From positions 1 to 55,109 of the IMG/VR virus record IMGVR_UViG_3300027782_000109: a DNA stretch of 55,109 bases; one strand, given 5' to 3'. Under the pieces are notes generated by a model, which was not told the origin of the DNA, did no database searches, and saw nothing but the letters and a program-made list of their open reading frames with translations. The position numbers and the translations under genes are program-made. Positions 1 to 55,109 of this stretch are shown piece after piece (position 1 is the stretch's first letter; the number at the start of each line of letters is the position of its first letter). The stretch comes from a virus.

Positions 1-1
1 C

Positions 2-262
2 CCATTCTTCCCACCATTCTTCCCATTCTTCCCACCATTCTTCCCACCATTCTTCCCATTCTTCCCACCATTCTTCCCGTTCTTCCCACCGTTCTTCCCG
101 TTCTTCCCGTTCTTCCCACCTTTCTTCCCATTCTTCCCACCGTTCTTCCCATTCTTCCCGTTTTTCCCACCGTTCTTCCCATTCTTCCCACCGTTCTTCC
201 CGTTCTTCCCGTTCTTCCCACCTTTCTTCCCATTCTTCCCACCGTTCTTCCCGTTCTTCCCA
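2..262 (+). repeat. Tandem TTCTTCCCN / TTCTTCCCACCN repeat
   Basis: About 260 bases consist only of 9-base and 12-base units built on TTCTTCCC, in mixed order, continuing past the left edge of the window. Units differ only at the base after CCC or ACC (A, G or T) and once at TTC to TTT. The array ends at about 262, where unique sequence begins. Confidence 0.9.
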
Positions 263-349
263 ACATTTTCTGGCGGAGGTTGCCCATCATGTACATATTC
301 TAACTGTTTACGATACGGCGGATTCTGTTCTTGTGGATGTATCGTATAA
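2..349 (+). CDS. Phe-Phe-Pro repeat protein with Cys-rich C-terminus (5' end missing)
   Basis: The reading frame is open from the window edge to TAA at 347-349, and the start lies outside the window. The visible part has 25 copies of a Phe-Phe-Pro motif, spaced by zero or one extra Pro, then a short tail (PTFSGGGCPSC...) with six cysteines. I chose this of the three open + frames because every base change between repeat units (CCA/CCG/CCT, TTC/TTT) is synonymous here, and because third positions in the unique tail favour A and T as in neighbouring genes. Units are 9 or 12 bases, so copy-number changes keep the frame. The frame ending at 365 gives a His-Ser-Ser repeat with a plausible non-repetitive tail and is the main alternative. 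Function is unknown. A tail-fibre or surface role is a guess from the position next to oxygenases. Confidence 0.5.
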   Translation, partial: PFFPPFFPFFPPFFPPFFPFFPPFFPFFPPFFPFFPFFPPFFPFFPPFFPFFPFFPPFFPFFPPFFPFFPFFPPFFPFFPPFFPFFPTFSGGGCPSCTYSNCLRYGGFCSCGCIV

Positions 350-407
350 TGAGGAAATTAAATAAAAACCAATATGATATACTTAGTAATAAGAAAAGAG
401 GCAACAA

Positions 408-854
408 ATGAAATATTTATTTTTAACAGAACCAGATAGCAATGGAGTTTCAGAAGTTTTTCATTCTGTAATTTTGCTAGAAAATTTAGCGCCTGAAGCA
501 ATCGTTTCAAGATGGAATAGTATGACAACTGCCTCAACAGTAATTGGACGAGTATTGGTTGATAAAGAAAATGTTGTAGCAACTGCAATCTGGGATGAAG
601 CAACTGAAAGCCTAACACTTCCTGAAGGAATTCCAGCAGATTCTGTACTTCCTGTAAAAAGTCTAGGTTTTGCATTTTTTATAGATAACGTTCTTACAGC
701 CTATATCCAGGGTAAGCCAAATAGCGTAACTGCTGAAAAGTTTACAGCAGCCTTGACCGCACCAGTTAAAGTTATGAAGGTTGAGGATACAGACCCACAA
801 GACTTGGGGTATACCTATGACGGAACAAGTTTTACCCCTCCATTAGAAAATTAA
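408..854 (+). CDS. Hypothetical protein, possibly tail-fibre associated
   Basis: This gene encodes 148 residues with no family I recognise with certainty. The start is supported by AAGAGG 7 bases upstream of the ATG. The sequence is acidic and mixed alpha/beta in character, with no membrane segment or signal peptide. The last residues (GYTYDGTSFTPP) resemble a short ending often seen on phage proteins encoded beside tail fibres. That resemblance and the repeat gene just upstream suggest a link to the host-recognition apparatus. It is followed after 10 bases by a Cys-rich small protein. Confidence 0.6.
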   Translation: MKYLFLTEPDSNGVSEVFHSVILLENLAPEAIVSRWNSMTTASTVIGRVLVDKENVVATAIWDEATESLTLPEGIPADSVLPVKSLGFAFFIDNVLTAYIQGKPNSVTAEKFTAALTAPVKVMKVEDTDPQDLGYTYDGTSFTPPLEN

Positions 855-864
855 TTAATTTAAA

Positions 865-1110
865 ATGACCAATGCCTGGGAAAAATGGAAACAATCTTTA
901 GGCGAATCAAGACCATGGCACCTTCTTGATGAAGAGTTAAGAATAACAGATCAAACAAAGATAGATAAAAGAATGGAAATATGTAGGGCATGTCCTAATT
1001 TTATTAGTCTTACAACAATGTGCAAAGAGTGCGGGTGCGTAATGAAAGCAAAAACAACTCTTGCAAATGCCGAATGTCCTATTGGAAAATGGCATAAAGA
1101 AGAGCGCTAG
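865..1110 (+). CDS. Small zinc-binding protein with four-cysteine core
   Basis: This gene encodes 81 residues. The order CxxC (RACPNF is the second half), then CKECGC, then a late ANAECPIGKW is typical of a small phage protein family often found beside 2-oxoglutarate oxygenase genes in viral genomes. The cysteines at the centre probably hold one zinc or a metal cluster. No Shine-Dalgarno sequence is visible before the ATG, and the gene starts 10 bases after the previous stop, so translation may depend on coupling. The molecular role is not known. A partner or metal-handling role for the oxygenases downstream is inference from position only. Confidence 0.65.
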   Translation: MTNAWEKWKQSLGESRPWHLLDEELRITDQTKIDKRMEICRACPNFISLTTMCKECGCVMKAKTTLANAECPIGKWHKEER

Positions 1111-1144
1111 CCCTTAATATTCTTAAGACTTTTTACTACTATAA

Positions 1145-1153
1145 TGATATAAT
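1145..1153 (+). promoter_or_regulatory. Extended -10 promoter (TGATATAAT)
   Basis: A perfect TGn-TATAAT element lies at 1145-1153, overlapping a second TATAAT at 1140-1145. No good -35 box is seen. Transcription would begin near 1160, leaving a leader of about 20 bases that carries AGAAAGG as a ribosome binding site for the first oxygenase at 1180. Confidence 0.6.
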
Positions 1154-1179
1154 AGGTATATAACAGAAAGGTTCATATT

Positions 1180-1884
1180 ATGTATGACGAAAACGATAAC
1201 TACTGGTTTACAAAAGATAGATCAGAAACTGCATCAAATAGAGTTCCAGCAAGACAATTAGACCAAAGTGTTAGTGTTGAAAATCTTGGGTTAGGGCTAC
1301 ATGTTTATCACAATACATTTTCATTAAATGACGCAAATAGATATATCGATACTCTTGAATCAAACCTTTCAACTGGCGGTAAATATAAATGGTCTGAAGC
1401 ACAAGTAACAAATTCTGATGTGCCAATTAAAAAGGCAAGAGATTGCGTAGACTTTAAATACAAGCAAGAAAATCTCGGACCAAAAAATGAAACAAATTCT
1501 GAATTAATTGACCTACATGAAGAGATATATCAAAAACTTAAATACTGTATAGATGACTATGCAAAGTACTGGGGAATTAATGTAACCTATTACGAAGCAT
1601 TTAATTTTGTAAAGTATGAAGGAGCAGGGACTCACTTTAATATTCATGCTGATCATGGACCTGCCTACAATTGCACGGTATCTGCAGTTATATATATTAA
1701 CGACGATTACGAAGGTGGAGACTTAAAGTTTCCAAGACTAGATAACTTAGTATATAAGCCAAGAGTAGGAGACATAGCAGTCTTCCCATCAAACTATATA
1801 TATGAACATGCGTCACTTCCTATGGAATCAGGAACAAAATATTGCGTTGTCATTATGACAGATATCAATGAACTGAGCCACTAG
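1180..1884 (+). CDS. 2-oxoglutarate/Fe(II) oxygenase, prolyl-4-hydroxylase type (copy 1)
   Basis: This gene encodes 234 residues. The C-terminal half is a double-stranded beta-helix core: H156-A-D158 and H210 form the iron triad, K220 in SGTKY is placed to bind 2-oxoglutarate, and the family signature YINDDYEGG lies at 172-180. Such enzymes hydroxylate a substrate using O2 and 2-oxoglutarate and release succinate and CO2. The substrate is not identifiable. It is the first of seven such genes. Its closest relative in the window is the gene at 2674, which shares long stretches around the triad. The ribosome site is AGAAAGG. The stop codon overlaps the GTG start of the next gene, so the pair is translationally coupled. 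Confidence 0.9.
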   Translation: MYDENDNYWFTKDRSETASNRVPARQLDQSVSVENLGLGLHVYHNTFSLNDANRYIDTLESNLSTGGKYKWSEAQVTNSDVPIKKARDCVDFKYKQENLGPKNETNSELIDLHEEIYQKLKYCIDDYAKYWGINVTYYEAFNFVKYEGAGTHFNIHADHGPAYNCTVSAVIYINDDYEGGDLKFPRLDNLVYKPRVGDIAVFPSNYIYEHASLPMESGTKYCVVIMTDINELSH

Positions 1885-2663
1885 TGGATTCAGAAAAATT
1901 CAAGGTAGCAATATTTAGATCATTTAGACCATGGCTAAATAAAGATAGTAAGTCTCTTCCAGGACCTACACAGGGGACTATTCCTGAATGGTATAAAGAT
2001 GCAGATAGGTTTGCTAAAATGCCAAATGGAGAATACTATAAAGCACCGAAAGAGGTATGCCCTTTTCCTAAAGAAGGGACAACTGATGATTATGGGAAAA
2101 TTCCTACATGGAAAGCATGTCCTGCAATTATGGATGCATTTTCAACAGGGTATGTTTTTAAAACTCCTTGTGATTTAGTATTTTTTAAAAATGCTCAAGG
2201 TAACATTGATATTAAAATTGAAGACGCTAAGTATAAAGATTTTTGTACACAAAGACCTCCAATGCCACAATTTGAACATCCAAAAGGATATTACAGGTAT
2301 CACTTTGCTTGGTCTCCAGATTGGGGCCTAGAGTTACCAGATGGCTACAGTGCTTTATTTATGACACCAATGAATAGGTTTGATCTGCCATTTATGAATA
2401 CAACTGGAATTGTTGATTCTGATAAGGTTCACCTTCTTGGAAGTTTCCCATTTTTTATTCCAGAAGGATGGGAAGGAACAGTTCCAGCAGGAACCCCGTA
2501 TCTGCAGGTTCTTCCTTTTAAAAGAGAAAACTGGGAGCACACAACAGAAATTTTAAACCACTCAGACATATATGGTAAAATGGTAGATAACGCAAACTTC
2601 TATCGTCAGCCTGATGGCGGGGTATATAAAAATAAAGTTTGGTCAAGAAGAGAATATAGATAA
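1884..2663 (+). CDS. DUF6065-like phage protein (copy 1)
   Basis: This gene encodes 259 residues and starts with GTG sharing a base with the TAG stop of the preceding oxygenase. No catalytic motif is recognised. It is rich in aromatic residues and proline, with IPEWYKDA near residue 35, a Cys-Pro-Ala followed by a GYVFKTPCDLVF stretch, and a late PAGTPYLQVLPF segment. The same succession (CFP...GYSLSCKEDIEF...AGTPVATIIPI) occurs in the protein at 3330, so the two are paralogs. The pattern resembles what I remember of DUF6065, but that family name is not certain. It is always paired here with an upstream oxygenase, which suggests the two act together. Confidence 0.65.
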   Translation: MDSEKFKVAIFRSFRPWLNKDSKSLPGPTQGTIPEWYKDADRFAKMPNGEYYKAPKEVCPFPKEGTTDDYGKIPTWKACPAIMDAFSTGYVFKTPCDLVFFKNAQGNIDIKIEDAKYKDFCTQRPPMPQFEHPKGYYRYHFAWSPDWGLELPDGYSALFMTPMNRFDLPFMNTTGIVDSDKVHLLGSFPFFIPEGWEGTVPAGTPYLQVLPFKRENWEHTTEILNHSDIYGKMVDNANFYRQPDGGVYKNKVWSRREYR

Positions 2664-2673
2664 GGGATATATC

Positions 2674-3330
2674 ATGCAAACATGGACAGATAAGCAAGAC
2701 CTTGGCAATGGAATCTTTTGCTACAAGGGTGTAATCAAAAAAGAGATTGATGTTATTAATAGACTAGAGTCTAATCTTAAGCCTGTAGGAGATACCACAG
2801 GATATGCTTGGCTACCTGCGTATGTGGGCTACAAGCAGTTAATGCCAGATTATAGAGATTGTAATGATTTTAAGTTTAAGAAAACAGATATAGAGTATGA
2901 TAAAAGCCCTACAAGTTTAAAACTTCAGGAACTGTGGCAAGATGTATACGACGCACAGGCACCAGCAGTTGAAGACTATTGCAAGATCCACAACATTCAT
3001 GAACTAAAGTACTGGGAAGCGTTTAACTTTATTAAGTATGGGCCAGGCCAGCACTTCCAAGAGCACCATGACCACGGGTTTTCATACAACTGTACAGTAT
3101 CATTAGTTGCATACGTTAACGATGATTATGACGGTGGAGAATTAAACTTTAGACTACAGGGCTTGACAGTTAAGCCAGAGGCTGGAGATCTATTCATCTT
3201 TCCATCAACCTTTATGTATCCTCATCGTGCAATGCCAGTACACTCAGGAACAAAGTACTCAATCGTTACCATGCTTGACTACAACAAGAAGTTTCACACA
3301 CCTGAAATGTATGTAGCGGATAAAGATTAA
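2674..3330 (+). CDS. 2-oxoglutarate/Fe(II) oxygenase, prolyl-4-hydroxylase type (copy 2)
   Basis: This gene encodes 218 residues counted from ATG 2674. An upstream in-frame start is possible but would overlap the preceding gene, and AAGGGATAT lies at a fitting distance before this ATG. The iron triad is H131-x-D133 and H184, with K194 in SGTKY for 2-oxoglutarate and YVNDDYDGG at 147-155. It is clearly a paralog of the gene at 1180: EAFNF, KY, DHG, YNCTVS and the FPS...H...SGTKY block are shared in order. The next gene overlaps its stop codon by one base. Substrate unknown. Confidence 0.9.
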   Translation: MQTWTDKQDLGNGIFCYKGVIKKEIDVINRLESNLKPVGDTTGYAWLPAYVGYKQLMPDYRDCNDFKFKKTDIEYDKSPTSLKLQELWQDVYDAQAPAVEDYCKIHNIHELKYWEAFNFIKYGPGQHFQEHHDHGFSYNCTVSLVAYVNDDYDGGELNFRLQGLTVKPEAGDLFIFPSTFMYPHRAMPVHSGTKYSIVTMLDYNKKFHTPEMYVADKD

Positions 3331-4043
3331 TGTACAATATCTCAGTAGAAAAGGCTCCAGGTTGCATATTTGAAATTAGCCCTATGTCTATTAAAAGAGA
3401 CTGGATGGACGCTACTTCAGAAAACCATGCCTACAGATGCTTTCCAGTAACGCAAGCAAATGTAGTTGGATACAGCCTTTCCTGCAAAGAAGATATAGAG
3501 TTTATTTGGGATGGAGTTAATGACCAGACACAGGATAGAGTTACAATCTTTAATCCAGAAAGGGCGTATTCTGGAAGAGGTCAGTCATCAGTAAGTCTAG
3601 ACACAGGTTTAATATTTAGGACTACAGAAGAACTTAGTATCCTAACTATAAACCCAGTAAACTATTTTAGCGATGACTTTGAAACTATGTCTTCTATGAT
3701 TAGCACATCCTTTTATGACAACCCCTTGCCATTAGCAATCAAAGCAAAGGCTGCAAATAAAAGAGTTGTCATTAAGGCTGGAACACCAGTTGCAACAATT
3801 ATTCCAATATCTTTAACTCAATTAAATAACACAGTTATTACTATGACTGATTACAATGATGAAGATAGAAAACGTGTAGAGGCAAATATCTCTTATGGCA
3901 AGGCAGCCCAAGTTTTAAATTCAACTGGAGAATGGACAGACTGGTACAGAAATGCAGTTAATGAAAAGCAAGAGTCTCTTGGATCACACGAAGTAAAAAC
4001 ACTGAAACTTATCGTAGAAGACAAAACAAGTGAGGGTAGATAA
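3330..4043 (+). CDS. DUF6065-like phage protein (copy 2)
   Basis: This gene encodes 237 residues. It contains YRCFPVTQAN, then GYSLSCKEDIEFIWDG, GLIFRT, TINPVNYF and AGTPVATIIPI, an arrangement that matches DUF6065 as I recall it and is also found in weaker form in the gene at 1884. No membrane segment or known catalytic motif is seen. Its ATG shares the final A of the preceding oxygenase stop codon, and its own stop overlaps the next start (TAATG). The oxygenase plus DUF6065-like order repeats that of 1180-2663, which points to duplication of a two-gene cassette. Confidence 0.65.
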   Translation: MYNISVEKAPGCIFEISPMSIKRDWMDATSENHAYRCFPVTQANVVGYSLSCKEDIEFIWDGVNDQTQDRVTIFNPERAYSGRGQSSVSLDTGLIFRTTEELSILTINPVNYFSDDFETMSSMISTSFYDNPLPLAIKAKAANKRVVIKAGTPVATIIPISLTQLNNTVITMTDYNDEDRKRVEANISYGKAAQVLNSTGEWTDWYRNAVNEKQESLGSHEVKTLKLIVEDKTSEGR

Positions 4044-4498
4044 TGGATGAACTAAACCATATACATTTTGACATAGTTAATGATTATGTTAAAAACTCTA
4101 AAGAAGGAAAAGTCAGTCACTACATGATAACTGTATCAAGAGATGGTGAGTCTCCTGTAAGATCTATCATATCATTTGACAATATAGCCCAGGCTTTAGA
4201 GGGTTACGAGATGTATCAGGACGCAGGGTTTGCAAAAGAATACCTAACAGTTTCAATGTATGAACCATCTGGAAAGATTAATACAAAGGTTTTAAAAAGA
4301 AATCATGCAGGAGATCCATCATTTGTAAGGCAAAACTATATTGATACAGTTGAGGCATTACACAAGGTTAAAGATAAGTTAGATAAAAAAGATTATGAAG
4401 ACCTATGCATTAAGATTGTGACCTCATTTGCAAAAGACAATTGGAGATTTAATGCAGAAAGATTCTTAAAACAACTAGAGATAGAGAGGACATTGTAG
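4043..4498 (+). CDS. Hypothetical protein in oxygenase island
   Basis: This gene encodes 151 residues that I do not recognise. It starts on a TAATG overlap with the preceding gene, so it belongs to the same transcript. The N-terminal 75 residues look like a small alpha/beta domain, and the C-terminal 60 residues are charged and helical (KVKDKLDKKDYEDL and onwards). There are no cysteine motifs, signal peptide or membrane segment. A new promoter starts 13 bases after its stop codon, so it is the last gene of the first transcription unit of the island. Confidence 0.6.
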   Translation: MDELNHIHFDIVNDYVKNSKEGKVSHYMITVSRDGESPVRSIISFDNIAQALEGYEMYQDAGFAKEYLTVSMYEPSGKINTKVLKRNHAGDPSFVRQNYIDTVEALHKVKDKLDKKDYEDLCIKIVTSFAKDNWRFNAERFLKQLEIERTL

Positions 4499-4510
4499 GT
4501 CAAAACCCTA

Positions 4511-4519
4511 TGATATAAT
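4511..4519 (+). promoter_or_regulatory. Extended -10 promoter for a leaderless gene (TGATATAAT)
   Basis: TG-A-TATAAT occupies 4511-4519. The hexamer ends six bases before ATG 4526, and no Shine-Dalgarno sequence lies between. Transcription from this element would start at or next to the A of the ATG, giving a leaderless mRNA. Confidence 0.65.
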
Positions 4520-4525
4520 TCAATT

Positions 4526-5200
4526 ATGGACAAAATGGATGCTTCTGTTGTAATTAGAAAGCCGTCACTGACACCTTCTGGTTGGTTTGGCAATGGCAAA
4601 GATATGATTGTTGAGTTAGAGAACTTTATGACTCAAGAAGAAATGGATTTTTTAGAAAAGGCTGCAAAGTCTTTAACAATTTGGGATGTAACTCAAAGCC
4701 ATGTTAACGAAAACGGAACAGTAGTTTATGACTCTGAATACTGGAAAGACCGAGTAGCAACTAGTCCAACTTTAGATAAAAATGATCCAACAATTGCACC
4801 AGTAATTGCAGGACTGTTTCAAAGGCTTAAGCCGATAGTTGAAGAGTTCTATAAGGTAAAGGTTACCCCTACTGGCACAACTATCGTTAGATGGCTCCCA
4901 GGCCAGTTTCAGAACCCTCATGCAGACAAGGAACTACACGAAGGACCAGATGCTGGACTTCCAAACGACTTCCCAAACTATGATCTTTCAAGTCTATTTT
5001 ATTTAAATGAAGACTATGAAGGTGGGGAGTTATATTTCCCACTACAAGATGTAAAGTTTAAGCCTAAAAAAGGAGCAGCGTATTTTTTCCCAGGGGATAT
5101 GAATTATGTTCATGGAGTAACAGAGATTAAAAGCGGTATTAGATACACATGTCCATTCTTTTGGGAGATTACAGAGCACACAGGAGATAGAAAGCCATGA
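4526..5200 (+). CDS. 2-oxoglutarate/Fe(II) oxygenase, prolyl-4-hydroxylase type (copy 3)
   Basis: This gene encodes 224 residues. H132-A-D134 and H196 form the iron site, R206 in SGIRY is the 2-oxoglutarate anchor, and LNEDYEGGELYFP marks the core strands at 160-172. Using Arg where copies 1 and 2 use Lys places it in a different subgroup. It appears to be leaderless, with an extended -10 box directly upstream and no ribosome binding site. Its TGA overlaps the ATG of the next oxygenase (ATGA), so copies 3 to 5 form a coupled run. Substrate unknown. Confidence 0.9.
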   Translation: MDKMDASVVIRKPSLTPSGWFGNGKDMIVELENFMTQEEMDFLEKAAKSLTIWDVTQSHVNENGTVVYDSEYWKDRVATSPTLDKNDPTIAPVIAGLFQRLKPIVEEFYKVKVTPTGTTIVRWLPGQFQNPHADKELHEGPDAGLPNDFPNYDLSSLFYLNEDYEGGELYFPLQDVKFKPKKGAAYFFPGDMNYVHGVTEIKSGIRYTCPFFWEITEHTGDRKP

Positions 5201-6057
5201 CAGAAAAATTCCTAGAACATGTTGAACTTTATCCAAAAATATTTGTATACAAGAATCTATTTAAAGATATTTCAAAAACACTTGAGATTTTAAAAGATGA
5301 AAGTGAAGATGCAATATTTAGTCCTTGGACTAAGTGGTCTCACTTTGGCGAATACATGAATCCGCTATTTAAAGATTATGCACACACAATGAGTATTGAA
5401 GAAATTAGGAAGATAAAAACAAAGACAGAAAAAGAAGAAGCACAAAAACTTGCAGTGCTAGAAGTCTTTGAAAACTTTCATTTAGCCACACAAGATTACA
5501 TACTTAAAAACAATGTTGATTTTGATAAAGAAAAAATCTTAGTAAATCGTGAAGGAGAATCTTTTAATCAGTGGACAACTAATGGCCCAGCAATAGCAAG
5601 ATATAAGACGGACATGGAAGAACCACTGGCAATGGCATATCATTCTGACTTTGTTAGAGAGCCAATTGTAAGCCCAGGTTATAAATTTGGAATTACCGCT
5701 TTAACATATTTTAATGATGACTACGAGGGTGGAGAGATTGACTTTATTGTTGATGGAGAAGCCTATATGTACAAGCCAGAAGCAGGAGACTACTTAATAT
5801 TTCCATCTGGACATCCAGATATCTTGACTAAAGAAGGCCAAGTATATCTACATGGCGTAATGCCAGCAAAGGGAGAAAAGAAATATATTTCCAGAATGTA
5901 TTGGATGAAGTATGAGATTGGTGACGATGAGTGGTTTGAGAAAGAGGTTGAATTTGGAAAGGATGTTTGGAAAGATATGCAGCCAGACATTATGCAAAAA
6001 TTTAGAGATGCTCACCCAAACAAAATGAATGCTGATAAAGAAAAGAGAATAAAATGA
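5197..6057 (+). CDS. 2-oxoglutarate/Fe(II) oxygenase, prolyl-4-hydroxylase type (copy 4)
   Basis: At 286 residues this is the longest of the seven oxygenases. The triad is H149-S-D151 and H219, with K229 or R233 as the likely 2-oxoglutarate ligand, and FNDDYEGGEIDF at 172-183. A helical insertion rich in Lys and Glu lies at about 63-105. A charged tail of roughly 50 residues follows the core and might mediate contacts with another protein. It overlaps the genes on both sides by ATGA junctions, which implies coupled translation in a fixed ratio. Substrate unknown. Confidence 0.88.
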   Translation: MTEKFLEHVELYPKIFVYKNLFKDISKTLEILKDESEDAIFSPWTKWSHFGEYMNPLFKDYAHTMSIEEIRKIKTKTEKEEAQKLAVLEVFENFHLATQDYILKNNVDFDKEKILVNREGESFNQWTTNGPAIARYKTDMEEPLAMAYHSDFVREPIVSPGYKFGITALTYFNDDYEGGEIDFIVDGEAYMYKPEAGDYLIFPSGHPDILTKEGQVYLHGVMPAKGEKKYISRMYWMKYEIGDDEWFEKEVEFGKDVWKDMQPDIMQKFRDAHPNKMNADKEKRIK

Positions 6058-6800
6058 ACCTAGAAAATAAGAAAAGAATTACAAAGGATATTGTTGTTTA
6101 TGAAAACTTTATTGACGAAGAAACTTGTCAAAAAATGATAGAGGCGTTAGATGCTCAGGCAGATAACGGAAAAATCTCTTGGATGCCAATATCATTCTAT
6201 GAGTCATATTCTTCTGTTCTTCCACAAGACAACGATCAAGAAGTTATTGATGCTGGACTTGATCCAACAATTTTTTCAGATATTGAAAAAGTAATGTATA
6301 AAGCAATTGCTTCCGTACATGATTTAGATCCAAAAATAATTTCTAAGATTGGTTACCATACGCAAAAATGGGAACCAGGAGCATATGCTAGAATTCACTC
6401 CGACAACACGGACGAGACAGGAAAGTCTGGAGCATTTACAAGAAGCAGATATGCAGGCTTTCTTTATTTAAATGATAACTTTGAAGGAGGACTTTTAAAG
6501 TTTCCAAGTCAAGATTTAGAGATACAACCAAAGGTTGGAATGCTTGCTGTATTTGACGGGGGATTTAACAACATGCACGAAGTATCACTTATCACAAGTG
6601 GGGTAAGATATACCATTGGGTCTTTCTGGGATGACAGAGAAGAGTCTGCATATCCACAAGAATTAAGAGATGAATGGGCTGCAGAAATGAAAGAGACTAG
6701 AGCCAAGCAAGAAATTGAAAGAGCCGAGTGGCAAGAACTTCTAAAAGAAGGCTGGAAGTTGGATGCTGATGGAAACAAGTACAAGGTAGAGGGAAAGTAA
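6054..6800 (+). CDS. 2-oxoglutarate/Fe(II) oxygenase, prolyl-4-hydroxylase type (copy 5)
   Basis: This gene encodes 248 residues. H115-S-D117 and H175 form the iron triad, R185 in SGVRY binds 2-oxoglutarate by family analogy, and YLNDNFEGG lies at 138-146. After the core, residues 195-248 form a strongly charged helix rich in Glu, Lys, Arg and Trp, probably a coiled coil, which the shorter copies lack. The start overlaps the preceding stop (ATGA), and the next gene begins directly after its own stop. Substrate unknown. Confidence 0.88.
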   Translation: MNLENKKRITKDIVVYENFIDEETCQKMIEALDAQADNGKISWMPISFYESYSSVLPQDNDQEVIDAGLDPTIFSDIEKVMYKAIASVHDLDPKIISKIGYHTQKWEPGAYARIHSDNTDETGKSGAFTRSRYAGFLYLNDNFEGGLLKFPSQDLEIQPKVGMLAVFDGGFNNMHEVSLITSGVRYTIGSFWDDREESAYPQELRDEWAAEMKETRAKQEIERAEWQELLKEGWKLDADGNKYKVEGK

Positions 6801-7463
6801 ATGGAGGTCTTTTTAAAGAAAGAGTTTGATGATGCAGGATATGATACTGAAGTCTTTCACGATGGTATTTTGTTTATTAAGGACTTCTTAAGAGATAATG
6901 AACTAGATACTTTATTGGAAATAATTAAAACAACTCCTAACGAAGATTGGTCTATAGAGTATACAAAGAACCTTGCTAGATTCTGCATGGAAAAATTTGG
7001 ACGAGATGATGTTGATAATTTGGTTGCTGAAGGCAAGTTTGAAATAACCCAGGGATGGGAAGATAAAAATTTAGACATTACGCATAAAGAAATTAGCAGA
7101 AAACTTCAGTTAAGACTTGGAGACTTAATATCTTTATCAGACAACACTCTAGAACTCGCTGGCTTTGGAACGCTGCAAAGAATGCAGCCAGGGGTAGAAC
7201 TAAAAGCACATACAGATCAGCATACAGACCCATCGATTAAATATGCTGCTATACTGTATATTAACGATGACTATAAGGATGGAACTCTATTCTTTAAGAA
7301 TAAAGAAAATTCAGACTTAAGGCCAGAACCAGGAACATTACTTCTTTTTCCAGGAAATGAAGAATATGAACACGGGGTTCGTTTTGTAACAGAGGGACCC
7401 ATTCGCTATGTTACGGTAGGCTTTATAAAAGTTACAGGTTTTTATGAAGAAAATAAATTCTAA
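6801..7463 (+). CDS. 2-oxoglutarate/Fe(II) oxygenase, prolyl-4-hydroxylase type (copy 6)
   Basis: This gene encodes 220 residues. The iron-binding residues are H137-T-D139 and H191, with R202 in GPIRY for 2-oxoglutarate. A second HTD follows at 141-143, so the first Asp could be assigned to either, though H137/D139 fits the family spacing. The core strand motif is YINDDYKDG at 153-161, where the usual EGG is changed to KDG. The ATG follows the previous stop immediately, with GAGGGA as ribosome site. Substrate unknown. Confidence 0.87.
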   Translation: MEVFLKKEFDDAGYDTEVFHDGILFIKDFLRDNELDTLLEIIKTTPNEDWSIEYTKNLARFCMEKFGRDDVDNLVAEGKFEITQGWEDKNLDITHKEISRKLQLRLGDLISLSDNTLELAGFGTLQRMQPGVELKAHTDQHTDPSIKYAAILYINDDYKDGTLFFKNKENSDLRPEPGTLLLFPGNEEYEHGVRFVTEGPIRYVTVGFIKVTGFYEENKF

Positions 7464-7474
7464 GGAGATACAAA

Positions 7475-8101
7475 ATGGACAGAGAAATACTTGAAGAAAA
7501 GGTTTACTATTACACAAACGTAATCGAAGACCCAAAGAAACTTGTTGAGGCAATTGAAAATGATAACAAAGATCCTTGGGGCGAATGGATGGCGTGTAGT
7601 GGTCAAGAGTATATCTATGGAACAGATAAGAATATTGCTTTAACTCCAGATGCTGACGAAAAAGACAAGTATATTTATGATACTTTGCAAAAAGCATTTG
7701 ATGACGTAGCAAGAGATTATGCTGCTGCTCACGGAATCACAGATGAGCCAAAACTATTTCCACAGTATCCAATTAAAAAATATAAAGCAGGAACGTTTAT
7801 GGGCGCACATTTTGATCAGCAAGAGGGAGACGAAAGACTTAAAGTTTCTTTCGTAATGTATCTTAACGATGATTATGAAGGTGGAGAAATTTCTTTTACA
7901 ATCAGAGATCCAAAGGGTCCTATTCAAGGTCCAACTCCAGATTCAGATTTTTCCAATGCAGATAAATCAGCCTATCAGTTTGCAGTTAAGCCAAAAGCAG
8001 GAAGTATTATTGTATTTCCTCCATCACCACCTTACCACCACACAGCACACTTAGTCAAGAGTGGTGAAAAGATTATGGTTCCGCAACACTGGATTCACTA
8101 A
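7475..8101 (+). CDS. 2-oxoglutarate/Fe(II) oxygenase, prolyl-4-hydroxylase type (copy 7)
   Basis: This gene encodes 208 residues. H112-F-D114 and H189 make up the triad, K199 in SGEK is the expected 2-oxoglutarate ligand, and YLNDDYEGGEISF lies at 129-141. A loop of about 30 residues rich in Pro, Asp and Ser (about 143-170) is inserted between core strands and could shape substrate choice. The ribosome site AAGGAGAT is the strongest in the island. It is the last of the seven, and a perfect hairpin with a T run begins at its stop codon. Confidence 0.9.
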   Translation: MDREILEEKVYYYTNVIEDPKKLVEAIENDNKDPWGEWMACSGQEYIYGTDKNIALTPDADEKDKYIYDTLQKAFDDVARDYAAAHGITDEPKLFPQYPIKKYKAGTFMGAHFDQQEGDERLKVSFVMYLNDDYEGGEISFTIRDPKGPIQGPTPDSDFSNADKSAYQFAVKPKAGSIIVFPPSPPYHHTAHLVKSGEKIMVPQHWIH

Positions 8102-8123
8102 TTCTGTTATTGAATTAGTTTTT
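8098..8123 (+). terminator. Factor-independent terminator after the oxygenase island
   Basis: CTAATTC at 8098-8104 and GAATTAG at 8112-8118 form a perfect 7-base-pair stem with a 7-base loop, followed at once by TTTTT. The stem is AT-rich and therefore weak, but its position at the stop codon and the T run fit a terminator. Confidence 0.6.
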
Positions 8124-8150
8124 AAATAACTATCAACAATACATTTAGGT

Positions 8151-8175
8151 AGAGTTTTACTTTTCATAAAACTCT
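8151..8175 (+). promoter_or_regulatory. Operator-like perfect palindrome upstream of nrdJ
   Basis: AGAGTTTTA (8151-8159) and TAAAACTCT (8167-8175) are exact reverse complements separated by 7 bases. The right arm touches the TG of the extended -10 box at 8175, so the palindrome covers the -35 region of the nrdJ promoter. This is where a dimeric repressor would bind. An attenuator hairpin is less likely, because the palindrome lies upstream of the expected transcription start. Confidence 0.5.
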
Positions 8176-8183
8176 GCTATACT
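8175..8183 (+). promoter_or_regulatory. Extended -10 promoter for nrdJ (TGCTATACT)
   Basis: TG-C-TATACT occupies 8175-8183. The start of transcription would be near 8190, giving a leader of about 25 bases with AAAGGACG as ribosome site before ATG 8217. A palindrome lies immediately upstream. Confidence 0.6.
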
Positions 8184-8216
8184 TAAGACTATTCCGTTTT
8201 TGAAAGGACGATACAC

Positions 8217-10250
8217 ATGTCAGATTTTTTTAGTTTTAGACTTCCAGAAGATTTTATAGATAAATATGTTTCTGCTCCAAGCCCTTTTGGGTTTAAGGAT
8301 GCAGCAGAAAACTCTTTAGGAGAGATTACATTTATCCGTACTTATTCTCGCATGAAGGATAATGGAACTAAGGAAAGATGGCATGAAGTTTGTCGTCGAG
8401 TAATCGAGGGTATGTACTCAGTACAAAAGAATCATGCTAAAGAAAATCGTTTACCATGGAATGATTACAAGGCTCAGAAGTCTGCACAAGAAGCATTCCA
8501 AAGAATGTTTGAATTAAAGTGGACACCGCCAGGACGAGGCATGTGGGCTTTTGGAACTCCTATGGTAATGGAGAAAAAGAATTCAGCAGCACTACAGAAT
8601 TGTGCAATGGTATCTACAAAGGACCTTGACAAGAATGATCCAGGAGCCTTATTTGCTTGGGTTATGGACGCTCTTATGCTTGGAATTGGTGTAGGGTTTG
8701 ATACAGTAGGACAGGATAAGCATTTCTCAATCTATTCCCCAACAGAGCCTGAACAGGTGTTCGAAATTCCAGACACTCGTGAAGGATGGGTAGAGTCGGT
8801 TAGACTTCTCATTAACTCTTACCTAAGAGCAAATCAAAGTATTCAGAAATTTAACTACGATCTAATTAGACCTCTTGGAGCGCCCATAAAGGGCTTTGGA
8901 GGCGTTGCATCAGGACCTGCACCTCTTATCAAGTTGCACGACTATATAGACCGTGTAATAGGCTCCAGGGTAGGTGAAACACTAGACTCTCGTGCTATCG
9001 TAGACCTAGTAAACCTTATTGGTACCTGTGTGGTATCAGGCAATGTCCGTCGATCAGCAACTCTCGCTTTGGGTAATGCGGGAGATGAAACATTCATGAA
9101 CCTAAAAAACTCAGAGTTATTCCCAGAGCGTAACTCATTTAATCCAGATAATCCAGGATGGGCTTGGATGTCTAATAATTCTATTTCAGCAGAAGTAGGA
9201 ACAAAGTACGAAGACTATGTGGATTTAGTTACAGAAAATGGAGAGCCAGGTTTTATCTGGCTTGACGTTGCTCGTAATTATGGCAGACTAAAGGATGCGC
9301 CAGATGGAAAAGACTATCGTGTGATGGGCTTTAATCCCTGTGCGGAGCAGCCATTGGAGTCATACGAATTATGTACACTTGTAGAAGTACATTTGAATCG
9401 TCATGAATCTAAGGAGGACTTCCTGCGTACCCTGAAGTTTGCATATCTTTATGGAAAGACTGTAACACTTGTTCCAACACACTGGCCACAAACAAACGGT
9501 ATCATGCAGCGCAACCGTCGTATTGGTACATCACTTACTGGTATTGCATCATTTGCAGACCAAAAGGGTTTGCCAGTTGTTCGTGAATGGATGGACGAAG
9601 GATACAACAAGATTCGTCACTATGATCACCAGTATTCAGAATGGCTATGTGTCCGTGAATCAATTCGTGTAACAACAGTTAAGCCATCAGGATCAGTTTC
9701 AATTCTTTCTGGTGCAACTCCTGGAGTTCACTGGGGTCCTGGAGGAAACTTCTTCCTTCGTGCTGTTCGATTTGGAACTACAGATCCAATGATCCATTTG
9801 TTTAAAGCAGCAGGGTACACAATTGAAGACGATGTTGTATCAGCAAATACATCAGTAGTTTACTTCCCAATCAAGTCAGGTCATCCAAGATCTGAAAAGG
9901 ATGTAACATTATTTGAAAAGATTGCTCTTGCTGCAACTGCTCAGAAGTACTGGTCTGACAATGGTGTTTCTGTAACATTGTCATTTGATAAGGAAACAGA
10001 ATCAAAGCATATTGTTCCAGCACTCAATATGTACGAGGGGCAACTAAAGGCCGTTTCATTCCTTCCAATGGGAAATACGGTTTATCCACAGCAACCTTAT
10101 ACTCAGATTACTGAAGAGCAATATGAGTCATATATTGGTAAGTTAAAGCACATTAATTTTGCTGCAATTTACGACGGTGTAGATAATCTTGAGGCTCAAG
10201 GTGAATCATACTGTACAACAGATTACTGTGAAATTAAAATAAACAAGTAG
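8217..10250 (+). CDS. nrdJ: Adenosylcobalamin-dependent ribonucleoside-triphosphate reductase (class II)
   Basis: This gene encodes 677 residues, in the size range of monomeric class II reductases. It reduces ribonucleotides to deoxyribonucleotides by a cobalamin-derived thiyl radical, supplying DNA precursors without O2. Cysteines match those of the Lactobacillus enzyme in spacing: C129 in LQNCAM, C375 and E377 in NPCAEQ, C386 eleven residues later, and a C-terminal pair C666/C671 for reduction by thioredoxin. SGNVRRSA is also typical. The gene stands alone between a terminator and a new promoter, so it is likely regulated separately, possibly through the palindrome upstream. The cofactor must come from the host. 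No frameshift or intein is seen. Confidence 0.95.
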   Translation: MSDFFSFRLPEDFIDKYVSAPSPFGFKDAAENSLGEITFIRTYSRMKDNGTKERWHEVCRRVIEGMYSVQKNHAKENRLPWNDYKAQKSAQEAFQRMFELKWTPPGRGMWAFGTPMVMEKKNSAALQNCAMVSTKDLDKNDPGALFAWVMDALMLGIGVGFDTVGQDKHFSIYSPTEPEQVFEIPDTREGWVESVRLLINSYLRANQSIQKFNYDLIRPLGAPIKGFGGVASGPAPLIKLHDYIDRVIGSRVGETLDSRAIVDLVNLIGTCVVSGNVRRSATLALGNAGDETFMNLKNSELFPERNSFNPDNPGWAWMSNNSISAEVGTKYEDYVDLVTENGEPGFIWLDVARNYGRLKDAPDGKDYRVMGFNPCAEQPLESYELCTLVEVHLNRHESKEDFLRTLKFAYLYGKTVTLVPTHWPQTNGIMQRNRRIGTSLTGIASFADQKGLPVVREWMDEGYNKIRHYDHQYSEWLCVRESIRVTTVKPSGSVSILSGATPGVHWGPGGNFFLRAVRFGTTDPMIHLFKAAGYTIEDDVVSANTSVVYFPIKSGHPRSEKDVTLFEKIALAATAQKYWSDNGVSVTLSFDKETESKHIVPALNMYEGQLKAVSFLPMGNTVYPQQPYTQITEEQYESYIGKLKHINFAAIYDGVDNLEAQGESYCTTDYCEIKINK

Positions 10251-10257
10251 TCTTCTG

Positions 10258-10266
10258 TGGTAAAAT
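10258..10266 (+). promoter_or_regulatory. Extended -10 promoter (TGGTAAAAT)
   Basis: TG-G-TAAAAT lies at 10258-10266, nine bases upstream of ATG 10276, with no Shine-Dalgarno sequence between. The mRNA would have a leader of only a few bases or none. Confidence 0.55.
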
Positions 10267-10275
10267 AGACCTATA

Positions 10276-13200
10276 ATGTCTACTCCATCAAACCTATATG
10301 CAGAAAAGGTGTTTGCCGAACACCCAACTGGCCTCTGGGCATTAGACGATAACGCAGACTATATTTCTTTAATTTCAGAACCTAAAAGAGTTCTTTCTGA
10401 TGCCACAAAGTGGGACGTAGTTGGCGGAACAGTTGCTGACTATCCAGAGTCTATAGGGGAGCCATTTCTTGGCAGTTATGTTGGACGAATTACTGCAAAT
10501 CAAACAACCAGTAAAACCGCATCAGTAACTTTGACAAGCAAAGATATTTTTAATATAAAAGATTTTAATGAATATCTTAGGACATTTTCTGTAGGAGCAT
10601 ATTTTTATTCAGAGACTGCATATGTTTCTGGGTTTGAAATTGGATATCAATATACAGATCAAACTAGCAATCAGGTTATAACTCATCTTAAGAACTTCGA
10701 TACAGTTATAAATAGCAACTGGGTTTTTATATCAGAAACTTTTGATGCTCCTCCAGATGATACAGCAATTAGACTTATACTTAAGATGAACTATGTGGGA
10801 GCCCCCGATTCAGAAAATGTTTTTAGAATAAATGGACTAACTTTAGGTCAGTGGTCAGAAGAGTTTGCATCAACATCTTTAGGAACAACACCAATAGACA
10901 TTCCATCAACAATTTCAATACAGCCACAAAAAGGACTTATTGCAAGATGTTACGGTCTTCAAGAGTTAAATGGTTATTATCTTATATCTGACAATATGTT
11001 AAAGGCAAAGAATGCTGGCATGCCTATTGTTTATGGAACTCCAGGGCACACAACTTTATACCCCAATAACAATCTTCCATCCCTTATCGTTCCTGGAGTT
11101 GGTATGCTAAATGAGGCTGGACAGTTTAAGCAATATACCCTTGAAACCTGGATAAGAATAAACTCCTATACAAATGAAACTAAAAGAATTATTGGACCAA
11201 TTGGATCAAACGACGGTATATATGTAGATGGGCCATCAATAGGTTTAAAGGTTAATAACCAATACAAAACAAACTATATTGGAGAATGGACAAGGCCAAT
11301 GCTTATCCATTTAAAGGTTAGTAAAGACGCTGCCTCTTTATTGATTAATGGTGAAGAAGTAATCTCTATTGCATATTCACAAGACTTGGCAGTGCTTCCA
11401 AGCGAGTTAGATTCTAATGGAAAGAATCAAGACTGGATAGGTTTCTACGCATACGATGATGTTTCTCCAATAGATATAGACTGCGTTGGCATTTATCCAT
11501 ACCTAGTTGCAAGTGCTGTTGCAAAAAGAAGGTTTGTTTTTGGCCAAGGTGTTGAAATACCAGAAAATATTAATACATCGTATAGCGGAACTTCTATTGC
11601 AATTGATTATTCTTTTGCAGACTATACTGCAAACTACTCATACCCAGATATGGGCAATTGGAATCAAGGGTTTAGTGATAACATTACAACTGCAAATAGA
11701 GCAATTTCCGTAATTAATCATCCGCTTCCAAAGATTGTTTTATCATCAAAAACAGAAAAACAGTTATTTGAAGATAATAAAATTGCTAACGATACGGCAA
11801 ACATAAACAGTTTCTTCTACGATGAAAAAGATTATTTTTCTTTTAAACCAAATGATACTTGGAATAGCACTAGCGGACATCTTTTCTTTGAAAATTTTGA
11901 CTTTTTACAAACCTCAATTTCTGCATTCTATGGATGTTTCCAGTTAAAAGGAAATGTAACAGACTCTCAAACACTTTTTAAGATTGAAAAAGAAAGCACA
12001 TCAAACTCTTTTGTTATACAGGTAAAGAATAACACTCTAGAATACATAATCAATACGAATGGTAATTCAGAAACCCTGTACTCTTCTCAAGTTTTGGAGG
12101 CAAATGACTTTTTTGAGGTTGGCATTAATATTCCAAGATTTGTAGAATTGTTTGGAAATCCAGTAGCAGAGTTCTTTGGATCTTTAGCAGACTTAAGGCT
12201 CTACGTTGCAGGAGAAAAAGACAACACAAAATCATTTACTGGCAAAATATATAATATTGGATTTGCAACAAAGTATAATTTTCAAAAAATAAAAACCTTG
12301 TTTAACTCGGTTGGTGTTCCAAGGCTTCACGAAGACATATTTTTTGTATATCAAAAAAATCAAATCATAGATATAGACGGAGGATATGATACTGTATCAC
12401 AACCTCCTTACGGTGGTCTAACTGACCTAGTTCCTGGAGCACTTTCTGGTGGAGGAGTTATACCTTTAGAAGAGGATTATTTGTTTGAGCACACAGCCAG
12501 TTATACTTTGGCCCCAGATATTTTATTTGAAACATATAGTCTTGCAATAGCAGCCAATGGATATTGGGAAGACAATCTTCCACTCACATATTTTGCAGAG
12601 TCTGTTTTTGATAAACGAGGAGACCAGTATTTTGATCTTGATTTTATACAGTTTAACGTAAACTATCCAATACCATCAAAAACTCTTGCCATAGAAACAA
12701 CTCCAGTTGATTGGACATATTCAGATCTTGCAACTGAATATGGTGTGCCAATTCAAAGAACTTACGAGTCATTAGATAATTATTTATTTACAGGGTATAA
12801 CGATTATGAAGATTTAAAAAATAAAATAGCAAAAGACTATAAGTATGATACAGATGGAGCATTAGCAAAAACTTATGTTACTTTTCAATACACAGAACTT
12901 GGAGCAAATGCGGTAACAGACTATTTTGTTAAAATAGAAAGACCATCAAGAAATGGAGTTTTGATTCCAGGAACCGATTGGATGACAACCAAATATGAAG
13001 TAGTAGATAATATGATTATCTATCCACCATCAGGAGTTGACTTTAATGATCTATCAATTGTTACACACATAGATGTAAATGTAAAAAACTCTTTAGTCAA
13101 TAACGTAAGCATTAAGAAATTATCTTATGCCTCTCAAGCATTAAATGAATCTGATGCAAGTCCAATAGGAACAACATTTGGAACTCCTATTTATCCATAT

Positions 13201-14025
13201 ACAAAAACTGGAATTTATTATAATTTTAAAAAGAACAATCCTTTTTCAATTTATACGGGATCATCACCATATCTATATTTAACAAAAACAAGTGGAGTAC
13301 AACTAAAAGGAACATATGATCCGCTAGTAAATAGAGGACTTATGATTCCAATTAATACAAGCAGAGCAGATGGATTTAAAGTAATTGCTTTGCAACTTGC
13401 TGTTAGGTTTGATGGTGAGTATTTCCCATATGCTCCAACAGAAATATTTGAGATAGAAAGCAGGGGATCATATATAAAGTTCTACATGGTTGCTTGCGAT
13501 CCAAGTGGAAGAAGAGCAAAGATCTATGCAATAGATACAAAAACTGGATTAGTTCAAAATGGAATTGGTTTTTATTGGAACGGCAAGATAGTAAAAGAGC
13601 CAGTTGTATCTTTGCAAGACTGGGGATTCTTGGGGATCAGTTTTGCAAGCAGTTTAGATTTTTCATATTTTGAGGGAGCCATAAGACTGACTGGCCCACT
13701 GCTATTTAATAATATATCTTTCTACCAGTCAACTAACCTACAAGAAGTACAAAGAGTAGCAGAAAGACCATGGTTTAGAGTTAAGGTACTAAATGGTTTA
13801 GACTTAGACTGGAAGTTCTGGGATACTGGTTCGTTTAACTGGAATAAGGTACTGGTTTTATCAGAAACAAGTTATTATGGTGTAAACCCTTCTGAAGTTT
13901 ATAAGAGTTATACGGGAACAAACAAGATAATAGTCGATACCGATAAGGTTTTGCGTCTAGGTAATTACAAATATACCGCCTATTCGGATGTAAATTGGAA
14001 CCAGGTCGTAGTAGATCCAGTATGA
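10276..14025 (+). CDS. Large LamG/concanavalin-like virion protein, putative tail or receptor-binding protein
   Basis: This gene encodes 1249 residues. Residues of about 284-380 (YTLETWIRI, then GLKVNNQY, SLLINGEEV) match the beta-sandwich LamG or concanavalin A-like lectin fold, which binds carbohydrate or protein surfaces. Two further regions of similar beta-rich composition are seen near 540-670 and 1040-1180, so several lectin-like domains are likely. There is no signal peptide or membrane segment. Being large, beta-rich and Thr/Asn-rich, it resembles actinophage minor tail or adhesion proteins, yet it is placed between nrdJ and the portal gene, away from the other tail genes. It has its own near-leaderless promoter. 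The exact virion position is not established. Confidence 0.7.
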   Translation: MSTPSNLYAEKVFAEHPTGLWALDDNADYISLISEPKRVLSDATKWDVVGGTVADYPESIGEPFLGSYVGRITANQTTSKTASVTLTSKDIFNIKDFNEYLRTFSVGAYFYSETAYVSGFEIGYQYTDQTSNQVITHLKNFDTVINSNWVFISETFDAPPDDTAIRLILKMNYVGAPDSENVFRINGLTLGQWSEEFASTSLGTTPIDIPSTISIQPQKGLIARCYGLQELNGYYLISDNMLKAKNAGMPIVYGTPGHTTLYPNNNLPSLIVPGVGMLNEAGQFKQYTLETWIRINSYTNETKRIIGPIGSNDGIYVDGPSIGLKVNNQYKTNYIGEWTRPMLIHLKVSKDAASLLINGEEVISIAYSQDLAVLPSELDSNGKNQDWIGFYAYDDVSPIDIDCVGIYPYLVASAVAKRRFVFGQGVEIPENINTSYSGTSIAIDYSFADYTANYSYPDMGNWNQGFSDNITTANRAISVINHPLPKIVLSSKTEKQLFEDNKIANDTANINSFFYDEKDYFSFKPNDTWNSTSGHLFFENFDFLQTSISAFYGCFQLKGNVTDSQTLFKIEKESTSNSFVIQVKNNTLEYIINTNGNSETLYSSQVLEANDFFEVGINIPRFVELFGNPVAEFFGSLADLRLYVAGEKDNTKSFTGKIYNIGFATKYNFQKIKTLFNSVGVPRLHEDIFFVYQKNQIIDIDGGYDTVSQPPYGGLTDLVPGALSGGGVIPLEEDYLFEHTASYTLAPDILFETYSLAIAANGYWEDNLPLTYFAESVFDKRGDQYFDLDFIQFNVNYPIPSKTLAIETTPVDWTYSDLATEYGVPIQRTYESLDNYLFTGYNDYEDLKNKIAKDYKYDTDGALAKTYVTFQYTELGANAVTDYFVKIERPSRNGVLIPGTDWMTTKYEVVDNMIIYPPSGVDFNDLSIVTHIDVNVKNSLVNNVSIKKLSYASQALNESDASPIGTTFGTPIYPYTKTGIYYNFKKNNPFSIYTGSSPYLYLTKTSGVQLKGTYDPLVNRGLMIPINTSRADGFKVIALQLAVRFDGEYFPYAPTEIFEIESRGSYIKFYMVACDPSGRRAKIYAIDTKTGLVQNGIGFYWNGKIVKEPVVSLQDWGFLGISFASSLDFSYFEGAIRLTGPLLFNNISFYQSTNLQEVQRVAERPWFRVKVLNGLDLDWKFWDTGSFNWNKVLVLSETSYYGVNPSEVYKSYTGTNKIIVDTDKVLRLGNYKYTAYSDVNWNQVVVDPV

Positions 14026-14027
14026 TA

Positions 14028-14036
14028 TGGTATACT
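14028..14036 (+). promoter_or_regulatory. Extended -10 promoter for a leaderless gene (TGGTATACT)
   Basis: TG-G-TATACT spans 14028-14036. ATG 14038 is too close to be transcribed fully from this element, while ATG 14044 lies seven bases after the hexamer, at the expected transcription start. This decides the start of the next gene. Confidence 0.6.
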
Positions 14037-14043
14037 TATGGTT

Positions 14044-14430
14044 ATGGATTCTTTAATAAACCCAAAAACTGGTGAACCAATTGTAAAAAACGTTAAACGT
14101 CAGGTCATTGAAAAGAACTATGACTGGGGTCTTTATGTCTACAAGAAGGCAAATGGGAAATGGTTTACAGATGGAAATGGATCTGTGCTTAATATTCCTT
14201 CAGATAAGAACGACATCTCTAGAATGGCAGAACTAAAAAAGACTGCTATGCATTATGGAGATCCAGGAGACGGCACTTGTGTATTTGTTCCAGGACTAAC
14301 AAGAGTTTCTGAAGAAGAATACTCTGAGCAGGTTGATCGTATGAAGGCTGGACTTATTCCTTCTTTAAATGACCTTGGAGCAGTTCAAGCAGCAAAAGAT
14401 ACTATCGCTAAGTATGGAGATGAAGATTAA
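14044..14430 (+). CDS. Hypothetical protein upstream of portal
   Basis: This gene encodes 128 residues from ATG 14044; an ATG two codons earlier would fall before the predicted transcription start. The protein is soluble, with a Lys-rich N-terminal half containing NYDWGLYVYKKANGKW and a region GDPGDGTCVFVPG. I do not recognise the family. It ends two bases before the portal start, so it is probably co-transcribed with the portal gene and may be a packaging or head-assembly accessory protein, but that is inference from position. Confidence 0.6.
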   Translation: MDSLINPKTGEPIVKNVKRQVIEKNYDWGLYVYKKANGKWFTDGNGSVLNIPSDKNDISRMAELKKTAMHYGDPGDGTCVFVPGLTRVSEEEYSEQVDRMKAGLIPSLNDLGAVQAAKDTIAKYGDED

Positions 14431-14432
14431 TT

Positions 14433-16025
14433 ATGATAGAAGATGAATACGAAATCCGTGCTAGGCTTGACGATGCACCTAAAAAAGATGATACTTTTTC
14501 AAAATCAGACCCATTTAATGGTAACTGGGAAACACTAAAAACATTAGACGGTTTAGATTCAAACTTTAAAAGAAGAACAAGTAGACTTTCAACTAAGATG
14601 GTTGAACCAACAACTCAATATACAACTGCAGCACTTGCTGGAAAAAGCGGTATTGATGGAGCACAATCAAAAGAAATAAACCCAGGCCTAGTATATGTAA
14701 ACGGCTATGGAATGTTTGATGTAATCACTCCACCATGGAACCTTTACGAATTAGCAAACTACTATGACACATCATTTGCAAACCACGCAGCAATTGATGC
14801 CAAGGTAGAGAATATTGTAGGTCTTGGATATGAGTTTAAGATTTCTCAAAGAACAATGATGAGACTTGAATCATCAGAAGATAACAGCGCAACACAGAAA
14901 GCAAGAAAAAGAATTGAACGAGCAAAGATTGAAATGCGTGATTGGCTAGAATCCCTAAACGACGACGATTCATTTACAGCAACCATGGAAAAGGTTTACA
15001 CAGACCTTCAGTCTACTGGTAATGGATATTTAGAAATTGGAAGAACCACTCGTGGAGAGATTGGTTATGTTGGACATATCCCATCAACAACTATGCGTGT
15101 TCGCAGAATCAAAGATGGCTATGTTCAAATTATTGGAAACAAGATTGTTTACTTCCGTAACTTTGGAGCAAAGAACCAGAACCCACTAACCACAGACGCT
15201 AGACCAAACGAGATTATTCACTTCAAGCAGTACTCACCACTTAATACCTTTTACGGAGTGCCAGATATTATGTCGGCTATTAACTCACTTGCAGGAGATG
15301 CTCTTGCATCTCAATACAATATTGACTATTTTGCAAACAAAGCAGTTCCAAGATACGTTGTAACACTAAAGGGTGCAAAACTTTCTGGAGACGCAGAAGA
15401 TAAGATGTTTAGATTCTTACAAACAAATCTCAGAGGGCAGTCACACAGAACGCTATACATTCCATTGCCAGGGGATAGCGAAAACAATAAGGTAGAATTT
15501 AAAATGGATCCCATCGAAGACGGAATACAAGACGGCTCTTTTAAAGAGTATCGTAAACAAAACCGTGATGACATCCTGGTAGCACATCAAGTGCCACTGT
15601 CTAAACTTGGAGGTGGCGATTCTGGATCTATTGCAGCAGCACTTGCACAGGATCGCACCTTTAAGGAGCAGGTAGCAAGGCCAGCCCAAAGACAAATTGA
15701 AAAAATGATCAATAAGATTGTTCGTGAAAAGACAGATATACTTGAGTTTGTTTTCAACGAACTAACTCTTACTGATGAGATAGCACAATCTCAAATTCTT
15801 GAGAGATATGTTAAGAATCAGATCATGACTCCAAACGAAGCAAGAGTTCTTCTGGATATGCCACAGCGTGAGGGTGGAGATGAGGTCTTAGACCTTAAGC
15901 CAACTACAGCAGCAGAGGCAACAACAACAAGAGCAAGAGACTCCGAAAGAACTAATAACAACTCTGATAGCACCTCAACAGTTGCTGGAAGAGCCCCAAA
16001 GGGAGAGGGAAGAAAAACTCCTTAA
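14433..16025 (+). CDS. Portal protein
   Basis: This gene encodes 530 residues, the usual size for HK97/PBSX-type portals. The portal is a dodecameric ring at one capsid vertex through which DNA is packaged and to which the neck attaches. Supporting segments are YDTSFANHAAIDAK near 110, a STGNGYLEIGR motif followed by MRVRR and DGYVQ, the YSPLNTFYGVPD segment near 270, and a helical stem region leading to RTFKEQVARPAQ. The last 40 residues are low-complexity and polar (Thr, Ser, Asn, Arg), probably disordered. The protease gene follows after about 50 bases. Confidence 0.9.
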   Translation: MIEDEYEIRARLDDAPKKDDTFSKSDPFNGNWETLKTLDGLDSNFKRRTSRLSTKMVEPTTQYTTAALAGKSGIDGAQSKEINPGLVYVNGYGMFDVITPPWNLYELANYYDTSFANHAAIDAKVENIVGLGYEFKISQRTMMRLESSEDNSATQKARKRIERAKIEMRDWLESLNDDDSFTATMEKVYTDLQSTGNGYLEIGRTTRGEIGYVGHIPSTTMRVRRIKDGYVQIIGNKIVYFRNFGAKNQNPLTTDARPNEIIHFKQYSPLNTFYGVPDIMSAINSLAGDALASQYNIDYFANKAVPRYVVTLKGAKLSGDAEDKMFRFLQTNLRGQSHRTLYIPLPGDSENNKVEFKMDPIEDGIQDGSFKEYRKQNRDDILVAHQVPLSKLGGGDSGSIAAALAQDRTFKEQVARPAQRQIEKMINKIVREKTDILEFVFNELTLTDEIAQSQILERYVKNQIMTPNEARVLLDMPQREGGDEVLDLKPTTAAEATTTRARDSERTNNNSDSTSTVAGRAPKGEGRKTP

Positions 16026-16067
16026 TGTCTCATATGTCCACATTGTGATATATGTATAAAAAGGGCT

Positions 16068-16078
16068 TATAATATAAT
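16068..16078 (+). promoter_or_regulatory. Overlapping -10 boxes before the protease gene
   Basis: Two overlapping TATAAT hexamers lie at 16068-16073 and 16073-16078, the second running into the ATG at 16077. If the first is used, transcription starts near the GTG at 16080, the second codon, so a leaderless GTG start is possible. No TG extension is present. A poor -35 candidate, TTGTGA, lies about 19 bases upstream. Confidence 0.4.
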
Positions 16079-17414
16079 GGTGAGCAATATATCCAAAGCC
16101 CATTGGAATACCGATGGGAATAATCTGCGTCTTTCTATGCCACTTACCAAAGTGGACAAGGAGCGAAGAGTCGTTTCTGGTTTTGCATCCTTGGACAACA
16201 TAGATAAGCAAGATGACATCGTAACAGCCGAAGCATCAATGGATGCCTTTGCAAAATTCCGAGGGAACATTAGAGAAATGCATCAGCCACTAGCAGTAGG
16301 CAAGATGGTATCATTCAAAGCAGATAAGTATTTTGATCCAGATTCAAAGAAGTTTTATAACGGAGTATTTGTATCAGCATACGTTTCAAAGGGTGCACAA
16401 GATACTTGGGAAAAAGTTCTAGATGGAACACTAACTGGTTTTTCTATTGGTGGACGTATGAATAAGTGGGATGATGGGTTTGACGAGAAGTCAGACAAAG
16501 CAATTAGAATTATTAAGCAATACGATTTGATTGAGTTGAGTCTTGTAGATTCCCCAGCAAATCAGTTCGCAAACATTGTATCTGTTGAGAAGGTTGATGG
16601 AGTAGACATTGTTAAGGGCGACGAAACAGTTTTAGAAAATGTTTTTTATGATAAGGAATCAGGCATTGTTATGGTTTCAGAGAATGAGTCAGAGTTAAGT
16701 CCAACTACTGGCGAGCAAATGGCAAATATAGGTTTCGTTGAAAAAACGGATAATGAAAAGACAGACATGATAAAATTCTTAGTTGATAGTGCTAAAGGCA
16801 TTAATACTTCTAAGATTAACAAGGAGGTACAACCTATGACAAAATCAAAAACACAAGTTGAAAAGACAGACGTAGTTGAAGATGTTGTGGTCGCTCCAGA
16901 GGCAGATGCATCAGTTGCAGAAGTTATTGAAGAAGTTGCTAAGGCAGAAGAGGTTAAGACAACAGATGTTGTCAAGACAGACGAAGTTGTAGCAGAAGAG
17001 ATTGCTAAAGCAGAAGATGCTGAAGCAATTGAAACAGTAACAGAAGTAGTTGCAGAAGTATCTAAGTCAGAAGAGGTAATTGCAGATGCAGTTACTGAAA
17101 TGAAGAATACTCTAGAATCAGCCTTTAGCGATCTAGTGTCAACAGTAAAGTCTTTACAAGCAGAAGTAGAACTTCTTAAGTCTTCAAAGGTAGATGTTGA
17201 TACAGTAAAAGATTCATTCGTAGCAGTTGCAAAAGATATTGCAGCAGTATCAAGTGAGTTTAATGAATTTGGAAAACGAGTAGACGCTGTGGAAGCAGAC
17301 ACCGCATTCCGAAAGTCTGGAGATATCGGCGATATCTTCCAGTCTCAGCCTGAGATGGTTGAAAAATCCCTATGGGGCGGTAGTTTCCTCAAAACAGCCG
17401 ATCTATTCAAATGA
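16077..17414 (+). CDS. Prohead serine protease fused to a scaffold-like C-terminal domain
   Basis: This gene encodes 445 residues. Residues of about 17-180 are an HK97-type (S78) prohead protease. H69 in REMHQP and S123 in GFSIGG are the catalytic pair, and LIELSLVDSPAN is the conserved strand after them. It cleaves the scaffold and capsid N-termini during maturation. Residues of about 254-445 are Val, Ala, Glu and Lys-rich and helical, as in scaffolding proteins. An in-frame ATG with a strong ribosome site begins this part. The true start may be ATG 16077, GTG 16080 or the later ATG at 16137, because the -10 box almost touches the first. Confidence 0.88.
   Translation: MVSNISKAHWNTDGNNLRLSMPLTKVDKERRVVSGFASLDNIDKQDDIVTAEASMDAFAKFRGNIREMHQPLAVGKMVSFKADKYFDPDSKKFYNGVFVSAYVSKGAQDTWEKVLDGTLTGFSIGGRMNKWDDGFDEKSDKAIRIIKQYDLIELSLVDSPANQFANIVSVEKVDGVDIVKGDETVLENVFYDKESGIVMVSENESELSPTTGEQMANIGFVEKTDNEKTDMIKFLVDSAKGINTSKINKEVQPMTKSKTQVEKTDVVEDVVVAPEADASVAEVIEEVAKAEEVKTTDVVKTDEVVAEEIAKAEDAEAIETVTEVVAEVSKSEEVIADAVTEMKNTLESAFSDLVSTVKSLQAEVELLKSSKVDVDTVKDSFVAVAKDIAAVSSEFNEFGKRVDAVEADTAFRKSGDIGDIFQSQPEMVEKSLWGGSFLKTADLFK
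16822..16828 (+). promoter_or_regulatory. Strong internal Shine-Dalgarno (AGGAGGT) inside the protease gene
   Basis: AGGAGGT at 16822-16828 lies seven bases before an in-frame ATG at 16836, in a genome where most junctions have weaker sites. It would direct internal initiation of the scaffold domain. Confidence 0.65.
16836..17414 (+). CDS. Predicted scaffold protein from an internal in-frame start
   Basis: Starting at codon 254 of the protease gene, this product would have 192 residues identical to the protease C-terminus. It is rich in Val, Ala, Glu, Lys and Asp and strongly helical, with a heptad-like stretch around TLESAFSDLVSTVKSLQAEV (within residues 91-115 of this product), as expected for a scaffolding protein that fills the prohead and is later degraded. 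The ribosome site AGGAGGT is nearly perfect. Lambda uses the same nested arrangement for protease C and scaffold Nu3. The nested product is inferred, not shown. Confidence 0.55.
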   Translation: MTKSKTQVEKTDVVEDVVVAPEADASVAEVIEEVAKAEEVKTTDVVKTDEVVAEEIAKAEDAEAIETVTEVVAEVSKSEEVIADAVTEMKNTLESAFSDLVSTVKSLQAEVELLKSSKVDVDTVKDSFVAVAKDIAAVSSEFNEFGKRVDAVEADTAFRKSGDIGDIFQSQPEMVEKSLWGGSFLKTADLFK

Positions 17415-17437
17415 ACAAATCACTAGGAGGTGACAAT

Positions 17438-18571
17438 ATGTCAGAAGAAATAATCAAAAACCAGCCAGGCGCAGGTGGAGATCTAGGTGGAACAACACCA
17501 GGACTTTACCAGGGTCAAGGTGCTTTCGCATCAGGTGGAATTGGTGGAGTATCAAACCCAGGTGCAAACACACTTGGTAACATTCCAACAGCAACTCTTG
17601 GATCTACAAGCGGAGCAAACGCTGTTAACCCTAGTGGTTCAGCGGCTTCTGGAATTTTGCGCCCTGAGCAGGCACGTCGTTTTATCGACTATGTTTGGGA
17701 TGCAACAGTATTAGCAAAGGATGGCCGTCGTGTAACAATGAAGGCTAATTCAATGGAACTTGAGAAGGTAAACGTCGGTGAGCGTGTAATCAGAGCAGCA
17801 GCGCAAGCAGTTGGTAACTACACAAACACAGGTGCAACATTCTCTAAGGTCGAACTTACTACCAAGAAGATTCGTCTTGATTGGGAAGTAACAGCAGAAT
17901 CATTGGAAGATGGTGTAGAAGGTGACGCTCTAGAAGATCACTTAGTACGCTTGATGACCAACGCATTCGCAAATGATATCGAAGATCTCGCTATCAATGG
18001 TGATGGTGCAACAGGAGCATTCTTGTCAATCATGCCAGGCTTTATCAAGAAGGTAAAGACAAACGGAGATGCACATGAGTCAGTAGTAACCGTAGCAGAT
18101 AATGCTTGGACACCTGATGTAATGCAGGGCATCATCAATGCAATGCCACGTAAGTACCGTGCACTTAAGAACAATCTTAAGTTCTACGCAGGTACAGATG
18201 CATTCGGTGGAATCGTTAAGAACAACGGTACACTTGCTGATGCAGTTGCAGAAGCATTCTCAGGCCAGATGCCAGGATCAACCCAGGCAAACCGCCAGTC
18301 ATACCTTGATGGTATCGGACAGACATTCGGTGGAGCACGTACAACTCGTGTTCTCGGAATCGAAGTTCAGGAAGTTCCTTACTACCCAGCAGGCTATATC
18401 GACTTGACATTCCCTGCAAACCGTGTATGGGGATTCCAGCGTGACATCACTGTAAACCGTGAATACGTAGCAAAGAAGGACACAATTGAGTACACAGTAT
18501 TCGTCCGCTTTGGTATTCAATGGGAAGAAGAGGATGCAATTGCATTCGCTGACGCTGCTGCAGATGAATAA
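17438..18571 (+). CDS. Major capsid protein (HK97 fold)
   Basis: This gene encodes 377 residues from ATG 17438, chosen because AGGAGGTG sits just before it; an in-frame ATG 27 bases earlier has no such site. The first 60 residues are Gly, Ala, Thr and Asn-rich and flexible, perhaps the part removed or rearranged in maturation. The rest shows features of HK97-type major capsid proteins: a long spine helix region near EDHLVRLMTNAFANDIEDLA, a central sheet, and a conserved end with VWGFQRDITVN and YTVFVRFGIQWE. It follows the protease and scaffold gene and is followed by a strong hairpin terminator, consistent with high and separate expression. Confidence 0.92.
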   Translation: MSEEIIKNQPGAGGDLGGTTPGLYQGQGAFASGGIGGVSNPGANTLGNIPTATLGSTSGANAVNPSGSAASGILRPEQARRFIDYVWDATVLAKDGRRVTMKANSMELEKVNVGERVIRAAAQAVGNYTNTGATFSKVELTTKKIRLDWEVTAESLEDGVEGDALEDHLVRLMTNAFANDIEDLAINGDGATGAFLSIMPGFIKKVKTNGDAHESVVTVADNAWTPDVMQGIINAMPRKYRALKNNLKFYAGTDAFGGIVKNNGTLADAVAEAFSGQMPGSTQANRQSYLDGIGQTFGGARTTRVLGIEVQEVPYYPAGYIDLTFPANRVWGFQRDITVNREYVAKKDTIEYTVFVRFGIQWEEEDAIAFADAAADE

Positions 18572-18593
18572 TCTGTAAACAGTACCTTTAATG

Positions 18594-18626
18594 GGGGGCG
18601 GGAGTTCACTCTCCTGTCCCCCTTAA
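18594..18626 (+). terminator. GC-rich terminator after the major capsid gene
   Basis: GGGGGCGGGAG (18594-18604) pairs with CTCCTG-CCCCC (18611-18622) through 11 pairs with one bulged T and a 6-base loop. TTAATACTTT follows. It lies 20 bases after the capsid stop codon, and a new promoter begins right after it. Confidence 0.75.
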
Positions 18627-18634
18627 TACTTTAA

Positions 18635-18643
18635 TGCTATAAT
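18635..18643 (+). promoter_or_regulatory. Extended -10 promoter (TGCTATAAT)
   Basis: TG-C-TATAAT at 18635-18643 restarts transcription after the capsid terminator. The short leader carries AAGGAGG at 18650-18656 just before ATG 18662. Confidence 0.7.
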
Positions 18644-18661
18644 ACAAACAAGGAGGATACA

Positions 18662-19102
18662 ATGGAAAACAATAACTATAACAATCCGTTTTCAGCAGAC
18701 AATGCAGAAGAGCCTGTCCATATTGAAGTACTAGATGTTTCAACAGAAGTAGAGTCAAATGAAGCAACTGATGCAGCCAACGCAGCACAAGATGCAGCAG
18801 AGGCAGCAGTTGAAGCAGTAGTAGAAGCACCAGCAGTAGTAGAGCCAGTTCAAGCACTAGGCTTTACAGAGACAGGTGCTATTGGATCAATGGCAGCAGA
18901 CGGCCCAAGCAAGACAATTAATACAGATGTAGACCTTTCAGAAAAAGTGGCACTTCACTCAACAAAAAGCGTTCGTTGGGAAGAGGTTGGCTCACTTACT
19001 AAGGGATACAACATTGTTACAAAAGCACAAGCAAACAGGTGGCTAACTCGTGGGCATGTTCGCATTGCTTCACCAGAAGAAGTCCAGAAGGCTTTTGGAT
19101 AA
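18662..19102 (+). CDS. Hypothetical protein after capsid, possible decoration or connector accessory
   Basis: This gene encodes 146 residues. Residues 1-90 are acidic and rich in Ala, Glu and Val (low complexity, perhaps disordered). The last 50 residues form a compact conserved-looking block with VRWEEVGSLTKGYNIV, a helix with RWLTRGHVR, and SPEEVQKAFG at the end. I recall similar C-terminal blocks following capsid genes in actinophages, but know no function. The strong ribosome site and its own promoter suggest substantial expression. A capsid-surface or head-completion role is inference. Confidence 0.6.
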   Translation: MENNNYNNPFSADNAEEPVHIEVLDVSTEVESNEATDAANAAQDAAEAAVEAVVEAPAVVEPVQALGFTETGAIGSMAADGPSKTINTDVDLSEKVALHSTKSVRWEEVGSLTKGYNIVTKAQANRWLTRGHVRIASPEEVQKAFG

Positions 19103-19108
19103 TTAAAG

Positions 19109-20005
19109 ATGGAGATATTGAGAGTTTCGCCATATGCAGAAATCTCTGTTGATTTTTTAGTTCCTGCGGGAATAACATCATCAACTATAACTGCCAACGT
19201 AACAGATATGGCGGATCTTTCAGTATCGACATTAACCTTTTTAAATAAATCATCAGGAAACATTCTTGCTATATCACTACCAGGAAATTACGACTCATCC
19301 TATAGAGTTGAAATTATAAAAAATCTTGGGGTAGTTGGAGAAGCAATTCTTCAAGATGAGACATATGAAATCGTAAGACCCTACGTAGACCCATCAACAA
19401 AGGCAACAACAGCATCAGACATAGCAACATATACGGCAAATGAAGAAATTGCAAGAGCAATTATTGACTCAATAGTTAAAGAAGGATTTTACTATAAAAA
19501 GAAAGTGTTACACTTTGAAGGAAGCGGTTCAGACTTCCTGCCGATTTGGGATAACGTAAAAAAGGTTTTATCTGTTCATGAAAACAATGTTTTGGTAGAA
19601 GATAGACAATATGAGGTTTCATCAGACAAGACAGCAATCATTGAAAAGTCAACAGACAATATCAATCGTGCAGAATCTGCACCACTAGTTTTGCCAGCAG
19701 CAGCATCTGACTCGCTACACCCACAATTTATTTACAGAGGTTTTGGAAGAGGCTGGGACTATCTAGTCACTGTAGAGTATGGATACACTACAGTTCCATC
19801 AGATATCATTAGAGCCACAGAAATGCTTGTTCATGATATAGAATGTGGAAAGTTAGACTACTACAAGAGATTTATTTCTTCTTATAATACAGATCAGTTT
19901 AGAATTCAGTTTGACAAGGGTCTTTTCGAAGGAACAGGAAACATAATTGTAGACAAGATACTTTCAAAGTATGCTAAGTCTATTACAAAACTTGGGGTAC
20001 TATAA
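19109..20005 (+). CDS. Putative head-tail connector (adaptor)
   Basis: This gene encodes 298 residues. The first 90 residues form a beta-rich domain (AEISVDFLVPAG onwards) and the remainder a largely helical domain with YTANEEIARAIID, a YTTVPSDIIRATEMLVHDIE helix, and a YNTDQFRIQFDKGLF segment. The helical part and the place after the capsid gene fit the gp6/gp15-type adaptor that binds under the portal. The fused N-terminal beta domain is unusual for that family. It ends one base into the start of the next gene, so the neck genes form one coupled operon. Confidence 0.55.
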   Translation: MEILRVSPYAEISVDFLVPAGITSSTITANVTDMADLSVSTLTFLNKSSGNILAISLPGNYDSSYRVEIIKNLGVVGEAILQDETYEIVRPYVDPSTKATTASDIATYTANEEIARAIIDSIVKEGFYYKKKVLHFEGSGSDFLPIWDNVKKVLSVHENNVLVEDRQYEVSSDKTAIIEKSTDNINRAESAPLVLPAAASDSLHPQFIYRGFGRGWDYLVTVEYGYTTVPSDIIRATEMLVHDIECGKLDYYKRFISSYNTDQFRIQFDKGLFEGTGNIIVDKILSKYAKSITKLGVL

Positions 20006-20454
20006 TGACAGTTTGCGAAAGTTCAGACTTCATGTTTCCAATGCAAGCATCGGTATATCATCCAATAGTTGAGCAAGGCGACTTTGGGGCAATAAAAAAG
20101 AAGTGGGTTTTAGACAGAGTTTTTGCTTGTAGTTTTTCTTCAGGTGGGTCAGCCTTTAAAGAAGAAGTAAAGCCAAACGTAAACATCACACAAAACTCAA
20201 TACTAGTTGGCAGAATAAAGTCTGATATTAGAATTTCTTTGCTAGACAGTAAAAATGCATTAACAAATATACTAATTACAGACATTAAAGACCAAGAAGG
20301 AAATCTTATTTATATGGAAACTTCTGGACCTAGGTCTGGCAAAGGAACCCTTTTTGAAGTAGCAACATTTGAACCGTTTACTGGACCATTTGGTTCTGTT
20401 GAATCTTATAAGTTAGTAATTAGAAGATCAGAAAATCAATCAGGTGATGTATGA
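20005..20454 (+). CDS. Putative head-tail stopper
   Basis: This gene encodes 149 residues. It is beta-rich, with ITQNSILVGRIKSDIR and TDIKDQEGNLIYMET, as in the small barrel proteins that close the portal channel. The size, its position second after the capsid accessory gene and the coupled starts (TAATG before, ATGA after) support the call more than any specific motif. It could instead be another neck component. Confidence 0.5.
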   Translation: MTVCESSDFMFPMQASVYHPIVEQGDFGAIKKKWVLDRVFACSFSSGGSAFKEEVKPNVNITQNSILVGRIKSDIRISLLDSKNALTNILITDIKDQEGNLIYMETSGPRSGKGTLFEVATFEPFTGPFGSVESYKLVIRRSENQSGDV

Positions 20455-21125
20455 TAACAACATTTAACTCAAACCAGTTTAAAAAAGATATGAATAATAT
20501 TGTTAACTACTCCCTTGGATTTATAGAAGGAGTTCAAAGAGGTAAAACGGTATTTTTAAAAACTCTGGGTATGGAAACTGTTGAAGTAATGAAAGAATTT
20601 ATTGACTCAAATGCAAGGGTAAATCCAGAAATGCTTCATCACATATACGAGTGGAACCTAACTGGAAGCCCAGAGGCAAGACTTTATGACATATCTTATA
20701 CAGTAAGTAACCTAGGATTATCTTTTAAATCATCTTTTAGTCAGTCAAGATCAATTAAGGATGGATCACGAACACCATTTTATGATAAGGCTAGAATTAT
20801 GGAGAATGGTATCCCAGTTACAATTAGACCAAAGTCTGCACAAGTATTAGCATTTGATGATAACGGGGAGACAGTTTTTACTCGTGGACCAGTAGAGGTT
20901 TTAAACCCTGGAGGAACAGAGGTAGAAGGCGGATTTGAAAAAACCTTTGATATGTTCTTTAATAGATATTTTTCACAAGCATTTTTAAGAACTAGTGGTA
21001 TTGCCAGATATCTTGAGAACCCACAAGTTTACAAAAAGAATATGCCAGAAGGAAAGAGAGTTGGAAAATCTAAAGGGATTTCAACTGGATATCGCTGGAT
21101 TGCTAACGCAGGGTTGGGTGCATAA
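20451..21125 (+). CDS. Putative neck or tail-completion protein
   Basis: This gene encodes 224 residues. The N-terminal 70 residues are helical (FIEGVQRGKTVFLKTLGMETV), followed by a section with YDISYTVSNLGLSFKSSF and a C-terminal helical region ending in a Lys/Gly-rich stretch. This layout fits HK97 gp10-like or minor-capsid-type neck proteins, which in most siphoviruses lie between the stopper and the tail terminator. It overlaps its neighbours by 4 and 1 bases. The call rests mainly on gene order. Confidence 0.5.
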   Translation: MITTFNSNQFKKDMNNIVNYSLGFIEGVQRGKTVFLKTLGMETVEVMKEFIDSNARVNPEMLHHIYEWNLTGSPEARLYDISYTVSNLGLSFKSSFSQSRSIKDGSRTPFYDKARIMENGIPVTIRPKSAQVLAFDDNGETVFTRGPVEVLNPGGTEVEGGFEKTFDMFFNRYFSQAFLRTSGIARYLENPQVYKKNMPEGKRVGKSKGISTGYRWIANAGLGA

Positions 21126-21658
21126 TGGCTACAATTCATCATCCACCTACAATCATTAATGCTTACTTGGCAGCCAAGATAAGCCCAAACTTTGATCCAG
21201 ATACAAATACAAGCGTTGGAACAACGTATTTTTTCCCAACACTACCAACAGAAATTGATTCATTGACAGAAACATTTCCACAAAGTAATGGTGTATTTGG
21301 AGTATATGACAGAATGTTTAAAATGAGAAGGACTCCATTCCCATACATCAAGTGTGAACAGTTGCTATACTATTTTTATTCTGTGGGTGAGGCAGCACAA
21401 GCAAATATGATAAAGGTTCAACAGCAAGTAAGTGATTTGCTTGATAATGCAGATGACTCAGCACAAGACCTAAACGAGTGGGCAGTGGCAAACCTAGATT
21501 ATGAAACTCTAGAATCCAAGCCTGTGTACTTCCATAATTTTAAGATCTATCAACTAGAAGAGACAAGAGACATTGTTGACTTTGGGACAGCCCGTACTTA
21601 TGCGGGGAATAAGATAATTATAGACTACGACTGGCATCCTTTAGAACTAAACCCTTAA
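21125..21658 (+). CDS. Putative tail terminator
   Basis: This gene encodes 177 residues. It is mixed alpha/beta with FGVYDRMFKMRRTPFPYIKCEQ and a helix with EAAQANMIKVQQQVSDLLD, resembling tail terminator proteins that cap the tail tube and join it to the head. It lies directly before the major tail protein, the usual position. A promoter starts 8 bases after its stop codon. No unique catalytic or binding motif is available to confirm it. Confidence 0.5.
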   Translation: MATIHHPPTIINAYLAAKISPNFDPDTNTSVGTTYFFPTLPTEIDSLTETFPQSNGVFGVYDRMFKMRRTPFPYIKCEQLLYYFYSVGEAAQANMIKVQQQVSDLLDNADDSAQDLNEWAVANLDYETLESKPVYFHNFKIYQLEETRDIVDFGTARTYAGNKIIIDYDWHPLELNP

Positions 21659-21665
21659 TAAATGG

Positions 21666-21674
21666 TGTTATAAT
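21666..21674 (+). promoter_or_regulatory. Extended -10 promoter for the major tail protein (TGTTATAAT)
   Basis: TG-T-TATAAT at 21666-21674 lies 48 bases upstream of ATG 21723. The leader contains AAGGTGAGG and then AGAGGTG next to the start. Confidence 0.65.
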
Positions 21675-21722
21675 TAAGGTGAGGAAACAAGCCCTTTTAA
21701 TAAAATGAAAGAGGTGAAATAT

Positions 21723-22382
21723 ATGGCATACAGCCGTGGTTCAAGTAGTAACATTATCGTAGGTGCAGCAGCACTATTTACGCATGATGGCCCAATCGGA
21801 TACGTATCAAATACTGGATTAATTACTGACGCTCAAGCAGCAACAGATCTTCCAGCAATGACTGCATCCACAACTTCCTATAAGGAAACTTTGTCAAATG
21901 ACAATGACTACACAAATATAGGATACACATCAAATGGTTTGGAACTCGCATTCCAGCCAGACTTTGGTGATGTAGCAGTAGATCAACTTCTTGACGTTGC
22001 TCGTTTATTCAAGCAAGGTATGACAGTTAATCTAAATACATCTTTTGCAGAGGCAACACTAGAAAATCTTCTAGTAGCAATTGCATCAAATGAGGAAATC
22101 GCAACAGGATCTAACCTATCGACACTAAGAATGTCTGCAGGAGATATTGGCGACGTTCCACTAGAGCGTGGTATTGTAGCAGTAGGACCAGGATCTGGTT
22201 CAGCATCTGTTAACAAGGAAAGAATCTACGTAGCATACCGTGCACTCTCAATTGAGAATGTAACAGTATCTGCAAAGCGTGACGAGGCTTCAATGTTTGA
22301 AGTTTCATTCCGTCTTCTTCCAAACGACAATGCGTCATACGGTAAGATCGTAGACCGCACACTCGCAGCACCAGGAGCATAA
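21723..22382 (+). CDS. Major tail protein
   Basis: This gene encodes 219 residues from ATG 21723, which has AGAGGTG eight bases upstream. An in-frame ATG six codons earlier lacks a site. It is beta-rich with Ala, Gly, Thr and Asp, and includes YTNIGYTSNGLELAFQPDFG, a stretch DVPLERGIVAVGPG, and a final IENVTVSAKRDEASMFEVSF. Major tail (tube) proteins of siphoviruses have this size and character. Its own promoter, strong ribosome site and textbook terminator match a protein made in many copies. The tail chaperones and tape measure gene follow. Confidence 0.85.
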   Translation: MAYSRGSSSNIIVGAAALFTHDGPIGYVSNTGLITDAQAATDLPAMTASTTSYKETLSNDNDYTNIGYTSNGLELAFQPDFGDVAVDQLLDVARLFKQGMTVNLNTSFAEATLENLLVAIASNEEIATGSNLSTLRMSAGDIGDVPLERGIVAVGPGSGSASVNKERIYVAYRALSIENVTVSAKRDEASMFEVSFRLLPNDNASYGKIVDRTLAAPGA

Positions 22383-22398
22383 TACAACTTAATATGAG

Positions 22399-22432
22399 AG
22401 GCTCAATCCTTCGGGGTTGGGCCTTTCTGTTT
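22399..22432 (+). terminator. Terminator after the major tail gene (UUCG tetraloop)
   Basis: AGGCTCAATCC (22399-22409) pairs with GGGTTGGGCCT (22414-22424) over 11 pairs, two of them G-U, around a TTCG loop. TTCTGTTT follows. This is a classic factor-independent terminator. Confidence 0.88.
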
Positions 22433-22440
22433 GGTATACT
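22432..22440 (+). promoter_or_regulatory. Extended -10 promoter for a leaderless gene (TGGTATACT)
   Basis: TG-G-TATACT at 22432-22440 abuts the T tract of the terminator. The hexamer ends six bases before ATG 22447, with no ribosome site, which predicts a leaderless mRNA. Confidence 0.65.
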
Positions 22441-22446
22441 TATATA

Positions 22447-23127
22447 ATGGCAACAAAAATATATGACACAAAAAAAATATACCTAGTAGACGACAGGGTT
22501 GTTATTGCTGCACCACTAAAAATAAAATATCTAAGAGAGTTTTTAGATACCTTTGAAACAATTAAGGAAGCAAAGACTGACGACGAATCTATATCTATCC
22601 TGGCTCACTGCGCTCTTATTGCAATGCAACAGTACTGCCCATCAATTAAAACTATTGATGATTTAGAAGACAGCCTAGATTTACCAACTATCTACGATGT
22701 TATTGATATCGCAGCAGGAATAAAAATTAATGAAAAGTCAGAAGAGCCTGTCAAAGAACAAGCCGTCGATAGTGGATCTTCTTGGGACACATTGGATTTG
22801 GCAAAACTAGAGTCAGAGGTTTTTTTAATCGGAATATGGAAAGACTATGACGAATTAGAATCATCAATGTCTATGCAAGAACTAACAGCAACTTTAAAAA
22901 TAAAAAGAGAACTAGACTATAGTGACAAAAAGTTTTCTGCTGCAATGCAAGGTGTAGATTTAGATAAAAACAATGGTAGTGGTAACGAATGGGAAGACAT
23001 GAAGGCCAGAGTATTTAGTAAGGGTGCTGCTGGAGATGGGAATGATATTCTGGCTTTACAAGGCGCAAATGCTGAGAGGGCTGGTTTTGGAATAGGAATG
23101 GGCCTTGATTATGAAACTTACGATTAG
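22447..23127 (+). CDS. Tail assembly chaperone, long form
   Basis: This gene encodes 226 residues from ATG 22447; an upstream in-frame TTG lies inside the terminator. Residues 1-95 form a domain shared with the next gene (PLKI, LR.F, IAMQQY, LDLPTIYDV). Residues of about 110-226 form an acidic, partly disordered extension ending in GMGLDYETYD. In siphoviruses a short (G) and an extended (GT) chaperone bind the tape measure protein and are usually made from one gene by ribosomal frameshift. Here the extended form is a separate gene placed before the short one. It appears leaderless. The chaperone call rests on position before the tape measure gene and on this paralogy. Confidence 0.75.
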   Translation: MATKIYDTKKIYLVDDRVVIAAPLKIKYLREFLDTFETIKEAKTDDESISILAHCALIAMQQYCPSIKTIDDLEDSLDLPTIYDVIDIAAGIKINEKSEEPVKEQAVDSGSSWDTLDLAKLESEVFLIGIWKDYDELESSMSMQELTATLKIKRELDYSDKKFSAAMQGVDLDKNNGSGNEWEDMKARVFSKGAAGDGNDILALQGANAERAGFGIGMGLDYETYD

Positions 23128-23147
23128 TCAAAAATAAGCCTGCGCTA

Positions 23148-23156
23148 TGGTATAAT
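23148..23156 (+). promoter_or_regulatory. Extended -10 promoter (TGGTATAAT)
   Basis: TG-G-TATAAT at 23148-23156 precedes a 20-base leader with AAGGAGG at 23171-23177 and ATG 23183. It gives the short chaperone and probably the tape measure gene their own transcript. Confidence 0.7.
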
Positions 23157-23182
23157 TAACTAAACCTTATAAGGAGGAATAA

Positions 23183-23506
23183 ATGGCAACTGCCACTGAA
23201 GAAAAGACAGTCACGCTTATCGATGGCACCAAGATCAAAGTTAGACCACTTAAGATCTCTCTACTTCGTCCGTTTATGAAGAAGTTTGAGGATATTGCAA
23301 AGGTCGCAGAAGATAATGAAAAGTCTATGGATTTACTAATGGACTGTGTTCAAATCGCAATGAAACAATACAAGCCAGAATTGGCAGAAGACAAGGAAGC
23401 CCTAGAAGAAAACCTAGACCTTCCAACTGTATACAGAATTGTTGAAGAGGCATCAGGAATCAAACTTTCCGATGCTTCCCTAATTGGCAATCTTGTAAAT
23501 AATTAA
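23183..23506 (+). CDS. Tail assembly chaperone, short form
   Basis: This gene encodes 107 residues. It aligns along its whole length with the N-terminal domain of the gene at 22447: PLKI-x-x-LR-x-F, a Glu/Ser-rich turn, IAMKQY-x-P, then LE-x-x-LDLPTVY and GIKL. It lacks the extension. It has a strong Shine-Dalgarno sequence and its own promoter, so it is likely made in greater amount than the long form, as G is relative to GT in lambda. No slippery heptamer leading into a downstream frame was noticed at its end. Confidence 0.78.
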   Translation: MATATEEKTVTLIDGTKIKVRPLKISLLRPFMKKFEDIAKVAEDNEKSMDLLMDCVQIAMKQYKPELAEDKEALEENLDLPTVYRIVEEASGIKLSDASLIGNLVNN

Positions 23507-23523
23507 ATAAAGAGGTGTAATGG

Positions 23524-26500
23524 ATGGCTGATGTAGAATCCAATATTCATGTAAATATTGATACGTCCGATGCTTTAGCAAGTCTAAAACTTCTACAACG
23601 TCAGATATCAGCCTTCCATACACAGATGGCAAAGTCTGGTACCGCAGCCTCAGCGGTAGCAGCAAATCAAGCACAAAACTTGATGAACAGCATAAATGCT
23701 ACTGGACAATTCCAAGCATCGATGCGAACAGTTACATCTAGTACAGAGTCATTCACCAATGCCCTAGAAAGAAATAAGTTAACTTCAAGAGAGTATTTTA
23801 GATATACTGGCGCTGCCACAAGAACCTTTGGTAAACTTTTTAAGTCTGAATTTGAAACAATAAACAAGGTTGCACGAGAGCGTGTAAAGGATATTCAGAC
23901 CCAGTATGTTAAGTTGGGTCGTGGTGCTAATGGAGCACTTCAAGCAATTGCTGTAAGACCTCTAACCCTTGATATGAAAAACCTGGGTACACAAACAGCC
24001 ATTGCAGCACAAAGACAGCAACTACTTAATCAATTATTAAAGCAAGGATCAACCAATCTTCTAAATTTTGGTAAGAATACACAATGGGCTGGTCGCCAGT
24101 TGATGGTTGGTTTTACAGTTCCACTAGCAATGCTTGGAACAACTGCTGCAAAAACATTCATGAAACTTGAAGAACAGGCAATTAGATTTAAGCGTGTTTA
24201 CGGAGAAATGTTTACAACACAAGCAGAAACAGATGCTATGGTTAAACAAGTTCAAAAACTTGCAACAGAGTATACAAAGTATGGGGTTGCAATAGAAGAC
24301 ACAATGAAGATGGCAGCGGATGCCGCAGCGATGGGTAAACAAGGAGCAGAACTACTTGCTCAAATTTCACAAGCAACAAGACTTGCAGTGCTTGGCGGAG
24401 TAGATCAAGCACAAGCACTAGAAACAACTATTTCAGTAACAAATGCATTTGGGGTTGCTGCAGATCAATTAGCAGGAAAAATTGATTTTCTTAACGCAGT
24501 TGAAAACCAAACTGTTGTATCTATTGAAGATTTAACAACAGCAATTCCAAAGGCTGGGCCAGTTGTAAAGCAACTTGGTGGATCCGTAGAAGACTTAGCA
24601 TTTTTCCTTACAGCAATGAAAGAAGGCGGAATCAATGCATCAGAAGGTGCTAACGCACTTAAATCTGGTCTTGCATCTTTAATTAATCCATCTGCAAAAG
24701 CCAGCGCATTTCTTGGAGATCTTGGTGTTAATATTAGAGGAATTGTTGAAGCCAATAAGGGAGACATTAAAGCAACAGTAGTTGGCTTTGCACAAGCACT
24801 TGATACACTTGATCCACTTAACCGTGCTCGTGCTATTGAGCAACTATTTGGTAAATTCCAGTTCTCAAGACTATCTACACTATTTCAAAACGTAACAGCA
24901 CAGGGTACACAAGCAAACAGAGTGCTACAACTTACACAAGCAACTACAGAAGAACTTGCAATCTTGTCACAGCGAGAATTAGATAAGATCCAAAACACAA
25001 CAACATATAAATTTAAAAAGTCAATGGAAAATCTTAAGTTGGCTATTGCTCCAGTAGGAGAACAGTTCTTAAAAGCACTGACACCTATTGTTGAGTTTGT
25101 TGGAAAGATTCTTGATAAATTTAATAATCTTGGTGAAGGTAGTAAAAAGTTTTTAACTATATTTACAGTTGCAGTTGCAGGTGTTGGCCCAATTCTTCTA
25201 ATGACATTTGGTTTAATAGCAAATGCTGTTGCAAATATAATTAAAATGTTTGCAGGCATGAAATCTATGTATAACAGAACAGGCGGAGCAAGTAAGGTTC
25301 TAGGAGAACAGACAAACTATTTAACCAAAGAACAACTAGAAGCCTCTGCAGTTTCAGCATCTCTTGATCAAGTTCATCAAAAATTACAGCAAACATTTAC
25401 TTCTGAAGCAGGCGCATTAAATAACTTAGCAAATGCATATAGAAGAGCAATTGCAGCACAGATGGGATTTACTGGTCCAGTTCCAGGCGGTAGAGGAAGT
25501 CAGGCAAGGAAAAAGTATTCAACTGGAACAACCAGGGTACCAGGAAGTGGAAATCAGGATACAGTTCCATCAATGCTTACTCCTGGTGAAGCAGTTATCC
25601 CAGCAGAAGTAGCACAAGATCCTAGATTTAAACCAATTATTAGTGCAATGGTTAGCAAAAGACTTCAAGGTTTTAATGATGGCACAGGAGAAGTTACTCA
25701 GTCTGGAAAAGCAAAGTCAAAAGTAAAATCAAAACCAGACACAGTATTTGCACATGCAACAGGTAATTCAAAGGTTGATCTTAGTGATGTACCAGATGAG
25801 TTTAAAGAGAAGGCTCAGACACTTAAGGTAAGAGGATTTGAAAAGGGAACAACATATACTGCTGTAGGGTTTGATATACCAGAATCTCTTCACAAAGATC
25901 TAACACACAATAGAGCAAACCTAGTAGAATATTTAGAAGAGATAAAGAAAACACGATCAGTACAAACAATGACATCTAAGTTAATGGGCCCACCAAGCAA
26001 CATGAGTCCAACCAAAGCAGCACAGGTAGCAGATCAAATTAGAACAAATCTTATCAAATCACTAGAAGCAATTCCTAGAGTTCCACTTGGTGATGGTAGC
26101 CACAGTATTCCTTTGATTGGAGACAAAGATGTCTACTCAAGAATGGGAAATATTAAATCTGGAATCCTTGGGGGATTAGCAAGAGATCCAAAACATGCTG
26201 AAGGAGTTTCAGCACTTCTAGCACCACAAGGACTTACAAGTTTTCAAAAGCCAAAGATGGTCTACAACAGCACAGCAACTGCAAAAGAACTTTATGAAGC
26301 AGTAGAGAAATCAAAGAGTAAGCCTAACACAAAGGCTTCAGCAAAAAGACTTTTTGATCACTATCCAGGACAAGTTGTTAAGGTAAGCAGAGATGCAAAG
26401 GGAAATATAATTGCATACGAAAGACCAGAAGTAAGCGCAAGAACAAATGAACTTAAAAAGACAATGAACAATGCAGTTTTGGAAGATGGAGCATTTAAAG

Positions 26501-29500
26501 GTGGAAGATCTGACGGATCTTCTGGAACAATAAAGGTTGCATCTGTATCGGGTAAAAGAAGTCAGGCAGCGCTACTAGCATTACAAAAACTAGAAGATGC
26601 AAAAACAGCAGGAAAGCCAATAACCAAATATAGAGAACAACTGTCGGTAGGAACAGGGTTTAGCAATGTTGGAGCCAAGCACCTTTCTGGAGTACACATA
26701 ACAGAAGATGGAAGAAAAGTTTATGTAAAGCCAATGATAGATGAAAAATCTGCAATGGCTGAACTAAGAGCAACAAGGATTGCAAGAGAAGTCCATGGAC
26801 TTGAAACACCAAAGCAAGAATTAAGACTAATCCAAGACCCAGTAACTGGTAAAACAATCTATGCTCTTGAGTCTGAGTTTAATTCTAAGTTTGATCCAGA
26901 TACAATTCCAAAAAAGTTTAGCAAGAAGCAATACATTAAGCAGTTACTTGCAGCAGGCCTCCGTGGAGATAAAGACCTCAAGAGAGGAAATCTAGGAGGA
27001 AATGTTTTAACTGACGTAGGTACCGCAGGAGTATTTAAGACAGCGTCAGGAGCAAGAGATTATGCAGACAAGATGCCTTCTCTTGAAGAGATGATAAAGA
27101 CTAACCTAAGTGGGGTTAAGGGACCAGCAGCAGCAAGATCTCCGTTCTGGTTTGGAAATCAGACTGCAGATATTGCAAAGAAAATGTCAGCAGAACAATT
27201 TGAATCAATGATGCAAAAAGAAGTTAAAAAATCTATTACAAACCTTGAAAAATTAATTCCAAAGTTACAGTTAAATGATGCAGAAAGACCACTCTATACA
27301 TCCATGCTTGATAGATTAAAAGAAAAGGTAGACTGGAAAGCAATTCATAAACTTCATACATCTATTGCAATTAAGCCAGATGAGGTTTTACAAGATGATA
27401 AGACTGGAAAGATAACCAAGCCAAAGACAGAAAAACTTCCTGCTAAGGTAAAGTCATCTGCAGGCAAAAAAGATACATTGATGACGCAAGAGCCTAAAGG
27501 AAAAAGCATTGTTCAAGGGATTCCTAAAAAGGTAGGAAGATTTGTAATGCCTGGAAAGGCAAATGCTCCAGAAGCAAGAGTAACAACGTCGACAGCATTG
27601 ATAGATGGAGCAAGAGGATCTATTGCAGAGGCAAAAGCAGTTGGCGCTAATATTGGAACAAATATTTCTCAATCAGCAGCAGCAGCATCAAGAACTTTGC
27701 TGTATGGAACTGGCCCAGTTGATGCAGAAGCAAAGTCTATTCGTCGTCAATTAGAAAAACAAGAAAGAGTAAAAGCAAAAACACAAGCAAGAATTAATGC
27801 AAACAAGACTGCAATGTATGGAACAACTGGAACTATCGATCCAGTAATGAGAGGAAAAAGAAAGCAAGCAGAGTTGGCAGAAAAAAGAAGTAGGCTTGCA
27901 GAAAAAATAGGATACCAACAACAAATTATTTCTGAAAGAGCAGCAGCACAGGCTAAGAGCAAGACAGTGTCTGGAAGAATAACAGCATTTGCTTCAAAGA
28001 GAGCAGATGCTAGACAAGCAAAAATTGATGCAGGTAAACGCCCAGGTATGGGTATAGGGGGTGCAGTCGGTATAGCATCAGGTGCTGCAATGATTGGGTC
28101 AATGGCCCCAGGCAAAGTTGGAGAAATATCTCAAAAGGTTATGATGCCACTAATGGGGCTATCTATGATTATACCAATGCTTAAGAGTCCAGCATCCGCC
28201 CTTGCTATTGGTCTTATTGCAACTGTAGGATCTTTTGTTGCTTTAAGAATGGCATTTGATAGTGCTCAGCAAAAGGTCTTAGACGAAAGCGATAAGTTTA
28301 GGGGATCTGCTAATGCAATACAAGCAATAGCAAACTTTAGTGGCAAGGCAACAGCATCAGAACAAATGGATTTAAGAAGAAAGAACTCATTCTCAATGCT
28401 AGGGCCAGCAACAGGCAAGACAACCTACGGAGAAGCCTTTGTTCAAACGGCAGAAGGCAAGGCACTAACAAAAAGAATTGCAGAGCAAAATTCTGCTGGT
28501 AAGGGCAACGTTGCAGCAAAAGATTTAAGTGGACAACTATCGGCATCAATAATGTCTGGTGCTATTGATATGGGGCAAGCAAAGAGTTTGGCAATGAATG
28601 CTGCTAGAGAAGCAGGAGATATGTCTATTGGCATTAAGGTCATCGGACAATTAGAAAGTCTTTTGGGTCCAAACGGAGAAAGACTTGACAAAGAGCCACT
28701 AAAGGTTAGACTTGATATGGTTGCTCAAAATTCTAAGGCTATGCAAAGCAGTATTAATAGTGTTAAGGGTGCAGGTTTAACAACGCAGTTGGCTGGACAA
28801 AAGACAATGCAAAAGGTTGGTATTGGAGCATCAGCACTTGGTGGAGCAGCAGCAGGCGCAGGCATTGGAGGAATGATTGGCGGGGCTCTTGGTGCGGTTG
28901 GTGGTCCTCTTGCAGTTATAACTGCAGGTATTGGTGCAACTATCGGAGCAGGAATAGGTGCTGCAGTTGGTGGTATTGGTGCATACTTTGCATCAAAGAA
29001 GTTTACAAAGCAAGCAGGTACTCTTGGAGCAGCAGCAGCAGTAGATGCTAAAATTGCAATGGAACAAAACAAACAAATGCTTGATTCGTTTGATATGTAT
29101 TATCAAAAAAAGGTTGAAGAACTTAGATTACAAGGAAAAATAAATGAAGCCGACGCTCTACAAACCAAGTATCTTAAAGAAAGAGATAAACTAACTGCAG
29201 CCCAAGGCAAACTACAAGCAGATGTTGTATCACAATATGAAGGTGCTGGTGGTCTTCAAGAATCAATGATGAGCGGAATGAAGAAAGCAGCAACTGCCAG
29301 ATACAAAGATGATCCAAACCAACTAGCATACTTAGATGTTGTTAATCAGCAAGCAGGAGACCTAAGAAGCGGTGGACTAATCTCTAAGGGTCAAGAATAT
29401 TTAATTCAAGCAAAGATGGCAAGTGGAGATATTCCTCCTGCAGTATTTAGAACTTTACTAGGACTTGCAGCAGATAATAAAGATATTGCTCCAAAGATGA

Positions 29501-32500
29501 TGAATATTATTACTAAGTTTAGCGGTGCAACTTCTGAGTCTATTGGTGTAGCAGCACAAAATATTCTTGGAGCAGATGATGTTGTTAACAAGGAAGTTCA
29601 AACAAAATTTGTTACAAGAGTTGAAGCATTTGAAAAAGATTCAGATGCGCTTGACTTTACAAAGAATATGATTAAGTTAAACAATCTTAATGCAGTTATA
29701 CCATCTGACGTAATGGTTAGTTATTATGTAGATCCAAAAAACCAGGCAGCATATGATAATCTAAATAAAATTCTTGACACAATCGAAGGAAGCAAAGATT
29801 TAACTGCAAAAATTGTTTACGAAATTATGCCAGAGGTTAAGGGAACTGCAGCCTTTGATGAGGCATACTTTAACACATTAACTGAAGATCAGCAAAAAGT
29901 TTACACAACAACCATTGCATCATTAATTAATATTCCAGACCCAACAATTATTGAAAGTGAAGACTTTAAGGCTTGGCGTAAAGAGACAGGTCCAAAGGGA
30001 GGAGCAGGTGTTACTGGAAGCAAGGCTTATATTGTAGATAAGTATATCGAGGCTCAAGGAAATAAGGCGGTTACAGATGGGGTTGCCATAGATACAAAGG
30101 CCCCAACAGGAACAACCCCAACTGGCGGGGGAAGCAAAGTTCAATCTTCACCACTAGATGACCTAGTAAAGAAACTAAGAGATGTACGAAAGAACCAGAT
30201 CAAGGTTACAGAAGGCTGGAGTGCCTCTCGTAAGGCTCTAGACAACCTGTTTGGTGGTAAGAAGACCATCGATGTATTTAGCGGTATAGAAAACGATCTA
30301 AGAGGTTTGGGCGGTAGCCAGGACTTTATCGAACTAATCGTTGGTATGGATCCAAAGGAATACGAGAAGAGAAAGAACTCTCTATTTAAATTTGACAACA
30401 AGGGAAATATTATTGGATTAAAGGCAGATGCAAAGAATATCCAAGAAGCACTTAACTCAATCACCATGGGTGAATGGAACTCAAGCATGGAATCAGAAAC
30501 CAAGGCTATAAGTGATCAAAGCAAGGCTATGGATAAACTTTCAAAGTTAGGTGTTCCAGTTGCAGATGCATATGAACTAGTTTCTAATAAAGCATATGCA
30601 CAGGCAATTGCTAATGGCGTAAATGAAAAATCATTAGGCAAACTAATTACAAAATATAACGCATTAACTGTAGCACAGAAGGCCTCGGCATCAATTCAAG
30701 ATGCAAAGACTGCAACTTCTCAACTTAAAAATGATAGGCTTCAAGAGCAAAGATTAAAACAAATGGCAGCAGGTGGCAACGGACTAAATGCTTTTGCTAT
30801 TTCTTCAGACAATGAATTAAAAGCGTTAGAAGTTTCTATTTTTAATCAAAATAATAATCTTGCAAGACTTAAAGCAAAGTTATTGGCAACAAAAGGTGTA
30901 GATGCAAAGAAGGCGGTACAAAAAGACATAGACGCTGCAGAAATTATTTTAGCAGAATCAAATGATGCAATGAAATCAAGACTTGAAGAGTTAAAAAAGA
31001 CTGTAGGGCTATACGAAGATTTGTTTAATGATTTATTTTCAAACGTTATGGATTCTTTTGATACAGAAGAAAGAAAAATTCAAATAGATTTTGAAATGAA
31101 TATTGATAACAAAAAGGCTAATGCAGAAATTGAAAAAGCACAAAATGAAATTGCAGCAATGCAATATCTTAATGATGACAAAGAAGCAGCGCTAAAGGCG
31201 ATTGAAGATCAAGAGCAAGCAATTAACGAAAAATACGATAAAAGAATTGAGGCTTTGGATGCAGTAGAAAAGGCAAATGCTAATATTGCTAACCAGCAAA
31301 AGGGACAGTTAACTCTTGCCGAAGCGCTAACATCTGGAGACATAGCAGCAGCAGCCCGTGCTGCACAAGAAATTAGAGCGCAAGAAGCAGCAGATGCAGT
31401 AACAAAGCAAAAGGATGCAATTGAGCAGTCTAGAAAATATGAATTATCTACAGCAACTGGGTTTGATAAGCAAGGACAGAAAGATCCAAAACTTGGCCAA
31501 CTTAAAACTAGAAAGCAACTTGAAAAAGAAATTAAAGAAATACAGGATAAAATATTTGAAAAAGAAGAGTCCGCAATAGAGCCACAGCAAGAGTTTCTTA
31601 GACTTAAGCAAATTACATTAAAAGAAGATATTGCAGGAATCAGGATTGCTGGCTTAAGCAGAGAAGCCTGGGAACAAATTCAAAGTAATGTAGAGATTGC
31701 AAGAGTTAGGGCGCTAGACTTTGTTACGGGTATTGAGTCTGCAATGAAGGCTCTTGATCAGGGGCTAACAGACTTAAGCAAATTCCAGGCTAAAGATTTA
31801 ATAGCGAAGTATGGAGTACAAACACAGCCAGTAAATACAGCAGCAGCAGATAGAGCAGCAGCAGAAGCAGCAGCAAAGGCTGCAGCAGATAAAGCAGCAG
31901 CAGATGCAGCAGCAAAGGCTGCAGCAGATAAAGCAGCAGCAGATGCAGCAGCAAAGGCAGCAGCAGAAAAGGCTGCAGCAGAGGGCAAGTCAGCAGCAGA
32001 GCAAGCAGCAGCAGCAGAAGCAGCCAGAAAGGCTGCAGAAGCAAAGGCCAAGGCAGAAGCAGAGGCTAGAGCAGCAGCAGAAGCAGCAGCAAAGGCTGCA
32101 GCAGAGAAGGCAGCAACTGAAAAAGCAGCAGCAGAAGCAGCAGCAAAGGCTGCAGCAGATGCAGCAGCAGCAGCGGTAGACAATGCATCAGATTCTCCAT
32201 CATATAGTGTGATTCCTAAAACAGCAACAACCTATGTTGTTAAACCTGGAGACACTCTTTCTGGAATTGCAAGTCAGAATGGAATTTCTCTAGAAGAACT
32301 TCTTGATGCTAATCCAAAGTTTACTACAGATCCAAAGTATAAGGGTGGAAGTATGATTTGGTCTGGAACAACTGTTAAGATTCCAGGCGGAGGATCGGGC
32401 GGTGGTAGTGGCGGTGGATTTGGAATGCAGATGGCTGCCATGGGTGGACTAATTAATCCAATGAAGTTTGCGCTTGGCGGTTTTGCAAAGGGTACTGATA

Positions 32501-32751
32501 CGGTCCCAGCAATGCTAACTCCAGGAGAGTTTGTTATGAGTAAGTATGCTGTAGATGCTCATGGTGTAAATACAATGAAGGCAATAAATAGTGGTCAGCC
32601 AACTGGCGGGGCAGTGTATAATAATACATATACATTAACTGTTAATGCAAAGACAAATGCTAATCCAAATGAAATTGCACAGGCAGTAATGTCAACAATC
32701 AAGCAGGTTGACGATAGAAGAATCAGGGGGATTGGAATAAATGGTAGATGA
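23524..32751 (+). CDS. Tape measure protein with LysM and kinase-like segments
   Basis: This gene encodes 3075 residues, with AGAGGTG before the ATG. Residues of about 200-450 match the TP901-type tape measure core (LEEQAIRFKRVYGEMF, GVAIEDTMKMAADAAAMG). A TPGE motif (TVPSMLTPGEAVIP) occurs near 680 and again near 2990. Hydrophobic Gly/Ala-rich segments near 1505-1580 and 1765-1825 could cross the host membrane. Residues of about 1055-1165 look kinase-like (K1069, E1080, D1149, N1156, D1164). An Ala-Lys-Asp/Glu helix at about 2775-2885 precedes a LysM domain at about 2903-2955 (YVVKPGDTLSGIA), which would bind peptidoglycan. It sets tail length; at about 1.5 angstrom per residue the tail could exceed 400 nm. 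Confidence 0.95.
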   Translation: MADVESNIHVNIDTSDALASLKLLQRQISAFHTQMAKSGTAASAVAANQAQNLMNSINATGQFQASMRTVTSSTESFTNALERNKLTSREYFRYTGAATRTFGKLFKSEFETINKVARERVKDIQTQYVKLGRGANGALQAIAVRPLTLDMKNLGTQTAIAAQRQQLLNQLLKQGSTNLLNFGKNTQWAGRQLMVGFTVPLAMLGTTAAKTFMKLEEQAIRFKRVYGEMFTTQAETDAMVKQVQKLATEYTKYGVAIEDTMKMAADAAAMGKQGAELLAQISQATRLAVLGGVDQAQALETTISVTNAFGVAADQLAGKIDFLNAVENQTVVSIEDLTTAIPKAGPVVKQLGGSVEDLAFFLTAMKEGGINASEGANALKSGLASLINPSAKASAFLGDLGVNIRGIVEANKGDIKATVVGFAQALDTLDPLNRARAIEQLFGKFQFSRLSTLFQNVTAQGTQANRVLQLTQATTEELAILSQRELDKIQNTTTYKFKKSMENLKLAIAPVGEQFLKALTPIVEFVGKILDKFNNLGEGSKKFLTIFTVAVAGVGPILLMTFGLIANAVANIIKMFAGMKSMYNRTGGASKVLGEQTNYLTKEQLEASAVSASLDQVHQKLQQTFTSEAGALNNLANAYRRAIAAQMGFTGPVPGGRGSQARKKYSTGTTRVPGSGNQDTVPSMLTPGEAVIPAEVAQDPRFKPIISAMVSKRLQGFNDGTGEVTQSGKAKSKVKSKPDTVFAHATGNSKVDLSDVPDEFKEKAQTLKVRGFEKGTTYTAVGFDIPESLHKDLTHNRANLVEYLEEIKKTRSVQTMTSKLMGPPSNMSPTKAAQVADQIRTNLIKSLEAIPRVPLGDGSHSIPLIGDKDVYSRMGNIKSGILGGLARDPKHAEGVSALLAPQGLTSFQKPKMVYNSTATAKELYEAVEKSKSKPNTKASAKRLFDHYPGQVVKVSRDAKGNIIAYERPEVSARTNELKKTMNNAVLEDGAFKGGRSDGSSGTIKVASVSGKRSQAALLALQKLEDAKTAGKPITKYREQLSVGTGFSNVGAKHLSGVHITEDGRKVYVKPMIDEKSAMAELRATRIAREVHGLETPKQELRLIQDPVTGKTIYALESEFNSKFDPDTIPKKFSKKQYIKQLLAAGLRGDKDLKRGNLGGNVLTDVGTAGVFKTASGARDYADKMPSLEEMIKTNLSGVKGPAAARSPFWFGNQTADIAKKMSAEQFESMMQKEVKKSITNLEKLIPKLQLNDAERPLYTSMLDRLKEKVDWKAIHKLHTSIAIKPDEVLQDDKTGKITKPKTEKLPAKVKSSAGKKDTLMTQEPKGKSIVQGIPKKVGRFVMPGKANAPEARVTTSTALIDGARGSIAEAKAVGANIGTNISQSAAAASRTLLYGTGPVDAEAKSIRRQLEKQERVKAKTQARINANKTAMYGTTGTIDPVMRGKRKQAELAEKRSRLAEKIGYQQQIISERAAAQAKSKTVSGRITAFASKRADARQAKIDAGKRPGMGIGGAVGIASGAAMIGSMAPGKVGEISQKVMMPLMGLSMIIPMLKSPASALAIGLIATVGSFVALRMAFDSAQQKVLDESDKFRGSANAIQAIANFSGKATASEQMDLRRKNSFSMLGPATGKTTYGEAFVQTAEGKALTKRIAEQNSAGKGNVAAKDLSGQLSASIMSGAIDMGQAKSLAMNAAREAGDMSIGIKVIGQLESLLGPNGERLDKEPLKVRLDMVAQNSKAMQSSINSVKGAGLTTQLAGQKTMQKVGIGASALGGAAAGAGIGGMIGGALGAVGGPLAVITAGIGATIGAGIGAAVGGIGAYFASKKFTKQAGTLGAAAAVDAKIAMEQNKQMLDSFDMYYQKKVEELRLQGKINEADALQTKYLKERDKLTAAQGKLQADVVSQYEGAGGLQESMMSGMKKAATARYKDDPNQLAYLDVVNQQAGDLRSGGLISKGQEYLIQAKMASGDIPPAVFRTLLGLAADNKDIAPKMMNIITKFSGATSESIGVAAQNILGADDVVNKEVQTKFVTRVEAFEKDSDALDFTKNMIKLNNLNAVIPSDVMVSYYVDPKNQAAYDNLNKILDTIEGSKDLTAKIVYEIMPEVKGTAAFDEAYFNTLTEDQQKVYTTTIASLINIPDPTIIESEDFKAWRKETGPKGGAGVTGSKAYIVDKYIEAQGNKAVTDGVAIDTKAPTGTTPTGGGSKVQSSPLDDLVKKLRDVRKNQIKVTEGWSASRKALDNLFGGKKTIDVFSGIENDLRGLGGSQDFIELIVGMDPKEYEKRKNSLFKFDNKGNIIGLKADAKNIQEALNSITMGEWNSSMESETKAISDQSKAMDKLSKLGVPVADAYELVSNKAYAQAIANGVNEKSLGKLITKYNALTVAQKASASIQDAKTATSQLKNDRLQEQRLKQMAAGGNGLNAFAISSDNELKALEVSIFNQNNNLARLKAKLLATKGVDAKKAVQKDIDAAEIILAESNDAMKSRLEELKKTVGLYEDLFNDLFSNVMDSFDTEERKIQIDFEMNIDNKKANAEIEKAQNEIAAMQYLNDDKEAALKAIEDQEQAINEKYDKRIEALDAVEKANANIANQQKGQLTLAEALTSGDIAAAARAAQEIRAQEAADAVTKQKDAIEQSRKYELSTATGFDKQGQKDPKLGQLKTRKQLEKEIKEIQDKIFEKEESAIEPQQEFLRLKQITLKEDIAGIRIAGLSREAWEQIQSNVEIARVRALDFVTGIESAMKALDQGLTDLSKFQAKDLIAKYGVQTQPVNTAAADRAAAEAAAKAAADKAAADAAAKAAADKAAADAAAKAAAEKAAAEGKSAAEQAAAAEAARKAAEAKAKAEAEARAAAEAAAKAAAEKAATEKAAAEAAAKAAADAAAAAVDNASDSPSYSVIPKTATTYVVKPGDTLSGIASQNGISLEELLDANPKFTTDPKYKGGSMIWSGTTVKIPGGGSGGGSGGGFGMQMAAMGGLINPMKFALGGFAKGTDTVPAMLTPGEFVMSKYAVDAHGVNTMKAINSGQPTGGAVYNNTYTLTVNAKTNANPNEIAQAVMSTIKQVDDRRIRGIGINGR
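31843..32176 (+). repeat. Low-complexity GCA-rich repeat inside the tape measure gene
   Basis: This stretch is dominated by GCA codons with periodic AAG, GAT and GAA codons, encoding an Ala-rich helix with a Lys-Ala-Ala-Ala-Asp rhythm. It includes two tandem, near-identical 39-base units beginning near 31864. It probably forms a long single helix or coiled coil leading to the LysM domain. The complementary strand is open but is only a shadow. Confidence 0.8.
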
Positions 32752-33370
32752 TCCAAGGTTCGCCTATATGCAAAGCCGTAAAAGATACAACAGGCCTAGC
32801 GGTATGCTCTGGTCTGAAAACTCGGGCACCCTGATAAATGGTTTGTATATTCCTCAAGGATACGAGGTTGGAGCAGCAGCAGACGGGGTAGACCCAGAAC
32901 TAACAGACCAATTCTTAATGCTTACAGATGACAATAGGTCACCACTTGATTTCTCAGATGAGCGCATCGAAAAGCGTGAGCGAATGATAAATGGTCGTAT
33001 GAGATCATATCACACTGCAGACAAAATGAAAATTAGCACCAGTTGGAATATGATACCTTCTAGGTCTCACTCTAATGTTCCAAGTTTTAATATAACAACT
33101 GGAAAGTCGCCACACACATCATACACAACAGACGGTGGAGCAGGTGGAGCAGATATGCTTGAGTGGTATGACGGTCACAAAGGATCTTTCTGGGTATTCC
33201 TAGCATATGACAGAAAAGGAATTTTTAAGGGAACAGAGGCTCCTTATGATCACCTATCCCAGTATAACCAACTTGTAGAAATGTTTATATCAAGTTTTTC
33301 ATACTCTGTAGAAAAAAGAGGCGCCAACTTTGATTATTGGAATGTCTCAGTTACCTTGGAAGAGGTATAA
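32741..33370 (+). CDS. Putative distal tail protein
   Basis: This gene encodes 209 residues and overlaps the end of the tape measure gene by 11 bases. It has a Tyr/Arg-rich N-terminus and contains KISTSWNMIPSRSHSN and a C-terminal block with GSFWVFLAYDRKG and a final YWNVSVTLEEV. Its size and place right after the tape measure gene fit the distal tail (Dit) protein that joins the tube to the tip. I see no decisive motif, so the call is mainly from gene order. Its stop overlaps the next start. Confidence 0.55.
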   Translation: MVDDPRFAYMQSRKRYNRPSGMLWSENSGTLINGLYIPQGYEVGAAADGVDPELTDQFLMLTDDNRSPLDFSDERIEKRERMINGRMRSYHTADKMKISTSWNMIPSRSHSNVPSFNITTGKSPHTSYTTDGGAGGADMLEWYDGHKGSFWVFLAYDRKGIFKGTEAPYDHLSQYNQLVEMFISSFSYSVEKRGANFDYWNVSVTLEEV

Positions 33371-36300
33371 TGTTTGAGGACAAAGACTTACAAAATTTCT
33401 TAGAAACATCTTCAACAATAAGAAATAAGTCAATCATAACTGCTGAATGGAATATGAATATTCCAACTAATATTAAGCATATAGGAAACTATCGATATAG
33501 ACCTACACAGTCTGGATCTGTATACTCTTCTTTGCCTAGTAGTTTTGATGTTAATGATGCTGGAAATTTTTATACAGGAGCAACCGATGCAGATATTATT
33601 ATAGATGGAGAGTTTGATAACAATGATATTCCAACAACATTTTTAACTAAGAAAGAAAAATTGCAAACTCTTTATTCTTTAGAAGATTGCTTTGGTCAGT
33701 TTAGACCAAGATCGGGAATCAATAAAGCAGTCTTCTTTGAAAAAGGAAAATTACATCACCCAAACTTATTTATGGCAGATAGACCTAGATACTACATGCC
33801 AGACAAAAATGACAAGTTTAAGTACTGGACATCATACAGAACAGAATCTGGAGAGGAGTACGGGGTAGCGTCAAAAGTTCGTGATTCTCAGTATTCAATA
33901 GAAGATGCCTGCCCATTCATTGTATATAAAAAAAAGATTCCAACAAATAGAGTGGTTGTAAAAATGCAAACACATACTGGAACTGAAAATCTTGGACCAT
34001 TCTCTTCATCAACTGGTGCATATGCAGATCCATTTTATGGAGAACTAAATCAAAAGACTCCAAGCAAGTGGAAGATTCAGTTCTTAAGAGATGGTAATTG
34101 GGAAAACGTTGTATCTTTTAACCCAGCAGTAACAAGAAGAGACGGAACTCCTATCATTAAGAGCGACGGATATGTTGAAATTGCTTACGGATTAATCGTC
34201 CCAGAAGAGTGGAGATCAAATTTTGTTATTGCAGAAACATATACAAGTATTTCATTGCTTCCAGAACAGTCAGTAATTGGTTATGCTTATTTAATTAAAC
34301 CAAATAAAGACGAACTAGGCGCTTACCATATTTGGGACGGTACACAGTATGTGGTAAAAATACCAACATACGGGTGGTACATACAAGATGAGACAGTAGA
34401 TAGATTAACTAACTTTGTAACAGATGCAACGTCTCCAGATGTATTTGTAAAAACACTTGACAAGAAAGAACAGTTTAGAGAGTTTGAGTATATAAGCGGG
34501 GTAAGACTTGTAGTAGAAACTATGAACACGAAAGACGCTACATTTGATCTTATTGAAATCTCTCCAAGACTTGTGATGAATGTTTCTGATAAAACAATTG
34601 ACTACTCTATTAATAAGAGTGCATCAGACCTAGGACTTTCTGGTTTGCCAGTAGGACAACTAATTGCTTCTAATGGAAGCATAACTCTTTTTGATCATGA
34701 TCAAGCATTTAATACTAATAACAAAAATAGTATCATTGCTAAATATATTTCAAGGCATGTTCAGTTTAAATTTTATGAGGTAATTGTTGATGTTGCTGGA
34801 TGGGACTACTATGTTCCGATAAAAGCATTGTACTCAGATGCGTTTCCAAAACAAGACTTAATGTCAAAGCATGTGTCTATATCATTAAGAGATATGTATT
34901 GGTATTTAGAATCACTAACTGCTCCAGAGATATTGATGACTGAGGTTTCTGTTAGTTCTGCAGTTTCTTTGCTACTAGACCACATAGGGTTTTCTAACTA
35001 TACGTTTAGAAGAGTTGCAAATGAAAAAGAAATTATCATTCCATACTTTTTTGTTGGGCCAAACACTAGCGTTGCACAGGTTCTTCAAGACTTGGCAGTT
35101 TCAACTCAGACAGCAATGTTCTTTGATGAGTACAATAACTTTGTTATGATGAGTAAAAATTATATAATGCCAACAATAGAAGAAAGACCGACAACTTTTG
35201 ATCTTAAGGGTACAAAAGATTTTGTAGAAGATAGGGAAGTAAAAAACAAAACAAATAAGCCAAAGTTAGCAAATGTTATTTCTGTATCAACCCAGGATAG
35301 TGCGGTATATAATGATGGCGCAATTAATTACAGCACAAGATACATTCAAAGATCTATAGGATCATTAAGACAGGCAAGCCTTGTAGATGATGAAAGATAC
35401 TACACATACAAACCAGCACTGTTATGGGAAGTTTCTGGTACACAAAATACCAAGTCAATAAATAATGAAGTGGCAACTCAATCTGCCTATGTGCTCAGCG
35501 CTATTCCTCTTAACTCGGATCTAACTGCTTCTGTACCAGAAGTAAAAAACAACATTGTGATTAATAATACATTTAGCCTTGGTGAAGCAGCCTACTGGAT
35601 TACAAGATATAACGGATACTTCTATTCACAAGGAGAGATTATTAAGTATGATGCAGTTCAATATAATGTTTCTGGGTTTGGAAATGTATGGATAACATCA
35701 ACTGAAGATTATCAAAACTATTTTGCAAAACTTCCCTTTAATGGAAAAATATATCCTACAGGTTTGGTTAGAATATACTCTGAGCCAAAGTATTTTGAAA
35801 AAGATGGCGTTGTTAAATTACAAAATGGAGACGTTCAAAAGCATGGCCGTGGACAGTTTGGAACTGAAGTTGTTGCACACTCTGCTGGAATATCTGACTA
35901 CTGGAAATCTGACGATAACATTAAAGGATGTTCAATGTTCTCAGAATTCTTATTTGATCAAGACTTAGAGTCAGTAAGTATAGAAGTGACAATACCACCA
36001 GGAGCAACACAGGAAGAAATAAATTTTCTAAAGACTGCTGGTAAGATTACTCCAGAGGGATATTCTTCAGATGCAATCGCAAAGACAGCATCAAGAAGCG
36101 GAATTATAAAAAACTTTATGTCAACATCCTTTATTGGAGAAATTGCTACAGCAACTAAATCACAAACTGGAACACTGCAGTCTTCAGCATTATCATTAAC
36201 TGGACCAAACTTTACAACTAAGCAAAAACCAAGAGACTTTATTTCATATGTACATAAAAACTTAAAAGATAAAAAGTACAAGCATTTCGGAACAAGAATG

Positions 36301-37701
36301 AGAATTGTTGGAAAGATTGAAAACAATGAAGACAGAGGTCAAACATCTAATGGTTCCTCAACATTTTATGTTGTTAATGGTAGCACCCCAGATAAAAATA
36401 TTAATATTTCTGGAGGATCTGGCGGTCTTGCCTTTATGCTTAACCCAACAACAAATGTTGGATATTACTTTGAAATAGCAGCGCTAGGAATAGGAAATCT
36501 TTCTGAAGAAGAAAGGCAGGGCGTTAGCAATGTTTTCTTTTATAAGATAAAGTCTAATAATGGAACTGCAATCCCAGTACCTATTTGGCAAGGCCTTGGA
36601 GAAATCACTGTGGATGATGGTAAGTTTACTGGTCAGGCAAGAATAGTCGCTGAAGAAAATGCAACGGTATATGATTTAGCAGCAGAGTATGAAGATATTG
36701 GAAGTACAAGAAGATTCTATCTGTATCTAAATGGCCAACTAATTAAGACAATAGACGACACAGATCCTCTACCAGCGTACTCAGACGTTGCACTATTTAC
36801 ACGAGGATCTTCAAGAATTATGTTTGAAAATGTCTATGCATTGTGCAATAACTATTCTCAGAATACAACATTTTCTTTAGGTGCCCCAGTCAACTCTGTA
36901 TTCGGAGACTCAGACATAAACGCTAATGAGTCTTTTAGAAAATACTCTATTAGTGGATTAATTCAAAATACATACTTGGCAGGCATAGGAAATTCAGAAG
37001 CACCAAAATACAACATATACTTTGAGGAGTTTGGTAGCATAATGAGAGAGGCAGCCACTTTTAATTTTAAATATGATAAAGCCTTTCCAGCACTAACTGC
37101 AAAGATTTCTCCAACATTTAATAAGATAAAGGGATATGTTGTTTCTGGATTTAGAGCAGGATCCTATGGAGCAGAGTTTATGGTATTTAATGCAACAGAT
37201 ACAGCAATTAGTTTGGACGAGACAACTGGTAACTATTTAAGAGTTCAAGGAATAACATTTACACAGCAATCTGATAATAGATTAACCGTTGATGACTATT
37301 ATAATAAAAACACACTTACTTCAAATCCCCAGTTTGTTGGAGAAACTTTAATATCAAACCCATATAAGTTTAAGCAAGACTATCAAGACATAAAGTTAAG
37401 CAGAATGACATACGGTAAAAAAGATTTTTCATTAGATACTCCATACATTCAGTCTTATGATGAGGCAAACAGTTTAATGAAATGGCTTATTGAAAAAATA
37501 GCAAAGCCAAGAAGATCTGTTGGTGTTAAGGTGTTTGCAATACCAACCTTACAACTGGGAGACATTGTGACCCTTGACTATGAAGAAAACGGAGTATCTA
37601 TGGCATCCCCTTCATCAAGCAGGTTTGTAATCTATAACATTGATTATTCCAAGAGTGTAGATGGACCAGATATGACATTATTTTTAAGTGAGGTGGTCTG
37701 A
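33370..37701 (+). CDS. Large tail-tip protein (tail hub/minor tail protein) with LamG-like region
   Basis: This gene encodes 1443 residues from ATG 33370, which overlaps the preceding TAA and follows AGAGGTAT. An upstream non-ATG start would overlap the preceding gene further. The N-terminal 500 residues contain tail-hub-like beta segments and a Tyr/Pro-rich part (RPRYYMPD, GWDYYVPIKALY). Residues of about 970-1160 look like a LamG/concanavalin sandwich (GGLAFMLNPTTNVGYYFEI, FYLYLNGQLIKTI). The C-terminus (PTLQLGDIVTLDYEENG, SRFVIYNIDYS) resembles the terminal domain of actinophage minor tail proteins. It is likely part of the cell-contact structure. Confidence 0.7.
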   Translation: MFEDKDLQNFLETSSTIRNKSIITAEWNMNIPTNIKHIGNYRYRPTQSGSVYSSLPSSFDVNDAGNFYTGATDADIIIDGEFDNNDIPTTFLTKKEKLQTLYSLEDCFGQFRPRSGINKAVFFEKGKLHHPNLFMADRPRYYMPDKNDKFKYWTSYRTESGEEYGVASKVRDSQYSIEDACPFIVYKKKIPTNRVVVKMQTHTGTENLGPFSSSTGAYADPFYGELNQKTPSKWKIQFLRDGNWENVVSFNPAVTRRDGTPIIKSDGYVEIAYGLIVPEEWRSNFVIAETYTSISLLPEQSVIGYAYLIKPNKDELGAYHIWDGTQYVVKIPTYGWYIQDETVDRLTNFVTDATSPDVFVKTLDKKEQFREFEYISGVRLVVETMNTKDATFDLIEISPRLVMNVSDKTIDYSINKSASDLGLSGLPVGQLIASNGSITLFDHDQAFNTNNKNSIIAKYISRHVQFKFYEVIVDVAGWDYYVPIKALYSDAFPKQDLMSKHVSISLRDMYWYLESLTAPEILMTEVSVSSAVSLLLDHIGFSNYTFRRVANEKEIIIPYFFVGPNTSVAQVLQDLAVSTQTAMFFDEYNNFVMMSKNYIMPTIEERPTTFDLKGTKDFVEDREVKNKTNKPKLANVISVSTQDSAVYNDGAINYSTRYIQRSIGSLRQASLVDDERYYTYKPALLWEVSGTQNTKSINNEVATQSAYVLSAIPLNSDLTASVPEVKNNIVINNTFSLGEAAYWITRYNGYFYSQGEIIKYDAVQYNVSGFGNVWITSTEDYQNYFAKLPFNGKIYPTGLVRIYSEPKYFEKDGVVKLQNGDVQKHGRGQFGTEVVAHSAGISDYWKSDDNIKGCSMFSEFLFDQDLESVSIEVTIPPGATQEEINFLKTAGKITPEGYSSDAIAKTASRSGIIKNFMSTSFIGEIATATKSQTGTLQSSALSLTGPNFTTKQKPRDFISYVHKNLKDKKYKHFGTRMRIVGKIENNEDRGQTSNGSSTFYVVNGSTPDKNINISGGSGGLAFMLNPTTNVGYYFEIAALGIGNLSEEERQGVSNVFFYKIKSNNGTAIPVPIWQGLGEITVDDGKFTGQARIVAEENATVYDLAAEYEDIGSTRRFYLYLNGQLIKTIDDTDPLPAYSDVALFTRGSSRIMFENVYALCNNYSQNTTFSLGAPVNSVFGDSDINANESFRKYSISGLIQNTYLAGIGNSEAPKYNIYFEEFGSIMREAATFNFKYDKAFPALTAKISPTFNKIKGYVVSGFRAGSYGAEFMVFNATDTAISLDETTGNYLRVQGITFTQQSDNRLTVDDYYNKNTLTSNPQFVGETLISNPYKFKQDYQDIKLSRMTYGKKDFSLDTPYIQSYDEANSLMKWLIEKIAKPRRSVGVKVFAIPTLQLGDIVTLDYEENGVSMASPSSSRFVIYNIDYSKSVDGPDMTLFLSEVV

Positions 37702-38339
37702 TGAGATACCTAGGACTCATGACAGATGGCGGTGGAGAAACTGTATCACCAAACACTACGGCCTCACTTCCAGTGCCAAATGCTACGGCCTCACTTCCAT
37801 TGGTAGACAATGCAGCATCTCAAAGTGCTTCATTAAAGTCAACTGTTAATGCCATAAAGATTGCAACCCCTGACTTAATAATAAGAGATTCAGAGGTTAT
37901 GTCTATTGAAATAATGACAGACCTAATATTTGAAGATATTGGTGGTCAAGAACTTGCAACAATATCCAGACACGACCTGGTCAATGGTCAAAAAGTAGTC
38001 TATGCCCCTATTAAAAATTTAACAGATCTTTATCTACAGTACAACCCAAATAATATTTTAAGACTACAGCAGTCTGACTCATTCTTTAAGTCTTTGTCTA
38101 TTGCAATAATGGACCACCTTCCAGTTTGTGGAAATGGTTATGACATAATTGAGAACCCTCTTGAGCCAGATAAAAACAAATGGACAAAGGTTCCAAACTG
38201 TAAGTCTATATATATTGATCCCATAAGCGGAGACCTAGTGATAAACCTTATAAACCTAAAAGATGGGGTTCAGGCAGAGGTTCAGTTATTGACAAGTGGA
38301 GAAATTTATGATGCTACAATATATAATGGAGGAAATTAA
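37701..38339 (+). CDS. Tail/baseplate-associated protein, function unknown
   Basis: This gene encodes 212 residues with a TGATG start overlap. The first 45 residues hold a small duplicated segment (TASLPVPNA then TASLPL), caused by an exact 17-base direct repeat in the DNA near 37755 and 37782. The rest is alpha/beta with IMTDLIFEDIGGQELATISRHD and a segment PVCGNGYDIIENP. I recall similar proteins in actinophage tail operons but no known function. GGAGG near its end serves the next gene. Confidence 0.6.
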   Translation: MRYLGLMTDGGGETVSPNTTASLPVPNATASLPLVDNAASQSASLKSTVNAIKIATPDLIIRDSEVMSIEIMTDLIFEDIGGQELATISRHDLVNGQKVVYAPIKNLTDLYLQYNPNNILRLQQSDSFFKSLSIAIMDHLPVCGNGYDIIENPLEPDKNKWTKVPNCKSIYIDPISGDLVINLINLKDGVQAEVQLLTSGEIYDATIYNGGN

Positions 38340-39698
38340 ATGATAACAAACACAGGGAAAAATATTCTAGCCAAGTATCTTGTTGGTCAAACACCATCAT
38401 ATGCTTCTCATATTGCTGTTGGGTGTGGTCCAAAGCCACTAACACAAGATGGAACTCTTCCAGATTTTTCAGATAAAAAGTCACTTGACTTTGAAATGTT
38501 TCGTGTGCCTATAATCTCAAGAGGCTTTGTGGATGAGTCTGGGGTATCAAAAGTAGTACTGACAGCAGAACTTCCAACACAAGAACGATATGAAATTACA
38601 GAGGTAGGTTTATTCTCCGCTGCATCAAACCCTGCTGCAGGAGCATTTGATAGTAAAAACATTTACTCATTTTCTGATTCTGAATCCTGGAAATATTCTT
38701 CTCAGGGTAAAGAGATACCAGTCATATATTCACCACTAGATGATAGACTTGTCAATATTACTGGAGCAGTAGCATCTGGAGTAAACGTAACATATACAAC
38801 GGACGCAGCCCATGGGTTTTCCGCTAACAACAACACCAGGGTTTCTATTTCTGGAATTTCTCCAAGCAGTTTTAATCTTACAGATAAAGAGATTGTGTCT
38901 GTTCCATCCCCAACAACCTTTACATTAGTGGCAGACGCTGCAGTTGTTGGTACATTTAAATCTGCTGGGTATTTAATTAATGATGTTGATACAAACATTA
39001 TCAATCAGATATATCCAGTTTTTCAAACAAATGCAGACAATAAAATTTTTACTAATGAAAACAGAGTAGATAGACATGAAAGATGTAGATTCTTAAATAA
39101 CATTCTTATAATGTCAGGTAACACATCTACAATATCTGTAGAATCTGACGACCATCTACTTGCAGCAACTGGATCAGAGTTTGTACAGTTAAACGGAACG
39201 ACAGTAGATTTTAGCAAAAACTCTCCAGCAGATGAACTTAGATTGGCATTTTCTGTGGTCAATAAGGTTGGTAACGCACAAACACTACCAACATCTGTTA
39301 GAATTATTGTTGAGTTTTCTTCTACTGGTACATTTAAAACTGGTAAGTGGGCACTTTTTGAAGCAGTCGTGACTAGTGCAGACAATGATTTTTCAACAAA
39401 TAGGTATTTGGTTGTATCAAAGCAACTTCAAGAACTTCAGAAGAGTGCAGACTTCTCGTGGGCAGAAATAAATACTGCTAGAATTTATGTTTCTGTTACA
39501 AAGGATGGAAACAATACTCCAACATCTGACTTTTATGTTTGCTTGGATGGATTTAGGCTTGAGAATATTAACTCAACAAACTCTGTTTACGGTTTAACTG
39601 GATACTCTGTAATGAGAACTCCAAATGCAAAAACAATTATTAAGTCAGCAAATACAACAAACTATATTGAGTTCAGATTTGGTTTGGATGTGTTATAG
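38340..39698 (+). CDS. Putative baseplate or tail-fibre protein
   Basis: This gene encodes 452 residues. It begins MITNTGKNILAKYLVGQTPSYASHIAVGCG, a type of start found in phage tail-tip and fibre-attachment proteins. Residues of about 140-200 form a short beta domain with TTDAAHGFSANNN and TFTLVAD, and the C-terminal half is a beta-rich sandwich (LRLAFSVVNKVGNAQ, IIVEFSSTGTFKTG). GGAGG lies 8 bases upstream of the ATG. It is coupled to the next gene, whose GTG overlaps its stop codon. The position within the baseplate is not determined. Confidence 0.6.
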   Translation: MITNTGKNILAKYLVGQTPSYASHIAVGCGPKPLTQDGTLPDFSDKKSLDFEMFRVPIISRGFVDESGVSKVVLTAELPTQERYEITEVGLFSAASNPAAGAFDSKNIYSFSDSESWKYSSQGKEIPVIYSPLDDRLVNITGAVASGVNVTYTTDAAHGFSANNNTRVSISGISPSSFNLTDKEIVSVPSPTTFTLVADAAVVGTFKSAGYLINDVDTNIINQIYPVFQTNADNKIFTNENRVDRHERCRFLNNILIMSGNTSTISVESDDHLLAATGSEFVQLNGTTVDFSKNSPADELRLAFSVVNKVGNAQTLPTSVRIIVEFSSTGTFKTGKWALFEAVVTSADNDFSTNRYLVVSKQLQELQKSADFSWAEINTARIYVSVTKDGNNTPTSDFYVCLDGFRLENINSTNSVYGLTGYSVMRTPNAKTIIKSANTTNYIEFRFGLDVL

Positions 39699-40171
39699 TG
39701 GCAGATGCAGGAATTAAGAATGTTATAGTTAAAAAAGAACTTTTAGGAAAAGTCTCATCAGAAAATGGCAGAGTTATAAGATTTAGGCTTGTTGCAGAAG
39801 ACAAGAATAGAAAGTCTGCTTGGTCGCAGATCTTTATGATTAATGGACAGTTTGTTCAAGTTTTGCCAGGAGATATATCTGTAATTGGAAATTTAGTATT
39901 AGTAAACTGGTCTAATGGTTCAAATCCAGCAGACCAAACAAAGTATGATGTTTTTGTTCAATATGATTCCAGCGCTACATTCACACACATTGGAACACCA
40001 ACTGGCACAAGCCTTTCATTTTTAAAAACTGGCACTCCTCAGACAATAAGGGTATTAGTACAATTAGCATCAACAAAACCACAGGCAATAGTGGGAACTC
40101 CAACAGCAGGCAAAACTATCAAAATTTTTGACTCAGGAATTAGAAACGCAACCACAGGGTCTCTGGTATAA
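39698..40171 (+). CDS. Small tail protein with fibronectin-III-like fold
   Basis: This gene encodes 157 residues starting at GTG, which shares the G of the preceding TAG. Two short beta modules are seen. The second (VLVNWSNGSNPADQTKYDVFVQYD, split by turns, then TSLSFLKT) has the Trp/Tyr spacing of a fibronectin type III domain, common in phage tail-tip proteins that contact the cell surface. A leaderless promoter overlaps its last codons. Confidence 0.6.
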   Translation: MADAGIKNVIVKKELLGKVSSENGRVIRFRLVAEDKNRKSAWSQIFMINGQFVQVLPGDISVIGNLVLVNWSNGSNPADQTKYDVFVQYDSSATFTHIGTPTGTSLSFLKTGTPQTIRVLVQLASTKPQAIVGTPTAGKTIKIFDSGIRNATTGSLV

Positions 40172-40172
40172 T
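40164..40172 (+). promoter_or_regulatory. Extended -10 promoter for a leaderless gene (TGGTATAAT)
   Basis: TG-G-TATAAT at 40164-40172 covers the stop codon of the preceding gene. The hexamer ends six bases before ATG 40179, with no ribosome site between. Confidence 0.65.
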
Positions 40173-40178
40173 TAGAGT

Positions 40179-40622
40179 ATGGCAATATTACCTGTACCAG
40201 AAAGAGGCCAGCCTCTAGACGTAACATATATCTATCAGATTGTTAAGGCTATTAATGATTTATCTTCACAGATTTCTACTTCAACAAACAAATATGTCTC
40301 TGTAGACACAACAACATCAGGTAAGCAAAGCGTAAAGATTTCAGAGGCCCGTATAATCGGTGGATATGTCCAAGTTACAACAAGTACAACACAGATTGCA
40401 GGATCGTCTAAGACGTTCTCTTATGACTTTTCAACAGACTTTAAGTTTGCCCCAATTGTAACAGCGACCCCTATTAACGTAGGAAACACTGATGCTGGAA
40501 AAGATGTCACGGTAACTATAAATAGTATATCAACTTCTAGAGTAGAAGGAACGGTTAAGTTTAATACTGGAGGAGACACAAGCGTTGGGCTTAACTTGAT
40601 AGTAGTTGGAATACCCAACTAA
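40179..40622 (+). CDS. Putative short tail-fibre/appendage protein
   Basis: This gene encodes 147 residues. A short helix (VTYIYQIVKAINDLSSQI) is followed by a beta domain that includes FSYDFSTDFKFAPIVTAT and a final strand set with VGLNLIVVGIPN. The layout (coiled or helical stalk, then a C-terminal sandwich with a FAPIV-type strand) is common in small phage fibre proteins, whose trimers bind receptors. It is the last of the tail genes. It appears leaderless. Confidence 0.55.
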   Translation: MAILPVPERGQPLDVTYIYQIVKAINDLSSQISTSTNKYVSVDTTTSGKQSVKISEARIIGGYVQVTTSTTQIAGSSKTFSYDFSTDFKFAPIVTATPINVGNTDAGKDVTVTINSISTSRVEGTVKFNTGGDTSVGLNLIVVGIPN

Positions 40623-40813
40623 TGATGTCATGTAAAAAGTGCAAAGGAAGAATGTTTCTAGATAGGCAATATACCGAGATTAATCATTTAGAAGTATACT
40701 GTATGAGTTGTGGGTTTAGAGTATTTTTTCATCCACCTAGCCAAACTTTGGAGGGACAATGGTTACTAAAAAGGGAACTATTGAGAGCGAAAAATACAAT
40801 GAGTCACCTGTAA
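40622..40813 (+). CDS. Small zinc-ribbon protein
   Basis: This gene encodes 63 residues. C4/C7 and C27/C30 form two CxxC knuckles (CKKC and CMSC), which define a zinc ribbon. It starts on a TAATG overlap with the fibre gene. Its 3' end overlaps the next gene by 55 bases in another frame. Such proteins bind nucleic acid or protein in other phages, but no specific role is known here. Confidence 0.6.
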   Translation: MMSCKKCKGRMFLDRQYTEINHLEVYCMSCGFRVFFHPPSQTLEGQWLLKRELLRAKNTMSHL

Positions 40814-41301
40814 TACCAGGGAACAAGAAGGTTTGGTTTCTTAATAAAGACTTAGTTAGAATACATCATTACAATCATTCTAATGGAATCATGTCTGTTT
40901 ATAATATTACAAAAGATCAAATTGAAAGTTGTTTAATTAGTGATTTTAAAAATAAAAGAGAACGAGCATATACTGTAGGACAGACTGCTGATTTAGTTAA
41001 TCGTCACAAAAAATATATGCCATCACTAATGAAACGAGGAGTCATTCCATTTCCAACGGGGTCTCAAAAGGGTGGGGCAAGAGGTTTCCAAGTAAGGTCA
41101 TACTACTCAGAATCGCAAGTAAAAGAGATCCGTGATATACTTGCTTCATACCATATTGGCAGACCAAGAAAAGATAAGTTAATTACTAATGATATTACGC
41201 CTAGTAAACAAGAGTTGACACGAAGAATGGGCGATGGTATACTTACATATAGGAAGACAGAAGATGGGAGATTTATTCCAATCTGGAATGAATCTATTTA
41301 G
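40759..41301 (+). CDS. DNA-binding protein, MerR-like helix-turn-helix with AT-hook-like motif
   Basis: This gene encodes 180 residues. A winged helix-turn-helix of MerR type is seen at about 70-125 (AYTVGQTADLVNRHKKYM, then the wing FPTGSQKGGARGFQVRSY). It is followed by HIGRPRKDK near 133-141, which has the GRPRK core of an AT-hook. It would bind AT-rich DNA and is a candidate transcriptional regulator of the phage, perhaps of the switch from early to late genes. GGAGGGA precedes the ATG. It overlaps the end of the zinc-ribbon gene, so the two may be coupled. Confidence 0.7.
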   Translation: MVTKKGTIESEKYNESPVIPGNKKVWFLNKDLVRIHHYNHSNGIMSVYNITKDQIESCLISDFKNKRERAYTVGQTADLVNRHKKYMPSLMKRGVIPFPTGSQKGGARGFQVRSYYSESQVKEIRDILASYHIGRPRKDKLITNDITPSKQELTRRMGDGILTYRKTEDGRFIPIWNESI

Positions 41302-41314
41302 CGAAGGGTATAAA

Positions 41315-41524
41315 ATGGAAAACGAAGAGACAAAAGTATCCGTTACACTAGGATACACGCTTAACCTTGGCAACTTTCAATCACTAAGACTTGATCTTGG
41401 AGTTGTTGATTCAAAGCGCAATGGAGAAAATACAGATCAGGCTTTTGAGCGTGTCTACAAGTTTGTTGAAGATAAACTTACAGATAAGATCAAGGAAGCA
41501 CAAGAAGAGGCTGCCGAAGCATAA
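41315..41524 (+). CDS. Conserved small phage protein
   Basis: This gene encodes 69 residues from ATG 41315; an earlier in-frame start would lie inside the preceding gene. It has a beta-hairpin opening (KVSVTLGYTLNLGNFQSLRLD) and a helical acidic tail. I recall very similar small proteins preceding helicase genes in other actinophages but no function. GAAGGG provides a weak ribosome site, and the stop overlaps the next ATG. Confidence 0.6.
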   Translation: MENEETKVSVTLGYTLNLGNFQSLRLDLGVVDSKRNGENTDQAFERVYKFVEDKLTDKIKEAQEEAAEA

Positions 41525-41850
41525 TGGCAGAGCGCAAAGATCCGTCTGAGCGCAGAGATACTTTTGCACTACTCAGTCGTTATAACAAACTTTATTTGCA
41601 AAGATATGAAAAAGAGTCTGGTTTAAACATGCATGCTGAGCAATGGGCTTCAGGTAATCTTATCAAGTCTTATAAACTTCAGTTATGCTATGATTTACTT
41701 GATTATTATTTTACTGTTTCTGAGTATCCTAATTGGAATGACTTTGCATACAACGCTGGTAAAATTTTTAAGGCAAGGTTAGATAAAGAAAAAGATGATA
41801 AAGAAAGAGCAGAGCGTAGACGAATGGCAAAGGAGTGGCTAAGTGAATAA
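41524..41850 (+). CDS. Hypothetical protein before helicase (possible loader)
   Basis: This gene encodes 108 residues. It is helical, with basic and acidic runs (KDDKERAERRRMAKEWLSE at the end) and an aromatic centre (YDLLDYYFTVSEYPNWNDF). It overlaps the helicase gene by 8 bases, and such small helical proteins next to DnaB-type helicases are sometimes loaders. No ATPase motif is seen, so it would not be a DnaC-type loader. Function remains inference. Confidence 0.55.
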   Translation: MAERKDPSERRDTFALLSRYNKLYLQRYEKESGLNMHAEQWASGNLIKSYKLQLCYDLLDYYFTVSEYPNWNDFAYNAGKIFKARLDKEKDDKERAERRRMAKEWLSE

Positions 41851-43063
41851 TACAGAGTCAAAACTAATTACGGCAGTCCTTAAAGATAAGCAGATGCATG
41901 TTCTTCTTCAAGCCAATGTTGATAATCTTCTAAGAACCCACGGAGATATCTGGGAGTTTATTCGTTTATACTTTGAGGCAAATGCTACATTGCCACCACA
42001 AGAATTAGTTACAGAAAAGTTTAGAGACTTTGAACCAGTAGCAGGGGTTGGAGCAACAAAGCATCATCTTGAAGAACTTCAAGGAGAATATTTAAATGAT
42101 AGTCTAAAAGATATTCTTAGATCCGCAGCAACAAATGTACAAAACAACCAAGGCAGTATTGCCCTAAACGATCTTATTACAAAGACCTCAGAGTTAAAAA
42201 AGAACACCGCTGCTATTCGTGATATTGATGTCACAGACCTAGAGTCTGCAGTTGCTTACTTTGAAAATGTAAAGAAGCAACAGGCCCTAGGACATATTGG
42301 CATCAAGACTGGCTTGCCAGGATTTGATAACTACTTGCCATCTGGAATTATGCCAGGGCAGTTAGGAGTCTTCTTGGCATACCCAGGTATAGGAAAGTCT
42401 TGGTTAGCCCTGTACTTCGCTGTGCAGGCCTGGAAGCAGGGTAAGACACCCCTTGTAATATCCCTTGAGATGTCAGAGACAGAAGTAAGAAACCGTGTAT
42501 TTACTATTATGGGCGAAGGTCGCTGGTCACATAGAAAGATTAGCAATGGCGAGATTGAGATTGACATGCTAAAGGAATGGCATGCAAAGAATCTTGCAGG
42601 CAAGCCAGAGTTTCACATCATATCAAACGATCAAGGTGGAGAGATCAACCCTTCTGTTCTTCGTGGAAAAATTGATCAGTATAAGCCAGACTTTGTAATC
42701 GTTGACTACCTTCAGTTAATGGCTCCTAATCAGAAGTCAGATAATGAAACGGTACGAATGAAGAACCTTTCAAGAGAACTTAAACTAATGGCTATTGGTG
42801 AAGAAGTTCCTATTATTGCTATATCATCTGCAACACCAGATGACGTTAACGACCTCTCTACTGTACCTACACTGGGTCAAACAGCATGGTCTAGACAGAT
42901 TGCCTACGATGCTGACTGGGTACTTGCTCTAGGGCGTGGAACCAATAGCGATATTATTGAATGTGCCTTTAGAAAGAACCGTAATGGATTTATGGGAGAC
43001 TTCCTAGTTCAGTGCGATTTTGACAAGGGATACTATAGATACAAAGACTTTGAAGATAAGTAG
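41843..43063 (+). CDS. DnaB-like replicative helicase
   Basis: This gene encodes 406 residues. The C-terminal RecA-type ATPase has a Walker A motif at 180-186 (YPGIGKS), the catalytic Glu at 209 (SLEMSE) and a Walker B at 284-288 (FVIVD, followed by YLQLM). The N-terminal 130 residues form a small helical domain with no nuclease or primase motifs. The protein forms a hexamer that unwinds DNA ahead of the phage polymerase. The primase, SSB and DnaE genes follow, so the replisome genes are grouped. Confidence 0.92.
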   Translation: MNNTESKLITAVLKDKQMHVLLQANVDNLLRTHGDIWEFIRLYFEANATLPPQELVTEKFRDFEPVAGVGATKHHLEELQGEYLNDSLKDILRSAATNVQNNQGSIALNDLITKTSELKKNTAAIRDIDVTDLESAVAYFENVKKQQALGHIGIKTGLPGFDNYLPSGIMPGQLGVFLAYPGIGKSWLALYFAVQAWKQGKTPLVISLEMSETEVRNRVFTIMGEGRWSHRKISNGEIEIDMLKEWHAKNLAGKPEFHIISNDQGGEINPSVLRGKIDQYKPDFVIVDYLQLMAPNQKSDNETVRMKNLSRELKLMAIGEEVPIIAISSATPDDVNDLSTVPTLGQTAWSRQIAYDADWVLALGRGTNSDIIECAFRKNRNGFMGDFLVQCDFDKGYYRYKDFEDK

Positions 43064-43064
43064 T

Positions 43065-43070
43065 TATAAT
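43065..43070 (+). promoter_or_regulatory. -10 box (TATAAT) before gene at 43076
   Basis: TATAAT at 43065-43070 follows the helicase stop codon and lies five bases upstream of ATG 43076. The TG extension is missing (AGT instead). No ribosome site is present, which fits a leaderless start. Confidence 0.5.
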
Positions 43071-43075
43071 ATGAT

Positions 43076-43429
43076 ATGTCAGAAAAAAGAGAGAACCTGC
43101 CACCAACGTTCTACCATCATAAGCCCATAAAAAGGTTTTATCTTGATGGGATCATTCACGATGATTCCATGATCGGCAGACTCAAAGTAGAATACATAAG
43201 ATTGTTAGTCTCAGAAATGAAACTAAGCGGGTATGTGCCAAGGATTGACCTTGACCCAGACTTCACAATAAGATATAATAGTAACAAGAACTTTTACGAA
43301 TTTGAATTATCGATACAGGCAGTTTACGCAGGGAAGAGGAAAAGCGAATGGATAGCAGGTATAGACGGAACCAATCCAATCTTTATACCGCAGACCAAGT
43401 CCGAAGAGTCCTTACAGGATCGGGTATAG
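43076..43429 (+). CDS. Hypothetical protein between helicase and primase
   Basis: This gene encodes 117 residues. It is beta-rich in the second half (DFTIRYNSNKNFYEFELSIQ) and has a helical segment with MIGRLKVEYIRLLV. I do not recognise a family with confidence; similar small proteins are placed in actinophage replication operons. It overlaps the primase gene by 82 bases in another frame, an unusually long overlap here, and appears leaderless. Confidence 0.6.
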   Translation: MSEKRENLPPTFYHHKPIKRFYLDGIIHDDSMIGRLKVEYIRLLVSEMKLSGYVPRIDLDPDFTIRYNSNKNFYEFELSIQAVYAGKRKSEWIAGIDGTNPIFIPQTKSEESLQDRV

Positions 43430-44292
43430 ACATTGAGTCTGACTTGTCAGATAACTATATAATTTTTTGTCCCTTCCATAATAATCACAGAACCCCAGCA
43501 GGAGAAGTACACAAGTTAAACGGTTTGTTCTTTTGTTTCTCTTGCCAAAAGACAGCAGACCTTGTAGAGTTAATTATGCATACTTCTGGCAGAACTTATT
43601 TTGAAGGAGCCAGGTACATCAAGTCAAAAGAAAAGTTAAGCAATCTTGTTGATGATATTAATAAGAGCCTTGTGGTAGAAGAAGAGTTTAAACAGTTTGA
43701 CATTGACATACTAAAAAGACTTTATAACAATTTACTTTTGCTAGATAGGCCAAAGAATTATTTTAAATCAAGACATATTGAGGTGCAGTCTTGGTCAAAA
43801 TTTTCTTTAGGTTATTCAGATAAGCAGGATATGGTAACCGTTCCAGTACACAGTCCAGATGGAATTGCAATTGGGTTTGTTGGTAGGTCTATTGAAGGAA
43901 AAGATTTTAAGAATACTCCAGGTCTTCCAAAGAGCAAGACACTTTTTAACTTGCACAGAGTTAAGAAATCTGATAGAGTGTATGTAGTGGAATCATCATT
44001 TGATGCAATTAGGCTTGACCAGGTAGGTCTACCAGCCGTTGCAACCCTAGGGGCAAATGTATCAAGTTCACAAATAGAATTGCTTCAAAAGTATTTCAAT
44101 AACATTATTGTTATTGCTGATAATGATGAGGCAGGAGGAAACATGAAAGATAGAATAGTTGAAAAACTTTCTTCTCGTGTTTCTGTTATTAAACTAAATA
44201 ATGAGTATAAGGATATTGGTGACATGCCAGATGAAGAACTTAAGAACTTGGAGTTCCAGTTTGACAAATCTATATCACTTATGCTAAACTAA
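43348..44292 (+). CDS. DnaG-type primase
   Basis: This gene encodes 314 residues. The N-terminal zinc-binding domain has C41, H44, C63 and C66 (CPFH...CFSC), and the C-terminal half is a Toprim domain with E215 (VVESSFD) and D258-N-D260 (ADNDEAG). It makes RNA primers on the lagging strand. It is shorter than bacterial DnaG (about 600 residues) and lacks the helicase-binding C-terminal domain, so it probably relies on other contacts with the phage helicase. AAGAGG lies upstream of the ATG. The long overlap with the preceding gene is supported by this start being needed to include the full zinc domain. Confidence 0.9.
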   Translation: MDSRYRRNQSNLYTADQVRRVLTGSGIDIESDLSDNYIIFCPFHNNHRTPAGEVHKLNGLFFCFSCQKTADLVELIMHTSGRTYFEGARYIKSKEKLSNLVDDINKSLVVEEEFKQFDIDILKRLYNNLLLLDRPKNYFKSRHIEVQSWSKFSLGYSDKQDMVTVPVHSPDGIAIGFVGRSIEGKDFKNTPGLPKSKTLFNLHRVKKSDRVYVVESSFDAIRLDQVGLPAVATLGANVSSSQIELLQKYFNNIIVIADNDEAGGNMKDRIVEKLSSRVSVIKLNNEYKDIGDMPDEELKNLEFQFDKSISLMLN

Positions 44293-44316
44293 TATAACAA
44301 ACAAAGGAGAAATAAT

Positions 44317-44973
44317 ATGAGCGTAGTAAAGGGACTCAAAAACATTAATGCCCTGCTCGACAAGCCAAAGTATGAAAACGACGGGCCAAAGTTAAAGTGG
44401 CTAAAACTAGCAGACGGTCAGTCTGTAAAGATCCGATTCATTGAAGAACTCGATGAGGATTCTGCAAACTATAATGAAAAGCGTGGATTAGCACTTGTTG
44501 TTAAAGAGCACGTAAATCCAAAGGACTACAAGCGCAAGGCTGTAGACACACTGGAATCTGAAGGCCGTGACTGGGCAGAAGAAATGCACCGCAAGGATCC
44601 AAAAGCAGGTTGGCGTGGTCGCCTTCGCTTCTATTGCAACGTATTAGTTGACGATGGAATTGAAGCACCGTATGTTGCAATCTGGTCAATGGGTATCAGC
44701 AAGCAGTCATCATTCAATACAATTCGTGAGTATGCACTAGAAACAGGTAGCATCTCAAACGTACTGTGGAAGTTAAAGCGTAATGGTCAGGGTACTGAAA
44801 CTAATTACACACTTATTCCATCAGCACCAGACAAGGAACCATTTGATTGGAAGGCAATTGAGCCTTATCCTCTTGAGTCAGCACTTAAGAAGATTCCTTA
44901 TGCCGAGCAAGAAGCATACTATTTGGGCTTTGATGGTCCATCTGTAACTTCATCTACCAACGCAGATTGGTAA
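44317..44973 (+). CDS. Putative single-stranded DNA-binding protein
   Basis: This gene encodes 218 residues with a strong AAAGGAG ribosome site. Residues of about 25-165 have the pattern of a phage OB-fold SSB (KLKWLKLADGQSVKIRFI, then GRLRFYCNVLVDDG). Basic and aromatic residues in the middle could contact DNA. It lacks the acidic tail of bacterial SSB and ends in Thr/Ser/Asn/Asp/Trp. Its place between primase and DNA polymerase supports the call. An unrelated OB-fold role is possible. Confidence 0.65.
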   Translation: MSVVKGLKNINALLDKPKYENDGPKLKWLKLADGQSVKIRFIEELDEDSANYNEKRGLALVVKEHVNPKDYKRKAVDTLESEGRDWAEEMHRKDPKAGWRGRLRFYCNVLVDDGIEAPYVAIWSMGISKQSSFNTIREYALETGSISNVLWKLKRNGQGTETNYTLIPSAPDKEPFDWKAIEPYPLESALKKIPYAEQEAYYLGFDGPSVTSSTNADW

Positions 44974-44974
44974 T

Positions 44975-47900
44975 ATGAATTACGTAGGCTTACATGTCCA
45001 TACCCATTTTAGTTTATTTGATGGGATTGCTACTCCAGAAGAATACGTGAACCGTGCAGTTGAGTTAGGGATGCCAGCAATTGCCATCACTGACCACGGT
45101 ACTTTATCTGGGCATAGGGAACTGCACCGTATTGCAAAAGCAAATGGCATTAAGCCAATTCTAGGTCTAGAAGGATACATGTGTGCAGACATATCTGATA
45201 CAAGAGATAAGTCTGAAAGAGAAGGTCAACAAGATCTTGTCTACAATCACATTATCCTTCTAGCCAAGAATCAAATTGGTTTGGAAAATCTAAATAAGAT
45301 CAGTGAGTTATCTTGGACAGATGGTTTCTTTAAGAAGCCACGATTTGATTTTACTATTTTGGAAAAATATAAAGAAGGAATTATCGTAACCTCTGCATGC
45401 CCAAGCAGCGTACTTGTAAAGGCATTAGAAGAAGAAGAGTTCGCTCTTGCCAAGAAGTATATCTCTTGGTTCAAGGAACGCTTTGAAGATGACTACTATA
45501 TTGAAGTCATGCCTCACAATGAAGCACACATTAATAAATATTTAATTGAACTTGCAGATGAGTTCGGCATTAAGGTTGTTGTAACACCAGATTGCCATCA
45601 TGTTGATTCATCTCAAAAAGAAGTTCAAGAGTTTAAGTTGCTTATGAACACACACGGCAAGTTTGTAAAAGATACAACATACGAAAAGTCAAAGAAAAAA
45701 GGCAACATGATGGAACGCCTTGACTACCTATATGGCGAAGATCGTCAGATAACATTTAATAAGTTTGATATCCACCTGCTATCTTACGAAGAGATTAAAG
45801 CATCCATGGAATCGCAGGGTATTGATCGACCAGACATCTATTCAAACACAATCCTATTAGCAGAGACAGTAGGAGACTATGGCATCCAAGAAGGACTAAA
45901 CCTACTACCAGTCCAGTACAAGAGTCCTGATAAGGAACTTGCAAAGGCTGCGCTAGAAGGTTTGGCAGAGCGTGGTTTGTCAGAAAACCAAGAGTATCTT
46001 GATAGGCTTGATGAAGAGTTAAAGATTATTAAAGATAAGAAGTTTGCTCCATACTTCCTTGTTGTAAGTAACATGATCAACTGGGCAAAGAAGGAAGAGA
46101 TTATGGTAGGTCCAGGTCGTGGTTCTTCTGCTGGTTCTCTTGTTTGCTATGCACTAAAGATTACAGACATTGATCCTATTGAGCATAATCTTTTGTTCTT
46201 CCGTTTTATTAATCCAGAGCGTAATGACTTCCCAGATATTGATACAGATATTCAGGATACTCGTCGTGAAGAAGTAAAAGATTATCTTGTTAGACAGTAT
46301 CGACATGTTGCATCTATTGCTACCTTCCTTGAGTTTACTGGCAAGGGAATTGTTAGAGATGTTTCACGAGTATTAAACATTCCTCTGTCAGATGTTAATA
46401 AGGTTTTAAAGACTGTAGACTCATGGGATGATTTCTGTACATCGAAATCAACATACGAATTTCGTGAGAAGTATCCAGAAGTAGAAGTATACGGAGAGCA
46501 ACTTCGTGGTCGTATTCGTGGTACAGGTATTCACGCAGCAGGTGTAGTAACAAGTAAAGAACCAATCTTCAGATACGCACCACTCGAAACAAGATCCGCT
46601 ACTGGTTCTGATGAAAGAATTCCTGTTGTAGGTGTTGACATGGAAGAAGCCGAAAGAATTGGTTTAATTAAGATTGACGCTTTGGGTCTTAAGACTTTAT
46701 CTGTTCTTAAGAATACAATTGACATAATTAAAGAGCGAGATGGAAAGAAGATTGACCTTCTTAAGATCAAAATGGATGATGCAAATGTTTATCAGATGTT
46801 ATCAGATGGTTATACAAAGGGTGTGTTCCAGTGTGAAGCAGCACCATATACAAACCTTCTTGTTAAGATGGGAGTTAAGAACCTAAATGAACTTGCTGCA
46901 TCAAATGCTCTAGTTCGTCCAGGTGCAATGAATACTATTGGAAAAGACTATGTTGATCGTAAACATGGTCGTCAAAATATATCTTATACACACCAAGTAC
47001 TAAAGGAATTTACGGAGGACACTTATGGCTGTATTCTTTACCAGGAACAAGTTATGCAAGCATGCGTACACCTTGGCGGTATGTCCATGTCGGAAGCAGA
47101 CAAAGTTAGAAAGATCATTGGAAAGAAAAAAGATGCTAAAGAATTTGATCAGTTTAAAGAGAAGTTCGTAGAAGGTGCATCAAAGTTTATTGCTCCCAAC
47201 GCTGCTCGTGATCTATGGCATGACTTTGAGGCTCACGCAGGGTACTCATTTAACAAGTCACACGCAGTAGCATACTCAACGCTATCCTATTGGACAGCAT
47301 GGCTAAAGTATTATTACCCACTTGAGTTTATGTACTCAGTGTTAAAAAATGAAAAGGATAAAGATGCAAGAACTGAATACCTTATTGAAGCAAAAAGAAT
47401 GGGCATTAGCGTTAAGTTACCTCACATTAACGATTCGGATATTGATTTTAAAATTGAGGGTAAAGGCATTCGGTTTGGACTCAGTGCTATCAAGTTCATA
47501 TCTGACAAAATTGGTGAACGATACATATCGGCACGACCATTTAGTTCGTACAAAGAACTTGAAGAGTTTACATTTACCAAGGGTAACGGAGTAAATAGCC
47601 GTGCTCTTCAAGCGCTAAGAGCAATTGGGGCAGCAACATTTAATGATAATCCTAGAAATGATCAGGAGATTAAAGAGAACCTTTATGAGTATCTAAACCT
47701 TCCAGAGTTTAATATTACAATCCCTTCTCACTACTATGCATTTATTCAGGACATTGTTGACTTTGAAGAAAAAGGATCATACATTTTTATGGGTATGGTA
47801 AAATCAATTAAGCGAGGAACAGGATGGTCACGAGTTGAAGTTTTGGACAAAACTGGCAGTGTCGGTATATTTGACGATGAAAATACAACTATTGAGACGG

Positions 47901-48250
47901 GTCGTTCTTATCTTATCTTGTGTAATGATAACAGGATTGTATCTTTCATACCGTCTGACGAAATAAAAGAATCGTCTCATGCTCTTGTAAAGTTCTTAAG
48001 TTACAAGCAGTTGCCATACAAAGATGATGAAATGTTTGTAGTTTCTTTTAAACCAAGAATTACAAAGACAGGAAAGAAGATGGCATCTCTTACCCTTGCA
48101 GACACAAGCAGAGACCTACATTCTATTACAGTTTTCCCTACATCTTTTGCAAAGGCGTATATGCATATTGAAGAAGGAAAATCCTACAAGTTTGATTTTG
48201 GCAAGACTAAAGACGGAACCGTAACATTGGAGGATGTACATGTCAGTTAG
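44975..48250 (+). CDS. dnaE: DNA polymerase III alpha subunit (DnaE type)
   Basis: This gene encodes 1091 residues, close to bacterial DnaE length. The PHP domain begins at HVHTH (7-11), typical of a DnaE PHP domain that may proofread. The C-family polymerase has GPGRGSSAGSL near 380 and the active-site aspartates D423 and D425 in PDIDTD, with D568 in LIKIDALGL as the third. Fingers, helix-hairpin-helix and an OB-like domain (residues of about 940-1010) follow. It is the replicative polymerase of the phage, used instead of the A- or B-family enzymes common in phages. A clamp-binding motif at the C-terminus was not seen, so whether it uses a host clamp is open. It starts 2 bases after the SSB stop. 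Confidence 0.95.
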   Translation: MNYVGLHVHTHFSLFDGIATPEEYVNRAVELGMPAIAITDHGTLSGHRELHRIAKANGIKPILGLEGYMCADISDTRDKSEREGQQDLVYNHIILLAKNQIGLENLNKISELSWTDGFFKKPRFDFTILEKYKEGIIVTSACPSSVLVKALEEEEFALAKKYISWFKERFEDDYYIEVMPHNEAHINKYLIELADEFGIKVVVTPDCHHVDSSQKEVQEFKLLMNTHGKFVKDTTYEKSKKKGNMMERLDYLYGEDRQITFNKFDIHLLSYEEIKASMESQGIDRPDIYSNTILLAETVGDYGIQEGLNLLPVQYKSPDKELAKAALEGLAERGLSENQEYLDRLDEELKIIKDKKFAPYFLVVSNMINWAKKEEIMVGPGRGSSAGSLVCYALKITDIDPIEHNLLFFRFINPERNDFPDIDTDIQDTRREEVKDYLVRQYRHVASIATFLEFTGKGIVRDVSRVLNIPLSDVNKVLKTVDSWDDFCTSKSTYEFREKYPEVEVYGEQLRGRIRGTGIHAAGVVTSKEPIFRYAPLETRSATGSDERIPVVGVDMEEAERIGLIKIDALGLKTLSVLKNTIDIIKERDGKKIDLLKIKMDDANVYQMLSDGYTKGVFQCEAAPYTNLLVKMGVKNLNELAASNALVRPGAMNTIGKDYVDRKHGRQNISYTHQVLKEFTEDTYGCILYQEQVMQACVHLGGMSMSEADKVRKIIGKKKDAKEFDQFKEKFVEGASKFIAPNAARDLWHDFEAHAGYSFNKSHAVAYSTLSYWTAWLKYYYPLEFMYSVLKNEKDKDARTEYLIEAKRMGISVKLPHINDSDIDFKIEGKGIRFGLSAIKFISDKIGERYISARPFSSYKELEEFTFTKGNGVNSRALQALRAIGAATFNDNPRNDQEIKENLYEYLNLPEFNITIPSHYYAFIQDIVDFEEKGSYIFMGMVKSIKRGTGWSRVEVLDKTGSVGIFDDENTTIETGRSYLILCNDNRIVSFIPSDEIKESSHALVKFLSYKQLPYKDDEMFVVSFKPRITKTGKKMASLTLADTSRDLHSITVFPTSFAKAYMHIEEGKSYKFDFGKTKDGTVTLEDVHVS

Positions 48251-49250
48251 TATAGAAGAAGCGTTAGCACAACTTGATCCTAAGTTAAGGAAAAGACTTG
48301 GAAGCGGAGTTGGTATTAACTATGAGTACCAGGCAACCCCTAGTTTTGGTTTAAACCGTGCTTTAGGTGGAGGCCTACCCTACGGAAGACAAGTTCTTAT
48401 CTGGGGCTCCAAGTCCTCTGCAAAGTCTTCTATGTGCCTTCAGATGATTGCTCTAGCCCAAGCCGAAGGTAAACTATGTGCATGGATTGATTCAGAAATG
48501 TCATACTCAGAAGAATGGGCTAGAACTCTTGGGGTAGATCCAGAAAAACTAATCTACTCACAAGCAAGAACTATTAGTGACATGGTAGACGTAGGCGTTG
48601 GATTAATGAATGCAGGCGTTGACTTAATCGTGGTAGACTCTATTACATCAATGCTTCCAGCAATCTATTTTGAAAAAGATACAGATGAAATGAAAGCATT
48701 AGAAAACACTAAACAGATTGGAGCCGAATCCCGTGACTTTAGTAACGCATGGAAAATGCTTAATTATGCTAACAACAAGGTTAAGCCTACTCTTCTTGTT
48801 CTTATTTCCCAGTCTCGCAATAATATTAATGCTATGTATACTAGCCAGCAGCCTTCTGGCGGTCAGGCTACTAAGTTTTATTCTTCTTGCATTGTTAAGT
48901 TATTTAGTTCCGAGTCCGACAATCAAGCGATTAAAGGAAAAATTAAGGTAGGAGATAAATTAATTGAAGAAAAAATTGGTAGAACTATTAAGTGGGAACT
49001 ACAGTTCTCAAAAACCTCTCCAGGGTTTCAATCTGGCGAGTATGATTTTTATTTTAGAGGTGATGATATTGGTCTTGACACCATCGGCGATCTTGTTACT
49101 ACTGCTGAACTAAACGGTATTGTAGAGCGAACAGGTGCTTGGTACATCCTTCCTGATGGATCAAAAGTCCAAGGCAAAGAAGCATTTGTTAATAGAGTGC
49201 GAGAGGATCTTGACTTGCAAGAATCAATCAAGGCTAAACTGAATGGCTAA
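48240..49250 (+). CDS. recA: RecA-like recombinase
   Basis: This gene encodes 336 residues from ATG 48240, which is six bases after GGAGG. An in-frame ATG two codons earlier touches the GGAGG and is not usable in the normal way. It has the RecA core: a P-loop at 56-63 (GSKSSAKS), a following Glu-rich strand (AWIDSEMS), Walker B (LIVVDSITSML) and loop 2 near QSRNNINAMYTSQQPSGG. It promotes strand exchange and repair. The P-loop has Ala where Gly normally precedes the Lys (GxxxxGKT), which is unusual. The start overlaps the end of dnaE, so the two genes are coupled. Confidence 0.92.
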   Translation: MSVSIEEALAQLDPKLRKRLGSGVGINYEYQATPSFGLNRALGGGLPYGRQVLIWGSKSSAKSSMCLQMIALAQAEGKLCAWIDSEMSYSEEWARTLGVDPEKLIYSQARTISDMVDVGVGLMNAGVDLIVVDSITSMLPAIYFEKDTDEMKALENTKQIGAESRDFSNAWKMLNYANNKVKPTLLVLISQSRNNINAMYTSQQPSGGQATKFYSSCIVKLFSSESDNQAIKGKIKVGDKLIEEKIGRTIKWELQFSKTSPGFQSGEYDFYFRGDDIGLDTIGDLVTTAELNGIVERTGAWYILPDGSKVQGKEAFVNRVREDLDLQESIKAKLNG

Positions 49251-49419
49251 TTTTACTGTATATAAAGGCGAGTGGGTTTGTCATACATGCAAGACTATTG
49301 TGCCAACATTAAGATGCTATGCAGATGAAAAAATGTTAAGTTGGATGTGTAAAGATAAGCATTTGACAAAGGTTTATCTAGGAAGAAGAAAGAAGAGCGA
49401 CTTTGACGGAGAAGAGTGA
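49243..49419 (+). CDS. Small zinc-binding protein
   Basis: This gene encodes 58 residues and overlaps the end of recA by 8 bases. C13/C16 (CHTC), C25 and C36 can hold one zinc. The tail is basic (GRRKKS), fitting nucleic-acid binding. It is too short for a length-based gene search, but the start overlap, the intact metal ligands and the tight junction with the next gene support it. Function unknown. Confidence 0.6.
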   Translation: MANFTVYKGEWVCHTCKTIVPTLRCYADEKMLSWMCKDKHLTKVYLGRRKKSDFDGEE

Positions 49420-49684
49420 GTCTAAAAGAATAGGTGCTAAACAGCATAAGAACTCTGGAAGAAATACTCAAAAGGGCGACGCTTCTTGGAAAAACTTTGT
49501 TGTAGACTTTAAAGAGGTTGGAAAATCTTTTACATTAAATAAAGAGGTTTGGGCAAAGGCTACTACTGATGCCATGAAGAACGGAAAAGACCCAGCCATA
49601 GTAGTCGTAATGGGCGAGGGTAACTTTAAAGTAAGACTTGCTATAATTGAGATGAGCATATTAGAAGATCTAGTGGAGGAATAA
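49403..49684 (+). CDS. Putative Holliday-junction-resolvase-like PD-(D/E)xK nuclease
   Basis: This gene encodes 93 residues starting at TTG 49403, overlapping the preceding gene by 17 bases. The N-terminus is basic (KRIGAKQHKNSGR), followed by KGDASWKNFVVDFKEVGKS, in which D and FVVDFKE fit the E/D...DxK catalytic core of archaeal Hjc-type resolvases, and then a helix with VWAKATTDAMKNG. This pattern matches small phage resolvase-like proteins I recall. The catalytic residues can be proposed only from the sequence pattern, so the call stays tentative. Confidence 0.55.
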   Translation: MTEKSESKRIGAKQHKNSGRNTQKGDASWKNFVVDFKEVGKSFTLNKEVWAKATTDAMKNGKDPAIVVVMGEGNFKVRLAIIEMSILEDLVEE

Positions 49685-49989
49685 TGGAACAGCAACAAAC
49701 AACGATAGAAATGGTCAATGGTTTGGCAGAGATAGCGGACTATATGCAGGATGAGGAGTTGACAACTGCCTTAACATTCATTGCTAAGATTATTATAAAG
49801 CCAGACATTCCTTTGAATGTAGCACATATAGAGATTGTAAGGCTTCAAGCAATTGCAGCAAAGATGGCTTTTAAAGCAACTTGGATGGCAAATGTGGACA
49901 AGTCAGATAGAGGCAAAAAGAATCTTTATTATACGGCAGCAGAGTCGTTAAATAACTTGGTGTCTGCACTAAAGTACATAACCCGATAA
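49684..49989 (+). CDS. Hypothetical small helical protein
   Basis: This gene encodes 101 residues. It is helical throughout, with LAEIADYMQDEELTTALTFI in the first half and a conserved-looking LNNLVSALKYITR end. GGAGGAATA precedes the ATG. I do not recognise the family. It sits between a resolvase-like nuclease and the exonuclease gene, so it might be an accessory factor in recombination, which is inference from position. Confidence 0.55.
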   Translation: MEQQQTTIEMVNGLAEIADYMQDEELTTALTFIAKIIIKPDIPLNVAHIEIVRLQAIAAKMAFKATWMANVDKSDRGKKNLYYTAAESLNNLVSALKYITR

Positions 49990-49991
49990 TC

Positions 49992-50000
49992 TGCTATACT
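49992..50000 (+). promoter_or_regulatory. Extended -10 promoter (TGCTATACT)
   Basis: TG-C-TATACT at 49992-50000 precedes the exonuclease gene by 20 bases. A second TATACT overlaps at 50001-50006. The leader has only a weak purine-rich ribosome site (GAAACGAGAA). Confidence 0.6.
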
Positions 50001-50020
50001 TATACTAATAGAAACGAGAA

Positions 50021-50839
50021 ATGATGACGAAGAATTTATTGCATACGGTAATGATAAAGCCAGAAGAAAAGCCAATTCACCCCATCGATATTGCTGGGCT
50101 TGAGGCAAAGATTAAAGAAGGCTATACGATTACTCGTGTAGATAAGCATACAACAAAGAAGACTTTTGCTCCATCAACTATTGCCTACGGGCATGGTGAG
50201 TGTGCTCGATACTGGTACCTTGCTTTTGATGGGCAGATGTTCGAAGATAATGCAGATGCTTATAGCGCAGCCAATATGACTGCAGGAACTCTATCACATG
50301 CAAGAATTCAAAACGCAATGCTAAACGCTGGAATAGCAAAAGTTTATCGTGATGAAAATAACGAAGCCACCACAGAGTTCAAGATTACAAATCAAGATCC
50401 TCCTATCTTTGGATATGGAGATGTCATGTTTGATTGGCAAGGCCAAGAACTCATTGGTGAAATTAAAACAATGATGAACGAAGGGTTTGAATATAGAAAG
50501 GCATCAGGCAAGGCCAAGACTGGTCACTTAATGCAGTTGCTTATCTATATGAAGATCTTAAAGAGACCAGTTGGTGTAATGATTTATGAAAATAAAAATA
50601 ATCATGAACTCCTTTTGATCCCTGTAGATGTAAACGATCATTACCGTCGGTGGGTAGACCAGGCATTTGATTGGATGAGACTAGTTAGAAAGACATGGGA
50701 AGATAGAACCCTGCCAAACAAAAACTATAGATCAAACTCCAAGATATGCAAGTCATGCCCAATTAAAAAAGCATGTGAGTCTGCAGGTCCAGGCGTGTTA
50801 AAAATAGCACCCTTGGAGATTCTCGGTGAACAATTGTAA
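50021..50839 (+). CDS. Cas4/RecB-like exonuclease (PD-(D/E)xK, iron-sulfur type)
   Basis: This gene encodes 272 residues. Nuclease motifs are H93 (LSHARIQ), D134 (GYGDVMFD), E147-x-K149 (GEIKT) and Q172 (LMQLLIY). Cysteines at 61 and at 243, 246 and 252 (CKSC..KKAC) match the [4Fe-4S] ligands of Cas4/AddB-type nucleases. It probably resects DNA ends for RecA-mediated recombination. There is no CRISPR array near it, so an adaptation role is not supported. MMTKN gives a choice between two adjacent ATGs. It overlaps the next gene by 14 bases. Confidence 0.85.
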   Translation: MMTKNLLHTVMIKPEEKPIHPIDIAGLEAKIKEGYTITRVDKHTTKKTFAPSTIAYGHGECARYWYLAFDGQMFEDNADAYSAANMTAGTLSHARIQNAMLNAGIAKVYRDENNEATTEFKITNQDPPIFGYGDVMFDWQGQELIGEIKTMMNEGFEYRKASGKAKTGHLMQLLIYMKILKRPVGVMIYENKNNHELLLIPVDVNDHYRRWVDQAFDWMRLVRKTWEDRTLPNKNYRSNSKICKSCPIKKACESAGPGVLKIAPLEILGEQL

Positions 50840-51110
50840 ATGCTGCGACAACAACTTTGAGCCAACAGTATCCTATCAGATATACTGTTCTACAAACTGT
50901 AGAGACATCGCAACAAAAGAAAAGATTGCAGCAAGGTATCTTCAATCTAAAAGACAAAAAAGAAAAGGCAAGACAAGACTTTGTAAGTCCTGTTCTACAC
51001 CACTTTCTATATACAATGATGATCCAGTTTGCTCATCTTGCAGTGTAAACCCTGATGCAGTCCTTAAAGCAATAAAAGAAATAAAAGGAAAAATAAATGG
51101 TAAAAAATAA
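50826..51110 (+). CDS. Double zinc-ribbon protein
   Basis: This gene encodes 94 residues from GTG 50826. Two metal sites are evident: CxCC (4-7) with C21/C25, and C53/C56 (CKSC) with C69/C72 (CSSC). A Lys/Arg-rich linker (KRQKRKGKTR) lies between them. This is the build of a small DNA- or RNA-binding protein. The overlap with the exonuclease gene before it and the RuvC-like gene after it suggests a role in recombination or repair, unproven. Confidence 0.6.
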   Translation: MNNCKCCDNNFEPTVSYQIYCSTNCRDIATKEKIAARYLQSKRQKRKGKTRLCKSCSTPLSIYNDDPVCSSCSVNPDAVLKAIKEIKGKINGKK

Positions 51111-51687
51111 GTGGGGGCTAGAAATAAAACCACATAAAATTTGTGCTATTGACGCTAGTACTAACAGCCTTGCGTTTTCTTTGTTTGCTGGAGAAAACCT
51201 TGAGTCGGTTGGTAAGATTAGTTTTGAAGGAAACAATACCTACGAAAAGGTAATGGATGCAGGTAAAAAAGTAAAAGGATTTTTTGATATATACGGTGGA
51301 TTTGAAGCAATAATTATTGAGCACACTGTGTTTATGAATAGTCCAAAGACTGCTGCAGACCTTGCTTTAGTTCAGGGAGCAATCTTAGGTGCTGCTGGTC
51401 AAACTGGAACAAAAGTAATAGGAACTGTTTCACCAATTACTTGGCAAAACTACATAGGAAACAAAAAAATATCAAAGGATGAGCAATTGTTTATTCGCTC
51501 ACAACATCCTGGTAAATCAGTTTCTTGGTATAAGACCTATGAAAGAAACCTTCGTAAAGAAAGAACTATAAGATTTATTAATACAATTTATGATAGAACT
51601 ATTATTGATAACGACGTTGCCGATGCCTGTGGCATTGGGCACTGGGCTATAAAAAATTGGGGTAAAGCAATTGGAATTGACAAATAG
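51097..51687 (+). CDS. RuvC-like Holliday junction resolvase
   Basis: This gene encodes 196 residues. The RNase H-like fold has D19 (AIDAST), E75 (IIIEHT) and the final D173 and D176 (DNDVADACGIG), in the RuvC order. It would resolve four-way junctions before packaging. It overlaps the zinc-ribbon gene before it by 14 bases. Confidence 0.85.
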   Translation: MVKNKWGLEIKPHKICAIDASTNSLAFSLFAGENLESVGKISFEGNNTYEKVMDAGKKVKGFFDIYGGFEAIIIEHTVFMNSPKTAADLALVQGAILGAAGQTGTKVIGTVSPITWQNYIGNKKISKDEQLFIRSQHPGKSVSWYKTYERNLRKERTIRFINTIYDRTIIDNDVADACGIGHWAIKNWGKAIGIDK

Positions 51688-51691
51688 TATC

Positions 51692-51847
51692 ATGGCTGCT
51701 AAACTATATACATCAGAAGTCTTTATGCGTAAGAGATATCTTATGGATAAGAAGACCCCAGAAGAGATTGCAAAGGAGTGCGGAGTGAGTCTAGAGACTA
51801 TTTACGTATACCTTGCTAAGTTTGGATTAAGGAGATCAAAAAGATGA
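51692..51847 (+). CDS. Small helix-turn-helix protein
   Basis: This gene encodes 51 residues. The region PEEIAKECGVSLETIYVYLAKFG has the helix-turn-helix pattern (Ala-x-x-Cys-Gly-Val-Ser, then the recognition helix). It would bind DNA and could regulate the packaging or late region. It is followed by a gene overlapping its stop codon (ATGA). No clear ribosome site is seen. Confidence 0.65.
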   Translation: MAAKLYTSEVFMRKRYLMDKKTPEEIAKECGVSLETIYVYLAKFGLRRSKR

Positions 51848-51978
51848 ATAGAGTTGAAAAAGCGTTGGTAGCACTTGCTGTCACAGGCGCTGTTGGTTTT
51901 GCTTTTGCCTTTGCTGCGCTAAAAGGAATTCCAGAATCATTTGATTGGGAACTTGATGAAGAGGAATCCTATGAGTGA
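51844..51978 (+). CDS. Small single-span membrane protein
   Basis: This gene encodes 44 residues and overlaps the preceding gene by ATGA. Residues of about 7-26 (ALVALAVTGAVGFAFAFAAL) are hydrophobic and would cross the membrane once, and the rest is acidic. A holin-type or membrane-associated accessory role is possible, but there is no lysis module around it, so nothing firmer can be said. Confidence 0.5.
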   Translation: MNRVEKALVALAVTGAVGFAFAFAALKGIPESFDWELDEEESYE

Positions 51979-52213
51979 CAATCTAAATATAACAGTTGAT
52001 CAAGTTAATAACCCCTTACACTACACATCAGACCCATCTGGTATTGAGTGCATTGAGATAACTCGTCATCGTAATTTTAACATTGGTAATGCCTTTAAGT
52101 ATCTGTGGAGAGCAGGACTTAAAGATGAAGCAAAGACTATACAGGATTTAGAGAAGGCAATCTTTTATATTAAGGATGAAATAAATAGACTAGAGGGAAA
52201 ATATGTCAACTGA
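51971..52213 (+). CDS. DUF3310 protein
   Basis: This gene encodes 80 residues from ATG 51971, with GAAGAGG upstream, overlapping the end of the preceding gene. The DUF3310 pattern is clear: VNNPLHYTSDPSGIECIEI, then NAFKYLWRAGLKD and DLEKAIFYIKDEI. The family is common in phages, sometimes fused to nucleotide-metabolism domains, but its activity is not established. It overlaps the next gene by 11 bases. Confidence 0.85.
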   Translation: MSDNLNITVDQVNNPLHYTSDPSGIECIEITRHRNFNIGNAFKYLWRAGLKDEAKTIQDLEKAIFYIKDEINRLEGKYVN

Positions 52214-52739
52214 AGATGATCTAGTTAAGCACCTTGATCAAGTAAATCAGGTAGTAGAAGAATACCTTAAAGGTAATGACCCAACCGTAATCTCTAAGCA
52301 ACTTTCAATACCAAGACAAAGAGTAGTAACTCTTATTAATGAGTGGAAAGTTATGGCATCTGCTAATGATGCTATCCGTGCTCGTGCCAAAGAAGCACTT
52401 GCTGCTGCTGATACACACTACAGTAAGTTAGTGTCTCGCACATACGAAGTTATTGATGAAGCATCAATGACAAATAATCTTAGCGCAAAAACTGCTGCAA
52501 TTAAACTTGTTATGGACATTGAGTCTAAGCGTATTGACATGCTACAAAAGGCTGGTCTACTTGAGAATAAAGAATTAGCAGAAGAGATGATGGAGATTGA
52601 AAGAAGGCAAGAAGTCCTTGTCCTTATTTTAAAAGACATTGCATCAGAATACCCACAAATTCGTGATGAGATTATGCGTAGACTATCTTCATTTGCAAAA
52701 GACAACGAGGTGATTACAGTTGTCCACGATGTTCAATGA
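52203..52739 (+). CDS. Putative terminase small subunit (helix-turn-helix)
   Basis: This gene encodes 178 residues. A helix-turn-helix is seen at about 20-50 (YLKGNDPTVISKQLSIPRQRV). The centre and end are long helices with an acidic and Met-rich stretch (ELAEEMMEIERRQEV), consistent with the oligomerisation region of small terminases that recognise the packaging site. It overlaps the large subunit by 20 bases, which is the strongest support. No direct proof of the packaging-site role is visible. Confidence 0.65.
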   Translation: MSTEDDLVKHLDQVNQVVEEYLKGNDPTVISKQLSIPRQRVVTLINEWKVMASANDAIRARAKEALAAADTHYSKLVSRTYEVIDEASMTNNLSAKTAAIKLVMDIESKRIDMLQKAGLLENKELAEEMMEIERRQEVLVLILKDIASEYPQIRDEIMRRLSSFAKDNEVITVVHDVQ

Positions 52740-54516
52740 GTTTCTTGAAGTACTTAAGGATAACCATTTTCAAGAAACACCAGTAGACGCAAAGACATTT
52801 GTTGAGGGCGAAGCGTACCTTGGGCAACCTGGACTGTCTGATATTCAGTACGATATTGTAGAGGCAATGAGCCAGATCTATCGCAAAGAAGATCTAATTG
52901 ATATAATGGGAGAAGAAGAAGGCACAAGATACTTCGAAAAATATACAAAGAATGAAATTATCCTGCAACTTGGCAAGGGATCTGGAAAAGATTTCGTATC
53001 AACAGTAGCATGTGCATATATTGTATACAAACTACTATGTTTGAAAGACCCAGCAAAGTATTTTGGTAAGCCAGCAGGAGATGCTATTGATTTAATTAAC
53101 GTTGCTATTAACGCACAACAGGCAAAGAACGTTTTCTTTAAGGGTTTTAAATCAAAGATTGAAAGATCCCCATGGTTTGCTGGAAAATTTTATGCTAAAG
53201 CAGACTCAGTTGAGTTTGATAAATCAATTACGGTTTACTCTGGTCACTCAGAACGTGAATCACATGAGGGTTTAAACCTTCTTCTTGCAGTCCTTGATGA
53301 GATCTCTGGTTTTGCGTCTGAAGTTGGAACAGGTAATGAACAAGGCAAGACTGCTGAGAACATCTATAAGGCTTTCCGTGGATCAGTTGACTCTCGTTTC
53401 CCAGACCTTGGCAAAGTTGTTTTGCTTTCATTCCCAAGATACCCAGGAGACTATATCTCAGAGAAGTACGACGCAGTTGTTGCTGAGAAAGAAGTAGTTG
53501 AAAGAACGCACGAGTTTATCATTAACCCATTGCTACCAGATACAGACCCAAATAATAAGTTTGAAATTTCCTGGGATGAAGATCACATCATCTCATACAA
53601 ATACCCTGGAGTATTCGCACTAAAAAGACCTACATGGGAAGTAAACCCAACAAGACAGATTGATGATTTTAAGATTGCTTTTATGACTGACCTTGGAGAT
53701 GCAATGATGCGCTTTACATGCGTACCAACTTTTGCTTCTGATGCATTTTTTAAGCAACAGGAAAAAGTAAGAGCATGCATGACACTTAGAAACCCTGTGG
53801 ATAACTTTAGAAGGTTTGATGAAGCATTTAAGCCAGATCCAACTAAGAAATATTATGTCCACGCTGACCTTGCCCAAAAGCACGACAAGTGTGCTGTAGC
53901 AATTGCTCATGTAGAAAAATGGGTAAACATACAAGTCATTAATAACTACGAACAAGTAGCACCGATTGTAATAGTAGATGCAGTGGCATGGTGGGAACCA
54001 AAGGTAGAAGGCCCAGTTAATCTTTCAGAAGTTAAACAATGGATTCAGAACCTTAGAAGAATAGGGTTTGATATTGGTATGGTTTCATTTGACCGTTGGC
54101 AATCATTTGATATTCAAAATGAATTAAAGCAGGTTGGAATGAAGACTGATACTGTTTCTGTTGCCAAGAAGCACTACGAAGATATGGCTATGCTTGTATA
54201 TGAGGAAAGACTTGCTATGCCAGCAATAGATTTATTATTTGATGAACTAACACAGTTAAAGATAATGAAAAATGATAGAGTTGACCACCCACGCAAAAAG
54301 TCAAAGGACTTGGCTGATGCTGTGTGTGGGGCAATATTTGGAGCAATATCACATACTCCAAAAAATATAGACACTGAAGTAGAGGTTCACACCTTTAAAG
54401 ATAGGCCAAAGACTCCAGAGGAGCAATTTGACCTGGAAAGTCGCAATGTGATACAATATAAACCTAGCCAAATAGCAGATATCCAAGACTATTTGGATGG
54501 ATTAAAAACACTATAA
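52720..54516 (+). CDS. terL: Terminase large subunit
   Basis: This gene encodes 598 residues from TTG 52720, chosen because GAGGTG lies seven bases before it; an ATG three codons later is the alternative. The ATPase has Walker A G85-K-G-S-G-K90-D (LGKGSGKD) and Walker B with D193-E194 (LAVLDEIS). The nuclease domain has D383 (VHADLAQKHD) and D533 (LADAVCG). It packages DNA into proheads at the portal and cuts the concatemer. It is about 600 residues, normal for the family. A secreted-protein gene follows after 13 bases. Confidence 0.95.
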   Translation: MSTMFNEFLEVLKDNHFQETPVDAKTFVEGEAYLGQPGLSDIQYDIVEAMSQIYRKEDLIDIMGEEEGTRYFEKYTKNEIILQLGKGSGKDFVSTVACAYIVYKLLCLKDPAKYFGKPAGDAIDLINVAINAQQAKNVFFKGFKSKIERSPWFAGKFYAKADSVEFDKSITVYSGHSERESHEGLNLLLAVLDEISGFASEVGTGNEQGKTAENIYKAFRGSVDSRFPDLGKVVLLSFPRYPGDYISEKYDAVVAEKEVVERTHEFIINPLLPDTDPNNKFEISWDEDHIISYKYPGVFALKRPTWEVNPTRQIDDFKIAFMTDLGDAMMRFTCVPTFASDAFFKQQEKVRACMTLRNPVDNFRRFDEAFKPDPTKKYYVHADLAQKHDKCAVAIAHVEKWVNIQVINNYEQVAPIVIVDAVAWWEPKVEGPVNLSEVKQWIQNLRRIGFDIGMVSFDRWQSFDIQNELKQVGMKTDTVSVAKKHYEDMAMLVYEERLAMPAIDLLFDELTQLKIMKNDRVDHPRKKSKDLADAVCGAIFGAISHTPKNIDTEVEVHTFKDRPKTPEEQFDLESRNVIQYKPSQIADIQDYLDGLKTL

Positions 54517-54529
54517 ACAAGGAGAAATA

Positions 54530-55109
54530 ATGAATTCATTTAAGAAAATCGCTCTAGCCATGGTTGCAGCCATGACTCTGGGCACAATCGTAGCAACGCC
54601 TGCAAACGCTGCTGTAATGACAGTCGCTGTATCGCTTGACACTGTAGCAAACACTACAGCATCAGCAATCGCAACGCCTGCATCACTACCAGTCCCTGCA
54701 GACAACTCAGTAGATGCTGCTGACGCACTAAAGTTTATTGCAACAGTTGATGTTGGAACAAGCGTTTCAGTCGTAGCAACAAATGCAACAATCGTGTCTG
54801 CACTACACACAACTGCTGCACCAGTAGGAGCAACATCAGGATCATCATCTTTGACAATTGCAACTGGTACAGGAACAACAGCAACATTTTATGTCTACAC
54901 AAAGACAACAGCAATTGGTACAGTTGTAATCACAAATCAGGGTACAACACTTACATACTACGTACAGGGAACTGCTGGTAAGATTAATACTCTTACAGTA
55001 TCTGCTCCTTCTGCTGGTGCTGCTGGTACAAAGCAAGACATCTCAGTAACTGCAACAGATACATTTGGCAACAAGGTATCTGCTAAGTCAATCACTGCAA
55101 CAGTGTTTG
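54530..55109 (+). CDS. Secreted Ig-like repeat protein (3' end missing)
   Basis: The first 193 residues are visible and the gene runs off the window. A signal peptide is clear: FKK then a hydrophobic run and TPANA, with cleavage likely after residue 27. The mature part is Ala, Thr, Val and Ser-rich and beta-rich, with TVDVGTSVSVVATNA and an Ig-like stretch near ISVTATDTFGNKV that looks like the start of repeats. Such proteins are typical of actinobacterial cell-surface proteins. AAGGAG precedes the ATG. A secreted surface protein encoded beside the terminase is unusual, and the base composition looks less AT-rich than the neighbours. The function could be surface modification or exclusion, but is unknown. 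Confidence 0.75.
   Translation, partial: MNSFKKIALAMVAAMTLGTIVATPANAAVMTVAVSLDTVANTTASAIATPASLPVPADNSVDAADALKFIATVDVGTSVSVVATNATIVSALHTTAAPVGATSGSSSLTIATGTGTTATFYVYTKTTAIGTVVITNQGTTLTYYVQGTAGKINTLTVSAPSAGAAGTKQDISVTATDTFGNKVSAKSITATVF

Follow-up and report, generated by a model that had tools for sequence, protein, structure and literature searches.

A phage gene cassette pairs prolyl-4-hydroxylase-type oxygenases with a Phe-Pro repeat fibre-like protein as their candidate substrate

Virus-encoded collagen hydroxylases, such as the chlorovirus enzyme vCPH and those of giant viruses, are single enzymes whose substrates are collagen- or proline-rich peptides, and the extensin-type system of plants and algae has several prolyl 4-hydroxylase (P4H) paralogs whose substrates are structural proteins with Pro-rich repeats. 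T4-like cyanophages commonly carry several 2-oxoglutarate (2OG) oxygenase genes, with a published role in metabolism (PMC9602691, PMC3037559), and 24 2OG-Fe(II) oxygenase genes were reported in cyanophage S-SCSM1 (PMC9602691). Here, we analysed a window of 55,109 nucleotides from an uncultured phage (positions 1 to 55,109 of IMG/VR virus record IMGVR_UViG_3300027782_000109). The preliminary description of this DNA had held that phages often carry one to a few such genes; this is too low in view of the cyanophages, and neither is the copy number exceptional by itself nor are seven copies a record, since our profile search of the S-SCSM1 genome also gave 13 dispersed PF13640 matches.

Seven ORFs (A-G), all open and intact, were found between positions 1180 and 8101, and all of them encode P4H-type 2OG-Fe(II) oxygenases (Table 1). 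The profile search bore out the earlier proposal that the seven are intact, as each passes the curated PF13640 (2OG-FeII_Oxy_3) cut-off of 27 bits, with D, the most divergent, barely over it. The HxD motif, the distal His and the Lys or Arg at +10 were found in 7/7, and the same 2OG anchors were recovered as before (Lys in A, B, D and G; Arg in C, E and F). Across 38-66 orthologs per gene, HxD...H was never mutated, with alignment gaps only, and the anchor residue was near-invariant. Two details of the preliminary description had to be amended: C carries N-E-D instead of the N-D-D/N signature, and the genes are tandem in the sense of a single operon, but three other genes (X1, D65 and X2), two of them DUF6065-like, are interleaved. 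For gene B, a start at 2674 is more likely than one at 2614. The PHROG labels "ferrochelatase" and "DNA endonuclease", which attach to proteins of the region, look like mis-propagated annotations, and E resembles the RiPP oxygenase YhhC only weakly, with a match below the threshold. A defence system was considered and rejected, as PADLOC returned only a generic CRISPR-associated 2OG profile.

Table 1. Features of the cassette and its right border, in window coordinates.
Feature	Position	Strand	Description	Evidence
Fibre	2..349	+	C-terminal part of FN3-type fibre-like protein; Phe-Pro repeat (PFFPPFFPFFPP...), then Gly/Cys tail; proposed substrate	frame-2 ORF open at 5' end
w1	408..854	+	148 aa; between fibre and array, often array-linked	w1-like in 15/26 array vs 1/23 array-less loci
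w2	865..1110	+	81 aa; Cys-rich, DUF6171-like	PF19668 29.7 bits, cut-off 27
A	1180..1884	+	P4H-type 2OG-Fe(II) oxygenase, Lys anchor, sister of B	PF13640 42.5 bits
X1	1884..2663	+	phrog_7084 protein, distant DUF6065 relative	phrog_7084 E 2e-31
B	2674..3330	+	P4H-type 2OG-Fe(II) oxygenase, Lys anchor	PF13640 56.5 bits; AlphaFold
D65	3330..4043	+	DUF6065 protein, possible dUTPase-like fold	PF19541 92.1 bits; Foldseek 3c2t E 4.7e-4, TMt 0.67 (from a model with pLDDT 70)
X2	4043..4498	+	151 aa; no family match, in some arrays only	profile searches
C	4526..5200	+	P4H-type 2OG-Fe(II) oxygenase, Arg anchor	PF13640 38.1 bits
D	5197..6057	+	Divergent P4H-type 2OG-Fe(II) oxygenase, Lys anchor, dispensable	PF13640 28.8 bits; 35/56 loci
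E	6054..6800	+	P4H-type 2OG-Fe(II) oxygenase, Arg anchor	PF13640 35.3 bits
F	6801..7463	+	P4H-type 2OG-Fe(II) oxygenase, Arg anchor	PF13640 43.0 bits
G	7475..8101	+	P4H-type 2OG-Fe(II) oxygenase, Lys anchor	PF13640 44.1 bits
RNR	8217..10250	+	B12-type ribonucleotide reductase; conserved right border, outside the system	PF17975, PF21995, phrog_367

B, the one protein of A-G that was folded, gave an AlphaFold model (pLDDT 90.3) with a double-stranded beta-helix fold and hundreds of matches in the PDB; prolyl hydroxylases head these and make up nearly all of them, including P4H-EF-Tu, algal P4H-(Ser-Pro)5, vCPH and PHD2. The best profile matches of B were bacterial P4H (5hv0/3itq), collagen prolyl 3-hydroxylase 1 and chlorovirus vCPH. 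The model shows a predicted prolyl-hydroxylase fold for B, and by both sequence and fold B matches mainly peptidyl prolyl hydroxylases. AlkB- or TET-like modification or repair of DNA or RNA might be suggested by the nearby RNR, by the possible dUTPase-like fold of the DUF6065 protein and by a weak Tet_JBP match of C (E 0.013, below the cut-off), but it is highly improbable given that 7/7 proteins belong to PF13640, that prolyl hydroxylases head the matches of B and that array-less relatives retain both RNR and X1-like genes. No papers on DUF6065 were found.

Upstream of the array, the window opens inside the gene of a fibre-like protein, the N-terminus of which is missing, cut at the contig end. 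Since this gene is cut there and lies outside the segment first described, the preliminary description did not connect it with the oxygenases. The fragment consists of repeat and tail only and has no Pfam match, Collagen included, while fn3 domains are present in complete orthologs. The Pro codons of the window fragment differ at the third base alone (CCA 23, CCG 12, CCT 2), its Phe codons are TTC 49 and TTT 1, and its C-terminal tail recurs in L170 and L207. Among the loci listed, 919 FFPP and 737 FFP repeat units were counted, with YFP rarer, and the motif counts were 2254 for FFP, 149 for YFP and 0 for FYP; the repeat is thus FFP/FFPP, not the Gly-X-Y of collagen. The gene that precedes one array-less fibre carries Mtd_N. 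We infer that the repeat protein has a fibre role and is located in the virion.

In order to relate repeat and array across phages, the DNA pattern of the Phe-Pro repeat alone was searched database-wide. Among the matches listed, which are not independent samples, a repeat ORF was present in 115 of 120 stretches; where at least 3 kb of downstream sequence was available, a same-strand downstream 2OG gene was found at 78 of 81 loci, and three or more at 72 of the 81. The exception L159 is a second FFP protein of contig G065, which has six 2OG genes with an FFP repeat upstream; L201, a 38-kb fragment, carries the repeat in another architecture with no PF13640 match, and L189 has just about 3 kb of downstream sequence. 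Two further apparent exceptions (L289 and L349) were resolved by a whole-record search. In a genome collection the pattern matched six contigs, of which one (L355) clearly belongs to a phage and has this fibre together with 2OG genes; the remaining five gave no 2OG gene. Among 50,697 records of isolated phages, neither the fibre N-terminus nor DUF6065 had a match, and tblastn of the repeat against isolated phages gave 0 matches, an outcome made uninformative by low-complexity filtering. Among 48 relatives anchored on RNR, 25 have array and repeat, 23 have neither and 0 are discordant (Fisher p 3e-14). On the RNR tree, with 14 state changes, 7/7 supported independent switches agree (p 0.016). 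A whole-record scan found the Phe-Pro repeat in 0/20 array-less contigs, and the fibres of array-less relatives carry GAF, YSFTP or FGFSP repeats instead. Taken together, these results show that the pairing of Phe-Pro repeat and array is near-obligate. Three relatives, each about 118 kb long, carry WhiB genes, which points to an actinobacterium as the probable host.

The RNR is about 93-97% identical between array and array-less relatives. The N-termini of fibres that have the Phe-Pro repeat and an array share up to 94% identity with those of YSFTP fibres that have no array, which indicates that the exchange point is inside the fibre gene and that the repeat follows the array. YSFTP repeats, which contain Pro, occur without an array in L285 and L340, so Pro alone does not call for the array. 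Since fibre and array are adjacent, their co-inheritance could reflect linkage, and this is the main rival explanation: the two would only travel together, and the oxygenases would act on the host surface, a glycan, another virion protein or a small molecule. Linkage agrees with the swapping of both as one block beside a conserved border, and with distant X1-like DUF6065-family genes that stand at the same place in array-less cassettes as X1, which is conserved in the array cassette. We nevertheless regard it as unlikely, because repeat type and not the N-terminus tracks the array, no relative is discordant and all supported switches agree, the pairing is retained in phages whose portal shares only 47-61% identity with that of the window, and peptidyl prolyl hydroxylases are the nearest relatives with solved structures.

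The tree resolved each of A-G as a well-supported clade that spans divergent phages, and median pairwise dN/dS was about 0.07-0.11 across A-G (for D from one usable pair). The seven paralogs are ancient and subject to strong purifying selection, and recent duplication, already doubted in the preliminary description, is ruled out. Among the complete repeat-linked loci listed, A, B, C and E were each present in 55/56, while D, F and G were variable (35/56, 44/56 and 50/56), and array copy number ranged from 4 to 11. Seven enzymes of the same specificity might be kept for fast hydroxylation of a very long repeat, and a single repetitive substrate with dozens of sites and the range in copy number would suit such a dosage effect. 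It is nonetheless improbable, as the four core genes are each retained and not interchangeable, the paralogs are old (just 23-42% identical to A), and array size does not track repeat length (rho 0.09). The presence of D, F or G was associated with no repeat feature at p<0.01. Of the earlier suggestion of a multi-step system or several substrates, a non-redundant multi-enzyme set is well supported by the core and the age of the paralogs; several substrates are less so, as the evidence favours one repetitive substrate, the Phe-Pro repeat fibre just upstream.

That oxygenases and Phe-Pro fibre are nearly always together in dozens of related phages suggests that the phage chemically modifies its own fibre. 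From these genomic patterns, the locus is probably an exchangeable cassette whose hydroxylases, four to eleven in number, modify Pro residues, and perhaps also Phe residues, in a dedicated repeat fibre. The module would comprise the gene of a fibre-like protein with the Phe-Pro repeat as its C-terminal half and then, in the same operon, the oxygenase set (core A, B, C and E; variable D, F and G) plus two DUF6065-family proteins. During infection, many Pro residues of the repeat would be hydroxylated by the oxygenases in a reaction that uses O2, Fe(II) and 2-oxoglutarate, with the Phe beta-carbon as a possible additional site, and each paralog may be specialised for a residue, a register or a pre-modified intermediate. 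The product would be a hydroxyproline-rich fibre, more soluble or adhesive, with a functional parallel in plant extensins and collagen-like virion proteins. Sulfotransferase-, methyltransferase- or dehydrogenase-like genes sit in the cassettes of some relatives and may further tailor the new hydroxyls. In relatives, w2 also adjoins isolated 2OG genes at other places. A mainly metabolic role, in which the oxygenases consume 2-oxoglutarate or rewire host metabolism, follows a published proposal for cyanophage 2OG oxygenases (PMC3037559, PMC9602691), but it predicts neither the pairing with the fibre repeat, nor four retained core paralogs, nor exchange with the fibre, and it is scarcely credible here.

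We lean slightly towards a broader reading of fibre modification, in which the repeat type sets the dedicated enzymes (A, B, C, E with or without D, F and G for FFP/FFPP; other sets or none for GAF, YSFTP and FGFSP), heavily hydroxylated and sometimes tailored fibres set adhesion or host range, and the system is previously undescribed. Fibre self-modification by phage hydroxylases had no description in the literature searched, and for phage prolyl hydroxylases and tail fibres only the Phold annotation paper was found, which notes EGLN3-like phage proteins. The cassette offers a specific candidate substrate and, in A, B, C and E, a minimal set of enzymes; near-identical phages that lack the array and have a different repeat are natural negative controls. 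If the reading is correct, abundant phages of probable actinobacterial hosts would encode a multi-enzyme hydroxylation line for a Phe-Pro biopolymer, and would provide peptide hydroxylases of new specificity.

Compared with known systems, the P. putida P4H that acts on EF-Tu (4iw3/4j25) is the best fold match of B (E 5e-11), but there one enzyme modifies one proline of a host protein, whereas here many paralogs lie in a phage fibre cassette. Chlorovirus vCPH (PBCV-1) shares the virus-encoded P4H fold (B model vs 5c5t E 3.5e-10, TMt 0.70), in contrast to which the tailed phage has a set of paralogs and a non-collagenous FFP/FFPP repeat. T4-like cyanophages (S-SCSM1, P-SSM2 and others) likewise carry many PF13640 genes, some of them beside tail-fibre genes in S-SCSM1, but these are scattered along the genome, and no compact, order-conserved single-operon array was found in the cyanophage records checked, whereas the array of the window is one conserved operon, compact and constant in order, and does not belong with dispersed auxiliary 2OG genes. 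Cyanophage 2OG proteins are only about 25-35% identical to those of the window, and the orthologs of A-G form their own clades apart from cyanophage sequences, with uncertain deep branches. Plant and algal extensin-type P4Hs, although they act in a eukaryotic secretory pathway on a substrate that is not homologous, resemble the cassette in that the fold of B matches the Chlamydomonas P4H with (Ser-Pro)5 (3gze).

An FN3-type fibre-like protein ending in a Phe-Pro repeat (FFP/FFPP) precedes every oxygenase array whose upstream flank is covered, a connection that the preliminary description had not made. The window copy is truncated at the contig end. Over 73 distinct regions, the repeat is built nearly exclusively of F and P plus some Y (FFP 2254, YFP 149, FYP 0), and its codons vary at third positions only. 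The related Phe-Pro fibres of L178, L192, L219, L227 and L349 carry a Hint/intein-like C-terminal domain (Pfam matches below cut-off), hinting that their C-terminus may undergo self-processing.

The count of seven 2OG-Fe(II) oxygenases (A-G) made from sequence alone was correct, since seven ORFs passed the PF13640 cut-off with the HxD...H and Lys/Arg anchors complete in all. The term "tandem" holds only approximately: A-G are predicted to form one operon, as most neighbouring genes overlap or abut, with X1, DUF6065 and X2 interleaved.

Features of the window and their positions
Feature	Position (nt)	Remark
Phe-Pro repeat fibre remnant	2-349	frame 2
DUF6171-like protein	865-1110	small, Cys-rich
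Oxygenase array A-G	1180-8101	
X1	1884-2663	
DUF6065	3330-4043	
X2	4043-4498	
Ribonucleotide reductase (RNR)	8217-10250	
A/X1 junction	1884	
B/DUF6065 junction	3330	
C/D junction	5197-5200	
D/E junction	6054-6057	
E/F junction	6800/6801	
ORF of 3075 aa	23524-32751	a probable tape-measure or tail protein
Ala/Glu/Lys-rich tandem repeat	31835-32174	within the 3075-aa ORF

Among 39 stretches from relatives, the order A-X1-B-DUF6065-(X2)-C-D-E-F-G-RNR recurs, as does an alternative, A-B-DUF6065-X1-C-D-E, without F and G. Each of the core genes A, B, C and E occurs in 55 of the 56 complete loci (35 for D, 44 for F, 50 for G). In the tree, the orthologs of every gene from A to G group in a well-supported clade of their own that spans divergent phages. 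A is sister to B, and the deep branches that join the other clades are uncertain. Comparison with the window gives a median dN/dS of 0.07-0.11 (for D, a single pair only), and the iron ligands are unmutated throughout 38-66 orthologs per gene. The paralogs are old and under selection. The PHROG names "ferrochelatase" and "DNA endonuclease" on 2OG-domain families matching these proteins look like mis-propagated annotation.

Viral contigs were searched in reverse with a DNA pattern for PFFPPFFPFFP alone. Among the matches listed, which are not independent samples, 81 repeat loci had 3 kb or more of downstream sequence; 78 of these carried a same-strand downstream 2OG gene, and 72 carried three or more. 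The exceptions were L159, a second FFP protein in a contig where a separate FFP repeat immediately precedes six 2OG genes; L189, with a downstream flank of 3 kb; and L201, a 38-kb fragment with no PF13640 match. Among RNR-anchored relatives with a visible fibre, 25 had array and repeat, 23 had neither and none was discordant in either direction (Fisher p 3e-14). L349 was scored by hand, its repeat being truncated at the flank, and L289 was excluded; the repeat was confirmed upstream in both. Array-less relatives have near-identical RNR and portal but a different fibre at that site, with GAF, YSFTP, FGFSP or Gly-rich repeats, some with a C-terminal Hint-like region (below Pfam cut-off), and the Phe-Pro repeat occurred in 0 of 20 array-less contigs scanned whole. 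Fibres with different repeat types share N-termini of up to 94% identity (L340, YSFTP without array, versus L287, FFP with array), so exchange takes place inside the fibre gene. Fibre and array are adjacent, and linkage through this adjacency retains some probability as the source of the pairing; independent array/repeat switches in the RNR-anchored relatives agreed in 7 of 7 cases, and the pairing persists in phages with portals 47-61% identical to the window's.

Some array-less cassettes hold other modifying-type genes, AspH (PF05118) and sulfotransferase-like (below cut-off). The array-less cassettes of L291, L298 and L317, whose fibres have other repeats, encode paralogous "FFERF" proteins bearing an HDH motif upstream of RNR; one member had no Pfam match. 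These may be a further oxygenase family, suited to other repeats. We lean slightly towards a broader modification system in which the enzyme set of a cassette is matched to the repeat type of its fibre.

The profile of B matched bacterial P4H, collagen prolyl 3-hydroxylase 1, vCPH and PHD2 in sequence, and its confident model matched P4H-EF-Tu, algal P4H with (Ser-Pro)5, vCPH and PHD2 in fold. Taken together with the repeat-array pairing, these matches suggest that Pro of the repeat is the most likely target of A-G; Phe beta-hydroxylation would be possible as well. The many enzymes may divide the work by register, by position or by successive product. In some cassettes there are also SDR dehydrogenase (PF00106) or JmjC-type (PF08007) genes or, below cut-off, DOT1/class-I-like methyltransferase or sulfotransferase-like genes, which would be compatible with further tailoring of the fibre.

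The DUF6065 model (pLDDT 70) resembles dUTPase (3c2t, E 4.7e-4, TMt 0.67), predicting a dUTPase-like fold with moderate confidence; X1 is a distant relative via phrog_7084. We found no paper on the DUF6065 family in the open-licence literature. In relatives, the gene for the DUF6171-like protein also directly precedes isolated 2OG genes at other genomic sites, suggesting a functional partner.

The window covers 55 kb of the genome of an uncultured phage (IMG/VR). The host is likely an actinobacterium, because the phage's DnaE-type polymerase shares ~54% identity with Streptomyces phage polymerases and three relatives of about 118 kb carry WhiB genes. Isolate phages gave no match to the fibre N-terminus or DUF6065. 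L355 (JAFMJX010000128.1), a contig assigned to a Chitinophagaceae bin, belongs to this phage group, with FN3 and Phe-Pro fibre and 2OG genes, and is likely a binning contaminant.

Protein hydroxylation encoded by viruses is known in large eukaryotic viruses, and the enzyme family is already known. No description of a phage fibre that has its own multi-hydroxylase cassette was found in the open-licence literature. Copy number by itself is not new, since cyanophages carry several to 24 2OG oxygenase genes (PMC9602691, PMC3037559); these are dispersed, whereas those of the window are arrayed in one predicted operon.
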